Shown here in pieces: positions 1 to 55,841 of a stretch of 55,841 nt of DNA. The translations under genes were made by a program, and so were the position numbers. The stretch comes from Pseudomonadota bacterium (lineage in GTDB: Bacteria > Pseudomonadota > Gammaproteobacteria > Xanthomonadales > Rhodanobacteraceae), in the NCBI GenBank assembly GCA_021792975.1, contig JAJYTR010000003.1:24693-80533 (forward strand), given 5' to 3'. The notes beneath the pieces were generated by a model. That model saw only the letters and a program-made list of their open reading frames with translations. It had not been told where the DNA came from and ran no database searches. Numbering within the stretch: the first letter of the stretch is position 1; each line of letters opens with the position of its first letter.

Positions 1-255
1 GCCACGCGCTGTGCGCGTGGGCTCTTGCGGGCTCGCGCATCGTGCGCTCGCCACGCAAGCCCGGCCCGAGGCCTCCTGCCTCGGGCGTTCGCACTGGCGC
101 GATCGTCCGCTGGACGATCGCAAACGCTGCCACGCGCTGTGCGCGTGGGCTCTTGCGGGCTCGCGCATCGTGCGCTCGCCACGCAAGCCCGGCCCGAGGC
201 CTCCTGCCTCGGGCGTTCGCACTGGCGCGATCGTCCGCTGGACGATCGCAAACGC
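1..255. repeat. 128-bp tandem repeat made of hairpins (two copies)
   Basis: Bases 1-127 recur at 129-255 with the same sequence and a period of 128. Each unit holds three perfect inverted repeats: 2-20 (8-bp arms, 3-nt loop), 64-86 (9-bp arms, 5-nt loop) and 99-121 (10-bp arms, 3-nt loop), with the same hairpins 128 bp later. No gene reads convincingly through it. The first copy starts at the window edge, so the array may continue leftward. It looks like a REP/BIME-type intergenic element. It lies just downstream of thiS and could affect transcript ends there. Confidence 0.85.
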
Positions 256-261
256 CAGTGC

Positions 262-462
262 TCACCCCCCGCCGATGGCGTGGACGATCTCGATGCGATC
301 GTCTTCGTGCAGGAGGTGCCGGGCATGTTCGGAACGGGGCACGATGCGCCGGTTGACCTCGACCGCGACGCGGCGTTGCGCATGGCCGGCGGACTCGAGC
401 AGTTGCGCCACGCTGCATCCGTCGGCGCAGGTGTGCGGCTTGCCGTTGAGGATCACCTTCAT
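262..462 (-). CDS. thiS: sulfur carrier protein ThiS
   Basis: The 66-residue product is a ubiquitin-fold sulfur carrier for thiamine biosynthesis. Its C-terminal glycine is adenylated by ThiF and thiocarboxylated, and the sulfur is then passed to ThiG to build the thiazole ring. The start MKVILNGKPH, the length and the C-terminal IGGG fit the family, whose members end in Gly-Gly; one extra glycine is present here. The gene is read leftward, and thiG, its usual partner, would lie beyond the window edge past the hairpin repeat. No good Shine-Dalgarno site precedes the ATG, but a TACAAT box ends 6 nt before it, which suggests a leaderless mRNA. Confidence 0.88.
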   Translation of the reverse strand: MKVILNGKPHTCADGCSVAQLLESAGHAQRRVAVEVNRRIVPRSEHARHLLHEDDRIEIVHAIGGG

Positions 463-468
463 GCCTTC

Positions 469-474
469 ATTGTA
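469..474 (-). promoter_or_regulatory. candidate -10 box of thiS (leaderless)
   Basis: On the minus strand TACAAT is followed by six bases and then the thiS ATG, which would place the transcription start at or next to the A of the start codon. I see no clear -35 box. Confidence 0.4.
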
Positions 475-563
475 GGCGGCACCGCGGGATTCCGCGGTGC
501 GTTGCTCTGATGTCCTGCCGCGGGCCTCGCCCTGACCGGCTCGCGTGTTTCGGCCGGCCGGGC

Positions 564-2924
564 TCAGCGCCTGCCACCGCCGCCCCCGTGCGGCGGATGC
601 GCCTGTTCGGGCGCTCGCGGTGACGTCCGGGTCGCGCGCGCCGGCGGCGCGCGGAACTGCGCTGGCGGCGGTTCACGGAACTGCGGTGGCGGCGCTCCGC
701 GGAACTGCGGTGGCGGCGCTCCGCGGAACTGCGGTGGCGGTGCTTCGCGGAACTGTGCCGGCGGCGCCTGTGCGTGGAACGGCTCCGCGGCACGCATCGG
801 TGCGCGCGGGTACGGGTACGACGGTGGCGGCGCAAACGTGCGCGCGCCGCTCTCGAAACGCGGCGCTGCGGGCATGGCCCTGGGCGCTTGTGCGCCGTAC
901 GCGGGTTGGCGCGGCGGCGCGCTCCGGTAGCGTGGCGCTTCGATCACCTGGACGCGCTGCCCGAAGCCGGGTCCGCGCGGTTGTGCCACGGGTCCGCCGC
1001 TTTCGTAGCGCGGTGCCGGACGCGCGCCCGGATAGTTGCGCACGTAGCCGCCGCCCGTCGCGGGCCGCGGCCCGCTGCCGATGACGCTGAATGTGCCGCC
1101 GCCCCTGTGCGGCGCGCTGTAGCGTGGCATGCCCCGCTCGCCCGGCAGCGCCGAGCGGGCGCCGGGACGGCCCGTCTGCGGTGCGGGCTCGATGCGCGCC
1201 GGCTGCGGCAGTGTTCCGCCCGGCTGCCAGCGGTGCGGCACGAACCTTGCCGAAGGCAGGCCGGATGCGCCGCGGAAGTGCGGCTGCGCATTCATCGCAG
1301 GCGCGGCCGGCGGTGCGTGCGGGGCGAAGCCGGGCGTGCGTCCGGATTGCCGCCGCGGGCTGCCGATCACGTGCACGTTCTCGGCGATGCGTGCCGGGAC
1401 GGCGGGCAGTGCCGCGGTGCCGCGCGCGAGGCGATAGCCGTCATTGCGCTGCGGCAGCGCGGCGATGGTGCGCGGTGGCGGTCGGTGTGCCAGCACCTCG
1501 CGGGCGAACACCGGGCGCGGCACCTGCGGCACCGGGCCGCCGGGCTGCGCCATCAGGCTCCCGCGCCCCGGTGCGGGCGGCGCCGCCAGCGTTGCCGGAC
1601 CATGCAACACTGCGGCCAGCGGCACCGCTGGCTGCAGGTTGTGCGGGCCTACCGGGCGCGCGTGCACGAAGACGTCCTTCGGCACCACGGTCAGGGCACG
1701 CGGCGGAATGCGCCGGTCGCCCAACTGGTCGATGCGCAGCGGTCCGCCGCGCCGCCAGACGTTGTAGGTGGTGTCGATATTGTTGATGACGGTCTGGTTG
1801 ACGACGCGGATGTTGGTGACGTTGACGGCGCGGAAGTAGCGCGGGCCGCAGCGGTACCACGGCACGAATACCACGCCTGGCGCCAGCGGATACCAGCCGA
1901 CCGGGCCGCCCAGGCCGATGCCTACGTTCCAGCCGCCCCAGCCGCCGCCGAAGCCCACGAACGCCACCAGTGCCGGTGCATACACCGGCCGCACCGCCAG
2001 CGGCCCCGGCACCCAGCCCCAGCGCCCCCCCACGAAGGCCCAGCGTCCGTAGTGGAATGGCGCGAACCCCCAGGGCGCATCGTCGATCCAGGTCCAGCCC
2101 CAGGGCGCGATCCACGCCCAATGTCCGAAGCGGTAGGGTGCCCAGCCTACCGGCACCGCGCTGGGAAACCACATCGGGCCGTAGTCGACTTCGTTCTGCC
2201 AGCTGCCGTAGTCGGCCAGATCCTGGTAGCCGATCACCTCGGTGGAAACATACTCGCGCGTGGGTCCGAAGTTGCGCTCGTAACGCGCATCGCGCGCGAA
2301 GCACCAGCGGTCGAAGCTGTCCGGGCGTGGCACCGGGAACACCTCGACCTGCGCCAGCTGCGGATCGATGAAACGATAGGAATTGCCGGCGCTGACGCGA
2401 CGCTGCACGCCGCCCTCGCCATACACCCTGGCTTCGCCGCTGAACACGGTCACCTGCGTGCCCTTGCCGTTCGGCGCGATGTCGATGCGGTACTGGCCGC
2501 GATGATCAGCCACGAAAGCCAGCGTCGGCGTATCGATCTCGTAGTTCTGGCCCGAGAAGAGATGACGCACGTTGAGGTTGAGCGTGCCCGCGGTGAGTTG
2601 CGCCTGCGCGGTGTCGGTGCCCAGGTGCAGGAAGCCGAAGGCGCTGCCGCCGTCCAGACGGATCTCGGTACCGCCCAGCTCGAGCGAGGCGCGACTGCCT
2701 GCGGGCACCCACAAACGGTCGCCGGTGCCGACCGGGCGGTTGATCGGTGCCTCGCCCCAGGCGGTGCTGCCGGCCGGCCGCAGGCTGACGCTGCCGTCGA
2801 TCACCGCCAGCCGCGCCACGCGGTCGGGTGGCGCGTCGGCAGTCGTTTGCGCGCGCGCGCCGGCGGCCGCCAGCCAGAGGCCGCAGCCGGCAGCCAGCCA
2901 CAGCATCGGTGAGCGCAGATTCAT
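564..2924 (-). CDS. exported FecR / DUF6600-type protein with Pro-rich repeat tail
   Basis: I chose the ATG at 2924 because a Shine-Dalgarno site (AAGGGA) precedes it and a signal peptide follows (about residues 1-26, ending GARAQ); the frame is open upstream to 2978. The 786-residue product has three parts. A FecR-like beta domain spans about residues 35-190. A Trp/Tyr/Gly-rich segment follows at about 230-360 (motifs such as FGHWAWIAPWGW), as in DUF6600 proteins. The tail is long, low-complexity and rich in Pro, Arg and Ala. Near its end five octapeptides of the type PPPQFRGA occur in tandem. It is probably a periplasmic or envelope protein. FecR-like domains can bind sugar or peptidoglycan-like ligands, but no function is shown here, and no sigma factor or TonB receptor lies nearby. 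Confidence 0.75.
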   Translation of the reverse strand: MNLRSPMLWLAAGCGLWLAAAGARAQTTADAPPDRVARLAVIDGSVSLRPAGSTAWGEAPINRPVGTGDRLWVPAGSRASLELGGTEIRLDGGSAFGFLHLGTDTAQAQLTAGTLNLNVRHLFSGQNYEIDTPTLAFVADHRGQYRIDIAPNGKGTQVTVFSGEARVYGEGGVQRRVSAGNSYRFIDPQLAQVEVFPVPRPDSFDRWCFARDARYERNFGPTREYVSTEVIGYQDLADYGSWQNEVDYGPMWFPSAVPVGWAPYRFGHWAWIAPWGWTWIDDAPWGFAPFHYGRWAFVGGRWGWVPGPLAVRPVYAPALVAFVGFGGGWGGWNVGIGLGGPVGWYPLAPGVVFVPWYRCGPRYFRAVNVTNIRVVNQTVINNIDTTYNVWRRGGPLRIDQLGDRRIPPRALTVVPKDVFVHARPVGPHNLQPAVPLAAVLHGPATLAAPPAPGRGSLMAQPGGPVPQVPRPVFAREVLAHRPPPRTIAALPQRNDGYRLARGTAALPAVPARIAENVHVIGSPRRQSGRTPGFAPHAPPAAPAMNAQPHFRGASGLPSARFVPHRWQPGGTLPQPARIEPAPQTGRPGARSALPGERGMPRYSAPHRGGGTFSVIGSGPRPATGGGYVRNYPGARPAPRYESGGPVAQPRGPGFGQRVQVIEAPRYRSAPPRQPAYGAQAPRAMPAAPRFESGARTFAPPPSYPYPRAPMRAAEPFHAQAPPAQFREAPPPQFRGAPPPQFRGAPPPQFREPPPAQFRAPPARATRTSPRAPEQAHPPHGGGGGRR
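651..770 (-). repeat. 24-bp in-frame tandem repeat coding PPPQFRxA units
   Basis: About five copies of a 24-bp unit (core GGAACTGCGGTGGCGG on the plus strand) encode successive octapeptides PPAQFREA, PPPQFRGA, PPPQFRGA, PPPQFREP and PPAQFRAP at the C-terminal end of the FecR/DUF6600-type protein. The central copies are nearly identical at DNA level, which points to recent slippage or recombination. Confidence 0.8.
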
Positions 2925-3031
2925 GTCGGTTCCCTTTCGGCCGCCGCGGCTGCACCCGCAGCCGCTGCCGGCCAGCACGCGGCCACGCCGGACTGGAGGC
3001 TACTTTGGCGCGTGCGCCTGAACGCGTCCTG

Positions 3032-3053
3032 CACGCCGCCGCGCGGCGGCGTG
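3032..3053. repeat. 22-bp perfect palindrome
   Basis: A perfect inverted repeat with 11-base arms (CACGCCGCCGC and its complement) and no loop lies between the divergent FecR/DUF6600-type gene and tRNA-Gly. It could be an operator or the stem of a structure. Its GC-only core makes chance occurrence more likely than usual in this genome. Confidence 0.5.
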
Positions 3054-3122
3054 GGGTCGCGCGGGCAGGATGCCGGGATCAGCCCCGCGCGGGCAGCCGG
3101 CGGCGCAGCACGCGCGTTCGTC

Positions 3123-3151
3123 TTGCCGCGGCGGCGACGGCTGCGTAAGCT
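3123..3151 (+). promoter_or_regulatory. tRNA-Gly promoter
   Basis: TTGCCG at 3123-3128 and TAAGCT at 3146-3151 are separated by 17 bp. Transcription would start about 5 nt before the mature tRNA. Confidence 0.6.
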
Positions 3152-3162
3152 CGGGGGCCGGC

Positions 3163-3236
3163 GCGGGTGTAGCTCAATGGCAGAGCTGTAGCTTCCCAAG
3201 CTACTGACGAGGGTTCGATTCCCTTCACCCGCTCCA
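3163..3236 (+). tRNA. tRNA-Gly (anticodon CCC)
   Basis: The cloverleaf is complete. The acceptor arms GCGGGTG and CACCCGC pair over 7 bp, the anticodon stem is GTAGC/GCTAC with loop TTCCCAA (anticodon CCC), and the T loop contains GGTTCGATTCC. The 3' CCA is encoded. It decodes GGG glycine codons. Confidence 0.95.
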
Positions 3237-3289
3237 TATTCCCGCGCCGCCGCGCGTGACGATCGCAACCCCCGCAGAGCCGTCCGCGC

Positions 3290-4180
3290 TTGAAGCTGGC
3301 CATCCTTTCGCGCAATACCCGCCTTTATTCCACGCGCCGGCTGGTCGAGGCGGCGCGCGCGCGCGGACACCAGGTGCGCGTGCTCGATCCGCTGCGCTGC
3401 TACATGCGCATCGCGCCGCGCGATCTGGCGCTGCACTACCGCGGACGTGCGCTGCAGGGCATCGACGCGGTGATCCCCCGTATCGGCACCGCGGTGACTT
3501 TCTATGCCACGGCGGTGCTGCGCCAGCTGGAGCAGATGGGTGCCTATACGCCCAACGGCGCCGATGCCATTCTCAAGGCGCGCGACAAGCTGCGCGCACT
3601 GCAGCTGCTGGCGGCCGCCGGTCTGCCGCTGCCGCGCACCGTCTTCGGCGACAACCCGGACGACACCGCCGACCTGCTGTCGCTGCTGGGAGCGCCTCCG
3701 CACGTGATCAAGCTCAACGAGGGCTCGCAAGGGCAGGGCGTGGTGCTGGCCGAGAAGCAGGCCGCTTCGCAGAGCGTGATCGAGGCGTTCCGCGGCCTGT
3801 ACGCCAATTTCCTGGTGCAGGAATTCATCGCCGAGGCAGGCGGCAGCGATCTGCGCTGCTTCGTGGTGGGCGGGCGGGTCATCGCCGCCATGCGCCGCAG
3901 CGCCCAGGCGGGCGAATTCCGCGCCAATCTGCACCGCGGCGGTCATGCCGAGGCGGCCACGCTGCGTGCGGACGAGCGGCGCCTGGCGCTGGCCGCGGCG
4001 CGCGTGCTGGGACTCGAGGTGGCCGGTGTGGACCTGATCCGCTCCGCACGCGGTCCGCTGTTGCTGGAGGTCAATGCTTCGCCAGGGCTGGAAGGCATCG
4101 AGGCCGCATCCGGGGTGGACGTCGCCGCCGCCGTGATCGCGCTGCTGGAGCGGCGTCTGCGCCGGGCTCGACGCGCCTGA
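3290..4180 (+). CDS. rimK: RimK-type alpha-L-glutamate ligase
   Basis: The 296-residue ATP-grasp enzyme matches RimK, which adds glutamate residues to the C-terminus of ribosomal protein S6 and in some species makes poly-alpha-glutamate; family members have about 300 residues. The start is a TTG at 3290, giving [14 protein letters not shown], the N-terminus expected for the family; no in-frame ATG fits. Recognisable segments are the substrate region [12 protein letters not shown], the ATP-grasp loop EGSQGQGV and the metal-binding end [15 protein letters not shown]. The Shine-Dalgarno site is weak. The gene starts 54 bp after tRNA-Gly and may be partly co-transcribed with it. Confidence 0.9.
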
Positions 4181-4276
4181 TTCCGCCGGGATGCGCAGCC
4201 TCGCATTGTTGTGCCGGGATTCTTGCGCTAGCGTGATCCGACTGTAATCGCGGGGCCTGGCCCCGGGGAGGCGGAC

Positions 4277-4780
4277 ATGAAGTACGCAACGAAGGTGATC
4301 GCCGCGCTGCTGTTGGCAGGCGGCGTGGCTGCCGGTGCGCTGGCGGCAGACGCGGTGAGGGCACCGCTGCAGTCCGCGGACACCCGGGCGGCGTTCGAGC
4401 GGCAGGCGGCGGCGGCGCGGGCGCAGATGCGGCCGCACGGCCGCTACGAGTATGTCGACCCGCAGGAGCGTGGCGAGGTCGAGCAGGGGCTCACCCGCAT
4501 GGATGCGCTGTTCTCGCGCTACGGCAATGTCGCCTCGATGCCGCAGGACGCGCGTGTTGCGCTGTTCAACGACCAGGAACGGGTCAACGGCATTCTGATG
4601 CACAACGACATCGACCGCCTGGTCTGCCAGCGCGTGGCGCCGCTGGGATCGCGCATCCCCAAGACCGAGTGCCGCACCTACGGGCAGATCATGCGCGAGC
4701 GCGAAGGCGCCCGCCAGAGCATGCAGACGCTCAACCAGACCGGTCGCGCCATCAACGGTGCCAACAGCAGTGGCGGCTGA
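4277..4780 (+). CDS. small exported protein of unknown function
   Basis: The product has 167 residues. A clear signal peptide (positively charged MKYATK, then a hydrophobic stretch, cleavage likely after ALAA near residue 24) indicates export to the periplasm. The mature part is polar, with two cysteines (about residues 119 and 132 in VCQRVAP and ECRTYG) that could form a disulfide. I recognise no named domain; similar short exported proteins occur in xanthomonads. A Shine-Dalgarno site (GGGGAGG) lies 5 nt before the ATG. It stands alone between rimK and the two-component genes. Confidence 0.75.
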   Translation: MKYATKVIAALLLAGGVAAGALAADAVRAPLQSADTRAAFERQAAAARAQMRPHGRYEYVDPQERGEVEQGLTRMDALFSRYGNVASMPQDARVALFNDQERVNGILMHNDIDRLVCQRVAPLGSRIPKTECRTYGQIMREREGARQSMQTLNQTGRAINGANSSGG

Positions 4781-4849
4781 GCGGCCGCGCGGGTTAACGT
4801 CGCGCTGCGCCCCGCTTAACAGGCCTTTAAACGCGGCGACCCTATAACG

Positions 4850-4974
4850 GCTCCACTGTAATCGTGCGAGCGTCGCCTGGGTCTCGGGCCATTGCGGATT
4901 ACGGTAATCGGGGCAGTAGCTTGGGCCCGGTGAGGCGGTTCCCCCCAACGGCGCCTCACCGGGCCTTTTCTTTT
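4850..4974 (+). ncRNA. candidate small RNA with C6-loop terminator
   Basis: Between the small exported protein and the response regulator lies a stretch without coding potential that ends in a strong intrinsic terminator. A TATAAC box at 4843-4848 could be its -10, giving a start near 4855 and a transcript of about 120 nt; the -35 is not convincing. GTAATC at 4858-4863 and again at 4904-4909 can each pair with GATTAC at 4897-4902. The terminator loop presents six consecutive C residues closed by GTT/AAC, a layout known from C-rich-loop sRNAs such as sX13 of Xanthomonas, which target G-rich ribosome binding sites. It could instead be an attenuated leader of the two-component operon. Confidence 0.4.
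4924..4974 (+). terminator. strong rho-independent terminator
   Basis: The 13-bp perfect stem GGCCCGGTGAGGC (4924-4936) pairs with 4953-4965 and is followed by TTTTCTTTT. The 16-nt apical part folds further as GTT-CCCCCC-AAC. Confidence 0.85.
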
Positions 4975-4998
4975 GGGCGCGCCCTGCGACAGACGCGG

Positions 4999-5004
4999 TA
5001 AGCT
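4999..5004 (+). promoter_or_regulatory. candidate -10 box for the two-component operon
   Basis: TAAGCT, the same hexamer as in the tRNA-Gly promoter, lies downstream of the terminator and 42 bp before the response regulator ATG. The -35 region is poor. Confidence 0.3.
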
Positions 5005-5046
5005 CCCGCACGCGCAGGCGGAGGTCCGGCGCAGCGGAGAGGATTC

Positions 5047-5736
5047 ATGCGCGTACTGGTGATCGAAGACAACAACGATATCGCCACCAACATCGGCGAT
5101 TATCTCGAGGACCGTGGCCACGTCGTGGACTTCGCCGGTGACGGCGTCACCGGACTGCATCTGGCCGTGGTGCACGAGTTCGACGTGATCGTGCTGGACC
5201 TGACCCTGCCCGGCATGGACGGCCTCGAACTGTGCCGCAAGCTGCGCCAGGAGGCGCACAAGCAGACCCCGGTGCTGATGCTGACCGCGCGCGACGCGCT
5301 GGAGCAGAAGCTCACCGGGTTCGAGAGCGGCGCCGACGACTACATGACCAAGCCGTTCGCGCTGCAGGAACTGGGCGTGCGGCTGGAGGTGCTGGCGCGG
5401 CGCGGCAAGGGCCCGCGTAGTCGCGTGCTGAAGGTGGCCGACCTCAGCTACAACCTCGATACCCTGGTGGTCACCCGCGCGGGCAAGGACATCCCGCTCA
5501 ACCCGATCGGCCTGAAACTGCTGCAGGCGCTGATGGAGGCGAGCCCCTCGGTGGTGACGAGGCAGGAACTGGAGCATCGCGTGTGGGGCGAAGAACTGCC
5601 CGACTCCGACTCGCTGCGTGTGCACATCCACGGCCTGCGCCAGCTGATCGACAAGCCCTTCGCCAGGCCGCTGATCCACACCCGCCACGGCATCGGCTAT
5701 CGCATGGGCGACACGGATGCTCAAGCAACGGCGTAG
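5047..5736 (+). CDS. OmpR/PhoB-family response regulator
   Basis: The 229-residue protein has an N-terminal receiver domain (residues 1-115) with the acidic pocket EDNND, phospho-acceptor Asp51 in VLDLTLPGMDG and Lys102 in MTKPF. A C-terminal winged-helix DNA-binding domain of the OmpR class follows (about 128-225, with HIHGLRQLIDKP and THRHGIGYRM-like end). It should act as a transcription factor controlled by the histidine kinase that starts within its last codons (20-bp overlap). GGAGAGG precedes the ATG. The signal and targets are not evident, and I cannot match it confidently to a named system such as PhoP or ColR. Confidence 0.92.
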   Translation: MRVLVIEDNNDIATNIGDYLEDRGHVVDFAGDGVTGLHLAVVHEFDVIVLDLTLPGMDGLELCRKLRQEAHKQTPVLMLTARDALEQKLTGFESGADDYMTKPFALQELGVRLEVLARRGKGPRSRVLKVADLSYNLDTLVVTRAGKDIPLNPIGLKLLQALMEASPSVVTRQELEHRVWGEELPDSDSLRVHIHGLRQLIDKPFARPLIHTRHGIGYRMGDTDAQATA

Positions 5737-7036
5737 GCTGCGCAGCCGCATCTTCATCTCGTTCGCCGTCTTCGGACTCGCGCTGACGCTGCTGTTCGCG
5801 ATCAGCGCGATGTATCTGCGGCAGCGCCTCGAGAACCAGCTTCTGGGCAATGCCCTCGAGCGCAACCTCAACGGCTACGCCAAGGCCTTCTATCTGGATC
5901 CGAAGACCGCGCGCGGCCAGCCGCTGGAAAAGGTGCTGGGCCATGTCTTCAGCAAGCGCAAGTTCTCGAACGTCCCCTTCGCCTGGCGCGATCTCGGCAA
6001 CGGCGTCCATACCCTCACGCAGCGGCTGCCCGACGGCCGCATCGAGGAATACAAGATCGCCGTGCGCAAGGATCCGGATTACTGGTTCTTTCTCACCTAC
6101 GAAAGTTCGAACCTGCTGCGCAGCCAGAAGCAGCTGACCTACGGCCTGATCGGGGTCGTGCTGGCATTCGCGATCTTGTCCGTGCTGATCGGTGCATGGC
6201 TGTCGGTGCGCGTGATCCGGCCGGTCAGCGAACTGGCCGGCCGTTTGCGCGCCTCGCGCCGCGCGGGCGGGCTGCAGAAGCTGGCACCGCACTTCGCCGA
6301 CGACGAGGTGGGCGAGCTGGCGCGCGCGCTGGACGAGTACGCCGAGCGCCTCACTGGCATGGTGCGCCGCGACCACGAGTTCAATGCCGACGTCAGCCAC
6401 GAGCTGCGCACGCCGCTGGCGGTGATCGCCAGCACCACCGAGCTGATGCTGGCCGCGCCGGAGATGAGCGAGAAGCTGCGCGAACGGCTCAAGCGCATCG
6501 AGCGTGCCACGCGCCAGGCCGCCGGCATCATCGATGCGCTGCTGCTGCTCGCGCGCGCCGAGCGGCAGGGGCCGGCCGACGGCGAAACGACCGACGTGGC
6601 GAGGACCGCTGCCGAAGTCCTGGAGCTGCAGCGTCCGCAGCTGCGCAGCAAGCCGGTACGCGTGGAGCTGCACGTCGAGGCACCGCTGGTGGTGCACGCG
6701 CCGGCCTCGGTGGTGTCGGTGGCGCTGTCCAACCTGGTCGGCAACGCGTTCAAGTACACCCAGGAAGGCGACGTGCAGGTGCGCGTGCAGGAAGGCCGCG
6801 TGCTGGTCGAGGATTCCGGCCCCGGCATCAAGCCCGACGAGGCCGACCACCTGTTCGAGCGCGGCGTGCGCGGCGAGGGTGCCAAGGGCGGCGGTGCGGG
6901 ACTGGGGCTGGCCATCGTGCGCCGGCTGTGCGACCTGTACGGCTGGCGCGTACGGCTGGCGCCGCGGCCCGAGGGCGGCGCCGTGGCCATTCTCGAGTTC
7001 GACACGGCACCCCGCGACAATCGCGCCGCGGCGTGA
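5717..7036 (+). CDS. sensor histidine kinase
   Basis: The 439-residue membrane kinase has transmembrane segments at about 12-34 and 142-165 flanking a periplasmic sensor region of about 105 residues. A HAMP-like linker follows, then the dimerisation domain with the phospho-accepting His228 in ADVSHELRTPLAV. The catalytic domain carries an N box (SNLVGNAFKYT), G1 (VEDSGPGI) and G2 (GGAGLGLAIV). The gene overlaps the response regulator by 20 bp, so the two are translationally coupled and surely cognate. The sensor domain is of no type I recognise. Confidence 0.92.
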   Translation: MLKQRRRLRSRIFISFAVFGLALTLLFAISAMYLRQRLENQLLGNALERNLNGYAKAFYLDPKTARGQPLEKVLGHVFSKRKFSNVPFAWRDLGNGVHTLTQRLPDGRIEEYKIAVRKDPDYWFFLTYESSNLLRSQKQLTYGLIGVVLAFAILSVLIGAWLSVRVIRPVSELAGRLRASRRAGGLQKLAPHFADDEVGELARALDEYAERLTGMVRRDHEFNADVSHELRTPLAVIASTTELMLAAPEMSEKLRERLKRIERATRQAAGIIDALLLLARAERQGPADGETTDVARTAAEVLELQRPQLRSKPVRVELHVEAPLVVHAPASVVSVALSNLVGNAFKYTQEGDVQVRVQEGRVLVEDSGPGIKPDEADHLFERGVRGEGAKGGGAGLGLAIVRRLCDLYGWRVRLAPRPEGGAVAILEFDTAPRDNRAAA

Positions 7037-7100
7037 GCTGCACAGCGGCGCGTGCCGGCCGCATAATTCACCGCTGCTCGGGCGCGGATGTGCGGCGGCG

Positions 7101-8150
7101 ATGGTCGAAACCGACGTGGTGATCGTGGGGGCGGGCCCGGTGGGCCTGTTCCAGGTGTTCGAACTGGGACTGCTGGGCCTCAGGGCGCACCTGGTGGACG
7201 CCATGCCGCAGGCCGGTGGCCAGTGCGCGGAGCTGTATCCGGACAAGCCCATCTACGACATCCCGGCGCTGCCGGTGTGCGGCGCGCGCGAACTGATCGA
7301 GCGCCTGCAGCAGCAGATCGCGCCGTTCGCGCCGCAGTTCCATCTGGGGCAGACGATCACCGCACTGCGGGCCCGGCCGGATGGCCGTTTCGAGCTGGGC
7401 ACCAGCACCGGCCTGCGCCTGCAGTGCGGCGCGGTGGTGATCGCCGCGGGCCTGGGTGCGTTCGAGCCGCGCCGGCTGGCGCTGCCCGCGGCTGCCGGGT
7501 TCGAAGGGCAGGCGCTGCATTACCAGGTGCGCGACGCCGTCGCGCTGGCCGGGCAGGAGATCGTCATCGCCGGCGGCGGCGATTCGGCGCTGGATTGGGC
7601 GCTGACGCTGGCCGAAACCGCGGCCGGCGTGGTGCTGGTGCACCGCTCGCAGAAATTCAAGGCGGCGCCGGCCAGCGTGGCGCGCATGCATGCGCTGTGC
7701 GAGGCGCAGCGCATGCAGTTCCTCGAGGGCGAGATCATTGGCCTGGAAGGGACACCGCCGCGGCTGCGCGCCCTGCGCGTACAGACGCGCGCCGGACTGA
7801 CCACGCGCATCGAAGCGCAGCAGCTGCTGGTGTTCTGGGGCCTGCATCCGCGCCTGGGACCCATCGCCGACTGGGGTCTGGCGCTGGAGAAGCACCAGAT
7901 CGCGGTGGATACCGCGCGCTTCGAGACCAGCATCCCTGGCGTCTATGCGGTGGGGGACATCAACACCTATCCGGGCAAGAAGAAGCTGATCCTCTCCGGT
8001 TTCCACGAGGCGGCGCTGGCGGCCTTCGCCGTCAAGGAGCGGCTCAGCCCGGGCGAAAAGGTCCACCTGCAGTACACCACCACCAGTCCGTTGCTGCACC
8101 GGCGTCTGCACGTCCAGCCCGACCTGGCCGGGCTGGACGTGCCGGATTGA
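7101..8150 (+). CDS. thioredoxin-reductase-like ferredoxin/flavodoxin-NADP+ reductase
   Basis: The 349-residue flavoprotein starts at ATG 7101 with the FAD-binding motif VIVGAGPVG. A second Rossmann motif GGGDSALDWA (about residue 155) binds NADPH. The C-terminal VGDINTYPGKKKLILSGFHEAA is the second FAD contact. The CxxC redox pair of true thioredoxin reductases is missing, so it belongs to the YumC/FNR type that moves electrons between NADPH and ferredoxin or flavodoxin. It follows the kinase by 64 bp, with CATAAT at about 7062 as a possible promoter of its own. Confidence 0.87.
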   Translation: MVETDVVIVGAGPVGLFQVFELGLLGLRAHLVDAMPQAGGQCAELYPDKPIYDIPALPVCGARELIERLQQQIAPFAPQFHLGQTITALRARPDGRFELGTSTGLRLQCGAVVIAAGLGAFEPRRLALPAAAGFEGQALHYQVRDAVALAGQEIVIAGGGDSALDWALTLAETAAGVVLVHRSQKFKAAPASVARMHALCEAQRMQFLEGEIIGLEGTPPRLRALRVQTRAGLTTRIEAQQLLVFWGLHPRLGPIADWGLALEKHQIAVDTARFETSIPGVYAVGDINTYPGKKKLILSGFHEAALAAFAVKERLSPGEKVHLQYTTTSPLLHRRLHVQPDLAGLDVPD

Positions 8151-8156
8151 GGCGTC

Positions 8157-9077
8157 TCAACGCAGCGGTTCAAGCCAGCCCCAGCGGTCCTCGACGCTGC
8201 CGTCGAACAGGCCGAAATAAAGTTGCTGCAGGCGCCGCGTCACCGGGCCCGTGCGGCCATCGCCCACGGGGCAGCCGTCCACGCTGCGGATGGGCGTGAT
8301 CTCGGCGGCGGTGCCGCACATGAACACCTCGTCGGCCAGGTACAGATACTCGCGCGGCAGCGCGCGCTCCACCACCTCGATGCCGTGCGCACGTGCCAGC
8401 GTCATCAGCGTGTGGCGGGTGATGCCGTTGAGCAGGCTGGCCGAGACCGGCGGCGTGTGCAGCGCACCGTCGAACACCAGGAACAGATTCTCGCCGGCGC
8501 CCTCGCTCAGCAGGCCGTCGTGCGCCAGCGCGATGCCTTCGCCGAAGCCCAGTCGCCGGGCCTCGCGCGCGATCAACTGGCCCGAGAGGTAGTTGCCGCC
8601 GGCCTTGGCGCCGGCCGGAATGGTGTTGGGCGCGAAGCGCTGCCAGCTGGAGACGCAGGCGTCGATGCCCTGTTCCAGCACGCCTTCGCCCAGATAGGCG
8701 CCCATGGACCGGGCGGCGACGGCCACCTCGGTGGGGCAGTCGGCGGAGAGGCCGAAGCCGCCCAGGCCGCGGAACGCCACCGGGCGGATGTAGGCGGCGT
8801 CGAGCCGGTTGGCCTGCAGCACCTCGTGGCAGGCGGCACCGAGCGCGGCCTGATCCCAGGGCATGGCCATGGCGTAGATCCGGGCCGAGTGGAACAGGCG
8901 CTTGAGATGGTCCCGCAGGCGGAAAATGGCCGCGCCGTGGGGCGTGCGGTAGCTGCGGATGCCCTCGAACACCGAGGAGCCGTAGTGGATGGCGTGCGCC
9001 ATCACGTGGGTGGTGGCTTCGTGCCAGGGCTTGATGGCGCCGTTGTGCCAGATCAGCTCGGGGTAGGCTTGCGCCAT
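8157..9077 (-). CDS. ilvE: branched-chain amino acid aminotransferase
   Basis: The 306-residue fold-type IV PLP enzyme catalyses the last step of leucine, isoleucine and valine synthesis (and the first of their breakdown) with glutamate and 2-oxo acids. Typical segments are HYGSSVFEGIRSYRT near the start, AGGNYLSGQLIAREA (the Lys of GAKAGGNY is the likely PLP anchor) and SEGAGENLFLVFDG. The length fits the family. It ends 6 bp from the convergent ferredoxin-NADP reductase gene, so the two transcripts meet there. Confidence 0.93.
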   Translation of the reverse strand: MAQAYPELIWHNGAIKPWHEATTHVMAHAIHYGSSVFEGIRSYRTPHGAAIFRLRDHLKRLFHSARIYAMAMPWDQAALGAACHEVLQANRLDAAYIRPVAFRGLGGFGLSADCPTEVAVAARSMGAYLGEGVLEQGIDACVSSWQRFAPNTIPAGAKAGGNYLSGQLIAREARRLGFGEGIALAHDGLLSEGAGENLFLVFDGALHTPPVSASLLNGITRHTLMTLARAHGIEVVERALPREYLYLADEVFMCGTAAEITPIRSVDGCPVGDGRTGPVTRRLQQLYFGLFDGSVEDRWGWLEPLR

Positions 9078-9147
9078 GACGGACTCCGCGTGGGGAAATC
9101 CGGCATTTTAGGCCAGTGCTCCGAAATGCCGCCCTTGCGCTGCGTCA

Positions 9148-10410
9148 TCAAGCGTCCCGATGCTCATACCAGGGCTCGAGCCGCCGCGGCACCGGCGCAT
9201 TCTTCAGGCGCACGTAGCGCGGCAGTCCGTCCGGGCCATAGGGCGGGTAGGCCTCGCCCCGGGTCAGCGGCGCCAGATACGCGCGTGCGGCGGCGGTGAT
9301 GCCGTAGCCGTCGCGGCGGATGAAGGCGCGCGGCAGTTTCTTCTCGTGGTTGGCCACCTTGGCGAGCGCTGCCGGCACGATCTTCCAGCGGTACGGCGCG
9401 TCGCCCGTGCGCGCGATCACCGGCATTGTGCCGCTGCGTCCGGCCAATGCGTATTCGACCGCGGCGCGGCCCACGGCCGCGGCCTGTTCGGCGTCGGTAC
9501 GCGAGGCGATGTGGCGCGCCGAGCGCTGCAGATAGTCGGGCAGCGCCCAGTGCACCTTCAGACCCAGCTTCTGCCTGACCAGTGCGGCCAGCAGCGGCGC
9601 CACGCCGCCCAGTTGCGCGTGTCCGAACGCATCGCGGGTGCCGGCTTCGGCCAGGAAAGCGCCCTCGGCGTTGCGCACGCCCTCGGAGGCCACCACCGTG
9701 CACCAGCCCACCCGCGCCACCGTCGCCTCGACGCGCGCGAGAAAACCGGCCTCGTCGAACGGCCGCTCGGGGAACAGGATCAGGTGCGGCGCATCGTCGG
9801 GCTGCTGCGCGGCCAATCCGGCGGCGGCGGCGATCCAGCCGGCGTGGCGGCCCATCACCTCGATCACGAACACCTTGGTCGAGGATTCGGCCATCGAAGC
9901 CACGTCCAGGCTGGCCTCGCGCACGGCCAGCGCGGTGTACTTCGCCACCGAGCCGAAGCCGGGGCTGCAGTCGGTGACGGCGAGATCGTTGTCCACGGTC
10001 TTGGGCACGCCCACGCAGACCAGATCGCGGCCGCCGGCCCTGGCATAGGCCGAGATCTTCAGCGCGGTGTCGGCCGAGTCGTTGCCGCCGTTGTAGAGGA
10101 AATAGCGGATGTCGTGCGCAGCCAGTACCTGCAGCAGGCGTGCATAGGCGGCGGGATCGGTCTCGGGCGTCTTCAGCTTGTAGCGGCAGGAGCCGAACGC
10201 GCCGCCGGGGGTGTGCGCCAGCGCACGCAGGGCGGCTGCGGATTCCCTGCCGGTGTCGATCAGGTCCTCGCGTAGCACGCCGAGGATGCCGTTGTGCGCG
10301 GCATAGGCGCGCACCCCCCGCGCGCGCGCGGCGGACAGCACCGCCGCCGCGGTGGTGTTGATGACGGCAGTGACGCCGCCGGACTGGGCGTAGAGCAGTT
10401 TTCCGGCCAT
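9148..10410 (-). CDS. pfp: pyrophosphate-dependent 6-phosphofructokinase
   Basis: The 420-residue enzyme interconverts fructose 6-phosphate and fructose 1,6-bisphosphate using PPi. I chose ATG 10410, giving MAGKLLYAQSGGVT; the frame is open upstream but that part is unlike the family. Phosphoryl-donor type shows in two places: an acidic residue in YNGGNDS, where ATP enzymes have Gly in GGDG, and Lys in GVPKTVDND, where ATP enzymes have Gly. MGRHAGW and the EVMG segment for sugar phosphate binding are present. Xanthomonads commonly carry this type, allowing a reversible step in glycolysis. It is divergent from adk, 115 bp away. Confidence 0.9.
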   Translation of the reverse strand: MAGKLLYAQSGGVTAVINTTAAAVLSAARARGVRAYAAHNGILGVLREDLIDTGRESAAALRALAHTPGGAFGSCRYKLKTPETDPAAYARLLQVLAAHDIRYFLYNGGNDSADTALKISAYARAGGRDLVCVGVPKTVDNDLAVTDCSPGFGSVAKYTALAVREASLDVASMAESSTKVFVIEVMGRHAGWIAAAAGLAAQQPDDAPHLILFPERPFDEAGFLARVEATVARVGWCTVVASEGVRNAEGAFLAEAGTRDAFGHAQLGGVAPLLAALVRQKLGLKVHWALPDYLQRSARHIASRTDAEQAAAVGRAAVEYALAGRSGTMPVIARTGDAPYRWKIVPAALAKVANHEKKLPRAFIRRDGYGITAAARAYLAPLTRGEAYPPYGPDGLPRYVRLKNAPVPRRLEPWYEHRDA

Positions 10411-10525
10411 GGGAACTCCGCGGGGCGCAAGGGTCTGGTTTGACTCGGACGCCCGCGCGCCGCAAGCTTCCGGCCGGTCACAAGCATAGCGGGCGGTCCT
10501 CGGGACCGCATCGCGAGGGAATTCC

Positions 10526-11113
10526 ATGCGACTGGTACTCCTCGGCGCACCCGGCTCGGGAAAGGGCACCCAGGCGGCGCGGCTCAGGGCGGCGCTGGGC
10601 GTGCCGCACATCTCCACCGGCGATCTGTTGCGCGCCGCGGTGGCTGCCGGTACGCCGCTGGGACAGAAGGCCAAGGCGGTGATGGACGCAGGCCATCTGG
10701 TCTCCGACGACATCGTGCTGGGCATGCTCGAACAGCGCCTGGCGCAGCCGGATGCACGCGCCGGTTTCATTCTCGACGGCTATCCGCGCAACCTGGCGCA
10801 GGTGCAGGCGCTGGATGCGCTGCTGGCGCGCATGCGTCAGCCGCTGGATGCGGTGATCAAGCTGCGCGTGCCCAGCGCGGTGATCATCGCGCGCACCGAA
10901 CTGCGTCACCGCGCCGAGGGCCGCGCCGACGACGACCCGGCCACCGTGCGCAAACGGCTTGCCGTCTACGCGCAGCAGACCGCGCCGGTGGCCGAGCATT
11001 ACACGCGCGCCGGAACGCTGCGTCTGGTCGACGGCGTGGGTACGCTGGACGAGGTGTTCGCACGCATCATGGCGGCGCTAGGCGAGGCACCGGCCGCCGC
11101 CGCCGCGCGCTGA
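10526..11113 (+). CDS. adk: adenylate kinase (short type)
   Basis: The 195-residue kinase equilibrates ATP + AMP with 2 ADP. The P-loop GAPGSGKGTQ is at residues 7-16, the AMP-binding segment STGDLLR follows, and DGYPRN lies near residue 83. The LID is short (RAEGRADDDPATVRKRL instead of the roughly 30-residue lid of E. coli Adk), which marks the short bacterial type found in xanthomonads. The last residues are alanine-rich. It is 9 bp from mpl and probably co-transcribed with it. Confidence 0.93.
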   Translation: MRLVLLGAPGSGKGTQAARLRAALGVPHISTGDLLRAAVAAGTPLGQKAKAVMDAGHLVSDDIVLGMLEQRLAQPDARAGFILDGYPRNLAQVQALDALLARMRQPLDAVIKLRVPSAVIIARTELRHRAEGRADDDPATVRKRLAVYAQQTAPVAEHYTRAGTLRLVDGVGTLDEVFARIMAALGEAPAAAAAR

Positions 11114-11122
11114 CCGGCGCCG

Positions 11123-12487
11123 ATGCGTTTGCACATCCTGGGCATCTGCGGCACCTTCATGGGTGGCGTCGCGGCGCTGGCCCGCGAATCGGGGCACGAC
11201 GTCGAGGGCTCCGATGCCGATGTCTACCCGCCGATGAGCACGCAGTTGCGGGCGCTGGGCATCGTGCTGCACGAGGGCTATGCCGCCGGGCCTTTGCAGG
11301 GGTGGGCCGGACATCCTCCGCCCGAGCATGTACTGGTGGGCAATGCGCTCTCGCGCGGCAATGCGGCCGTCGAATATCTGCTCGATAGCGGCCTCGATTA
11401 CACTTCCGGCCCGCAATGGCTGGGCGAGCATGTGCTGCGCGGACGCCATGTGCTGGCGGTGGCCGGTACGCACGGCAAGACCACCACCACCGCATTGCTG
11501 GCGCACCTGCTGGAGCACGCCGGGCTGGCGCCGGGATTCCTGATCGGCGGCGTGCCCGCGGGTTTCGCGGCCTCGGCGCGGCTGGGCACCGGCCGGCACT
11601 TCGTGGTCGAAGCCGACGAGTACGACACGGCGTTCTTCGACAAGCGCTCCAAGTTCGTGCACTACCGGCCGCGCATCGCGGTGCTCAACAACCTCGAATA
11701 CGATCACGCCGACATCTTCCCCGACGTGGCCGCCATCCAGCGCCAGTTCCACCATCTGGTGCGTACGGTGCCCGGCGGCGGCACGCTGGTCGTCAACGCC
11801 GAGGATGCACACCTGGCCGAGGTGCTGGCGATGGGCTGCTGGACGCCGGTGCAGTCGTTCGGCATCGAGGCCGGCGACTGGCGCGCGCGGCTGCTCGAAG
11901 CCGACGGCAGCGCCTTCGAGGTGCGTCACCGGGAGCGGGTCCTCGGCAGCGTGCGCTGGTCCCTGCTGGGGCGGCACAACGTGATGAACGCGCTGGCGGC
12001 GCTGGCGGCCGCCGCGGCGGCCGGCTGCGCCCCACAGCAACTGCTGCCCGCGTTCGCAGGCTTCGCGGGCGTGAAACGGCGGCTGGAGCGGATCGGTGCG
12101 CGGGACGGCCTGCACATCTACGACGACTTCGCGCACCATCCCACCGCCATCTCCGCTACCCTGGCCGGCTTGCGCGCGCGCGTGGGTGCTGCACGCATCC
12201 TCGCCGTGCTGGAGCCGCGCTCCAACTCCATGCGGACCGGAACGCACGCGGCGGCGCTGGCGCCGGCGCTGCGCGAAGCGGACGTGGTGCTGCTGCTGGC
12301 GAGGCCGGAATTGCGCTGGGATGCCACGGCGGTGATCACCGCGTTGGGCGGGCGCGGCCTGGCCGTGCCCGACGTACCGTCGCTGCTGCGCGAACTGGGC
12401 GCGCGGGCGCGGCCGGGCGACCACGTGGTGTTCATGTCCAACGGCGGCTTCGAGGGTGCGCCGCGGCGTTTCGCGCAGGGCGGCTGA
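11123..12487 (+). CDS. mpl: UDP-N-acetylmuramate:L-alanyl-gamma-D-glutamyl-meso-diaminopimelate ligase
   Basis: The 454-residue Mur-ligase family enzyme reattaches the murein tripeptide released during cell wall turnover to UDP-MurNAc (peptidoglycan recycling). Motifs are LHILGICGTFMGG at the N-terminus, the ATP loop GTHGKTTTT (about residues 115-123), the central EADEYDTAFFDKRSKF and IYDDFAHHPTAI, and the C-terminal LEPRSNSMR. Length and motifs match Mpl rather than MurC. It lies 9 bp after adk on the same strand. Confidence 0.95.
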   Translation: MRLHILGICGTFMGGVAALARESGHDVEGSDADVYPPMSTQLRALGIVLHEGYAAGPLQGWAGHPPPEHVLVGNALSRGNAAVEYLLDSGLDYTSGPQWLGEHVLRGRHVLAVAGTHGKTTTTALLAHLLEHAGLAPGFLIGGVPAGFAASARLGTGRHFVVEADEYDTAFFDKRSKFVHYRPRIAVLNNLEYDHADIFPDVAAIQRQFHHLVRTVPGGGTLVVNAEDAHLAEVLAMGCWTPVQSFGIEAGDWRARLLEADGSAFEVRHRERVLGSVRWSLLGRHNVMNALAALAAAAAAGCAPQQLLPAFAGFAGVKRRLERIGARDGLHIYDDFAHHPTAISATLAGLRARVGAARILAVLEPRSNSMRTGTHAAALAPALREADVVLLLARPELRWDATAVITALGGRGLAVPDVPSLLRELGARARPGDHVVFMSNGGFEGAPRRFAQGG

Positions 12488-12510
12488 ACGCGGACACCCG
12501 TTTGCACGGG

Positions 12511-12539
12511 TTGTCCCGCGCCGCCGTGCGGGCTAAGGT
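12511..12539 (+). promoter_or_regulatory. promoter of mscS / trehalose block
   Basis: TTGTCC at 12511-12516 and TAAGGT at 12534-12539 are spaced by 17 bp, 30 bp before the mscS ATG. The -35 TTGTCC recurs at the petABC promoter. Confidence 0.5.
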
Positions 12540-12569
12540 TGGGAATCCGCACGCAAGGATCCGGGGCCG

Positions 12570-13613
12570 ATGCCGTATCACTCGGGTACTGCGGCTGCGG
12601 TCGTCGTCGTGGCGGCGCTGCTGCTCGCAGCCTTTCTGTTCAACCGCGTGGTGGCGTGGCTGCTGTGCCGTGGGCGGCAGCACGAGGCATGGGCGGGGTT
12701 CGTCCGCCAGATGTGGCCGGCGCTGGAGCCGCTGTCGTACCTGTTCGCACTGGCCGCCGCCGGTGCGCGCCTGCCGTTGCCTGCCGGTGCGCTGGCGCTG
12801 CTGCGGCACGCGTGGGCCATCGCCCTGATCGCCACCCTGACCTGGCTGGCGCTGCGCGCGCTGGGAGCCGGCGAGGCGCTGGTGCGCCGGCGCCATCCGG
12901 CCACCGCGGCCGACAATCTCAACGACCGCCGCATCCTCACCCAGATGCGCGTGCTGATCGTCAGCGGCCGCGTGCTGGTGACGCTGCTGGGCCTCAGCAC
13001 GGCGCTGACCACGTTTCCGATGGTGCGCACGCTGGGCGCGAGCCTGCTGGCTTCGGCCGGCATCGCCGGCATCGTGGTCGGCTTCGCCGCGCGGCCGTTG
13101 CTCTCCAACCTGCTGGCCGGGCTGCAACTGGCGCTGACCCAGCCGCTGCGGCTGGACGACGTGGTGATCGTGCAGGGCGAGTGGGGACGCATCGAGGAGA
13201 TCGCCAGCACCTACGTGGTGGTGCGTATCTGGGACGAACGCCGCCTGATCGTGCCGCTGACCTGGTTCATCGAGAACCCGTTCCAGAACTGGACGCATAC
13301 CAGCGCCGCGCTGACCGGCAGCGTGCACCTGTGGGTGGATTACCGCACGCCGCTGGCGCCGCTGCGCGCCGAACTGCAGCGGTTGTGCCGCGCGGCACCG
13401 GACTGGGACGGTCGTGCGGTAGTGCTGCAGGTCACCGACAGCGGGCCGCAGGCCATGCAACTGCGCGCGCTGGTCACCGCCGCGGATTCGGCACGGGCCT
13501 GGAATCTGCGCTGCGCGATACGCGAAGGCCTGATCGACTTCCTGCAGCGCGAGTATCCGCAGTGCTTGCCGCGCTGGCGCGGCGAACTCGATTCCGCGGG
13601 TGCCGCGCCGTGA
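12570..13613 (+). CDS. MscS-family mechanosensitive channel
   Basis: The 347-residue inner-membrane protein has about five predicted hydrophobic helices: near residues 8-30, 50-68, 75-95, 125-145 and the pore helix at about 150-185. The pore helix and beta-domain entry (ASAGIAGIVVGFAARPLLSNLLAG, then LDDVVIVQGEWGRIEEI) are the MscS signature. It opens under membrane tension to release solutes during osmotic downshift. The gene is directly upstream of, and overlaps by 4 bp (GTGA), the trehalose phosphatase gene. A relief valve beside synthesis genes for the compatible solute trehalose fits an osmotic stress role. Confidence 0.9.
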   Translation: MPYHSGTAAAVVVVAALLLAAFLFNRVVAWLLCRGRQHEAWAGFVRQMWPALEPLSYLFALAAAGARLPLPAGALALLRHAWAIALIATLTWLALRALGAGEALVRRRHPATAADNLNDRRILTQMRVLIVSGRVLVTLLGLSTALTTFPMVRTLGASLLASAGIAGIVVGFAARPLLSNLLAGLQLALTQPLRLDDVVIVQGEWGRIEEIASTYVVVRIWDERRLIVPLTWFIENPFQNWTHTSAALTGSVHLWVDYRTPLAPLRAELQRLCRAAPDWDGRAVVLQVTDSGPQAMQLRALVTAADSARAWNLRCAIREGLIDFLQREYPQCLPRWRGELDSAGAAP

Positions 13614-14389
13614 ACACGGCGGCCGACCTGCCGCCGCCGCCGGTGCAGCCGGCGCCGGGCGAACGCTGGGCGCTGCTGCTGGACGTGGACGGCACGCTGC
13701 TGGATTTCGCGCTGCGCCCCGAGTTGGTGCGCGTGGATGCGCCGCTGCTGGCGCATCTGGCGCGGCTGCAGCAGGCGCTGGGCGGCGCGCTGGCGCTGAT
13801 CAGCGGGCGCCGTGCCGCCGATCTGGCGCAATTGTTCGCGCCGCTGGGCGTCGATCGCATCGGCCTGCATGGGCTGGAGCGCATGCGCGCGGACGGCCGC
13901 TGCCAGCAGCTGTGGCAGGAGGACGCGGCCGTGACCGCACGGCTGCAGCACGCCGCGGCGGCCATCGCGGCGCGGCTGCCGGGCGTGCATGTCGAGCCCA
14001 AGGGCCCCGCCGTGGCGCTGCATTGCCGCGAAGCGCCCGCGCAGCGGCCGGCATTGCGCGATGCGGCCGCGGCGCTGGCCGCGGCGACGCCGGGCTATAC
14101 CCTGCTGGAGGGTTACGAGGTGTGCGAGATCAAGCCCGCGCAGATCGACAAAGGTGCGGCCGTGCGCGCATTGCTCACCGAGCCGCCCTTCGCCGGACGC
14201 CGGCCGGTGTACCTCGGCGACGACCACACCGACGCGCCGGCGCTGGCAGCCGTGCGGACGGCAGGAGGCATTGCCGTCGCCGTGGGCACGCGCGTGGCGC
14301 CGCAGGCGACCCACCTGCTGCCCTATCCGGATGCCGTGCGCGCCTGGCTGGCGCAGCTCGCACGCCGCCTTCCGTGGCCGGTCGCATGA
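13610..14389 (+). CDS. otsB: trehalose-6-phosphate phosphatase
   Basis: The 259-residue HAD-family enzyme removes phosphate from trehalose 6-phosphate. It begins at a GTG that overlaps the stop of mscS (GTGA). HAD motif I is LLDVDGTLLDF (nucleophile Asp near residue 26), motif II is ALISGRRAADL and motif IV is YLGDDHTDAPAL; the Lys of EIKPAQIDKGAAV supplies motif III. Length is normal. The order otsB, GH15 glycosidase, otsA in one operon with tight spacing implies coordinated trehalose synthesis and glucan handling. Confidence 0.94.
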   Translation: MNTAADLPPPPVQPAPGERWALLLDVDGTLLDFALRPELVRVDAPLLAHLARLQQALGGALALISGRRAADLAQLFAPLGVDRIGLHGLERMRADGRCQQLWQEDAAVTARLQHAAAAIAARLPGVHVEPKGPAVALHCREAPAQRPALRDAAAALAAATPGYTLLEGYEVCEIKPAQIDKGAAVRALLTEPPFAGRRPVYLGDDHTDAPALAAVRTAGGIAVAVGTRVAPQATHLLPYPDAVRAWLAQLARRLPWPVA

Positions 14390-14450
14390 GCGCGCGCGGC
14401 GGCGGATACCGTACGCGCCGGCCGGCGCGCTTTCACCGCAGGAGAGGATG

Positions 14451-16228
14451 ATGGATGGGCACCCGCTGGAATACGGCCTGATCGGCAACTGCAGCATCGC
14501 CGCCCTGGTGGACGCGCGCGGCCGCATCGTATGGGGCTGTTTTCCGCAGTTCGACGGCGACCCCACCTTCTGCGCGCTGCTCTCGCCCAGGCACCAGGGG
14601 CATGGAGACTGGGCGGTGGAGATCGAGGATTTCGATCACGCCGAGCAGGAGTACGAGCGCAATACCGCGGTGCTGGTCACGCGCCTGTACGACCGCAAGG
14701 GCCAGGGCGTGGCGATCATCGATTTCGCCCCGCGCTTCCGGCAGCGCGGGCGCATCTATCACCCGGTGATGCTGATGCGCCGTGTACGTCCGCTGTCCGG
14801 TCGGCCGCGCGTGCAGTTGCGGTTGCGGCCGCTGGACCGGTTGGGCGCGATGATTCCGGCAACCACCAGCGGCAGCAACCACATCCGCTACCTGCTCGAC
14901 GCGCAGCCGCTGCGGCTGACCTCGGACCTGCCGGTACCCTTCATCCGCCGCGAGCTGCCCTTCGTCCTCGACCGCGCCTTCAGCTTCGTGCTGGGCCCCG
15001 ACGAGACCCCGGACGACGCGCCGGCGCAGCTGATCGACCACCACCTGGCGCAGACGATGGACTACTGGCACCAGTGGACGCGCTACCTGTCGGTGCCCTT
15101 CGAATGGCAGGAGGCGGTGATCCGCGCCGCGGTCACGCTGAAGCTGTGCCAGTTCGAGAGCACCGGCGCCATCATCGCCGCACCCACCACTTCCATCCCC
15201 GAGGCGCCGGACAGCGGCCGCACCTGGGATTACCGCTACTGCTGGCTGCGCGACGCCGCTTTCGTGGTGCGCGCGCTCAACCGCCTGGGCGCCACGCGCA
15301 GCATGGAGGAGTACCTGGGTTTCATGCTGAATCTCATCAGCGCCAACGGCGAGCTCAACCCGGTGTACGGCATCACCTTCGAGGACCAGCTCGAGGAGTG
15401 CCAGACGGAGCACCTCGCCGGCTACGCCGGCATGGGTCCGGTGCGCATCGGCAACCTGGCCTGGCAGCAGCGCCAGTACGACATTTACGGCTCGCTGATC
15501 CTGGCCGCCGAACAGATCTTCTTCGACCAGCGCCTGCGCCGGGTCGGCGACCGCGCGGTGTTCGAAAAGCTCGAGCAATTGGGCGAGCAGGCCTGGGCCA
15601 ACGCCGAGCAGCCCGATGCCGGCCTGTGGGAATACCGCGGCAACAAGAACGTGCACACCTACACCGCCGCGATGGGCTGGGTGGGCTGCGACCGTCTGGC
15701 GCGCATCGCCGGTGCGCTGGGCGACGAGGCGCGCCGGCGATACTGGCGCGAGCGCGCCGACGACCTGCACCGGCGCATCCTCGATTGGGCCTACGACGCG
15801 GAACTGGGGCATCTGGTCGCGCACAAGGGCGGCGGCAATCTCGATGCCAGCCTGCTGCCGCTGGCGGAGCTGGGCTTCATCGCCTACGACGATCCGCGCT
15901 TCGTGGCGACGGTGGAGGCCATCGGCCGCGACCTGCGCGAGGGCGACTACATTTTCCGCTATCGCCACCAGGACGATTTCGGCACGCCGCAGACCAGCTT
16001 CACCCTGTGCACCTTCTGGTACATCGGCGCGCTGGCCGGCATGGGGCGCAAGCAGGAGGCACGGCGCATCTTCGAAACCGTGCTGGCGCGGCGCACGAGC
16101 CTCGGCCTGCTCTCCGAGGACATCGATCCGAAGACCGGCGCACTGTGGGGCAACTTCCCGCAGACCTACTCGATGGTGGGTCTGATCAACGCCGCCATGC
16201 GTCTCTCGCGCAGTTGGGAAGAGGCGCT

Positions 16229-16232
<4 letters not shown>
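14451..16232 (+). CDS. glycoside hydrolase family 15 protein (glucoamylase/trehalase-like)
   Basis: The 593-residue protein begins EYGLIGNCSIAALVDARGRIVW, the typical N-terminal beta domain of GH15 proteins, followed by the (alpha/alpha)6 catalytic barrel (about 230-590). The barrel carries WDYRYCWLRDAAF and SANGELNPVYGI. Two adjacent ATGs (14448, 14451) occur; the second is better spaced from GGAGAGG. Family members hydrolyse alpha-1,4-glucans or trehalose, and specificity cannot be read from the sequence. Its place between otsB and otsA suggests trehalose turnover or supply of glucose units. There is no signal peptide, so it should be cytoplasmic. Confidence 0.9.
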
Positions 16233-17611
<1,379 letters not shown>

Positions 17612-17688
17612 ACCCTTTGCCGCGGGCGCACTCCAAGAAAGCTGACCCGCGCCGCGCCGCGGGCCGTCCGTCGACCGGGAGATCCGCC

Positions 17689-19275
17689 ATGACCATTTCG
17701 TGCAAACGCGCCGCGCCACGCATCCTGCTGGCCGTGCGCATCCTTTCCTGCGCCGCCGCCGCGGCCGCCGCGGCCGCCATCGCGGCACCGCCGGCCCGCA
17801 CGCCGCAGACCATCGAAGTGCGCATCGATGCCAGCGCCCCCGGAACGCCGTTCCCGCATTTCTGGGAGCGCATGTTCGGCTCCGGCCGCGCGGTGCTCGC
17901 GCTGCGCGCCGCGTACCGGCGCGACCTGTCGATGGTCAAGCGCGCCACCGGTTTCGACTACGTGCGCATGCACGGCATCTTCGACCGCGGCGTGGGGCTG
18001 TTCCACATCGGCGCGGACGGCAAGCCGGTCTACAACTTCTCCTACGTCGACCAGATCTACGACGGCCTGCTGGCGCGCGGGGTCAAGCCGTTCGTGGAAT
18101 TGAGCTTCATGCCGCCGGCGCTGGCCGCCAATCGCAAGGACATCTTCAGCTTCTGGTACCACCCCAACGTCTCGCCGCCGAAGAGCTACGCGCTGTGGGA
18201 CGCCATGATCGAGGCCTTCGCGCGGCACCTGATCGCGCGCTACGGCATCGACGAGGTATCCACCTGGTACTTCGAGGTGTGGAACGAGCCCAATCTCGGC
18301 TTCTGGGCCGGCAAGCCCAGGCAATCGACTTACTTCGAGCTATACGACCACACCGCGCGCGCGCTGAAGTCGGTCAGTCCGCGCCTGCGCGTGGGTGGTC
18401 CGGCCACGGCGCAGGCGGCGTGGGTGTCGACGTTCCTGCAGCACGCATGGAAGCACCACGTACCGGTCGACTTCGTCAGCACGCATGTCTACGGCGACGA
18501 CACGGCGCAGAACGTGCTGCACGAGGACGTGCACATCCCGCGCGCGCAGATGGTATGCCGCGCGGTGGACAAGGTGCACCGCGAGATTGCGGCGTCGCCC
18601 GATCCGCACCTGCCGCTGATCCTCAGCGAGTACAACGCCTCCTACATGAACCTGCCCAACGTCACCGATTCGGCCTACATGGGACCGTGGCTGGCCGGCA
18701 CCATCGCGCAGTGTGCCGGCAAGGTGCAGATGATGAGCTACTGGACCTTCTCCGACGTGTTCGAGGAGCAGGGCGTGGTGAAGATGCCGTTCTACGGCGG
18801 TTTCGGCCTGGTAGCCGCCTATGGCATCCGCAAGCCCGCGTTCAACGCGTTCGCGCTGCTGCACAAGCTGGGCCGCACACGGCTGGCGGTGGCTGCGCCG
18901 GCGGTGATCGCGACGCGGCGCCAGGACGGCGACCTGGCGCTGGCGCTGTGGAACTACGCGCCGCCGGTCAGCGCGACGCCGCACTATGTCGACGCCGAAC
19001 CGGCGGGGATGGTCAAGCGCTTCGTGCTGCATTTCACGCACCTGCCGGCGCGCGCCTACGCCACGCTGTGGCGGCTGGGCCGGCATCACGGCGACGTCAT
19101 GCGCCTGTACGACGCCATGGGGCGTCCCGCCTATCCCACGCGCGCGCAGATCGCCCGCTTGCGCGAGGCGGGACGGCTGGCGCCGCCGCGGGTGCTGCGC
19201 CTCGACCACGACACGCTGCGGCTGACGTTGCCGCCCTACGGGCTGGCACTGCTGGAGGTGCATGCCGCGCCGTGA
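17689..19275 (+). CDS. exported glycoside hydrolase family 39 protein (beta-xylosidase-like)
   Basis: The 528-residue protein has an N-terminal signal peptide rich in alanine (about residues 1-35) and a TIM-barrel catalytic domain. The acid/base Glu is in EVWNEPNLGFW (about residue 201) and the nucleophile Glu in LILSEYNAS (about residue 311), the arrangement of GH39. A small beta domain follows (ALALWNYAPP onward). GH39 enzymes cleave beta-xylosides or related plant and exopolysaccharide links; the substrate is not evident. It lies 77 bp after otsA with GGGAGA before its ATG, and may be co-transcribed or a separate unit. Confidence 0.88.
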   Translation: MTISCKRAAPRILLAVRILSCAAAAAAAAAIAAPPARTPQTIEVRIDASAPGTPFPHFWERMFGSGRAVLALRAAYRRDLSMVKRATGFDYVRMHGIFDRGVGLFHIGADGKPVYNFSYVDQIYDGLLARGVKPFVELSFMPPALAANRKDIFSFWYHPNVSPPKSYALWDAMIEAFARHLIARYGIDEVSTWYFEVWNEPNLGFWAGKPRQSTYFELYDHTARALKSVSPRLRVGGPATAQAAWVSTFLQHAWKHHVPVDFVSTHVYGDDTAQNVLHEDVHIPRAQMVCRAVDKVHREIAASPDPHLPLILSEYNASYMNLPNVTDSAYMGPWLAGTIAQCAGKVQMMSYWTFSDVFEEQGVVKMPFYGGFGLVAAYGIRKPAFNAFALLHKLGRTRLAVAAPAVIATRRQDGDLALALWNYAPPVSATPHYVDAEPAGMVKRFVLHFTHLPARAYATLWRLGRHHGDVMRLYDAMGRPAYPTRAQIARLREAGRLAPPRVLRLDHDTLRLTLPPYGLALLEVHAAP

Positions 19276-19409
19276 CCGCGCCCGCCGGCGCGCCCGCGCC
19301 CGGACGGGCGGCGGGGGGCCGAAGCCCCGCGCGCGGCGGTGCGTCCGCGCCGCCCTCGGCGGGGCCCGCGTGCAACTCCACGGCGGCGGCCGGCTGCGCG
19401 GGCGGAGCC
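19276..19409. other. intergenic gap, GC-rich, no gene seen
   Basis: This 134-bp gap separates convergent genes. It is almost entirely G and C, with several small potential stems but no T-run terminator, and no coding signal on either strand. Confidence 0.6.
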
Positions 19410-20819
19410 TCAGGCGCCGGTGCGCGCATCCGGCGGATCGAAACACGGCGGCTGCGCGATCCAGTGCGCGCGCGCCGCGCCCCAGGCGCCGAGCGCGAAG
19501 CCCCAGGCGACCGTCAGCGCCGGCACGCCACCCCACAGCGGACCGAAGCGCTCGATCAGCGCATACAGCAGCCAGGAGGTGCCCATCTGGCCGAGCACGG
19601 TGACCGTCATCACCAGTGTGCGGCCGATGCGTCCGCGCGGCAGGTTCAGATACAGCGCCAGCGTGGCCAGCGCCAGCGGCGGCGCCAGCACCGCGGTGGT
19701 GGCCAGGACCTGCGGCCAGGCGGCGGGTTCGATCAGCAGCGTGGCCAGCCCGGTGTAGACGAAGGCGCTGAGGACGGCACCGGGCAGCACGCCCAGGAAA
19801 CTGTCCACCAGCTGCGTCTTGAACGCGGCGTGTGTCGGCGGCGCCATGGTGAAATACAGCTCGCCCAGACTGGGCCGCAACCGCGGCATGCCCAGACCGA
19901 CGGTGTTGAGGCCGGTCATGGCGAAGAAGGTGGCATAGCCGGCCACCATCCCGATCTGCGCGCCGCGGCCCAGTGCCAGCGCGTACGCCAGCACGAAACC
20001 GCCGAACAGCAGCCAGCGCACCAGCCAGCCGCGTGCCTGTTCATGCGGCAGCAGCAGCGCCCGCAGCAGCGCGCGCTGGCGTGCCGGCGCCGGCGCACGG
20101 TGGTAGCGCGCGGCGCACAGCCGCAGCCGCTCGGCGGCCGCCTGTTCGGACCAGCCGTTGAGCGCGCGCAGCAGCCGGCCGCGCGACACCGCCTGCGGCT
20201 GCGCCATGCCGCGTTGCATGGGGTCGGGCGCCTGCATGGGCGTTTCGGGCAGCGGTACGTCGCCGGGCGGGAACAGCCGCAGCCATGCCCGGCGCAGCAG
20301 CAACAGCGCCAGCAGCGCGGCGGCCAGCGGCAGCAGCGCACCGGAGAGCGCGGACGCCAGTGCCGCCCAGACCGCGGCGGGCAGGAAACGCGCGCCGATC
20401 AGCACCGCCCAGAAGTACAGACCCGCGCGCGAGCCGCTGCTGGCCAGCACCGCCCAGGCCAGCGCCAGCAGGCCGTAGCCCAGCGCCATCCAGCCCGCGG
20501 CCGGGCCGTACAGCAGGCCCGCAGCCGCCGCGGGCAGCAGCCAGAACAGCAGCGCCCAGACGCTGCCGGCGCGCGTCAAGGCGGCGCGGAAACCCGGCAG
20601 CAGCAGGGTCTCCCTGCGCGCGATGGACTTCAGCGTCGCGCCGGCGGTCATCCACAGGAACCACAGCGCGAACCCGGCCAGCATCGACGCGGGCGTGCGC
20701 AGGCGCGACCCCAGCGCAAGCGGCAACGCCGCGGCCGCGGCCAGCATCAGGCCAGTCATCAGCACCGCCCACGGCGCCAGCCGCAGCGGCAGCAGCGCCA
20801 GCGCGCGCGCCGGCCTCAT
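19410..20819 (-). CDS. ABC transporter permease
   Basis: The 469-residue protein begins MRPARALALLPLRL and has about ten hydrophobic helices in two groups, separated by a polar cytoplasmic stretch (about residues 195-260). It has no recognisable extracytoplasmic binding domain. Its ATG overlaps the stop of the ATPase gene (ATGA), so the two form one exporter of the two-gene ABC-2-like type. The substrate is unknown. Such pairs in Gram-negative bacteria often export peptides, lipids or drugs, but nothing here decides between these. Confidence 0.8.
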   Translation of the reverse strand: MRPARALALLPLRLAPWAVLMTGLMLAAAAALPLALGSRLRTPASMLAGFALWFLWMTAGATLKSIARRETLLLPGFRAALTRAGSVWALLFWLLPAAAAGLLYGPAAGWMALGYGLLALAWAVLASSGSRAGLYFWAVLIGARFLPAAVWAALASALSGALLPLAAALLALLLLRRAWLRLFPPGDVPLPETPMQAPDPMQRGMAQPQAVSRGRLLRALNGWSEQAAAERLRLCAARYHRAPAPARQRALLRALLLPHEQARGWLVRWLLFGGFVLAYALALGRGAQIGMVAGYATFFAMTGLNTVGLGMPRLRPSLGELYFTMAPPTHAAFKTQLVDSFLGVLPGAVLSAFVYTGLATLLIEPAAWPQVLATTAVLAPPLALATLALYLNLPRGRIGRTLVMTVTVLGQMGTSWLLYALIERFGPLWGGVPALTVAWGFALGAWGAARAHWIAQPPCFDPPDARTGA

Positions 20820-21730
20820 GCCAGTTCCACGAACAGGTCCTCGAGGTCCATGGGCGTCAGCGCCAGTTCGGCGCCTTCGCGCGGCGCCAGTGCGTGCAGT
20901 CGCGCCATGGCCTCCGCGTCGCCGGTGTCGACGACGTAGCGCGCCGCGTCCTCGTGCAGGCGTGCGGAAAGCGCGCCCGCCAGCGCGGGCAGGGCGGTGA
21001 AGCCGGACGGCCGCGCCAGCACCGCGCGGCGCAGCCGGTCGCGCAGCTCCGACAGCGGCCGCATCAGCGCGATGCGCCCGCCGCGCAGCAGCGCGATGTC
21101 GGCTTCCACGCGCTCGAGGTCGGTGGTGATGTGGGTGGAGAAGATCACCGTCTTGCCGGGACGGCGCACCAGCGGCACCAGCGTGGCCAGGAAGTCGCGC
21201 CGGGCGATGGGATCGAGGCTGGCCACCGGCTCGTCGAGCACCAGCAGGTCGGGATCGGGCGCCAGCGCGCGCACGATGGCGAGCATCTGCCGCTGCCCCT
21301 GCGAGAGCGCGGCGATCTTCTTTTTGCGATCGAGCTGCCACTCGGCCAGCAGGCGCTCGACCAGCGCGGTGTCCCAGCGCCGATAGAACGCGGCGGTGAA
21401 GGTGAGGAAATCACCCACCTTCATCCACGGGAAGAGGTCGAAGCTCTGCGGCACGTAGCCGATGCGGTGCAGACGCTCGCCGCGCGGCCCGTCCATCGGC
21501 TCGCCCAGCAGTTCGATGTCGCCGGCATCCGCCGGCACAAGGCCCAGCAGACAGCGCAGCAGCGTGGTCTTGCCCGCCCCGTTGCGGCCCAGCAGGCCGA
21601 CGACGCGGTCCGGCGCCACCGTCCAGTCGAGGCGGCTGAGCACCTCGTGCCCGTCGAAGGTCTTCACCAGGTGGCGTACCGCCACGGCGCGCGCCGTGCC
21701 CGGGGGTGATGCGATCGTGGCGTCCATCAT
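20816..21730 (-). CDS. ABC transporter ATP-binding protein
   Basis: This is the nucleotide-binding subunit of the exporter with the downstream permease. From ATG 21730 (or 21727; the frame is open to 21766 and the true start is uncertain) it has about 304 residues. Walker A is GRNGAGKTT, the Q loop PQSFD follows, the signature is ALSQGQRQML, Walker B is LLVLDEPVASLD, and the switch His is in IFSTHITTDLE. A C-terminal extension of about 80 residues follows, common in drug- or peptide-export ATPases. It is divergent from the LON-domain gene. Confidence 0.9.
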   Translation of the reverse strand: MMDATIASPPGTARAVAVRHLVKTFDGHEVLSRLDWTVAPDRVVGLLGRNGAGKTTLLRCLLGLVPADAGDIELLGEPMDGPRGERLHRIGYVPQSFDLFPWMKVGDFLTFTAAFYRRWDTALVERLLAEWQLDRKKKIAALSQGQRQMLAIVRALAPDPDLLVLDEPVASLDPIARRDFLATLVPLVRRPGKTVIFSTHITTDLERVEADIALLRGGRIALMRPLSELRDRLRRAVLARPSGFTALPALAGALSARLHEDAARYVVDTGDAEAMARLHALAPREGAELALTPMDLEDLFVELA

Positions 21731-21798
21731 CGGGCTGCCCAGTCGGTCCAGGCCCCATCCTGCCATGCGGCCGGGCGTGGCCGCAGCGGGGGCAAGGC

Positions 21799-21804
21799 TA
21801 CACT
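21799..21804 (+). promoter_or_regulatory. candidate -10 box of the LON-domain gene (leaderless)
   Basis: TACACT is followed by GGCACG and then the ATG, so transcription would start at the start codon. The same GGCACGATG follows the -10-like box of zur. Confidence 0.4.
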
Positions 21805-21810
21805 GGCACG

Positions 21811-22410
21811 ATGCCGCAGCCGCTTGCCGATCTGCCGCTGTTTCCGCTCTCCACGGTGCTGTTTCCCGGGGGGCGGCTGCAACTGCGCGTATATGAGCCG
21901 CGCTATGTCGATCTGGTGCGCGAATGCACGCATGCGCAGAAGCCCTTCGGCGTCAACCTGATCCTGCGCGGCCACGAGGCCGGTACGCCGGCGGTGCCGG
22001 CGGCCGTGGGCACGCTGGCCCGCATCTGCGATTTCTTCACGCTGCCGGACGGTCTGTTGGGCATCCTGGTCGAGGGCGGCCAGCGCTACCGCGTGCGCGC
22101 CACGCGGGTGCGCAGCGATGGCCAGCTGCGCGCGCGCGCCGCCCTGTGGCCGGACGAGCCGCCCACGCCGCTGCAGCCGCGGCATGGCCTGCTGGCGACC
22201 CTGCTGCAGCGTCTGCTGGAAGCCGCCGCGGCGGATCTGCCGCAGCCCTGGAGCGCGCCGCAACTGGACGATGCCGCCTGGGTGGGCTGCCGTCTGGCCG
22301 AGCTGCTGCCGCTCGACAACGAGGAGCGCCAGGGCCTGCTGGAACTGCGCGATGCCGACGCGCGGCTGGACGCGCTCAGCGCGCTGTTGCCGCGTTTCCA
22401 GCGACCTTGA
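21811..22410 (+). CDS. LON peptidase substrate-binding domain protein
   Basis: The 199-residue protein consists of the N-terminal (substrate-recognition) domain of Lon protease only. The start LPLFPLSTVLFPGGRLQLRVYEPRY is diagnostic, with VEGGQRYRV in the middle and a helical C-terminal part (LLPLDNEERQGLLEL). The AAA and protease domains are absent, as is normal for this stand-alone family. Its role is unclear; it may bind unfolded or specific proteins. No Shine-Dalgarno site is visible, and the -10-like box sits 6 nt before the ATG. Confidence 0.88.
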   Translation: MPQPLADLPLFPLSTVLFPGGRLQLRVYEPRYVDLVRECTHAQKPFGVNLILRGHEAGTPAVPAAVGTLARICDFFTLPDGLLGILVEGGQRYRVRATRVRSDGQLRARAALWPDEPPTPLQPRHGLLATLLQRLLEAAAADLPQPWSAPQLDDAAWVGCRLAELLPLDNEERQGLLELRDADARLDALSALLPRFQRP

Positions 22411-22426
22411 CCGCAAGACGCGCCGT

Positions 22427-22978
22427 TCAGGGCAGCAGCCACCAGCAGCCGTGGTCGCGCTCGACGGCGAAGCGCAGCCCGGTGCCGTCGTCCAGTTGCA
22501 CCGCCAGGGACGGTGACGCGGGGCCGTCCGTGCCGGCCCCATCCGGCACGGCGCTGCGCAGCGGGGCAGCCGGCGCGTCATCCTCCAGCGTGATGCCGGT
22601 CAGGCCCGCCCGCATCGCGACCGCCAGCGCCTGCAGCCGCGCGCGCGCATCCTGCGCGTCGTAGCCCCGCCAGAGCATCAGTCCGGACAGCCGGTTGACG
22701 TCGTGTGTCAGGAACGCATCCGCCACGCGCGCGCGCAGCTCATCGGCATCCAGCGGACACAGATGCAGGGGCGGGCCGCTGCCGGCTGCCGCGCGTTCCG
22801 GCAGCACGCCGCGCGCCAGGCTGTCGTCGCGGCAGGGGGTGCCGCTGAACAGGATGCTGCCGCCGGGGCCCAGGCAACGGTATACCGGCTGCGGCTGCAG
22901 CTCCTGCGCGCGCAGCACGCCGCAGCCCGGCGCCAGCGCCAGCGCCACGACCAGCAGGAGGGAGGACATCCGGCACAT
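22427..22978 (-). CDS. exported DUF4124-like protein
   Basis: The product has 183 residues from ATG 22978 (or 180 from 22969). A signal peptide is present (SLLLVVALALAPGCGVLRA). The mature start QPVYRCLGPGGSILFSGTPC resembles the DUF4124 domain found in many xanthomonad exported proteins. The cysteines in YRC, TPC and HLC may form disulfides. The C-terminal half (DDGTGLRFAVERDHGCWWLLP) is unfamiliar. It lies 17 bp downstream of metF on the same strand and is probably its operon partner by position only. Confidence 0.75.
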   Translation of the reverse strand: MCRMSSLLLVVALALAPGCGVLRAQELQPQPVYRCLGPGGSILFSGTPCRDDSLARGVLPERAAAGSGPPLHLCPLDADELRARVADAFLTHDVNRLSGLMLWRGYDAQDARARLQALAVAMRAGLTGITLEDDAPAAPLRSAVPDGAGTDGPASPSLAVQLDDGTGLRFAVERDHGCWWLLP

Positions 22979-22995
22979 CGCGGCGGCACGGCGGT

Positions 22996-23832
22996 TCAGC
23001 GCAGGCGCTCCAGCACGGCTTCGGTGGGACGCGAGAGGTTGAGCGTGTAGAAGTGCAGCTCCGGCGCGCCGCCGTCGAGCAGGCGCCGGCACATGCCCGC
23101 CACCACGTCGGCGGCGAAGCTGCGGATCGAGGCCGTGTCGTCGCCGTAGGCCTGCATGCGGCGCACGATCCAGCGCGGGATCTCGGCGCCGCACTGCTCG
23201 GAGAAGCGCCTGAGCTGCGCGAAGTTGGACACCGGCATGACGCCCGGCACGATCGGTACATCCACGCCGGCGCGGCGCGCGTCCTCGACGAAATGGAAAT
23301 ACGCGTCGGCATTGAAGAAATACTGCGTGATCGCGCTATCCGCGCCGGCCGCGACCTTGGCCGCGAAGTGGCGCACGTCGGCGTGCGCATCGTCGGCCTG
23401 CGGATGCGTCTCGGGATAGGCCGCCACGGTGATGTGGAATGCGCACCCCGGCTGGCCGCGGATGAAGCGCACCAGGTCCGCGGCATAGCGGAAATCGCCG
23501 GTGGCCGCCATGCCCGAGGGCAGGTCGCCGCGCAGCGCCACCACGCGCGTGCAGCCGATTTCGCGGTACTGCGCCAGCAGCGCGGCGATCTCGGCGCGCG
23601 TGCCGCCCATGCACGACAGGTGCGGCACCGCGTCCAGCCCGTGTGCCGCGCGCAGCGCGCGCACCGTGTCCGGCGTGTAGCTGAGGGTCGAGCCGCCGGC
23701 GCCGAAGGTGACCGACACGAAGCGCGGCGCGTGCGTCTTCAGCCGCGCCACCGCACGCTCGAGCTGCGCGTGCTGCTCGGGTGTCTTCGGCGGGTAGAAC
23801 TCGAAGGAAATGGCGGACCGCGCGCGGGTCAT
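22996..23832 (-). CDS. metF: 5,10-methylenetetrahydrofolate reductase
   Basis: The 278-residue flavoprotein makes 5-methyl-THF, the methyl donor for methionine synthesis. Diagnostic segments are SFEFYPPKTPE at the N-terminus (catalytic Glu), FVSVTFGAGGS, LRGDLP, and QYFFNADAYF. Length matches bacterial MetF (about 275-296). A 26-bp near-palindrome lies 19 bp upstream of its ATG and is also present upstream of ahcY. In related bacteria metF is often close behind ahcY; here an accessory island separates them, and metF has its own operator-like site. Confidence 0.95.
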   Translation of the reverse strand: MTRARSAISFEFYPPKTPEQHAQLERAVARLKTHAPRFVSVTFGAGGSTLSYTPDTVRALRAAHGLDAVPHLSCMGGTRAEIAALLAQYREIGCTRVVALRGDLPSGMAATGDFRYAADLVRFIRGQPGCAFHITVAAYPETHPQADDAHADVRHFAAKVAAGADSAITQYFFNADAYFHFVEDARRAGVDVPIVPGVMPVSNFAQLRRFSEQCGAEIPRWIVRRMQAYGDDTASIRSFAADVVAGMCRRLLDGGAPELHFYTLNLSRPTEAVLERLR

Positions 23833-23850
23833 GCTCCGCTCCTGCTCGGA

Positions 23851-23876
23851 TATCGCTTCATCGAGATGGAAGGATA
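23851..23876. promoter_or_regulatory. 26-bp operator-like palindrome upstream of metF
   Basis: The imperfect inverted repeat starts TATCGCTTCATC and ends GATGGAAGGATA, with 26 bp in all. It shares 21 of 26 positions with the element at 28050-28075 upstream of ahcY. Its place 19-44 bp before the metF start codon suits repression or control by a methionine-cycle regulator; SahR-type ArsR-family proteins are one candidate (inference). Confidence 0.6.
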
Positions 23877-24090
23877 ATCATGCGTGGACGGGCGCCGCGC
23901 AAGCACCCGGCGCCGGACCGCGGGCGTGCCCGGCTCGTGCAGACAGCGCGCCTCCCGATGTGCGCAGGCCGCCGCCGCGCCATCGCCGCGACGCGCCTCA
24001 CCGGCGTTGTCGCCCCCTGGGACCGGGCGGATATCTCTCGGTCCCCGCATCGCGTGATGCCCACGGCGACGCCGGCCGATTGCGAGACCC

Positions 24091-24120
24091 GCGCCGATCA
24101 GGCAAGCGCCTCATCGGCGC
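24091..24120. repeat. 30-bp hairpin at the island edge
   Basis: GCGCCGAT (24091-24098) pairs perfectly with ATCGGCGC (24113-24120). Inside, a CA/TC internal loop and a GGC/GCC stem close an AAGC tetraloop. It lies 13 bp before the TTGACA box and marks the change from GC-rich to AT-richer DNA. Its function is unknown. Confidence 0.6.
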
Positions 24121-24132
24121 AGGATTTGCCGA

Positions 24133-24161
24133 TTGACACGGTATCGGAGGAAGCTGAACAT
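24133..24161 (+). promoter_or_regulatory. candidate promoter reading into the cassette island
   Basis: A perfect TTGACA -35 (24133-24138) is followed after 17 bp by GAACAT (24156-24161). It points toward the five small plus-strand genes, as an integron Pc-type promoter would. Confidence 0.45.
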
Positions 24162-24196
24162 CCGGCGTGATCACCCGTATCCGGGGTCTGTTTTTT

Positions 24197-24203
24197 GTTG
24201 GGC
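24197..24203 (+). other. R''-type recombination core before the first island gene
   Basis: GTTGGGC matches the integron core GTTRRRY and lies 14 bp before the first island gene, the usual spacing between a cassette boundary and its start codon. A partner GCTGAAC at 24153-24159 could pair with it, but the intervening arms are asymmetric, so a full attI or attC is not claimed. Confidence 0.4.
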
Positions 24204-24217
24204 GGCTCGGAGGCAAT

Positions 24218-24670
24218 ATGAAGACAGTCGCTGGGGGCGTAATCGCCGTCGTTCTACTTGTGTTCTACGTCCTGCTTGTTTATTCGGCAGTGCACGTCGT
24301 CAACTGCGTCAGCACCTCGGGCTGCATCGACACAACAGTTGCCTTATTCAACGATGTCAAGTCTCAAGCCATGTCTGTACTTGGAGGTTTGGTGTCCGCA
24401 CTAATAATTTCCGAGTTGGCTGTTGCAAAGCCAGGTGAAGCGCCTGCGACTCGTTTCCTGGCTAATGCATCCAACCGAGCGAAAAATATTCTTCGCTGGA
24501 CAACTTGGCTTTACGTGGGCGCCTGGCTGATTACCGGCGCTTGGGCCTTTTGGACCGGCTTGAATCACCCATCAGTGTTGCCTGCTCTCACGAGCGTGGG
24601 GCAATCTTGGTTAGGACTTGCGGTAGCGTCTGCTTATGCTTACTTTGGCCTTAGGCCTGCCAATGTTTAA
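24218..24670 (+). CDS. island gene 1: small four-helix membrane protein
   Basis: The 150-residue product starts at ATG 24218 with GGAGGCA as ribosome binding site. Four hydrophobic stretches (about residues 5-28, 48-66, 84-106 and 118-136) suggest an integral inner-membrane protein with short loops. Two cysteines (VNCVSTSGC) lie just after the first helix. I recognise no family. The DNA is clearly less GC-rich than the flanking housekeeping genes, and its stop codon lies inside the attC-like site that follows, as in integron cassettes. Confidence 0.7.
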   Translation: MKTVAGGVIAVVLLVFYVLLVYSAVHVVNCVSTSGCIDTTVALFNDVKSQAMSVLGGLVSALIISELAVAKPGEAPATRFLANASNRAKNILRWTTWLYVGAWLITGAWAFWTGLNHPSVLPALTSVGQSWLGLAVASAYAYFGLRPANV

Positions 24671-24732
24671 CTACTCATTCCTGCGGACCGCCAACCTCTA
24701 CGGTTTGCGGCTACTAAATTCAGGCGTTAGCA
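24665..24732 (+). other. attC-like site after island gene 1
   Basis: The R' core GTTTAAC (24665-24671) includes the gene's stop codon and the R'' core GTTAGCA is at 24726-24732. Between them, CCTG (24680-24683) pairs with CAGG (24721-24724), and CCGCCAACC (24688-24696) pairs with GGTTTGCGG (24702-24710) around a 5-nt loop, with one mismatch. The flanks TCATTC and AATTCAGGCGTTAG resemble class 1 cassette attC sites. Length is 68 bp. Confidence 0.6.
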
Positions 24733-24747
24733 CTCAAGGGGAATACC

Positions 24748-25290
24748 GTGGCTGAACTGGTTTATGTCGACAACTCTAACGTCTTCATCGAAGGTAAGCG
24801 TGTGAAGGCTGTTGAATCAGGTCTCGCGATGAATATTTATGACGCGATGAACAACCGAATTCTTGACAACAGCTACAAGATAGATTTTGGACGCCTTCAT
24901 TACTTCATCGCAGGTGACGACAGGACGAAAATCAAGCGCTGCATGTTGTTCGGAAGCCGCCCACCGCCCAATGACTCGTTATGGGACATAGCGCGGAAGG
25001 CTGGGTTCCAAGTAATCGTTGAAGATCGGAACATCGCGAATAAGGAGAAGAAGATCGACACGGGGATCGTCGCTGCGATGATCAAGGATGCATATACCAT
25101 CGCAGACAGGGCGGCGGACACGATCACTCTGGTTGCTGGAGACGCCGATTTTGTGCCTTCGGTGCGCCCGCTGGTGGAGGATGGGTTTAGGGTCGAGGTT
25201 GTTTTCTGGGACCACGCCGCCAAAGAACTACGCGAGTGCTGCTCAAAGTTCATCTCACTCAATCCTATCCTCAATCATCTTGCATACTAA
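24748..25290 (+). CDS. island gene 2: NYN-domain (LabA/DUF88-type) protein
   Basis: The 180-residue protein starts at a GTG with AAGGGGA upstream, 15 bp after the R'' core of the preceding attC-like site. It is a single NYN domain of the PIN-like nuclease superfamily. The acidic residues expected at the metal centre are visible: Asp8 and Asn9 in YVDNSNVF, Asp104 in KIDTGIVAAMIKDA, and Asp134/Asp136 in VAGDADFVPSV. Such domains are found in RNases and in stress or defence loci. The target is unknown. The gene is AT-richer than its chromosomal neighbours. Confidence 0.88.
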   Translation: MAELVYVDNSNVFIEGKRVKAVESGLAMNIYDAMNNRILDNSYKIDFGRLHYFIAGDDRTKIKRCMLFGSRPPPNDSLWDIARKAGFQVIVEDRNIANKEKKIDTGIVAAMIKDAYTIADRAADTITLVAGDADFVPSVRPLVEDGFRVEVVFWDHAAKELRECCSKFISLNPILNHLAY

Positions 25291-25351
25291 TGTGAGCGCT
25301 AAAGGCGGCTATTTTCCCATTCATGAGCTCTATGAATCTTCCAGTAATGAT

Positions 25352-25369
25352 GCATAACAAGTGTTAGGT
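25352..25369 (+). other. possible truncated attC between island genes 2 and 3
   Basis: GCATAAC and GTTAGGT can pair as R' and R'' cores but are only 4 nt apart, with no L boxes, so this would be a collapsed or recombined site. GTTAGGT fits GTTRRRY fully and lies 7 bp before the next start codon. Confidence 0.35.
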
Positions 25370-25376
25370 TTTCGCT

Positions 25377-25838
25377 ATGAGCTACGACCCGCATTGGACA
25401 AGTTACCTGTCTGCGCTGTTGACCCCAACTGTTGCGGTTTTGGGTTCAGTTATCACCTACCGTCAGTGGCGCACTGCACAGAACAAGCTGAAGCTTGATC
25501 TATTTGACCGGCGTTTTTCCGTTTATGATGCAGCAAGAAATTTGCTCGCCGCGATCATGACCAGCGGTAAAGCTAAAGACGAAGAGGTTTTCAAATTTCT
25601 ATTTGCTACTCGCGAAGCCAAGTGGTTGCTGAATATCGAAGTGGCAACATATTTGGAAGAACAACTATATCACAAGGCCATCGACTTGCAGACTCTGCAA
25701 GCTGAACTTGTGAGTGTTCCAGTCGGTGATGAGCGATCTACAAACGTCGAGAGACAGGCCGAAATTAAGAAGTGGTTCGCCGCTCAATATATAGTGCTAG
25801 ATGAAAAGTTCTCCCCCTTCCTTAAATTGCAACACTGA
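25377..25838 (+). CDS. island gene 3: membrane-anchored protein of unknown function
   Basis: The 153-residue product has one N-terminal transmembrane helix (about residues 9-27, LSALLTPTVAVLGSVITYR). A charged, helical cytoplasmic part follows, starting with the sequence QWRTAQNKLKLDLFDRRF. Short proteins with this helix plus Q-W-R...L-K-L-D-L-F-D-R-R-F start are widespread in accessory regions, without a known role. ACTTAAC, an R'-like core, directly follows the stop codon (25839-25845). Base composition is among the most AT-rich of the window. Confidence 0.75.
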   Translation: MSYDPHWTSYLSALLTPTVAVLGSVITYRQWRTAQNKLKLDLFDRRFSVYDAARNLLAAIMTSGKAKDEEVFKFLFATREAKWLLNIEVATYLEEQLYHKAIDLQTLQAELVSVPVGDERSTNVERQAEIKKWFAAQYIVLDEKFSPFLKLQH

Positions 25839-25882
25839 ACTTAACAAGCCATTATTGATTACGAAACATGAGAGGAAAATTT

Positions 25883-26134
25883 ATGAAGAAGGTTAAACCT
25901 GATGAACTTCGCCTTGAGTATCGCCGGGAAGACCTCGGGAAAGGTGTTCGAGGAAAGTATCTGAAGGCCTATCGCGCCGGCACGAATCTTGTCCTGCTCG
26001 AACCCAAGGTCGCGGCAGCCTTCCCATCGGACCGTGCGGTAAATGAGGCGCTCAGCACCCTCATCGAAGCCGCCGAGCATGCGGTCATGGCAACACGTTC
26101 AACGCGGACGCGCCCAAAGCGGCGCCCTGGTTAG
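25883..26134 (+). CDS. island gene 4: small antitoxin-like protein
   Basis: The 83-residue protein starts at ATG 25883 (AGAGG 7 bp upstream); an in-frame ATG at 25868 has no Shine-Dalgarno site. The body (DELRLEYRREDLGKGVRGKY, then GTNLVLLEPKVAAAFPSDRAVNEALSTLI in pieces) matches a common family of small proteins with a Y/F-RGKY motif and a FP...VN.AL..L end. That family is often seen beside toxins and resembles ribbon-helix-helix type antitoxins, but no assay-based role is known to me. The end is basic (TRPKRRPG) and lies within the next attC-like site. Gene 3 could be its partner in one cassette. Confidence 0.65.
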   Translation: MKKVKPDELRLEYRREDLGKGVRGKYLKAYRAGTNLVLLEPKVAAAFPSDRAVNEALSTLIEAAEHAVMATRSTRTRPKRRPG

Positions 26135-26148
26135 CCTGGTCGTTAGAC
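26089..26148 (+). other. attC-like site overlapping the end of island gene 4
   Basis: The R'' core GTTAGAC (26142-26148) fits GTTRRRY. The R' core is either GTTCAAC at 26097-26103, which pairs with it in 6 of 7 positions counting one G-T pair, or the degenerate GGCAAC at 26089-26094. The inner part CGTTCAACGCGGACG resembles the left arm of class 1 cassette attC sites. The stop codon of gene 4 lies within it. Confidence 0.45.
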
Positions 26149-26157
26149 CGCTACGGA

Positions 26158-26174
26158 AGTTCGGAGAGCGAACT
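26158..26174. repeat. short perfect inverted repeat before island gene 5
   Basis: AGTTCG (26158-26163) and CGAACT (26169-26174) flank a 5-nt loop GAGAG, 12 bp before the start of island gene 5. It could shape translation or be the remnant of a recombination site. Confidence 0.45.
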
Positions 26175-26186
26175 CGGAGAACAAAC

Positions 26187-26405
26187 ATGGGTGCGGGATT
26201 CTGGCTGAAGCGGTTCTCGCTTGCGTTCTTGATTGCCGGCGCATTGCTCTTTGCCGTGCAACTCGGCAAGGGCCACGCGCCGACTGACGCGGCGCAGTTC
26301 GCGGCGCTCTGGGGCGCGCTGTCCGCCGCGATTTTTGCGCTGACTGGCTACATCCGGTACAGGCGCAACCCGGCGTGCATGCTGCCACCGCCCCGTCGGC
26401 AATGA
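26187..26405 (+). CDS. island gene 5: two-helix membrane protein
   Basis: The 72-residue product (MGAGFWLKRFSLAFLIAG...) has two predicted membrane helices, about residues 8-26 and 36-55, followed by a basic tail YIRYRRNPACMLPPPRRQ. Similar short proteins occur in gammaproteobacterial accessory DNA without known function. It starts 38 bp after the GTTAGAC core and has no attC-like site of its own downstream, so the cassette may be truncated at the chromosome junction. Composition is intermediate between the island and the host. Confidence 0.65.
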   Translation: MGAGFWLKRFSLAFLIAGALLFAVQLGKGHAPTDAAQFAALWGALSAAIFALTGYIRYRRNPACMLPPPRRQ

Positions 26406-26423
26406 GCCTGCGGCGGTGAGCCG

Positions 26424-26448
26424 GCCGGCCCGCGGCATGCGGGCCGGC
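26424..26448 (-). terminator. possible transcription-ending hairpin downstream of ahcY
   Basis: A perfect 10-bp stem GCCGGCCCGC/GCGGGCCGGC with a 5-nt loop lies 15 bp beyond the ahcY stop codon. There is no U-run, so termination efficiency is uncertain; it could also act on transcripts from the island. Confidence 0.5.
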
Positions 26449-26463
26449 AGCGGGCGGCGTGGT

Positions 26464-27894
26464 TCAGTACCGGTAGTGCCCGGGCTTGTACGGGCCGTCC
26501 CGCGGCACGCCGAGGTACTCGGCCTGCGCGGGCGTGAGCCGGGTCAGCTTCACGCCGATCTTCTGCAGATGCAGGCGCGCGACTTCCTCGTCGAGCTTCT
26601 TCGGCAGGATGTAGACCTTCGGCTCGTAGAAATCCTTGTTGGCCCACAGGTCGATCTGCGCCAGCGTCTGGTTGCTGAAGCTGTTGGACATCACGAAGCT
26701 GGGGTGGCCGGTGGCGCAGCCCAGGTTCACCAGACGCCCTTCGGCCAGCAGGAAAATGCTGTTGCCGCCGGTGAAGGTGTACTTGTCCACCTGCGGCTTG
26801 ATGTTGAGCTTCCGCGCGCCGCTGGCGTTGAGCCGGTCCACCTGGATCTCGTTGTCGAAGTGGCCGATGTTGCAGACGATGGCCTGGTCCTTCATCGCCT
26901 GTAGGTGCTCCAGCGTGAGGATGTCCCGGTTGCCGGTGCAGGTGACGTAGATGTCCGCCGTGCCCAGCGTGTCCTCGACGGTCTTCACCTCGAAGCCCTC
27001 CATCGCCGCCTGCAGCGCGCAGATCGGGTCGATCTCGGTGACGATCACGCGGCAGCCGTAGGCGCGCAGGCTGTGCGCGCTGCCCTTGCCGACATCGCCG
27101 TAGCCGCACACCACGGCCACCTTGCCGGCCAGCATCACGTCCATGGCGCGTTTGAGGCCGTCGGCCAGCGATTCGCGGCAGCCGTAGAGGTTGTCGAACT
27201 TGCTCTTGGTCACCGAGTCGTTCACGTTGATCGCCGGCACCAGCAGCTTGCCGGCCTCGGCCAGCTGGTACAGCCGGTGCACGCCGGTGGTGGTCTCCTC
27301 GGACACGCCCTTCCAGGCTTTGACCACGTCGTGCCAGTAGCCCGGGCGCTCCCTGGCCACGCGCTTGAGCAGGTTCTTGATCACCTGCTCCTCGTGGCTG
27401 GCCGCAGGCGTGTCCGCCCAGCCGCTGCCGTTCTCCAGCTCGAAGCCCTTGTGGATCAGCAGGGTCACGTCACCGCCGTCGTCGACCACCAGCTGCGGGC
27501 CCAGCGTGCCGCCGCCGAAACCCAGCGCGGCCAGCGTGCAGTCCCAGTATTCCTCCAGCGTCTCGCCCTTCCAGGCGAACACCGGCATGCCGCCGGCGGC
27601 GATCGCGGCGGCAGCGTGGTCCTGCGTGCTGAAGATGTTGCAGGAGGCCCAGCGGACGTCGGCGCCGAGACCCTTCAGCGTCTCGATCAGCACGGCGGTC
27701 TGGATGGTCATGTGCAGGGAGCCGGTGATGCGCACGCCGGCCAGCGGCTGCTGCGGCGCGTATTTGGCGCGGATCGCCATCAGCCCGGGCATTTCCTGCT
27801 CGGCGATGTCGATTTCCCTGCGGCCGAATTCGGCCAGGCGGAGGTCGGCGACGCGGTAATCGTGGCCGGCGGCGGGGTGGGCGAGGGCGTTCAT
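26464..27894 (-). CDS. ahcY: S-adenosylhomocysteine hydrolase
   Basis: The 476-residue NAD-dependent enzyme splits S-adenosylhomocysteine into adenosine and homocysteine, clearing the inhibitory product of methylation. I chose ATG 27894 ([18 protein letters not shown]) with GGAG upstream. Recognisable parts are [16 protein letters not shown] near the N-terminus, the NAD loop [31 protein letters not shown] and the C-terminal end KPGHYRY. The insertion typical of long bacterial forms is present. An SAH riboswitch lies in its 5' leader, so rising SAH should raise expression. It works with metF in the methionine cycle. Confidence 0.97.
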
Positions 27895-27968
27895 GGCGTG
27901 CTCCGTGGGACGGACGGGAGGCGCGGCAGCGCAGTGCGCGGCCGGCGGGCGCCGTTGCTCTGGATCGC

Positions 27969-28034
27969 GCGCCGAGCCTGGCCGCGGCCGCGCCGTGCGG
28001 GCGCGGGTGATGCGGTCGCAGCGCCCCTCGGCGG
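27969..28034 (-). promoter_or_regulatory. SAH riboswitch upstream of ahcY
   Basis: On the ahcY strand the leader carries GCCGAGGGGCGCTGCGACC (28032 to 28014) and, after a variable GC-rich stem, GCCAGGCTCGGC ending at 27971. The outer GCCGAG/CTCGGC helix and the conserved GGGCGCTGCGACC and CCAGGCTCGG parts match the SAH riboswitch family. It lies about 75 nt before the ATG. Known members turn expression on when SAH binds; whether this one acts on transcription or translation is not decided by the sequence. Confidence 0.9.
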
Positions 28035-28049
28035 CGCGGGCCGCAATGG

Positions 28050-28075
28050 TATCGCTTTCTCCGGATGGAAAGATA
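28050..28075. promoter_or_regulatory. 26-bp operator-like palindrome upstream of the SAH riboswitch
   Basis: The inverted repeat starts TATCGCTTTCTC and ends GATGGAAAGATA, centred on CCGG. It agrees at 21 of 26 positions with the element before metF. It lies between the ahcY/ppc divergent promoters, so it could affect ppc as well. Confidence 0.6.
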
Positions 28076-28103
28076 AAGGCGCCGCACCGGGCCGCGCGGG
28101 CGC

Positions 28104-28132
28104 TTGCAATCGGGTGTGCACTGCAGCATTTT
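28104..28132 (+). promoter_or_regulatory. candidate ppc promoter
   Basis: TTGCAA (28104-28109) and CATTTT (28127-28132) are 17 bp apart, 27 bp before the ppc start codon. Confidence 0.4.
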
Positions 28133-28159
28133 GCATCCGGGCCCCACCGTGCAGCGCGC

Positions 28160-30862
28160 ATGTCCGAAGTTCGCGATCCCGATACCCGACCCCAGGATGC
28201 CCCCCTGCGCGAAGACGTGCGCGTGCTGGGGACGCTGGTGGGGACCATGCTGGCCGAGCAGCTCGGCGTGGAGTTCCTCGACGCGGTCGAGATAGTGCGC
28301 ACCGCCGCCATCGCGCGCCGCGAGGCGGGCCTGGACGCGGGCGATCTGGCGGCGCGCCTGGCCGGCCTGCCGCCGGCACGCGCCGAAGCGCTGACGCGCG
28401 CGTTCTCCACCTATTTCCAGACGGTCAACGTAGCCGAACGGGTGCACCGCATCCGCCGCCGCCGCGCCTACCAGCGCGCCGCTGCGCGGCCGCAGCCGGA
28501 CGGCCTGCACGATGTGCTGGCGCGGCTGCGCGCGCGCGGCCTGCCGGAAGCGGTGTTGCGCGGGGCATTGGCGCGGCTGCGCATCGAGCCGGTGTTCACC
28601 GCGCATCCTACCGAGGCGATACGCCGCTCGCTGCTGGAAAAGGAGCAGGTATTGGTGCGTTGCCTGGTCAGCGATCTCGACGGCGAGCTGACCGCCGGCG
28701 AGCGCGCCGCCGCACGCGCGCAGATCCGCACGGTGCTGACCATCGCCTGGCAGACCGCCGAAGCCTCGGCGCAGCGGCCCAGCGTGCAGGACGAGGTGGA
28801 CCACATCAGCTTCTATCTGGCCGAAGTGCTGTACCGGGTGTTGCCGGTGTTCTACGAGACGCTGGAAGACGCGCTGGGCGCACCGCTGGCGGATGGCGCG
28901 CCGCCGCGGCTGCTGGGCTTCGGCACCTGGGTGGGCGGCGATATGGACGGCAACCCCAACGTCGACGCCGAAACCATCGGCACCTCGCTGGCGACGCAGC
29001 GCGCTCTGGTGCTGGAACGCTACCGGGCCGACACCGGCCGGCTGGCGCGCCTGCTCAGCCAGTCGCGTGGTCGCGTGGCCGTGGACACGGCGATCGAGGA
29101 GCACTGCGCCGACTACGCGCACCGCCTGCCGCAGGCCGCCGCCGCCATCCGCCCGCGCCACGCCGACATGCCCTACCGCAGGCTGCTCACCCTGATGCAG
29201 GCGCGTCTGCGCGAGACGCAGGCGGGGCGTGCGCAGGCCTACGCGGATGCCGACGCCTTCGCCGCCGATCTCGAACTCGTGTTGCACAGCCTGATGGCCC
29301 ACGGCGGCATGCATGCCGGCGCCTTTGCGGTGAGGCGGCTGCTGTGGCGCGTGCGCACGTTCGGGTTCCATCTGGCGCGTCTGGACGTGCGCCAGGACGC
29401 CCGTGTGCACGCGCGCGCCATCGCCGCGGCGCTGGACGATGCCGGCTGGCCCGACCGCGAGGAGGCCGCGCAGTGCGCGCGGCTGCGGCCCTGCGCCGGC
29501 GGCGAACAGCGACTGCCGGCGGCGGGGGACGCCGAGGGTCTGCGCCTGGACGCGGTGTTCGCGGCACTGGCGCGGTCGCGCGCCGCCTTCGGCGCCCAGG
29601 CCACCGGCGCCTACATCATCAGCATGGCGCACGGTGCGGCGGACGTGCTGGCGGTGCTGGCGCTGGCGCGGCGCGGAGGACTGGTCGAGGCCGGCCACGT
29701 GCCGCTGGACATCGTGCCGCTGTTGGAGACCATCGAGGATCTGCGCGGCGGCGCGGCGCTGCTGCAGGCGCTGCTGGACGATCCGGTCTACCGCGCGCAT
29801 CTGGCCGCGCGCGGTGACGCGCAGACGGTGATGCTGGGCTATTCGGACAGCGCCAAGGACGGCGGCATCCTGGCGGCGCGCTGGGCGCTCGACCGCGCCC
29901 AGGTCGAACTGCTGGCGGTGGCGCAGCGGGCCGGGGTGCGGCTCGGCTTCTTCCACGGACGCGGCGGTTCGGTCAGCCGCGGCGGCGGCAAGGCCTCGCG
30001 CGCCATCCGGGCGGCGCCGCGCGGCAGCATCGACGGACGCCTGCGTTTCACCGAGCAGGGCGAGGTGGTGCACCGCAACTACGGCATCCGCGCGCTGGCG
30101 CTGCGCACGCTGGAGCAGCTCGCCGGCGCGGTGCTGGAGGCGACGCTCGAGGACGCGCCGTCCGATCCGCGCGCGTCGGACTGGCAGGCGCTGCTGGACG
30201 GCATCGCCGCCGACAGCGAGCGCGCCTACCGCGCGCTGCTGGAGGCCGAGGGATTCGTGGACTATTTCCGCTTCGCCACGCCCATCGACGTCATCGAACG
30301 CATGACGCTGAGCTCGCGTCCGCCGCGGCGCGGCGGCAGCGGCGGACTGGACAGTCTGCGCGCCATCCCCTGGGTGTTCGCCTGGACGCAGTCGCGCGCC
30401 GGCTTGACCGCCTGGTACGGAGTCGGCAGCGCGCTGGAATCGGCGGCGCGCATGCACGGCGAGGCGCGCCTGCGCGAACTGGCGCGCGAGATGCCGTTCC
30501 TGCGCACGCTGCTGGACGATGTGGAGATGGTGCTGGCCAAGTGCGACCTGGACATCGCCGAACGCTTCTCGCGGCTGGCCGGAGAGACGCTGCACGGGCG
30601 CTTCTTCCCGCGCCTGCGCGAGGAGTTTGCGGCCACCCGCCGCTGGGTGCTGCGGTTGAAGGGCGTCGGCGAACTGCTGGCCGGCGATCCGCGTCTGGCG
30701 CAGTCGATCCGCCTGCGCAACCCCTACATCGACCCGATGAGCCTGATCCAGGTGGATCTGCTGGCGCGCTGGCGCGCCGGCGGGCGCGGCGACGAAGCGT
30801 TGCTGGCGGCGCTGGTGGCCACCGTCAACGGCATCGCCCAGGGCCTGCAGAACACCGGCTGA
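28160..30862 (+). CDS. ppc: phosphoenolpyruvate carboxylase
   Basis: The 900-residue enzyme carboxylates phosphoenolpyruvate to oxaloacetate, refilling the TCA cycle. Family signatures are [14 protein letters not shown] (catalytic His, about residue 150), [12 protein letters not shown] and [14 protein letters not shown] (about residues 555-615), and the C-terminal [13 protein letters not shown]; the protein ends in NTG as usual. I chose ATG 28160 (MSEVRDPD); the frame is open upstream, but that part overlaps the riboswitch region. It is divergent from ahcY. Confidence 0.96.
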
Positions 30863-30901
30863 CCCGGGTCCCCGGGCGGGACCGCCGCGTCCGGACGTTT
30901 T

Positions 30902-30915
30902 CTGATCCAGATCAA
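30902..30915 (+). promoter_or_regulatory. Fnr/Anr box upstream of hemN
   Basis: CTGATCCAGATCAA matches the Fnr consensus TTGAT-N4-ATCAA at 9 of 10 defined positions. Its centre (30908.5) is 41.5 bp before the A of the hemN ATG. A -10-like CAGACT at 30938-30943 ends 6 nt before that ATG. Both distances fit a class II Fnr promoter starting at the start codon. Confidence 0.7.
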
Positions 30916-30949
30916 GAGGCCGTCCCGGCGGCCGCCGCAGACTGGCGCC

Positions 30950-32350
30950 ATGAACAGCCACGCGCCGCACGCGCCGCGCTTCGACGCCGGCCTGATCGCC
31001 CGCTACGACGTGACCGGACCGCGCTACACCAGCTATCCCACCGTGCCGCAGTTCCACGGCGGCTTCGGCGAAACGGAGCTGCGCGCCGCCGCGCGCGCCA
31101 GCAACGACGACCCCATCCCGCGTGACCTTTCGCTGTACGTGCACGTGCCGTTCTGCTTCAGCCCGTGCTTCTACTGCGGCTGTACGCGCATCATCACGCG
31201 CGACCGCGGTCGCGCCGAGCAGTACCTGGCGCATCTGTACCAGGAGATCGAGCGCACCGCGCCGCTGTTCGACCGCGATCGCCAGGTAGTGCAGCTGCAT
31301 CTGGGCGGCGGCACGCCCAATTTCCTCGAAACTGCGCAACTGCGCGAGCTGGTCACCGCGCTGGACGCGCAATTCACGCTGGACTGGGCGCCCGAGCGCG
31401 AGTTCGGCATCGAGCTCGACCCGCGCAGCGCCGACGCCGGCAGCGTGCGCGCGCTCGCCGACATGGGCTTCAACCGGCTGTCGGTGGGCATCCAGGATTT
31501 CGATCCGGCCGTGCAGGCGGCGGTCAACCGCATCCAGAGCGTCGAGGACACCGCCGCGCTGCTGGAGGCCGCGCGCGCCGCCGGCTTCCGCTCGCTGAGC
31601 GTGGATCTGATCTACGGTCTGCCGCGGCAGACGCCGGAGAGCTTCGCGCGCACGCTGGATACGGTGATCGCGCTGGCGCCCGACCGCATCGCCGCCTACA
31701 GCTACGCCCACCTGCCCGGCCTGTTCAAGGCGCAGCGCCAGATCGAGCTGGGCGAATTGCCCGATGCCGCCGCCAAACTGGCCCTGCTGGGCCTCACCGT
31801 CGAGCGGCTGGGCGCCGCCGGCTACGTGTACATCGGCATGGATCATTTCGCCCGGCCGCTGGACGAGCTGGCGCGCGCGCAGCGCGCCGGCACGCTGCAG
31901 CGCAACTTCCAGGGCTACTCGACGCACGCCGATTGCGACATCGTGGGCCTGGGCATGAGCGCGATCAGCCGCATCGGCAACAGTTATCACCAGAACGCCA
32001 AGGACATCATCGGCTACTACGCCGCGCTGGATGCCGGCCGCCTGCCGGTGGCGCGCGGCATCGAGCTGGGCGGGGACGACCGCATCCGCGGTGCCGCCAT
32101 CCAGGCGCTGTTGTGCCAGGGCGAGCTGGACACCCGCGCTTTCGCCGCGCGTCACGGGATCGAGTTCAGGACCTATTTCGCCGACACGCTGGCGCGGCTG
32201 AAAGGTTTCGAGGCCGACGGGCTGGTCGCATGGCGCGACGGCGTGCTGCACATCACCGCGCCGGGGCGGCTGCTGGCGCGGCCGATCGCCATGCAGTTCG
32301 ACGCCTACCTGGGCGCGCGCCAGGCGGTGCGTTACTCGCGCGCCATCTGA
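30950..32350 (+). CDS. hemN: oxygen-independent coproporphyrinogen III oxidase
   Basis: The 466-residue radical-SAM enzyme converts coproporphyrinogen III to protoporphyrinogen IX without oxygen (haem synthesis). The iron-sulfur motif CxxxCxxC is seen in HVPFCFSPCFYCGC (about residues 65-75), followed by HLGGGTPNFL (SAM binding) and IGMDHFARPLDELARA. Length matches HemN (about 457). It has an Fnr-type box upstream and is followed 117 bp later by fnr, so it is probably induced when oxygen is low. No Shine-Dalgarno site is visible. Confidence 0.95.
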   Translation: MNSHAPHAPRFDAGLIARYDVTGPRYTSYPTVPQFHGGFGETELRAAARASNDDPIPRDLSLYVHVPFCFSPCFYCGCTRIITRDRGRAEQYLAHLYQEIERTAPLFDRDRQVVQLHLGGGTPNFLETAQLRELVTALDAQFTLDWAPEREFGIELDPRSADAGSVRALADMGFNRLSVGIQDFDPAVQAAVNRIQSVEDTAALLEAARAAGFRSLSVDLIYGLPRQTPESFARTLDTVIALAPDRIAAYSYAHLPGLFKAQRQIELGELPDAAAKLALLGLTVERLGAAGYVYIGMDHFARPLDELARAQRAGTLQRNFQGYSTHADCDIVGLGMSAISRIGNSYHQNAKDIIGYYAALDAGRLPVARGIELGGDDRIRGAAIQALLCQGELDTRAFAARHGIEFRTYFADTLARLKGFEADGLVAWRDGVLHITAPGRLLARPIAMQFDAYLGARQAVRYSRAI

Positions 32351-32432
32351 CCTCTACCGCGCGGCCGGGCACCGGCCATGGCCGGCATGCGAGGTGCGGC
32401 AACCGTATCGCGGCGGGCCGCGGAGGCATTGC

Positions 32433-32438
32433 TAGAAT
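32433..32438 (+). promoter_or_regulatory. candidate -10 box of fnr
   Basis: GCTAGAAT contains TAGAAT 30 bp before the fnr ATG. The GCTAGA start resembles the boxes before grxD, gltX and proS. No -35 is clear. Confidence 0.35.
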
Positions 32439-32467
32439 GTGCGCATGCCCGCAACGGTCCGCCGGCG

Positions 32468-33208
32468 ATGAGCGCGAAATCCTCGGCCTGTGTGCTGCCC
32501 GTGCCGGGTGCGGCCGGCGTCGTCACCTGCGAGCGCTGTGCGCTGGTGCGCGCCTGCGGCGTGGCCGGCAACGGCAGCGTCGCCTTCGCCGACGTCCATC
32601 AGCTGGTCGAGGATGTCGGACCCTTCCGCGGCGGCCAGTACATCTTCCGCGCCGGCGAACCCTTCCGCAATCTGTACGCGGTGAAGTCGGGCACGATCAA
32701 AACCGTGCAGACCGATGCCGAGGGGCGCGCGCAGGTGCTGGGTTTCCATCTGCCCGGCGAAGTGGTGGGTCTGGAAGCGGTGGATCCGGGCGTCTATCCG
32801 GTGGACGGCGTGGCGCTGGAGAGCACGCGGTTGTGCCGGTTGCCGTTCGATGCGGTCAGTCACGTGGCGCAGCGCGAGGCCGCAGTGCAGCAGCAGTTAT
32901 TCCGCCTGTTCAGCCGCGCCATCGGCCAGCACGAGTCGCGCAGCTGGGACAGCGGCGCCGACCAGCGTCTGGCGGCCTTCCTGCTCGATCTCTCGGCGCG
33001 CTATGCGCAGCGCGGGCTGTCGCCGCAGGTGTTCCATCTGGCCATGCCGCGCAGCGACATCGCCAATTTCCTGCATCTGGCGCCGGAAACGGTCAGCCGC
33101 CTGCTGGCCCGCTTCCGCGAGCGCGGCCTGGTGGACATCATCGGGCGCGAAGTGCACCTGCTGGCGCCCGCCCGCCTGCGCATGCTGCTGGCCGAAGCGG
33201 CGGCGTAG
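32468..33208 (+). CDS. fnr: Fnr-type oxygen-sensing transcription regulator
   Basis: The 246-residue Crp/Fnr-family regulator carries all four cysteines expected for an oxygen-labile 4Fe-4S cluster: Cys21, Cys24, Cys30 (VTCERCALVRACG) and Cys123 (ESTRLCRLPFD), equivalent to Cys20, 23, 29 and 122 of E. coli FNR. A cyclic-nucleotide-type beta roll precedes the helix-turn-helix (MPRSDIANFLHLAPETVSRLLARF, about 195-218), whose ETVSR is the Fnr-type recognition helix. It likely activates hemN just upstream, which has an Fnr box. The ribosome binding site is weak. Confidence 0.93.
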   Translation: MSAKSSACVLPVPGAAGVVTCERCALVRACGVAGNGSVAFADVHQLVEDVGPFRGGQYIFRAGEPFRNLYAVKSGTIKTVQTDAEGRAQVLGFHLPGEVVGLEAVDPGVYPVDGVALESTRLCRLPFDAVSHVAQREAAVQQQLFRLFSRAIGQHESRSWDSGADQRLAAFLLDLSARYAQRGLSPQVFHLAMPRSDIANFLHLAPETVSRLLARFRERGLVDIIGREVHLLAPARLRMLLAEAAA

Positions 33209-33258
33209 CGCCGCATCCGGCGGGGTGACGCGCGGCGTGGGGGCGGCGCCCGCGGGCG

Positions 33259-34587
33259 TCACTCCGCGCGCAGCCGTCCCCGCAGCGAGTTGCTGAGCGC
33301 GGCGGTGATGACCACATCCACGAACCGGCCGTGCAGCGTGGCCGGTCCGGGGAAGTTGACCGTGCGGTTGTTTCCGGTACGGCCGCTGAGTTCCAGCGGA
33401 TTCCTTCTGCTGGGACCCTCCACCAGTACCTGCTGCACGCTGCCCACCATGGCCTCGCTGTAGCGCTGCGCGTTGGTGTTCAGCAGTGCCTGCAGCCGCT
33501 GCAGACGTTCGTGCTTGACCGCTTCCGGGGTATCGTCGGGCAGACCGGCCGCCGGCGTGCCGGGGCGGCGCGAGTAGATGAAGCTGAAGCTCTGGTCGAA
33601 GCCGATCTCCTCGACCATGCGCAGGGTCTTCTGGAAGTCCTCCTCGGTTTCGCCGGGGAAGCCGACGATGAGGTCGGTACTGAGCGCGATGCCGGGCCGG
33701 ACCGCGCGCAGCCTGCGGATCTTCTGTTTGTATTCCAGCGCGGTGTAGCCGCGCTTCATGGCGGCGAGGATGCGGTCGCTGCCCGATTGCAGCGGCAGGT
33801 GCAGGTAGTCGGCCAGTTGGGGCACGTCGCGGTAGGCCTCGACGAGGCTGGCGGAGAATTCCAGCGGATGCGAGGTGGTGAAGCGGATGCGGCCGACCTG
33901 CGGCAACCCTGCGATGGCGCGGATCAGCAGCGCCAGATCAGCCGTCCCGCCCCCGTGCAGGGCGCCGCGGTAGGCATTGACGTTCTGTCCCAGCAGGTTG
34001 ACCTCGCGCACGCCCTGTCCGGCCAGCACCGCCACCTCGGCGACGACATCGTCGAAAGGCCGGCTGATCTCCTCGCCGCGGGTGTAGGGCACCACGCAGT
34101 AGCTGCAGTACTTGGAGCAGCCTTCCATGATGGAGACGAACGCGCACGGGCCTTCGGCGCGCGGTTCGGGCAGGCAGTCGAACTTCTCGATCTCGGGGAA
34201 GCTGATGTCCACCTGCGGGCGGCCGCTGGTGCGCCGCGCGCGCAGCATCTCCGGCAGGCGGTGCAGCGTCTGCGGCCCGAACACCACGTCCACGTAGGGC
34301 GCGCGCGCCAGCAGTGCCTCGCCTTCCTGGCTGGCCACGCAGCCGCCCACGCCGATCAGCACCTCCGGGCGGGCCTGCTTGAGCTGCTTCCAGCGGCCCA
34401 GCTGGCTGAACACCTTCTCCTGCGCCTTTTCGCGGATCGAACAGGTGTTGATCAGGATCACATCGGCCGTGCGCTCGTCGGGCGTGAGTTCCAGCCCCTC
34501 CTGCACGGCCAGCACGTCGGCCATGCGCGCCGAGTCGTATTCGTTCATCTGGCAGCCGTGGGTCTTGATGAACAGTTTGCGGGCCAT
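33259..34587 (-). CDS. miaB: tRNA-2-methylthio-N6-dimethylallyladenosine synthase
   Basis: The 442-residue radical-SAM methylthiotransferase modifies A37 in tRNAs that read UNN codons. The N-terminal UPF0004 domain ([16 protein letters not shown]) has three cluster cysteines (in HGCQM, INTCS and GGCVA). The radical-SAM motif CSKYCSYC is near residue 151 and the C-terminal TRAM domain (about 375-440) binds RNA. I chose ATG 34587, which gives the usual N-terminus. It converges with fnr, 50 bp apart. Confidence 0.97.
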
Positions 34588-34687
34588 GGCGCACCTCGGA
34601 ACAGCCGGCCATGGTAGCCCCCGTGTCCGGGCACCGCCAGTCGCGCACTTGGCAGCATCGCCGCATCTGGGCAGACTGGGGCGCATC

Positions 34688-35572
34688 ATGGGGAACGCGT
34701 TGCGCCGTCGCTGGGGCTGGTCCGTGCTGCCGGGGCTGCTGGCCGTGGCCGTGGCTGCGCGCGCGGATCCGCTGTGGCGCTGCGTGGGCGTCCGCGGCGA
34801 GACGGTGTTCTCCTCCAGCCGCAGCGGCTACAGCCATTGCCGGCGCATGCCCATGCAATCGGTGCAGGCCCTGCACGATGCCGCGCAGGGCCGCGTGCGC
34901 GCCGCCACCCCGGTGGTGCCGACGCTGGATGCCAGGCAGGTCACCACGCTGCCGCGCATCCGCCGCAATGCCCGCGTGCTGCGCGGCACCGTGTACAAGG
35001 TGACGCTGGCCGATGGCGCGGTCGAGTACACCAATGTGGCGCCGGCGGGCGTGCGCGTGCAGCGGGTGGATGCGCTGTTCACCTACATCAGCACCTGTTA
35101 CGCCTGCGCATTGCATTCGGGCATCGACTGGCACACCGTGCCGCTGCGTCTGCACGCCTATGCCCGCGAGATCGACGTCGCGGCCGCGCGCTACGGCCTC
35201 GATCCGGCGCTGCTGCGCGCGGTCATCCATGCCGAAAGCGCATTCAATCCGTATGCCATTTCCGACAAAGGCGCCCGGGGGCTGATGCAGTTGATGCCGC
35301 AGACCGCCAGCGAGATGGGCGTATCCGACGTGTTCGACCCGAGCCAGAACATCGCCGGCGGTGCGCGCTATCTGGCCGAACTGCTGCGCGACTTCGGCGG
35401 CAACACCACGCTGGCCACGGCGGCCTACAACGCCGGTGCCGCGGCCGTGCGCAAGTACGACAACCGGGTTCCGCCCTACGACGAGACCCGCACCTACGTG
35501 CGACGCGTGGCCATCCTCGCGCAGCGCTACGCGCGCGCCGAGCGCGGCACTCCACTGGCCCGCAGCGGCTGA
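34688..35572 (+). CDS. exported lytic transglycosylase with DUF4124-like N-terminus
   Basis: The 294-residue protein has a signal peptide (about residues 1-26) and a first domain ([17 protein letters not shown]...) of the DUF4124 type. A C-terminal SLT domain (about 165-285) follows. The catalytic Glu is in [13 protein letters not shown], with [10 protein letters not shown] and [15 protein letters not shown] completing the fold. It should cleave peptidoglycan in the periplasm, producing 1,6-anhydro-MurNAc ends; these products feed the recycling route that includes mpl in this window. A CAGACT box lies 10 bp before the ATG. Confidence 0.9.
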
Positions 35573-35622
35573 TTCCGGCCCGCGGCCGCGGAACGATGCG
35601 ACAAAATCGCCGTCCCGGCGCA

Positions 35623-35652
35623 TTGTCCTGCTCCCGATGCTGTGGCTAAACT
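35623..35652 (+). promoter_or_regulatory. petABC promoter
   Basis: TTGTCC (35623-35628) and TAAACT (35647-35652) are separated by 18 bp. Transcription would begin near 35659, which excludes the upstream in-frame GTG at 35642 as start of petA and supports ATG 35684. Confidence 0.5.
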
Positions 35653-35683
35653 TCACGGGTCTTCAGCGCAGGTTTATCCGGCC

Positions 35684-36325
35684 ATGGCGCAATCCGAGCA
35701 CGCAATGCCGCATCCCGCTGGCCCGCAGGGCATCGATGAAGTGGATCACGGGCGGCGGCGCTTCCTGACCGCCACCACCGCCGTGGTCGGCGGCGCCGGC
35801 GTGGTGGCGGCCGCGCTGCCCTTTATCCAGTCGTGGGAGCCCAGTGCGCGGGCACTGGCGGCCGGGGCACCGGTCACCATCGACATCAGCAAGATCGAAG
35901 CGGGCCAGATGGTGCGCTTCGCCTGGCGCAGCCTGCCCATCTTCGTGGTCAACCGCACCTCGAAGCAGCTGGCCGACCTGCCGGGCCTGGATCCGCGCCT
36001 GCGCGATCCGCACAGCCAGGAGACCAGCCAGCAGCCGCCCTATTGCCAGAACACCTGGCGCTCGATCAAACCCGAATGGCTGGTGATGATCGGCATCTGT
36101 ACGCACCTGGGCTGCGTGCCCGACTACTACGGCCAGATCCGGCCGGAACCCTTCGACGCCCACTGGAAGGGCGGTTTTTTCTGTCCCTGCCACAAATCTC
36201 GCTATGACCTGGCCGGTCGCGTGTTCCAGGGCGTTCCGGCGCCGCTGAACATGGTGATCCCGCCCTACCACTACATCGACGACACCCACGTCCGCATCGG
36301 CGTCAATCCGAAAGGAGCCGCGTAA
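35684..36325 (+). CDS. petA: ubiquinol-cytochrome c reductase iron-sulfur (Rieske) subunit
   Basis: The 213-residue subunit (206 if ATG 35705 is used) holds the Rieske 2Fe-2S cluster of the bc1 complex. After a short cytoplasmic part, RRRFLTATTAVVGGAGVVAAALPF forms a Tat-like membrane anchor. The cluster ligands are in CTHLGC and CPCHKSRYD, about residues 145 to 170. It accepts electrons from ubiquinol on the periplasmic face. Its stop codon overlaps the petB start (TAATG). The cluster domain length is normal. Confidence 0.96.
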   Translation: MAQSEHAMPHPAGPQGIDEVDHGRRRFLTATTAVVGGAGVVAAALPFIQSWEPSARALAAGAPVTIDISKIEAGQMVRFAWRSLPIFVVNRTSKQLADLPGLDPRLRDPHSQETSQQPPYCQNTWRSIKPEWLVMIGICTHLGCVPDYYGQIRPEPFDAHWKGGFFCPCHKSRYDLAGRVFQGVPAPLNMVIPPYHYIDDTHVRIGVNPKGAA

Positions 36326-37581
36326 TGGCCGCAGCCCCCGATGCCTGGAAACCCAGGAACAAGGCCCTCGCCTGGATCGAGGACCGCCTGCCGATCTTCG
36401 GCTTCATGCGCGCCCACACCGCCGAGTACTACGCGCCGAAGAACTTCAACTTCATGTACTACTTCGGCTCGCTGGCAATGCTGGTGCTGGTCAACCAGAT
36501 CGTCACCGGCATCTTCCTGACGATGAATTTCAACCCCAGCGCGGCCGGGGCCTTCGCCTCGGTCGAGTACATCATGCGCGATGTCGAGTGGGGCTGGCTG
36601 ATCCGCTACATGCACACCACCGGCGCGTCGCTGTTCTTCGTGGTGGTGTATCTGCACATGTTCCGCGCCCTGATGTACGGCTCCTACAAGCAGCCGCGCG
36701 AACTGCTGTGGGTGATCGGCATGCTGATCTACCTCGCGCTGATGGCCGAGGCCTTCATGGGCTACGTGCTGCCCTGGGGGCAGATGTCGTTCTGGGGCGC
36801 CAAGGTGATCATCTCGCTGTTCGGCGCGGTGCCGGTGATCGGCAACAGGCTGGTCGAGTGGATCATGGGCGATTTCCTGCCCGCCGACGCCACCCTCAAC
36901 CGCTTCTTCGCCCTGCATGTGATCGCCCTGCCGCTGGTGCTGCTGCTGCTGGTGGTGCTGCACCTCGGCGCGCTGCACACCTCCGGTTCCAACAATCCGG
37001 ATGGCATCGAGATCAAGCAGCACAAGGGGCCGGACGGCAAGCCGCTGGACGGCATCCCCTTCCACCCCTACTACACGGTCAAGGATCTGGTGGGCGTGGG
37101 ATTTTTCCTGCTGATCGCCGCGTTCATCATCTTCTACCAGCCGACCTTCTTCGGGCTGTTCCTCGAGAAGGACAACTTCGTGCCGGCCAATCCGCTGGTG
37201 ACGCCGGCGGCGATCCACCCGGTGTGGTACTTCACGCCGTTCTACGCGATGCTGCGCTCGATTCCCAGCAAGGGGCTGGGCGTGCTGACCCTGTTCGCGG
37301 CGGTCGCGGTGCTGTTCTTCCTGCCCTGGATCGACCGCGGCAGGGTGAAGTCGATGCGCTACCGCGGCAGCGGTTACAAGATCGCCATCGCGGTGTTCGC
37401 GCTCACGTTCATCTGGCTGGGCAAGATCGGCATCGGCGAGAGCACCTGGATCGGCGACACCTACATCGCGCGCGCGCTGACCGTGGTGTACTTCGCCTTT
37501 TTCGTGTTCCTCTGGGCCTATACCTACTTCGGCTGGGAAAAGACCAAGCCGGTTCCCGAACGGGTGACCATGCATGAATAA
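36325..37581 (+). CDS. petB: cytochrome b of the bc1 complex
   Basis: The 418-residue integral membrane subunit carries two b-type haems and the quinol oxidation and reduction sites. Typical segments are GSLAMLVLVNQIVTG, the haem His pairs (RYMHTTGAS, YLHMFRAL, RFFALHVIALP and VLHLGALHTSGSNNP), GYVLPWGQMSFWGA, and PEWY-equivalent HPVWYFTPFYAML, where the usual Glu of the PEWY motif is replaced (PVWY). Length fits a fused b-type subunit with eight helices. It overlaps petC by 8 bp. Confidence 0.96.
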   Translation: MAAAPDAWKPRNKALAWIEDRLPIFGFMRAHTAEYYAPKNFNFMYYFGSLAMLVLVNQIVTGIFLTMNFNPSAAGAFASVEYIMRDVEWGWLIRYMHTTGASLFFVVVYLHMFRALMYGSYKQPRELLWVIGMLIYLALMAEAFMGYVLPWGQMSFWGAKVIISLFGAVPVIGNRLVEWIMGDFLPADATLNRFFALHVIALPLVLLLLVVLHLGALHTSGSNNPDGIEIKQHKGPDGKPLDGIPFHPYYTVKDLVGVGFFLLIAAFIIFYQPTFFGLFLEKDNFVPANPLVTPAAIHPVWYFTPFYAMLRSIPSKGLGVLTLFAAVAVLFFLPWIDRGRVKSMRYRGSGYKIAIAVFALTFIWLGKIGIGESTWIGDTYIARALTVVYFAFFVFLWAYTYFGWEKTKPVPERVTMHE

Positions 37582-38314
37582 GCGCTTGTGGTGCGGGCTG
37601 CTGCTGGGCTTCGCGCTGGCGGCGGGTGCCGTGCACGCGGAGGAGGCCGCCGCCACGCTGTATCCGGCCAACGTCAACCTCAACGACAGGGCTTCGGTGC
37701 AGCGCGGCGCGCGCATTTTCTTCAACTACTGCGCCGGCTGCCATTCGCTGGAATACATGCGTTACTCGCGCATCGCGAGCGATCTGGGCCTGACCGAACA
37801 GCAGGTCATGTCGAACCTCGTGTTCAACGGCGCCAAGTTCGACGATCCGGCTCTGTCCAGCATGCCGGCAGCGGATGCCGCGAAATGGTTCGGCAGGGCG
37901 CCGCCCGACCTCTCGCTGGAGGTGCGGGCCAAGGGCGCCGACTGGGTGTACAGCTATCTGAAGTCGTTCTATCTCGATCCCACCCGGCCGGTGGGCTGGA
38001 ACAACACGGTCTTCCCCAGCACGTCCATGCCCGATCCGCTGTGGTCGCTGCAGGGCGTGCAGACCGCGGTGTTCGCCCCGGCCAAGCCCGGGCGGGATGC
38101 CCGGGTCGAGAAGCTCGATCTCAGCCGGCCCGGGCTGGAGACGCCGCAGCAGTTCGATCGCACGGCGCGCGATGTCACCGCTTTTCTCGCCTACGTGGCC
38201 GAACCCAACGTCTACGAACGCGAGCGCCTGGGGGTATGGGTGATCCTCTACCTGGTGGCGTTTTCGCTGCTTGCGCTTTTTCTCAAGCACGAGTATTGGA
38301 AGGACGTTCACTGA
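37574..38314 (+). CDS. petC: cytochrome c1 of the bc1 complex
   Basis: The 246-residue protein has a signal peptide (MNKRLWCGLLLGFALAAGAVHA), a c-type haem motif CAGCH (about residues 54-58 in FNYCAGCHSLEYMRYSR), and a C-terminal membrane anchor (VWVILYLVAFSLLALFLKHEYW). It passes electrons from the Rieske protein to a soluble or membrane cytochrome c. The order petA-petB-petC with overlaps is one operon, driven by the promoter at 35623. Confidence 0.96.
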   Translation: MNKRLWCGLLLGFALAAGAVHAEEAAATLYPANVNLNDRASVQRGARIFFNYCAGCHSLEYMRYSRIASDLGLTEQQVMSNLVFNGAKFDDPALSSMPAADAAKWFGRAPPDLSLEVRAKGADWVYSYLKSFYLDPTRPVGWNNTVFPSTSMPDPLWSLQGVQTAVFAPAKPGRDARVEKLDLSRPGLETPQQFDRTARDVTAFLAYVAEPNVYERERLGVWVILYLVAFSLLALFLKHEYWKDVH

Positions 38315-38350
38315 CATCCGCGAGCGGTTCGCGGCATCGATGGGGGGTCC

Positions 38351-38974
38351 ATGGCGCAGAACCCGCGTATGCGCAACGTGCTGACGCTGTACACGCTGGC
38401 CGACGACATCCAGTGCCATCGGGTGCGTCTGGTGCTGGCCGCCAAGGGTGTGGCCTATGAGCGCGAACTGGTCGACGCGGCCAGGCCGCCGCCCGAGCTG
38501 GCCGAGCTCAATCCCTACGGCAGCACACCGACGCTGGTCGACCGGGATCTCAGCCTGTACGACACCACGGTCATCTGCGAGTACATCGACGAGCGCTTCC
38601 CGCATCCGCCGTTGATGCCGATCGATCCGCAATCGCGCGCGCGGCTGCGGCTGGTGCAGAACCGCGTCGAGCGCGACTGGCTGCCGATGGTGGCGGGTAT
38701 CCAGGCGGGCGGGCGCAGCGGCGAGACGGCGCGCCGGCAGCTCCGCGAATCGCTGCTGGCCTCGGTGCCGCTGTTCAAGATGGCCAAGTTCGTGCTCAAT
38801 CACGAAATCAGCCTCGCCGACTGCATGGTGGCTCCGCTGATCTGGCGACTCCCCGCGCTGGGCATCGACCTGCCGCGCAGCGCCGCGCCGGTCATCGACT
38901 ACGGTGAGCGCCTGTTCGCCAGCCAGGGTTTCAGCCGCAGCCTGACCGCCGAGGAAAGGGCGCTGCGCCAATGA
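38351..38974 (+). CDS. sspA: stringent starvation protein A
   Basis: The 207-residue protein has a glutathione-transferase fold. The thioredoxin-like half contains LYTLADDIQCHRVRLVLAAKGV and GSTPTLVDRDLSLYDTTVICEYIDERFPHPPLMP, a close match to SspA. In E. coli it binds RNA polymerase and helps survival under starvation and acid. It is not expected to be an active transferase. It lies 36 bp after petC, as in many gammaproteobacteria, and its stop overlaps the sspB start (ATGA). Confidence 0.95.
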   Translation: MAQNPRMRNVLTLYTLADDIQCHRVRLVLAAKGVAYERELVDAARPPPELAELNPYGSTPTLVDRDLSLYDTTVICEYIDERFPHPPLMPIDPQSRARLRLVQNRVERDWLPMVAGIQAGGRSGETARRQLRESLLASVPLFKMAKFVLNHEISLADCMVAPLIWRLPALGIDLPRSAAPVIDYGERLFASQGFSRSLTAEERALRQ

Positions 38975-39405
38975 GTGGCGAGGCGCCGGCCATGACCTCC
39001 ACGCGCCCCTACCTGCTGCGCGCGATGGTGGACTGGATCAACGACAACGGGCTGACGCCGCACATCCAGGTCGACGCGCGCGTGCCCGGCGTCCGCGTGC
39101 CCGCGTCCGCAGTACGCGAAGGCAGGATCACCCTGAACATCGCGTCGCGCGCGGTGGTGCAGTTGCACATGGACAATGAGGGCATCGCTTTCCAGGCGCG
39201 CTTCAGTGGCGTGCCCCACGCGGTCTATGTGCCGATGGCGGCGGTGGAGGCGGTCTACGCGCGCGAGAACGGACAGGGCATGGCCTTCGCTGCCGAAGAA
39301 CCCGCCGTCGCCGCGGCCCCGCCCGCCACGGCGGCGCCCGCGCAGCCCGCGCCGTCCGGCGATGGCCGGCCCGTACGGCCGCCGCACCTGCGCGTGATCA
39401 AGTAG
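38971..39405 (+). CDS. sspB: ClpXP protease specificity-enhancing factor SspB
   Basis: The 144-residue adaptor brings ssrA-tagged peptides to ClpXP. The N-terminal substrate-binding domain (about residues 7-115) includes TSTRPYLLRAMVDWINDNGLTPH and RITLNIASRAV. A flexible Ala/Pro-rich linker follows, and the basic end PPHLRVIK is the ClpX-docking tail. The start overlaps sspA; an internal ATG (residue 8) is a possible alternative. Confidence 0.95.
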   Translation: MSGEAPAMTSTRPYLLRAMVDWINDNGLTPHIQVDARVPGVRVPASAVREGRITLNIASRAVVQLHMDNEGIAFQARFSGVPHAVYVPMAAVEAVYARENGQGMAFAAEEPAVAAAPPATAAPAQPAPSGDGRPVRPPHLRVIK

Positions 39406-39418
39406 CCGCGTACCGCAG

Positions 39419-40267
39419 TCAATCCGTCACGCGCAGCGAGAAATCCACCGCGTGCACGTGCTTGGTGAGCGCACCGATGGAGATGAAATCCACGCCGGTT
39501 TCGGCGATGGCCCGCAACTGCCCGCGCTCCACGCCGCCGGAAGCTTCCAGCGCCACGCGGCCGGCCGCCCGGCGCACCACCTCGCGGATCGATTCCAGCG
39601 CGAAGTTGTCCAGCAGGATGCGTGTCGGTCGCAGGGCCAGGGCCTCGTCGAACTGCTGCAGCGACTCCACTTCGACCACCAGCGGCAATCGCGGAAACAG
39701 CGTGCGCGCGGCCTGTACCGCAGGCGTGATGCCGCCGGCGGTGGCGATGTGGTTTTCCTTCAGCAGCACCATGTCGTACAGGCCGGCGCGGTGGTTGCCG
39801 CCGCCACCGCAGCGCACGGCGTACTTCTGCGCGTGACGCAGACCGGGCAGGGTCTTGCGGGTATCGAGGATGCGTGCGCCGGTGCCGGCCACGGCAGCCA
39901 CGTATTCGGCGGTCGCGGTGGCGGTGGCGGAGAGCGTCTGCAGGAAGTTGATGGCGCAGCGCTCGGCGCTCAGCAGGGCGCGGCTGCGGCCTTCGAGGGT
40001 GCAGACGGTGCTGTCCGCGTGCAGGGTGTCGCCGTCGGCCGCGTGCCACTGGCAGCGCACCTCGGGGTCGCGTGCGCGCATGCATGCCTCGAACCAGGGA
40101 GCGCCGGCCAGCACCGCCGGTTCCCGACACACCAGTCGCGCACGCAGCGGCACGTCCGGCAACAGCGCGGCACTGACGTCACCGCTGCCGATGTCTTCCT
40201 CCAGCGCGCGGGCGACGTCTTGCGCGATGGCGGCGGCCTCGGCCGGTCGCAGCGCGCTGTGGCTCAT
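39419..40267 (-). CDS. nadC: nicotinate-nucleotide pyrophosphorylase (carboxylating)
   Basis: The 282-residue enzyme makes nicotinate mononucleotide from quinolinate and PRPP in NAD synthesis. Recognisable parts are DVSAALLPD near the start, INFLQTLSATAT, TRKTLPGLRHAQKYAVRCGGG (substrate-binding Arg/Lys/His) and LKENHI. The C-terminal ASGGVERGQLRAIAETGVDFISIGALTKH holds the phosphate. Its ATG overlaps the stop of the DUF1631 gene (ATGA). It is convergent with sspB. Confidence 0.96.
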   Translation of the reverse strand: MSHSALRPAEAAAIAQDVARALEEDIGSGDVSAALLPDVPLRARLVCREPAVLAGAPWFEACMRARDPEVRCQWHAADGDTLHADSTVCTLEGRSRALLSAERCAINFLQTLSATATATAEYVAAVAGTGARILDTRKTLPGLRHAQKYAVRCGGGGNHRAGLYDMVLLKENHIATAGGITPAVQAARTLFPRLPLVVEVESLQQFDEALALRPTRILLDNFALESIREVVRRAAGRVALEASGGVERGQLRAIAETGVDFISIGALTKHVHAVDFSLRVTD

Positions 40268-42567
40268 GCCCGTGCGGTGGGCGCCGCCGCCTGTGCGTTG
40301 CGCAGCCGCTCGACGATGGCGTCCAGCGCGCGGTCGAACAGCGGCACCTCCTCGAGCAGCACGGCCCGGCCCGATTCGATTTCGCCGGCCAGCTGCGCGG
40401 CCGCACGGTCACCCACCTTCAGGCCCCGCCGGTTCACGAACAGGTAGCGCCCGCTGATGGGGCTGATCCAGGACAGCTTGGCGCGTTCGCGTCCGCCATC
40501 GGCGGCGATGAACTCGAACCAGCTGCCCACCTTCAGCGCGCGCACGGTTTCCAGCGCCTCGGCCAGGCCGGCCGGCATCGGCGTACCGGCACTGCCGTGG
40601 GCGGCATCGGGCTGAAGCCCGGCCACCGGTTCGGGTTCGAGCGCGGGCGGCAGTACGGTCTCGATGGCGTGATCGGCGGCGGCGGCGTCCGCCGCGCCGG
40701 ACGGGGCCGACACGCCCGCGTCCAGCAGCGGCCGGTACAGCGCGTTGAGCTGCTCGAGCAGGCGATTCTGGTCAGGCTCCTGCAGCGCCACCGTGGCCAG
40801 TCCCTGGCGCAGGCGCCGTTCCAGCTCCGGCAGCAGCGCATGCAGTCGCTGCCGCGCGGGCGCGTCCGGCTTGGGCTCGAAGCTCCACAGCAGGTCGTCC
40901 ATGAATCGCAGCGCGCTGCGGTACTCCGCGGAGTCCGCGCCCTGGCGCAGCAGCAGCAGCACCAGGTAATTGGCCCATGGGCGTGTCAGCAGACTGCGCA
41001 CCAGCTGCGGCGGATCGTGCCCCTGCAGCCGGTCGAGCACGGCGTTGGCGGCCGTGCGCCGCGCATGCTCGAGCTTCTCGCGGCCGCGCGCGGCCTCCGC
41101 GGCGCGCATTTCGGTGAGTTCGGCACGCTTGCGGTGCGCGTCCAGCTTGCCGCTGAAATCGGCCAGCAGGCGTTCGAAGACGCCGAGATCGTCGTCGAAA
41201 TCCTGCAGCAGGCGCTCGACCACGGCGCGTACTTCCTCCAGCAGCCGCTGATCGGGATCGGATTCGCGCGACCAGCCCTTGGCCGCATCGGCGAGTGCGT
41301 CCAGGAGCCGGCGCGCCGGGTGCGCGCGCTGGGCGAACAGGCGGCGGTCGAGGATGGCCACCTTGAGGTAGGGAATCTGCAACCGCGCCAGCAGCGCCTG
41401 CATCTCCGCCGGCAGGTTGCGGTCCTGCAGGATGAACTCGAACAGCATGCTGACCAGGTCGATGGTGTCTTCGTCAGCCTCGGACACGCGCGCGCGCGCC
41501 TGCCCGCTGATGCGGGCCACCTGTTCGAGCAGGTCGTCCTTGACGTGCCGCACTTCGCCCAGCGCCTCGTTGGCACTGCGCGCGGCCAGGTTGGCGCGGG
41601 CAATCTCGGCCTGCAGCAGGGTCAGAGCACCCAGCAGTTCGGCCGGACCGGGCAGCGGCCGGTAGGACGCGACGGTCGCGGGAGCGGCCGGCGGCACGTC
41701 GGCAGCGCTCGCCGTCAGCGGTCCGCGGCGTGCCGCGAGCAGGGCGCCCAGTTGCGTGAGCAGGTCGGCCTGCGCGGCGAGTTCCTCGCTGGTGGCCGCG
41801 GCGGCACCGGGTATCCGTGACGCCGCCTCCGCGGTTGCGGCGGCGGCAGTACGCGCAGCGCCCGGGTGGCGGATGTGCGGCAGCACGCCGGCCTGGGCCA
41901 GCGTCACGTTGAGTTCTTCGTAGAGCGCCTCCAGTCCGTTCATCACGTAGCGGTCGAACAGCTTGTAGACGATCAGCTTGACGCGTACACCGGTCTCCAG
42001 CTCGCGCAGCGCGGTGCGGAACGCCTGCGCCAGGGCGCCGGGATCCAGCGGTCCCAGCACGTTGTCGAAACGCACGCCACCAGCCAGCACCGACAGCCGT
42101 TCGTTGAGCGCGAACAGGCTGCGTGCCAGGCGCTGTTCGGCCTTGCTGGACATGCTGCCGACCGCCAGCGATTCCTCCAGCTCCGCGTCCTCGACCAGGC
42201 TCAGTTCGCCGCGCGCAGAGCCGGTCTCGGCGACGGCGCGGCGGTCGTGCAGGCGCCCTGCGGCCAGGTTGGCCAACCTCTTGCCGACGTCTTCCACGAA
42301 CAGCCGCTCGATCAGACCGCGTTTCTTGCGCAACTCGCGCATGCCGTCGAAGTACTCGACCTGCAACGCGTTGCTGGCGGCTTTCTCGGCCAGGTCGAAA
42401 AGGGCGTCGTCGATGCTGTCGAACAGGCTGGAGCCGAGCGACTGCAGGTGCCGCGTGACCGTGCTGCGCACGGCACCGAGCAGCTCGCCCGGACGCTCCA
42501 GCGTATCGCGCCGCGTGGCAATCGGCACGATCTTGCCGGGCACGGGGGTTTCTTCTGGAGCGCTCAT
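40264..42567 (-). CDS. DUF1631 family protein
   Basis: The product has 767 residues from ATG 42567 (MSAPEETPVPGK); the frame extends to 42639, so an earlier start at 42600 is possible. It matches the large, mostly helical DUF1631 family of gammaproteobacteria. Recognisable segments are SLFDSIDDALFDLAEKA near the N-terminus, RRDTLERP before it, and a C-terminal PilZ-like part (LKVGSWFEFIAADGGRERAKLSWISPISGRYLFVNRRGLKV). No function is established; the PilZ-like tail suggests a link to cyclic di-GMP. It has no signal peptide. It is translationally coupled to nadC. Confidence 0.87.
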   Translation of the reverse strand: MSAPEETPVPGKIVPIATRRDTLERPGELLGAVRSTVTRHLQSLGSSLFDSIDDALFDLAEKAASNALQVEYFDGMRELRKKRGLIERLFVEDVGKRLANLAAGRLHDRRAVAETGSARGELSLVEDAELEESLAVGSMSSKAEQRLARSLFALNERLSVLAGGVRFDNVLGPLDPGALAQAFRTALRELETGVRVKLIVYKLFDRYVMNGLEALYEELNVTLAQAGVLPHIRHPGAARTAAAATAEAASRIPGAAAATSEELAAQADLLTQLGALLAARRGPLTASAADVPPAAPATVASYRPLPGPAELLGALTLLQAEIARANLAARSANEALGEVRHVKDDLLEQVARISGQARARVSEADEDTIDLVSMLFEFILQDRNLPAEMQALLARLQIPYLKVAILDRRLFAQRAHPARRLLDALADAAKGWSRESDPDQRLLEEVRAVVERLLQDFDDDLGVFERLLADFSGKLDAHRKRAELTEMRAAEAARGREKLEHARRTAANAVLDRLQGHDPPQLVRSLLTRPWANYLVLLLLRQGADSAEYRSALRFMDDLLWSFEPKPDAPARQRLHALLPELERRLRQGLATVALQEPDQNRLLEQLNALYRPLLDAGVSAPSGAADAAAADHAIETVLPPALEPEPVAGLQPDAAHGSAGTPMPAGLAEALETVRALKVGSWFEFIAADGGRERAKLSWISPISGRYLFVNRRGLKVGDRAAAQLAGEIESGRAVLLEEVPLFDRALDAIVERLRNAQAAAPTARA

Positions 42568-42648
42568 GGCGGCTTGGGACGCGGCGTTTCGGACTGCCAT
42601 TGTTGCCCAGGGTAGCGAAAGCGACGTGATCGCCGTCACGCCCGGGCG

Positions 42649-42915
42649 TCAGTGCGGAAAGGAATTCAACTGTGTGCTGCCGATGCCCTCGTCGCCCAGC
42701 AGCACCGGAACACCTTCGTCGATGCGGTAGATCACCTTGCCATCACGGCTAATCAGACCTTCGGCCAGCGGCCGCGTCACCGCCACGCCCGCGACCGTCT
42801 GCACCGTGCCTTCGCCGATGGCGCGGTTGAGCGCATCGAGCTCGGCGCGCGTGAGCGGGCGCAGCGGGGTGCGGCTGACCGGGCAGACCAGGATGTCGAG
42901 CAGTCGCGAGTCCAT
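42649..42915 (-). CDS. Trm112 family protein
   Basis: The 88-residue protein begins MDSRLLDILVCPVSRTPLRPL, the typical start of Trm112/YcaR proteins, and contains DGKVIYRIDEGVPVLLGDEGI, the other conserved block. The first Cys-Pro (VCP) is kept, but the second CxxC of zinc-binding members is absent, as is common in bacterial YcaR types. It may activate methyltransferases by analogy with eukaryotic Trm112. It is divergent from purE, 54 bp away. Confidence 0.88.
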   Translation of the reverse strand: MDSRLLDILVCPVSRTPLRPLTRAELDALNRAIGEGTVQTVAGVAVTRPLAEGLISRDGKVIYRIDEGVPVLLGDEGIGSTQLNSFPH

Positions 42916-42940
42916 GATGCGGGGCCGTGCGGAGCCCATG

Positions 42941-42947
42941 TACGATA
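42941..42947. promoter_or_regulatory. overlapping divergent -10 boxes for trm112 and purE
   Basis: TACGAT (plus strand, toward purE) and TATCGT (minus strand, toward trm112) share five bases. On the minus strand TTGGCC lies 17 bp upstream as -35. The two promoters could not be bound by polymerase at the same time. Confidence 0.35.
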
Positions 42948-42969
42948 GCCGTTTTGACGAGGCCGGCCA

Positions 42970-43482
42970 ATGCCCGAAACCGTCCACAACCCGCACGTCG
43001 GCGTGGTGATGGGTTCGCGCTCGGACTGGGAGACGCTGCGGCATGCCGCGGCCACCCTCGAGGATCTGGGCATCGCCCACGAGGTGCGCGTGGTGTCGGC
43101 GCATCGCACCCCCGATCTGCTGTTCGACTATGCCGCGCAGGCCATGGCGCGCGGCATCCGCGTCCTCGTGGCCGGCGCCGGCGGCGCGGCGCATCTGCCG
43201 GGCATGCTGGCGGCCAAGACGCCGCTGCCCGTGCTGGGCGTGCCGGTGCAGTCGCAGGCACTCAATGGTCTGGACTCGCTGCTGTCCATCGTGCAGATGC
43301 CGGCTGGCATCCCCGTGGGCACGCTGGCCATCGGACGCGCCGGGGCGGTGAACGCGGCGCTGCTGGCGGCCGCGATTCTGGCGCTGGCCGATCCCGCACT
43401 GGCCCAGCGGCTGGAGGCCTACCGGCGCGCGCAGACCGACGCGGTTCTTGCCGTGCCCGATCCCCGCGGGCCGGCGTCGTGA
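42970..43482 (+). CDS. purE: N5-carboxyaminoimidazole ribonucleotide mutase
   Basis: The 170-residue enzyme moves the carboxyl group of N5-CAIR to give CAIR in purine synthesis. Signature segments are [23 protein letters not shown] and [17 protein letters not shown], forming the AIR-binding site. Length is normal for class I PurE. It overlaps purK by 4 bp (GTGA), which implies coupled translation of the two enzymes that handle the unstable N5-CAIR. Confidence 0.97.
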
Positions 43483-44639
43483 GCCGACGCCAGCCGGTCG
43501 TCGGCATACTCGGCGGCGGCCAACTGGCGCGCATGCTGGTGCTGGCGGGTGCGCCGCTGGGGGTCAATTTTGCGGTGGTCGACGGCAGCCGCGACGCCTG
43601 TGCCGGCCAGGTGGCGCCGCTGCATGTGGCGGACTGGCGCGATTTCGATGCGCTGGAACGTTTCGCGGCCGGGGTCGATGTGGTCACCTTCGATTTCGAG
43701 AACGTGCCGGCGGAAACCGCGCAGTGGCTGAGCGCGCGCGTTCCGGTATTCCCGGGCCCTGCGGCGCTGGCGCTGGCACAGGACCGGGTCAGCGAGAAGA
43801 ACGCCTTCCGCGCCATTGGCCTGCAGACGCCCGCCTTCGAGCCGATTGCCAGCCGGGCCGAACTGGACGCCGCGGCGGTGCGGGTGGGGCTGCCGGCCAT
43901 CCTGAAAACACGCCGGCTGGGCTACGACGGCAAAGGCCAGTTCCGGTTGCGCGGGGTGGCGGACCTGGATTCAGCCTGGGCGGCGCTGGGCGCGCAGGCG
44001 CAACCGCACGGTCTGGTGCTGGAGGCTTTCGTGCCGTTCACGCGCGAGCTGTCGGTGATCGCAGTACGCGGGCGCGACGGCGATTTCCGGGCCTGGCCGC
44101 TGACGCAGAACTGGCATCGCGATGGCATCCTGGCATTGAGCCTGGCGCCGGCCGCCGCCGCGCCGGAACTGCAGCGGCAGGCGCTGGAGCACGCCCGTCA
44201 ACTGGCCGAACGCCTGGATTACGTCGGTGTGCTGGCACTGGAGCTGTTCGAGCACGAGGGCCGGCTGCTGGGCAACGAGATGGCGCCACGCGTGCACAAC
44301 TCGGGGCACTGGAGCATCGAGGGCGCCGTCGTGAGCCAGTTCGAGAACCACGTGCGCGCAGTGCTGGGCTGGCCGCTGGGCGACACCGCGCTGCGTGCGC
44401 CGAGCCTCATGTTCAACTGGATCGGCGCGCTGCCGCAGCCGGCCGTCGCCGCCCTGGCGCTCTCCGCGGTTCGTTGGCACGACTACGGCAAGGCGCCGCG
44501 TCCGGGCCGCAAGGTGGGGCATGCCACGGTGTGCGCCGCCGATGCCGGCGTGCTGGCGCGACAGGCGCGTGCACTGGCGCGGGCGCTGGCTTGCGAGGAC
44601 CAGCTGGAGGCCGCGCGGCCCTGGCTGCCGGCGGCATGA
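43479..44639 (+). CDS. purK: 5-(carboxyamino)imidazole ribonucleotide synthase
   Basis: The 386-residue ATP-grasp enzyme makes N5-CAIR from AIR, bicarbonate and ATP. It starts at GTG 43479 ([19 protein letters not shown]). Also visible are [25 protein letters not shown] (ATP binding) and the catalytic end [21 protein letters not shown]. The substrate of this enzyme feeds purE, with which it overlaps. Length is close to the usual 355-390. Confidence 0.97.
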
Positions 44640-44688
44640 CCGGGCCGCGGCGTGTGCCGCGGCTTTCGCGATCGGCGCGCGCCGGAGT

Positions 44689-45267
44689 TCAGGCCAGCCG
44701 GCGGGCGGCGTGGTCCCAGTTGACCAGCTTCCAGAAGGCCTCGATGTACTTGGGGCGCGCGTTGCGGTAGTCGATGTAGTAGGCGTGCTCCCAGACGTCG
44801 CAGGTCAGCAGCGGACGGTCGGCGCCGGTCAGCGGCGTGGCGGCATTGGAGGTGCTGGCCAGGCCCAGGCTGCCGTCCGGGCGCTGTACCAGCCAGACCC
44901 AGCCCGAGCCGAAGGTGCCCACGGCGGTCTTGGTGAACTCCTCGCGGAACTTTTCGACCGATCCGAACGCCTTGACCAGCGCGTCGGCCAGCTTGCCGCC
45001 GGGATCGCCGCCGCCCTTGGGCGAGAGCGAATTCCAGTAGAAGGTGTGATTCCACACCTGCGCGGCGTTGTTGAACAGGCCGCCGCTGGCCTTGCGCACG
45101 ATCGATTCCAGATCCATGCCCTCGAACTCGGTGCCTTTGATCAGATGGTTGGTGTTGGTGACGTAGGTGGCGTGGTGCTTGCCGTAGTGGAAGTCCAGGG
45201 TTTCCGCCGAGATGTGCGGCTCCAGTGCCGCGCGGTCGTAGGGGAGGGCAGGGAGTTCGATGGTCAT
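44689..45267 (-). CDS. sodB: superoxide dismutase (Fe/Mn family)
   Basis: The 192-residue enzyme dismutates superoxide. Metal ligands are recognisable: His in [23 protein letters not shown] (His27), His in NHTFYWNS, Asp and His in [17 protein letters not shown]. The length, and the pattern [14 protein letters not shown] and GSGWVWLV, favour an iron enzyme, but metal choice cannot be fixed from sequence alone. GGAG precedes the ATG. It is divergent from grxD, a shared oxidative-stress and iron context. Confidence 0.95.
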
Positions 45268-45329
45268 GGAAGGCTCCTTATCGTCAGGACGAGGGCCGCG
45301 CGCACGCGGAGAGGGCGGCCCGGCGCTGC

Positions 45330-45335
45330 TAGACT
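45330..45335 (+). promoter_or_regulatory. candidate -10 box of grxD
   Basis: GCTAGACT with TAGACT at 45330-45335 lies 47 bp before grxD. The same GCTAGACT occurs before gltX and proS. Confidence 0.4.
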
Positions 45336-45381
45336 GCGCGGCCGGTGCGGCTTGCATCACCCTAAGTCTAACGGCCCTGCA

Positions 45382-45711
45382 ATGGATGTGAATCAACGCA
45401 TCAAGGCCCTGCTCGAGGCGCACCCGCTGGTGCTGTTCATGAAGGGCACGCCGCAATATCCGATGTGCGGCTACTCCAGCCGCGCCGTGCAGGTGCTGCG
45501 CGAGGTCGGCGCGCGTTTCCACGCGGTCAACGTGCTGGAAGACGCCGAACTGCGCGCCGCACTGCCGCGCTTCGCCAACTGGCCCACCTTCCCGCAGCTG
45601 TTCCTGCACGGCGAACTGCTGGGCGGCTGCGACATCGTGCTCGAGCTCAAGGCTTCCGGCGAACTGCAGAAGCTGGCCGCGGAAACCGGCCTGCGCGGAG
45701 CGGCGGCGTGA
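45382..45711 (+). CDS. grxD: monothiol glutaredoxin (Grx4 type)
   Basis: The 109-residue protein carries the single active-site cysteine in MCGYS (CGFS in most members, with Tyr for Phe here), together with [36 protein letters not shown] for glutathione binding and the normal length. These glutaredoxins bind a 2Fe-2S cluster at the dimer interface and serve iron-sulfur trafficking. The gene overlaps the following SDR gene by 4 bp (GTGA). Confidence 0.94.
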
Positions 45712-46481
45712 ACGCCGTACACCCTGCCGATGCCGGCCTGCAGATGCGGCCGGAACCGGGTGCGCTGGCCGGACGCGTACTGCTGCTGGTGGGTGCCGCC
45801 GGCGGATTGGGACGCGCAACCGCGCTGGCGGCGGCACGCGCGGGGGCCACGCTGGTGCTGCTGGATCGCCGTGTGCAGGCGCTGGAGGCGCTGTACGACG
45901 AGATCACGGCAACGGGCGCACCGCAGCCGGCGCTGTATCCGCTCAACCTCGAGCGGGCCACGCCGGCCGATTACGCCGAGTTGGCCGCGCGTCTCGAATC
46001 GCAGATGGGACACCTGGACGGCGTGGCTTTCGCGGCCGCGCGCTTCGACGGCCTGACACCGCTGACGCTGATCGAGGCGGAAACCTGGCTGAGCCAGATC
46101 CACGTCAATCTCAATGCCCCGTTCCTGATGGTGCGCGCGCTGCTGCCGCTGCTGGAGCGGAGCGCGGACGCCGCGCTGGCGTTCGCGCTGGACGACCCCG
46201 CGCGCATGCGGCGTGCGCACTGGGGCGGCTATGGCGTGGCCAAGTGCGCGCTGGAAGGACTGTTCGCCATTCTGGCCGAGGAGAGGCACGAGGGTCCGTT
46301 GCGCGTGCACGCGCTGCTGCCCGCGCCGATGGACACGGCGCTGCGCCGCCTGGCCTATTTCGGCGAAGGCGCGGCCGCGCAGCCGCCGCCCGATGCTGCC
46401 GGCGCGGCGCTGGCCTGGCTGATGGGCGCGGCCGCGATGCCGCTGCGCGGCAGGGTGCTCGACCTGCGCACCGGATCCTGA
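45708..46481 (+). CDS. short-chain dehydrogenase/reductase (YciK-like)
   Basis: The 257-residue protein starts at GTG 45708; an ATG 12 codons further is an alternative. The NAD(P)-binding motif [18 protein letters not shown] (GxxxGxG) is at about residues 26-40. The catalytic YxxxK is present as YGVAK ([13 protein letters not shown]), while the usual Ser before it is not obvious ([12 protein letters not shown]). It resembles YciK-type oxidoreductases of unknown substrate. It is the second gene after grxD and is followed by marC 4 bp later. Confidence 0.85.
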
Positions 46482-46484
46482 CCA

Positions 46485-47099
46485 ATGGACGGGCCCATGA
46501 ACACGCTCTCGGCGGGCGTGCTGCTGTTCCTGATCATGGACCCGCTGGGCAACGTTCCGCTGTTCCTGGGCCTGCTGAAGAACGTCGCCCCCAGGCGACG
46601 ACGCTGGGTGCTGCTGCGCGAACTGCTGATTGCGCTGGGCGTGCTGTTCGTCTTCCTGCTGGGCGGCAGCTCGATCCTGCGCGTGCTGCAATTGCGACAG
46701 GAGTCGGTTTCGATCGCCGGCGGGCTGGTGCTGTTCCTGATCGGCGTACGCATGATCTTCCCGCCGCGCGAAGGCCTGTTCGGTACGACCGGCAGCGGCG
46801 AGCCGTTCATCGTACCCATGGCCATTCCCGCGGTGGCCGGCCCCAGCACCATGGCGGCGCTGCTGCTGCTGGCCAACCAGTATCCCGGCCGCCAGCTGGC
46901 GTGGTCGTTGGCGCTGTTCGCGGCCTGGCTGGCCACCGCGCTGATCCTGCTCTCCGCAACCTATCTGTTCCGCTGGCTGGGCGAACCGGTGCTGACCGCA
47001 CTGGAGCGGCTGATGGGCATGCTGCTGGTGGCGCTGTCGGTGCAGATGTTCCTGGGCGGCGTGGTGGCCTACCTGCGCGCGGCGGGGATCGGCGGCTGA
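46485..47099 (+). CDS. MarC/YhgN-family membrane protein
   Basis: The 204-residue protein (or 200 from ATG 46497) has six hydrophobic helices and the family features LLFLIMDPLGNVPLFLGLL near the N-terminus and AIPAVAGPSTMAALLLLA in the middle. MarC proteins are inner-membrane proteins with no proven transport activity; the earlier link to multidrug resistance is not supported. Its 3' end overlaps the convergent gene on the other strand by 31 bp. Confidence 0.88.
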   Translation: MDGPMNTLSAGVLLFLIMDPLGNVPLFLGLLKNVAPRRRRWVLLRELLIALGVLFVFLLGGSSILRVLQLRQESVSIAGGLVLFLIGVRMIFPPREGLFGTTGSGEPFIVPMAIPAVAGPSTMAALLLLANQYPGRQLAWSLALFAAWLATALILLSATYLFRWLGEPVLTALERLMGMLLVALSVQMFLGGVVAYLRAAGIGG

Positions 47100-48004
47100 G
47101 CATCCATCGGGGCAGCGCCGGGCGGCAGTACCTCGAGCATGCCGCGCGCCTGCGCGGCGCGCGCGAAATCGTTCACCTCGTCCGCCGTGGCCCCCACCTG
47201 TGCGGCGATCTCGCCGGCACTGGCGGGCTGGCGCATCATGGCCGCGGCGATGCGGAAGTGACGCGGGAACTCGCGCTCGATCTCGGGCCAGCGGATCAGC
47301 CGCAGCCGGCTGCCGTCCTGCGCTCCGTCGGGCGGTGCGGCCGGTGCGGCGATCAACGCGGCGTACCAGCGCAGCCGCGCCAGCGGCTGCGCTGCGCCCG
47401 AACGCTCGTGGGCCAGCGTGGCGGCATCGATTTCGGCCGCTGCGCGCGCCGGCTGCAGCAGTGTGTCCGCCAGCGGCTTCAACGCGCCGGGGCCGTACCA
47501 GCAGTCGGCCTGTGGGTCGATCAGCAGCGCGCCATCCGCCAGCGGCACGCGCAGGGCCTTGTCGACGCCCTGCAGCAGGCGGTCGCACAGGCGCGGCTGC
47601 CGCGTATCGGTGAACGAATCGGACGACGGCACCAGGCTCAGCGCCGGCAGGGCCCGCTGCGGCGGCGCGATGGGCGCGGCGCCCCCGGCGCGTGCCAGCG
47701 CCCGCGCCAGCACGCGCGCCAGCGCTTCGCGACGGACCGGCAGTGCCAGGCGCAGGTCGGCCTCGCTGCCCTCTTCCCAGCGCTGCGAGGCGCTGCAGGC
47801 CACGGCGATGCGGCCGGCGCCGGTCAGTTTCAGCCAGGCCATGTGGCCGCCCAGCGTGTCGGTGTCCACCAGCACGACCGCGGCATGGTTCTCCGCGGTC
47901 AGCTGCCAGGTGCCCAGCCCGGTCTCCGCCCCTCCCAGCAGGGCGGTGATGGCATCGGCATGGGCGGCCTCGAAGCCGTTCAGGGCGAGCGTGGGGGTGG
48001 TCAT
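47069..48004 (-). CDS. protein of unknown function with possible winged-helix C-terminus
   Basis: I chose ATG 48004 (MTTPTLALNGFEAAHADAITALLGG), giving 311 residues; the frame is open to 48061. There is no signal peptide or membrane helix. The last part (SAGEIAAQVGATADEVNDFARAAQARGML, about residues 260-295) looks like a small helix-turn-helix or winged domain. The middle holds WEEGSEADLRLALPVRREAL. I recognise no named family; similar proteins are likely restricted to xanthomonads. Its 3' end overlaps marC by 31 bp. Confidence 0.7.
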   Translation of the reverse strand: MTTPTLALNGFEAAHADAITALLGGAETGLGTWQLTAENHAAVVLVDTDTLGGHMAWLKLTGAGRIAVACSASQRWEEGSEADLRLALPVRREALARVLARALARAGGAAPIAPPQRALPALSLVPSSDSFTDTRQPRLCDRLLQGVDKALRVPLADGALLIDPQADCWYGPGALKPLADTLLQPARAAAEIDAATLAHERSGAAQPLARLRWYAALIAAPAAPPDGAQDGSRLRLIRWPEIEREFPRHFRIAAAMMRQPASAGEIAAQVGATADEVNDFARAAQARGMLEVLPPGAAPMDAQPPIPAARR

Positions 48005-48128
48005 GACGGTGGACTCCAAGCGTTCGACGGCAGCTTGCGGGCCGGTCCGGCGCCGTGCCATCGGAAAAACACCCGGTACGGGTAAACAATCGCAACGGCG
48101 CCGGCGGCAGCCCTGTACGGCGAGCCGC

Positions 48129-48134
48129 TAGACT
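48129..48134 (+). promoter_or_regulatory. candidate -10 box of gltX
   Basis: GCTAGACT contains TAGACT 30 bp before the gltX ATG, the same octamer as before grxD and proS. The -35 region has no clear match. Confidence 0.4.
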
Positions 48135-48163
48135 CGCGTGTTCGCTCCGCCACCCCGATCACC

Positions 48164-49564
48164 ATGACCGTCCGCACCCGTTTCGCGCCCAGCCCCACCG
48201 GCTACCTGCATATCGGCGGCGCCCGCACGGCGCTGTACTGCTGGCTGCAGGCGCGCCATCACGGCGGGCAGTTTGTTTTGCGGATCGAGGACACCGACCG
48301 CGAACGCAGCACCGGGGACGCCGTGCGGGCCATCCTCGAGGGCATGCAATGGCTGGGCCTCGATTATGACGAAGGGCCGGTGTTCCAGACCGGTCGTCTC
48401 GACCGGTACCGGACGGTCGCGCGCGGGCTGCTCGACGCCGGCAAGGCCTATTGGGCCTACGAGACGCGCGAGCAGATCGAGGCGATGCGCGCGCAGGCCA
48501 AGGCGCGCGGCGAGAAGCCGCGCTACAACGGCCACTATCGCGAACTGAGCGCGCCTTTCCGCGAGGATCCCAACCGCGTGCTGCGGTTCAAGAACCCGCT
48601 CTCCGGCAGCGTGGTGTTCGAGGATGCCGTCAAGGGCCGCGTGGAATGGCGCAACGAGGAACTGGACGACCTGGTGCTGATCCGCTCCGACGGCTACCCC
48701 ACGTACAACTTCGCGGTGGTGGTGGACGATGTGGACATGCGCATCACCGAGGTGATCCGTGGCGATGACCACGTCAACAACACGCCGCGCCAGATCAATC
48801 TCTACCAGGCGCTGGGCGCACCGCTGCCGCGCTTCGCGCATCTGCCGATGATCCTGGGTGCCGACGGCCAGAAACTGTCCAAGCGCCACGGTGCGGTCGG
48901 CGTGATGCAGTACCGCGAACAGGGCTTTCTGCCGGAGGCCATCCTGAATTATCTGGTACGGCTGGGCTGGTCGCACGGCGACCAGGAAGTCTTCTCGCGC
49001 CGGCAGATGGTCGAGCTGTTCGAGATCGCCGATGTCAACCAGTCGGCCTCGCGTTTCGACATGGCCAAGCTGAGCTGGCTCAACCAGCACTACCTCCGCA
49101 GCACCGACCCGGCCGTGCTGGCGCCGGAGCTGCGCTGGCACCTCGCGCGCGATGGGCTGGACCCGGCCGCAGGCCCGGCCGCCGAGGATGTGATCGTGGC
49201 CCTGCGCGAGCGGGTGCATACGCTGAGCGAGATGGCGCAGCGCGCGCGCGTCTGGTTCGCGCCCATCGCGCACTGGGACGAGGCCGCGGTGGACCGGCAT
49301 CTGCGCACCCCCGCCGCCGCGACCGCGCTGCGCGCCCTGCACACGGTTCTGGCGCAGTTGCCGGGGTGGAGCCCGCAGGCCATCCATGAGGCGCTGGCCG
49401 CCACCGCGGAAGCGCATGCGCTGAAGCTGGGCCAACTGGCGCAGCCGCTGCGCGTCGCCATCACCGGCACGGCGGTCTCGCCTGCGATCGAGCACACCGT
49501 CTATCTGGCCGGACGCCGCGAAGCACTGGCGCGCATCGAGGCGGCGCTGGCGCGCACCGCCTAG
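48164..49564 (+). CDS. gltX: glutamyl-tRNA synthetase
   Basis: The 466-residue class I synthetase charges tRNA-Glu. The HIGH motif is in [17 protein letters not shown], close to the start. The KMSKS counterpart is [11 protein letters not shown] (about residue 239). FRGDDHV-like [22 protein letters not shown] and the anticodon-binding helical end are present. Length matches (E. coli 471). The start [13 protein letters not shown] has no strong Shine-Dalgarno site but is fixed by homology. Confidence 0.97.
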
Positions 49565-49588
49565 CGTGTCCATGCCGGCGCGGTGGCT

Positions 49589-49594
49589 TATGCT
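49589..49594 (+). promoter_or_regulatory. candidate -10 box of zur (leaderless)
   Basis: TATGCT is followed by GGCACG and the ATG, as at the LON-domain gene. Transcription would begin at the start codon. A clear -35 is lacking. Confidence 0.4.
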
Positions 49595-49600
49595 GGCACG

Positions 49601-50083
49601 ATGAGCGCGCGCCCGATCCGGCCGCTGCACCGGCACCGCCACGATGCCCGCGGGTTCGTCGCCGCGGTCGAGGCCGTCTGCGCGCAGCGAGGACTGCGCA
49701 TGACTGCGCCGCGGCGCGAAGTGCTGGAACTGCTGGCGCAGCAGGGACAGCCGGTGAAGGCCTACGAACTGCTGGAACTGCTGCGCCGCCGCCGCGCCAG
49801 TGCCGCGCCCCCCACGGTCTATCGCGCACTCGACTTCCTGCTGCGGCACGGATTCATCCACCGCCTGGATTCCATCAACGCTTTCGTCGCCTGCCACCAC
49901 CCGCAGCGGGCCCACCAGGTGCCGTTCCTGATCTGCGAGCGCTGCCAGCAGGCCGAGGAGGTCTGCGACGACGGGCGCGTGGCGCGACTGATCGAGGCCG
50001 AGGCGCAGCGCCGCGGGTTTGCGCCGCGCGCGCAGACGCTGGAAGTGCACGGCCTGTGCGCGCGCTGCCGCAACGCGGCGTGA
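49601..50083 (+). CDS. zur: Fur-family transcription regulator (Zur-like)
   Basis: The 160-residue protein has the N-terminal winged helix of Fur regulators (RGLRMTAPRREVLELLAQQGQPVKAYELLE, then PPTVYRALDFLLRHGFIHRLDS) and a C-terminal dimer domain. Zinc-site residues are seen in CHHPQRAHQVPFLICERCQ and in the end CARCRN, a Cys pair typical of structural zinc. HHPQRAH is more Zur-like than Fur-like. The next gene, 28 bp downstream, is a zinc CDF exporter, which supports a role in zinc homeostasis. Confidence 0.82.
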   Translation: MSARPIRPLHRHRHDARGFVAAVEAVCAQRGLRMTAPRREVLELLAQQGQPVKAYELLELLRRRRASAAPPTVYRALDFLLRHGFIHRLDSINAFVACHHPQRAHQVPFLICERCQQAEEVCDDGRVARLIEAEAQRRGFAPRAQTLEVHGLCARCRNAA

Positions 50084-50111
50084 TTGTGTAACGGGGCGGC
50101 GGATTCCTAGC

Positions 50112-51053
50112 ATGCGCGGCATGCCGCGCGATCACGCCACCGGAACCGGCAGCCGTACCGTGGCCGGGCCCTCCCGTCCGGGGCGCGGCCGCAGTGCACG
50201 CCTGGCCGGCGGACTCGCACTGACCCTCGTGGTACTGCTGGTCGAGGCGGTCGGCGGCTGGTGGTCGGGTTCGCTGGCGCTGCTCGCGGATGCCGGCCAC
50301 ATGCTGGTGGATGCGCTGGCGCTAGGCCTGGCTCTGGCTAGCGCGCGCATCGCGCTGCGTCCGGCCAGCGCGCGCTACAGCTTCGGACTGGCCCGTGCGG
50401 AGACGCTGGCCGGCTTCACCAACGCGCTGACCCAGCTGGTACTGGTCGGCTTCATCGCCTGGGAGGCGATCCAGCGCCTGCGGTACCCGCACCCCATCGC
50501 TTCCGGCGTGATGCTGGCGGTAGCGGTCATCGGTCTGCTGGCCAATGCGCTGGTGCTGCGCCTGCTGCACGAGCACGAGGCCGACGATCTCAACATGGCC
50601 GCCGCCAGCCTGCACGTGCTGGGCGACCTGCTGAGCTCGGTGGCCACGGTGCTGGCGGCCGCGGCGGTGCGCTGGGCCGGCTGGCTGTGGGCCGACCCGG
50701 CGCTGTCGCTGCTGGTTTCGCTGATGCTGCTGCGCAGCGCCGGTGTGCTGTTGCGGCGTTCGGTGCGCGTGCTGCTGGAAGGCGTTCCCGAAGGGCTGAG
50801 CGCGGAGGACGTGGCCACGGTACTGCACGCGCTCGATCCGGCCATCCTCGAAGTGCACCACCTGCACCTGTGGACGCTGGGTTCGGGCCAGCGCATCGCC
50901 ACGCTGCACGCGCGTGTGGCTGCCGCAGGCGACGATGCCCGGCTGCTGCGGGTGATGCACGAGACGCTGGCGGCGCGCTTCGGCATCGATCACGCCACGG
51001 TCCAGATCGAGCGCGGCCACTGCACGGACGCCCGTTGTCCGCCTGCGCGCTGA
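50112..51053 (+). CDS. cation diffusion facilitator (ZitB/CzcD-like zinc exporter)
   Basis: The 313-residue protein starts at ATG 50112, or three codons later at 50121. It has six predicted helices (from about residue 30 to 230). The metal site is formed by HMLVDA (second helix) and HVLGD (fifth helix), the HxxxD pairs of zinc-selective CDF proteins. A cytoplasmic ferredoxin-like C-terminus (VHHLHLWTLGSGQRIATLHARV) follows. It exports Zn2+ using the proton gradient. The tail ends in HCTDARC. It lies directly after the Zur-like gene and may be in its transcript. Confidence 0.9.
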   Translation: MRGMPRDHATGTGSRTVAGPSRPGRGRSARLAGGLALTLVVLLVEAVGGWWSGSLALLADAGHMLVDALALGLALASARIALRPASARYSFGLARAETLAGFTNALTQLVLVGFIAWEAIQRLRYPHPIASGVMLAVAVIGLLANALVLRLLHEHEADDLNMAAASLHVLGDLLSSVATVLAAAAVRWAGWLWADPALSLLVSLMLLRSAGVLLRRSVRVLLEGVPEGLSAEDVATVLHALDPAILEVHHLHLWTLGSGQRIATLHARVAAAGDDARLLRVMHETLAARFGIDHATVQIERGHCTDARCPPAR

Positions 51054-51176
51054 ACATCCCGCGGCGGCCCGTTCGACGGGGTCCAGGAATCTCACTATCC
51101 GCTCCATGCGGGGTTGGTGGCTGGTGGAGGCGCTGCTATCCTCGCGGTCCTTTGACAGCGCAAACCGAGGCATTCC

Positions 51177-51365
51177 ATGGGCAAGGGCGATCCCAAGACC
51201 CGGCGCGGCAAGACCTACCGCGGCAACTACGGCAACACGCGCCCGCACGGCAGCAAGACCACGGCCGGTACCCGCACGGTGGCCGTGGCCGCGCGCAAGC
51301 CGGCACCGGCCGCGAAGAAGGCCGCGACACCGGCAGCCAGGAAGACCGCCGCGCGCAAGTCCTGA
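51177..51365 (+). CDS. 30S ribosomal protein bTHX
   Basis: The 62-residue protein starts MGKGDPKTRRGKTYRGNYGNTRPH, spanning residues 1-24, the signature of the THX/S31e-like protein that sits in the head of the 30S subunit. The remaining 38 residues are a tail of Ala, Lys, Pro and Thr (VAARKPAPAAKKAATP... ) that goes beyond the core seen in Thermus THX. It may bind rRNA. A TATCCT box at 51136-51141 could be its -10. It is convergent with hutI. Confidence 0.9.
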   Translation: MGKGDPKTRRGKTYRGNYGNTRPHGSKTTAGTRTVAVAARKPAPAAKKAATPAARKTAARKS

Positions 51366-51408
51366 TCACGACGGCGGCACGGCGGCGCACGCGGACCGGG
51401 GCACTGGC

Positions 51409-52632
51409 TCAAACGCGGCGCATGCCCAGGCTGTACACCGCGGCGGCCAGCGTTCCGCCCATCCAGTAGGCCAGTTCGGCCGGCGTTGCGGCATCCCACA
51501 GCACGAAATCGGCGCGCAGCCCCGGAGCCAACCGGCCGCGGTCGGCAAGCCCCAGCGCGCGCGCGGCATGGACGGTCACCCCGCGCAGGGCCTCCTCGGG
51601 CGTCAGTGCGAACAGCGTGCAGGCCATGTTGACCGCCAGGCGCAGCGAACGCAGCGGCGAGGTGCCGGGGTTGAGATCGGTGGCCACGGCCATCGGCACG
51701 CCCGCCGCGCGCAGCGCGGCGACCGGCGGCTGCCGTGTCTCGCGTAGGGCATAGAAGCTGCCCGGCAGCAGCACGGCGACGGTGCCGGCAGCGGCCATCG
51801 CCGCCACGCCCGCGGCGTCGGTGCATTCCAGATGATCGGCCGAGAGCGCGCCGAACTCGGCGGCCAGCGCCGCACCGTGCAGGTTGGACAACTGGTCGGC
51901 GTGCAGCTTGACCGGCAGGTCCAGCGCGCGCGCGGCGATGAACACCTGCCGGGTTTCCGCCGCGCTGAAGCCGATGTCCTCGCAGAAGGCATCCACGGCA
52001 TCGGGCAGGCCCAGCGCATGCAAGCGCGGCAGCCACTCCGTGCACACCGCGTCGACAAAAGCGCTGCGCCGCCGCGCGTACTCGGGCGGCAGCGCGTGCA
52101 GCGCCAGCAGGGTGCAGCGCACGTCGATGCCCAGCAGGTCGCCCAGGCGCCGCGCTGCACGCAGCATGCGCGCTTCGCCCTCGCAGGTCAGCGCATAGCC
52201 CGATTTGACCTCCAGCGTGGTGACGCCTTCGTGCAGCAGCGCCTGCGCACGCGGTTGCGCGGCAGCCAGCAGCGCGTCTTCGTCGGCCTCGCGGGTGGCG
52301 CGTACCGTGGCCATGATGCCGCCGCCGGCGCGCGCGATGGCCTCGTAGCCGGCGCCCTGCAGGCGCTGCTCGAATTCGTCGGCGCGATCGCCCGCGAACA
52401 CCAGGTGCGTGTGGGCGTCGATCAGTCCCGGCGTGACCAGCGCACCCTTCGCATCCAGCGCATTCGCGCGCAGATCCATGCAGTCGCGCGGCAGTTGTGC
52501 GGTCGGTCCCAGCCAGACGATGCGGCCCCGGCGCCAGGCCAATGCGGCATGCTCGATCAGCCCGTAGCCGTGCACGCCGGCGAACGTGGCCAGGCGCGCG
52601 TTCAGCACCAGTCCGTCACCGGTCGCGCTCAT
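51409..52632 (-). CDS. hutI: imidazolonepropionase
   Basis: The 407-residue amidohydrolase opens the ring of imidazolone-5-propionate, giving formiminoglutamate in histidine breakdown. Signatures are [23 protein letters not shown] (metal-binding HxH), GYGLTCEGE-type segment [24 protein letters not shown] and the C-terminal [27 protein letters not shown]. Its ATG overlaps the stop of the CLC gene (ATGA). hutF, which acts on its product, lies divergently 1.4 kb away. hutH and hutU are not in the window. Confidence 0.96.
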
Positions 52633-54008
52633 GCCGGCCCGGCGCCTTCCGCTGCGCCGCCACCGGCGCTCGCGGTGTGTTCACGCCGGTAGGCGGCCAC
52701 CAGCCGCGCGGCGAAGACGTTGTACATCGGTGTGCGGCAGACCAGTGCCGAGGCGGCGCGCCCCAGCAGCGCCGCCGCCAGGATGGGGAGCGCCAGGTTC
52801 TGGCCGGGCGTGATTTCCAGACAGATGACCGCCGCGGTCAGCGGTGTCTGTGCCACGCCGGAAAGATAGGACGACATGCCCAGCAGCATGACCGCCGCCG
52901 GCGCCACATGCGGGAAGAAATGCGCCACGTTGGCGCCCAGGCCGGTCCCCACGGCCAGCGCCGGCGACAGGGTTCCTCCCGGCACGCCGGCCCAGACGTT
53001 GACCACGTTGGCGATGAACTTGAGCACCCCGAAGCTTTCGCCCGGGTTGACGGCAGCGCCGGCCAGCAGCGCACGCGCCTGCCCGTAGCCGGTGCCGTAA
53101 ATGCTGCCGTGGCTGATCCAGCCCATTCCCGCCAGCAGCAGGCCGCCGGCCAGCGCCACCGCGACCGGTCGCCGCGCGCGCAGCGCCGCCAGGCGTCGCA
53201 GCGGTCCGGTGTCCAGCAGGATCAGCCGCGCAAACAGCCCGCCGGCCAGCCCGCCGAGGGCGCCGATCGCCAGCACGGCCAGCCAGCCTTCGCCCAGCGG
53301 CAGGCTGGCCGTGACGTTGCCGAAATAGCTGTAGTTGCCGAGGATGCCCAGCGAGACCACCCCGGCGAACAGCACCGCGGCGATGAGGATGCCGCTGAGC
53401 CGGTGCTCGAAGGTGCCTGCCAGTTCCTCGATGGCGAACACCACGCCGGCCAGCGGCGCATTGAACGCGGCTGCGAGTCCGGCTCCGCCGCCGGCCAGAA
53501 TGAAACGAGCGGCGGCCTTGGGGTCATCGAATCCGAAACGCTTGCCCAGCGTGTACATCACGCCGGCGCCGATCTGCACGGTGGGGCCCTCGTTGCCGAT
53601 GGAAGCGCCGGTCAGCAGCGCCAGCGGCGTCAGCAGGAACTTAGCCAGCGTCATTTTCCAGCCCACCAGCCGTTCGGCCAGCGCATGGCTCGCCCCGTCC
53701 TGCGCGGCGATCACCTCGGGAATGCCGCTGCCGCGTGCGTCGGGCAGGTGCCGGTCGATGATCCAGGCGATCAGTGCGAAACTGGCGGGCGTGATCGGCA
53801 GCGCCAGCCAGGGGCGGTTCGCGATCAAGGCGGCGAAAGCGGAGTAGGCCAGGTTGGTGGTGTGGATGAAGGCCACCGCGACCAGCCCGACCAGCACGCC
53901 GCCGCTCCACAGCACCAGCCTGCGTTTCCAGGGGGTGGGCTCGGGCCCGGGCTGCCCATGCACGAGGGGATGATCGGCGGACGGCGCTGGATCGTTCGGA
54001 CTCACCAT
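52629..54008 (-). CDS. CLC-family chloride channel or H+/Cl- antiporter
   Basis: The 459-residue membrane protein has the three CLC selectivity loops. They are GSGIPEV (GSGIP), GNEGPTVQ (equivalent to GREGP, with Asn for Arg but the gating Glu retained) and [10 protein letters not shown] (like GGIFAP). A Glu in [12 protein letters not shown] corresponds to the internal proton-path Glu of E. coli ClcA (Glu203), which favours an antiporter. The Arg-to-Asn change next to the gating Glu is unusual. Its function between two histidine-breakdown genes is unclear. GC content is host-like. Confidence 0.9.
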
Positions 54009-54067
54009 CGGATTATGGCGCAGGGTGGAAGGGGTACCGCCGTTGCGCGTGGCAGGAGAGATGCAGC

Positions 54068-55396
54068 ATGCATACTGAGATCACCCCGCGCCTGGATGGC
54101 GACAGCGCGGGCGGACCGCAGGACGCCGCCGCCGGCGTACGACACCGGCCGCCGGGCGGCTGGGGCGTCCCCGGGCTGGTCAACGCGCATTCGCATGCAT
54201 TCCAGCGCGCCATGGCGGGGCTGGCCGAGACACGCGGCGGGGAAGCGGACAGCTTCTGGAGCTGGCGCGAGACCATGTACGCGCTGGCAGCCCGCTTCGA
54301 TCCCGAATCGCTGCACGCCGTGGCGGCGCAGGCCTATGCGGAGATGCTCGAGGCCGGTTACACGCACGTCTGCGAGTTCCACTACCTGCATCACGCGCCG
54401 GATGGGCGGCCCTACGCGCCGGCCGGCGTGATGGCCGAGGCGCTGATCGCCGCCGCGCGGGAGACCGGCATCGGGCTGACGCTGCTGCCGACGCTGTACA
54501 TGGCGGGCGGTTTCGATGGCCGTCCGCTGGTGCCGCGGCAGCGCCGCTTCGCGCACGCGCTGGACGACTATCTGGAACTGGTCGGCACGCTGCGTGCGTG
54601 CGCGCCGCCGGACGTGTCGGTGGGCATCGCCCTGCATTCCCTGCGGGCGGTCCCGGCCGATGCCCTGCGCGTCGTGCTGGCCTCCGGTCTGGCCGCGCGC
54701 GGCCCGGTGCACATCCACATCGCCGAGCAGACCGGTGAAGTGGAGGACTGCCTGGCGGCCACCGGCCAGCGCCCGGTGGCCTGGCTGCTCGATCACGCGC
54801 CGGTGGATGCACGCTGGAGCCTGGTGCACGCCACGCACATCGATGCCGCGGAAAGCGCCCGGCTGGCGCGCAGCGGCGCCGTGGCGGTGCTGTGTCCCAC
54901 CACCGAGGCCAACCTGGGCGACGGCGTGTTTCCGCTGGGCGCGTTTCTGGATGCCGGCGGACGCATCGCCATCGGCAGCGACAGCAACGTGTCGATCAGC
55001 GTGGTGGAAGAACTGCGCTGGCTGGAATACGGGCAGCGCCTGCAGCGTTGCGCCCGCAATCTCTGCGCCACGCCCGCGCAGCCGCACTGCGGCGCGCGTC
55101 TGCTGCAGCTGGCGCGGGCCGGCGGCCGGCAGGCCGCGGGACTGGACGCGGACGACGGCGCCGCCGCGCCGGCCGAGGTGCTGCTGGATGCGGAGCACCC
55201 GTTGCTGGCGGCACGCGCGGCCGATGCGGTGCTGGACAGCTGGATTTTCGCCGGCAACGCGCCGCTGGTGCGCGAAGTGCGCGTCGGCGGACGTACCGTG
55301 GTGCACGCGGGCATGCACGTGCAGCGCGGGGCGATCGCCGTGCGCTATCGGCAGGCACTGGCGCGGCTGCGCGGCGGCGGTGCCGCACCCCGCTAG
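54068..55396 (+). CDS. hutF: formimidoylglutamate deiminase
   Basis: The 442-residue amidohydrolase converts N-formimino-L-glutamate to N-formyl-L-glutamate plus ammonia, the two-step branch of histidine breakdown that also uses HutG. I chose ATG 54068 (AGGAGAG 9 bp upstream). The metal site is in VPGLVNAHSHAFQRAMAGLAE, and TTEANLGDGVFPLG and GSDSNVSIS are typical. The 36 residues before that site (MHTEITPRLDG... rich in Gly, Asp) are shorter and less ordered than in most HutF proteins, whose N-terminal beta sandwich is longer. Confidence 0.94.
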   Translation: MHTEITPRLDGDSAGGPQDAAAGVRHRPPGGWGVPGLVNAHSHAFQRAMAGLAETRGGEADSFWSWRETMYALAARFDPESLHAVAAQAYAEMLEAGYTHVCEFHYLHHAPDGRPYAPAGVMAEALIAAARETGIGLTLLPTLYMAGGFDGRPLVPRQRRFAHALDDYLELVGTLRACAPPDVSVGIALHSLRAVPADALRVVLASGLAARGPVHIHIAEQTGEVEDCLAATGQRPVAWLLDHAPVDARWSLVHATHIDAAESARLARSGAVAVLCPTTEANLGDGVFPLGAFLDAGGRIAIGSDSNVSISVVEELRWLEYGQRLQRCARNLCATPAQPHCGARLLQLARAGGRQAAGLDADDGAAAPAEVLLDAEHPLLAARAADAVLDSWIFAGNAPLVREVRVGGRTVVHAGMHVQRGAIAVRYRQALARLRGGGAAPR

Positions 55397-55399
55397 ACT
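55394..55399 (+). promoter_or_regulatory. candidate -10 box of proS overlapping the hutF stop codon
   Basis: TAGACT in CGCTAGACTGG starts with the hutF stop codon TAG and lies 25 bp before the proS ATG. Confidence 0.4.
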
Positions 55400-55423
55400 G
55401 GCCGCTTTTGAGCGGATTGCCCG

Positions 55424-55841
55424 ATGCGCCTCAGCCAGTTCCACCTCAACACCACCAGGGAAGCGCCGGCCGACGCCGAAGTCGTCAGCCACCGGCTGAT
55501 GCTGCGCGCCGGCATGCTGCGCAAGCTGGCCGCCGGCATCTACACCTGGACGCCGCTGGGCCTGCGCGTGCTGCGCAAGGTCGAGGCCATCGTGCGCGAG
55601 GAGATGGTCCGCGCCGGCGCCATCGAACTGCTGATGCCTTCGATCCAGCCGCGCGAACTGTGGGAGGAAACCGGGCGCTGGCAGAAATTCGGCGGCCAGT
55701 TGCTGAAGCTGAAGGACCGCAAGGACCAGGAATACTGCTACGGCCCCACCCACGAGGAAGTGATCACCGATTTCGCCCGCAACGAGCTGAAAAGCTACCG
55801 CCAGCTGCCGGTCAATTTCTTCCAGATCCAGACCAAGTTCC
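55424..55841 (+). CDS. proS: prolyl-tRNA synthetase (5' part)
   Basis: The first 139 codons are present and the gene runs off the window. The product begins [20 protein letters not shown] and continues with [21 protein letters not shown] and the class II motif 1 region ([18 protein letters not shown]), then [20 protein letters not shown] and the motif 2 part [18 protein letters not shown]. The N-terminus is typical of the bacterial ProS with an editing domain. The start is set by the family. Confidence 0.96.

Follow-up and report, generated by a model that had tools for sequence, protein, structure and literature searches.

A probable decayed, integrase-less cluster of four integron cassettes between metF and ahcY

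Results

The window, by which we mean the whole 55,841-nucleotide stretch of DNA that was analysed, carries metF (22996–23832; Pfam MTHFR, 296 bits) and ahcY (26464–27894; Pfam AdoHcyase, 488 bits), both on the minus strand. Between them lie five small open reading frames, ORF1–ORF5, all on the plus strand, just as the original prediction had described. A GC content below that of the flanks had been ascribed to all five; this holds for ORF1 (52.5%), ORF2 (50.8%), ORF3 (46.5%), and ORF4 (59.1%), but not for ORF5, which at 66.2% is host-like (ahcY, 67.2%; whole window, 70.2%). Read in 500-base windows, the stretch of presumed cassettes is the sole region of the window that falls below 60% GC.

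The GTTRRRY-like and RYYYAAC-like cores proposed to bound these genes were found at their predicted positions, with start codons 14, 15, 7, and 38 bp downstream of the boxes at 24197, 24726, 25363, and 26142, respectively. One of these boxes, GTTAGCA at 24726, is present but fails the strict GTTRRRY pattern; the same odd core also precedes relatives of the NYN gene, ORF2, elsewhere. Strict GTTRRRY cores number five against 1.9 expected, and 25 of 500 Markov sequences contain at least as many; RYYYAAC cores show the same mild excess. Core counting is weak evidence for cassettes. Scans for sigma-70 promoters (one found, 1.4 expected) and for terminators (two found, 3.2 expected) stayed at chance level.

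attC sites were sought with two covariance models. The training set comprised 24 sites of 56–72 bases, picked beside integrase genes scoring over the cut-off in related genomes; their R and L stems carry covariation support, with 91.4% of cells paired versus 81.3% upon shuffling, a value that none of 500 shuffles reached. Model R1 was built from this set and run on the window with filters off; model R2 draws on 148 matches, with the window's own site left out. Both were trained mainly on gammaproteobacterial sites. A home-made scorer of box pairing failed to discriminate true attC sites from chance matches where the DNA is rich in GC, and the covariance models were used in its place.

One clear site emerged, attC1 (24665–24732, plus strand), which runs from an R'' box GTTTAAC to an R' box GTTAGCA. 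Its bases 24665–24731 follow the R''-L''-L'-R' plan and are the top match of the window with both R1 (27.1 bits, E 2.2e-4) and R2 (29.3 bits, E 2e-5); the R1 runner-up, at 13.8 bits (E 0.4), lies away from the island sites. Genome-wide, with 150 first-look candidates scored in each search, R1 returned this site at E 0.009 and no other match at E ≤0.1, and R2 placed it first among the scored candidates at E 8.2e-4. The search for similar sites in the rest of the genome yielded a sole other R2 match at E ≤0.5 (21.3 bits, E 0.118), which lies inside a gene that by eye is histidine-kinase-like and was rejected as false. Under stricter filters, 27 of 56 class genomes gave no attC match at E ≤1.

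About four stem pairs of attC1, outside the R boxes, are non-standard in the R1 and R2 alignments. Of the two-part hairpin envisaged here an inner stem is present, but as DNA the site folds no better than usual (z −0.53 for one strand and −0.55 for the other), with 53 and 54 of 200 shuffles folding equally well. The claim for attC1 is based on the covariance model scores.

A second site, attC4 (26085–26148, plus strand), overlaps the ORF4 stop codon and ends in the R' box GTTAGAC at 26142. It is marginal with R2, second in the window at 16.4 bits (E 0.065; next match, 12.7 bits), and the corresponding R1 match at 26084–26148 is fourth and at noise level (10.7 bits, E 2.3); its position is where relatives of ORF4 have a strong attC. 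Neither model returned anything significant at 25290–25369 or at 25839. By these scores attC1 is upheld and attC4 is a marginal case, whereas attC2 and attC3 do not score. Of the two intervals at which the lack of an attC hit was to count against the prediction, 24665–24732 is significant, but 26089–26148 is marginal with one model and noise with the other. The sites are of unequal quality, as anticipated, one of them collapsed to a lone R'' box at 25839; the expectation of more than one good attC found no support. That a single attC is significant by itself, the second being noise with R1, is a counterpoint to a cassette array, as are the ordinary fold energy and weak core counts.

We consider it improbable that the island is merely foreign DNA gained by ordinary horizontal transfer, with a chance likeness to attC sites. 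Such a reading would accommodate core counts within reach of Markov sequences (25/500), the unexceptional folding of attC1, the existence of a 21.3-bit false match in this genome, and the lack of attC beside most relatives of the NYN gene described below; it is opposed by a score of 29.3 bits exactly at the predicted place and by the cassette-borne relatives of three island genes.

ORF1 (24218–24670, plus strand; 150 aa) matches no family and has no relative besides itself in 369 class genomes. It is linked to the array solely by the attC immediately downstream, and is presumed to be cassette 1 (about 24198–24726).

ORF2 (24748–25290, plus strand; 180 aa), the presumed cassette 2 (about 24727–25363), encodes a NYN-domain protein (Pfam NYN, 67.7 bits). 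Its relatives, at up to 77% identity over the whole length, include 51 in named genomes from distant phyla, together with eight on plasmids and ten on viral contigs. Residues D8, D104, D132, and D134, which we take to be catalytic, are invariant in 21/21 aligned relatives, and this conservation suggests that the protein is probably an intact nuclease. A sequence search against solved structures returned none at E 0.01. The PADLOC matches are weak and partial (best, HEC-09, E 8.5e-5), and we therefore claim no defence role for ORF2.

Among 61 NYN loci searched, attC model matches flank the gene in three, two of which are congeners: two Derxia species have a match on both sides, and Aeromonas diversa has an attC before the gene and a weak one after (E 0.087). 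In a Bacterioplanes locus, attC-like bases follow the NYN gene by eye, at a place where the models returned no match. The remaining loci had no adjoining attC with these mainly gammaproteobacterial models. One relative is plasmid-borne and adjoins a restriction-modification pair; this neighbourhood, and the three in 61 with flanking attC, are further counterpoints to a cassette array.

The leader upstream of the NYN gene is common to the window (GTTAGCACTCAAGGGG), a Rhizobiaceae MAG whose NYN protein is 77% identical (CTAGCACTCAAGGGAG), and A. diversa (GTTAGCACTCA) from the core onward, with differing bases farther upstream. Two bases past the ORF2 stop codon, TGAGCGCTAAA (25293–25303) is complementary at 9/11 positions to the NYN cassette start GTTAGCACTCA, that is, 9/11 bases are the same as in its complement TGAGTGCTAAC. 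Shuffling the 80 bases in question 5000 times gave as good a match in 61 cases, and none of 648 other island windows did so, in a test devised after the sequence was seen. The complementarity supports, without deciding, a reading of TGAGCGCTAAA as the R'' box of the NYN cassette's own attC, the L boxes of which would no longer pair. The candidate degraded site, attC2, would then span 25293–25369 on the plus strand and end in the R' box GTTAGGT (25363–25369).

ORF3 (25377–25838, plus strand; 153 aa), the presumed cassette 3, matches no family and has relatives in seven other genomes of the 369. In the eight loci searched, an attC of 20.9 bits (E 0.009) lies directly 3' of the gene in one relative (51% identical), and a weak relative (23% identical) has an attC on each side. 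ORF3 is followed by a lone R'' box, ACTTAAC (25839–25845, plus strand), the remainder of this site, attC3, being missing. Shortly downstream, 25861–25896 on the plus strand encodes a remnant of a BrnT-type toxin consisting of the last 11 codons and the stop; its sequence TKHERKIYEEG is identical at 10/11 positions to the end of the frame preceding one ORF4 relative (L205), which scores 104.4 bits against Pfam BrnT_toxin (a second scanned frame, 93.6 bits). The remnant overlaps ORF4 by 14 bases, as the L205 frame overlaps its neighbour; a 14-base overlap with a BrnT-like frame is seen in six of the ORF4 loci displayed.

For ORF4 itself (25883–26134, plus strand; 83 aa), relatives turned up in 31 further genomes of the 369. 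By a loose motif, a BrnT-like frame precedes 19 of 29 of these relatives; six of the 29 have an attC at the gene end at E ≤0.01, and two more have a weak one there. No Pfam family matched ORF4, the antitoxin ones included. Its position suggests that it is antitoxin-like and the presumed second gene of cassette 4, in which the toxin gene has been all but lost. The simplest account is a single deletion running from within attC3 through the beginning of the following cassette and almost to the end of the toxin gene, which would explain the collapsed site at 25839.

BrnT/BrnA pairs appear among the integron genes listed in PMC7370490, and PMC11551772 credits toxin-antitoxin cassettes with stabilising arrays. 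The island resembles such cassettes in that relatives of ORF4 have a BrnT-like frame before them and an attC at their end; unlike them, its toxin gene is truncated and ORF4 lacks a Pfam antitoxin match. Of the toxin side of the presumed pair, the 11 terminal codons and the 14 bases shared with ORF4 are left.

ORF5 (26187–26405, plus strand; 72 aa) matches DUF202 at 22.6 bits, below the cut-off, and has one weak relative in 350 genomes. The original prediction had counted it as a cassette, a claim that we do not uphold. We think it less likely than not that ORF5 is one more cassette, the fifth, which has since lost its attC: it starts 38 bp past an R' box and lies within the stretch that has no homology to relatives, but its GC content is host-like, neither inspection of the sequence nor R1 or R2 finds an attC or R'' box downstream of it, and its relatives amount to the single weak one. 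The families of ORF2, ORF3, and ORF4 recur elsewhere with an R' box before the gene and an attC after it; that ORF1 and ORF5 have no cassette-borne relatives is another counterpoint to the array.

A search for the integron integrase intI (TIGR02249) gave no match over the cut-off in this genome, which is 76% complete, window included; four weaker matches all lie on other contigs. Within a genome of that completeness the cluster is thus integrase-less, as had been claimed, and no intI adjoins it as it would in a complete integron. Among 12 genus-mates, four have intI over the cut-off (G001, G009, G007 with an internal stop, and G008 in pieces), and two more have partial matches (G006, G010); the broken and partial genes indicate that integrase loss is under way in the genus. 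Across 11 of the 13 genus genomes there are 54 attC matches above 30 bits in 33 clusters, although clusters in fragmented genomes may really be linked. One genus-mate, G011, is 99% complete in five contigs and has no intI over the cut-off, yet carries 12 attC in seven clusters.

All 13 genus genomes have matches to both ahcY and metF, which are adjacent in seven genus-mates and on separate contigs in the other five. The spacing between the two matches is 142, 147, 155, 262, 301, 302, and 720 bases in the seven, versus 2,634 in the window. These seven gaps contain no attC and no DNA match to the island genes; the comparison with sister genomes that had been suggested accordingly found the island genes absent wherever the interval could be seen. 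The 720-base gap, in G007, looks trpF-like by eye and is without attC. A long array between ahcY and metF in two genus-mates, G005 and G003, was entertained and dismissed, as the two genes lie on separate contigs there and the flanking stretches searched yielded no attC at E ≤5. The closest relative is homologous to the window up to 23902 and again from 26457, and the insertion point is therefore not fixed; the left end of the array is most likely at 24197.

Discussion

Taken together, a model for the metF-ahcY island emerges. It is highly likely that ORF1–ORF4, from about 24198 to 26148, make up a decayed, integrase-less array of four integron cassettes, a reading supported by the attC scores, the cassette-borne families of ORF2, ORF3, and ORF4, the shared NYN leader and the R''-like box after the NYN gene, the BrnT remnant, the low GC content, and the seven genus-mate gaps free of these genes and of attC. 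The cassettes very probably hold, in order, ORF1, the NYN protein, ORF3, and a BrnT-type toxin-antitoxin pair. The proposal of integrase-less cassettes thus remains the best reading for ORF1–ORF4 but does not extend to ORF5.

In this model, circular cassettes would have been joined at this place by an integron integrase that was either formerly resident or supplied from another location, with a predicted cut between the G and TT of each R' box. The sites now differ in state: attC1 is still recognisable with weakened L-box pairing, attC4 is marginal, attC2 is left with its outer boxes only, and attC3 is down to its R'' box, the same deletion having presumably taken nearly the whole toxin and left the antitoxin-like gene alone. 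The array would now be immobile or nearly so, and its genes would stay as fixed accessory genes.

The term CALIN denotes attC clusters that have no integron integrase. The island is a decayed cluster of this already known type: like a CALIN, it is made of small genes that share a strand and are separated by attC-type sites, with no integrase in the vicinity; unlike one, it has a single clear attC and a further marginal one, its remaining two sites being ruined. The present IntegronFinder rule for a CALIN, as given in PMC9024848, is at least two attC, a number that the island reaches only marginally, by way of a second site that has 16.4 bits (E 0.065) with R2 and 10.7 bits (E 2.3) with R1. What makes the island instructive is the graded decay of its sites, its toxin-less antitoxin-like gene, and the scattered attC of its genus. 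It illustrates the death of a cassette array, in which attC pairing has been lost to differing degrees and a deletion has removed a toxin and spared its antitoxin-like partner.

How the cassettes arrived can be framed in two ways. We give even chances to direct insertion into the chromosome at an attG-type target, carried out by an integrase located elsewhere in the same cell, with no integron ever present at this place; attG sites are reportedly the subject of work by Loot and co-workers in 2024. The seven visible gaps of genus-mates hold no integron parts, and attC above 30 bits are scattered through the genus, with 12 of them in G011; against this, the scattered clusters in draft genomes may really be linked, and the target site is unreadable in the 23902–26457 interval, where homology to the nearest relative is lost. 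In our estimation it is rather unlikely that a complete integron once occupied this place and, after losing its integrase and attI, left the array as its tail. The intact, broken, and partial intI genes of genus-mates would fit such a loss, but no intI remnant was found in this genome, window included, and integron parts are absent from the visible gaps. The scattered attC of the genus, and G011 with its 12 attC and no over-cut-off intI, tip the balance towards arrival outside an integron and away from decay in place, though short of proof.

Somewhat speculatively, cassettes in this genus may have been inserted repeatedly, one at a time or a few together, at numerous unrelated sites of the chromosome, often in genomes that retain no integrase; the metF-ahcY block would be a decayed case, its array having become free to erode once the toxin was lost. 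We regard this as tentative at best, and a genus with scattered, often integrase-less attC is a natural place to gauge cassette insertion outside integrons. For Xanthomonas, PMC12444791 discusses insertion at attG and describes CALINs off the main integron locus in about half of the genomes. The chromosomal integrons and scattered CALINs described there resemble the present case in integrase loss and in arrays lying off the platform; they differ in that the island belongs to another genus and sits at metF-ahcY instead of ilvD (PMC12444791).

Scattered attC sites across the genus

Searching the 13 genomes of the genus with covariance models built from integrase-linked arrays recovered 54 attC sites above 30 bits, which are scattered over 33 clusters in 11 genomes, although clusters in fragmented draft genomes may be linked in reality. 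Twelve of these sites, grouped into seven clusters, belong to the genus-mate G011 (loci L233–L239), in which an integrase family search of the genome returned no intI over the cut-off. Among other genus-mates, the integron integrase gene is split in G008 (contigs C13 and C32), interrupted by a stop in G007 (C51) and partial in G010 (C54). Elsewhere in the source genome, a 21-bit attC-like match (L232 2853–2917, contig C34) lies inside a histidine-kinase-like gene and was taken as a false positive.

In G007, the metF–ahcY gap (L062, contig C63) spans 720 bases and, by eye, looks to hold a trpF-like gene and not a cassette.

Six relatives of the antitoxin-like ORF4 were distributed over several contigs of a single genome, G150. 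On a plasmid of Candidatus Manganitrophus (L190, CP114559.1), a relative of the NYN-domain protein ORF2 directly follows a restriction-modification pair made up of a XamI-type restriction enzyme and an N-6 DNA methylase.
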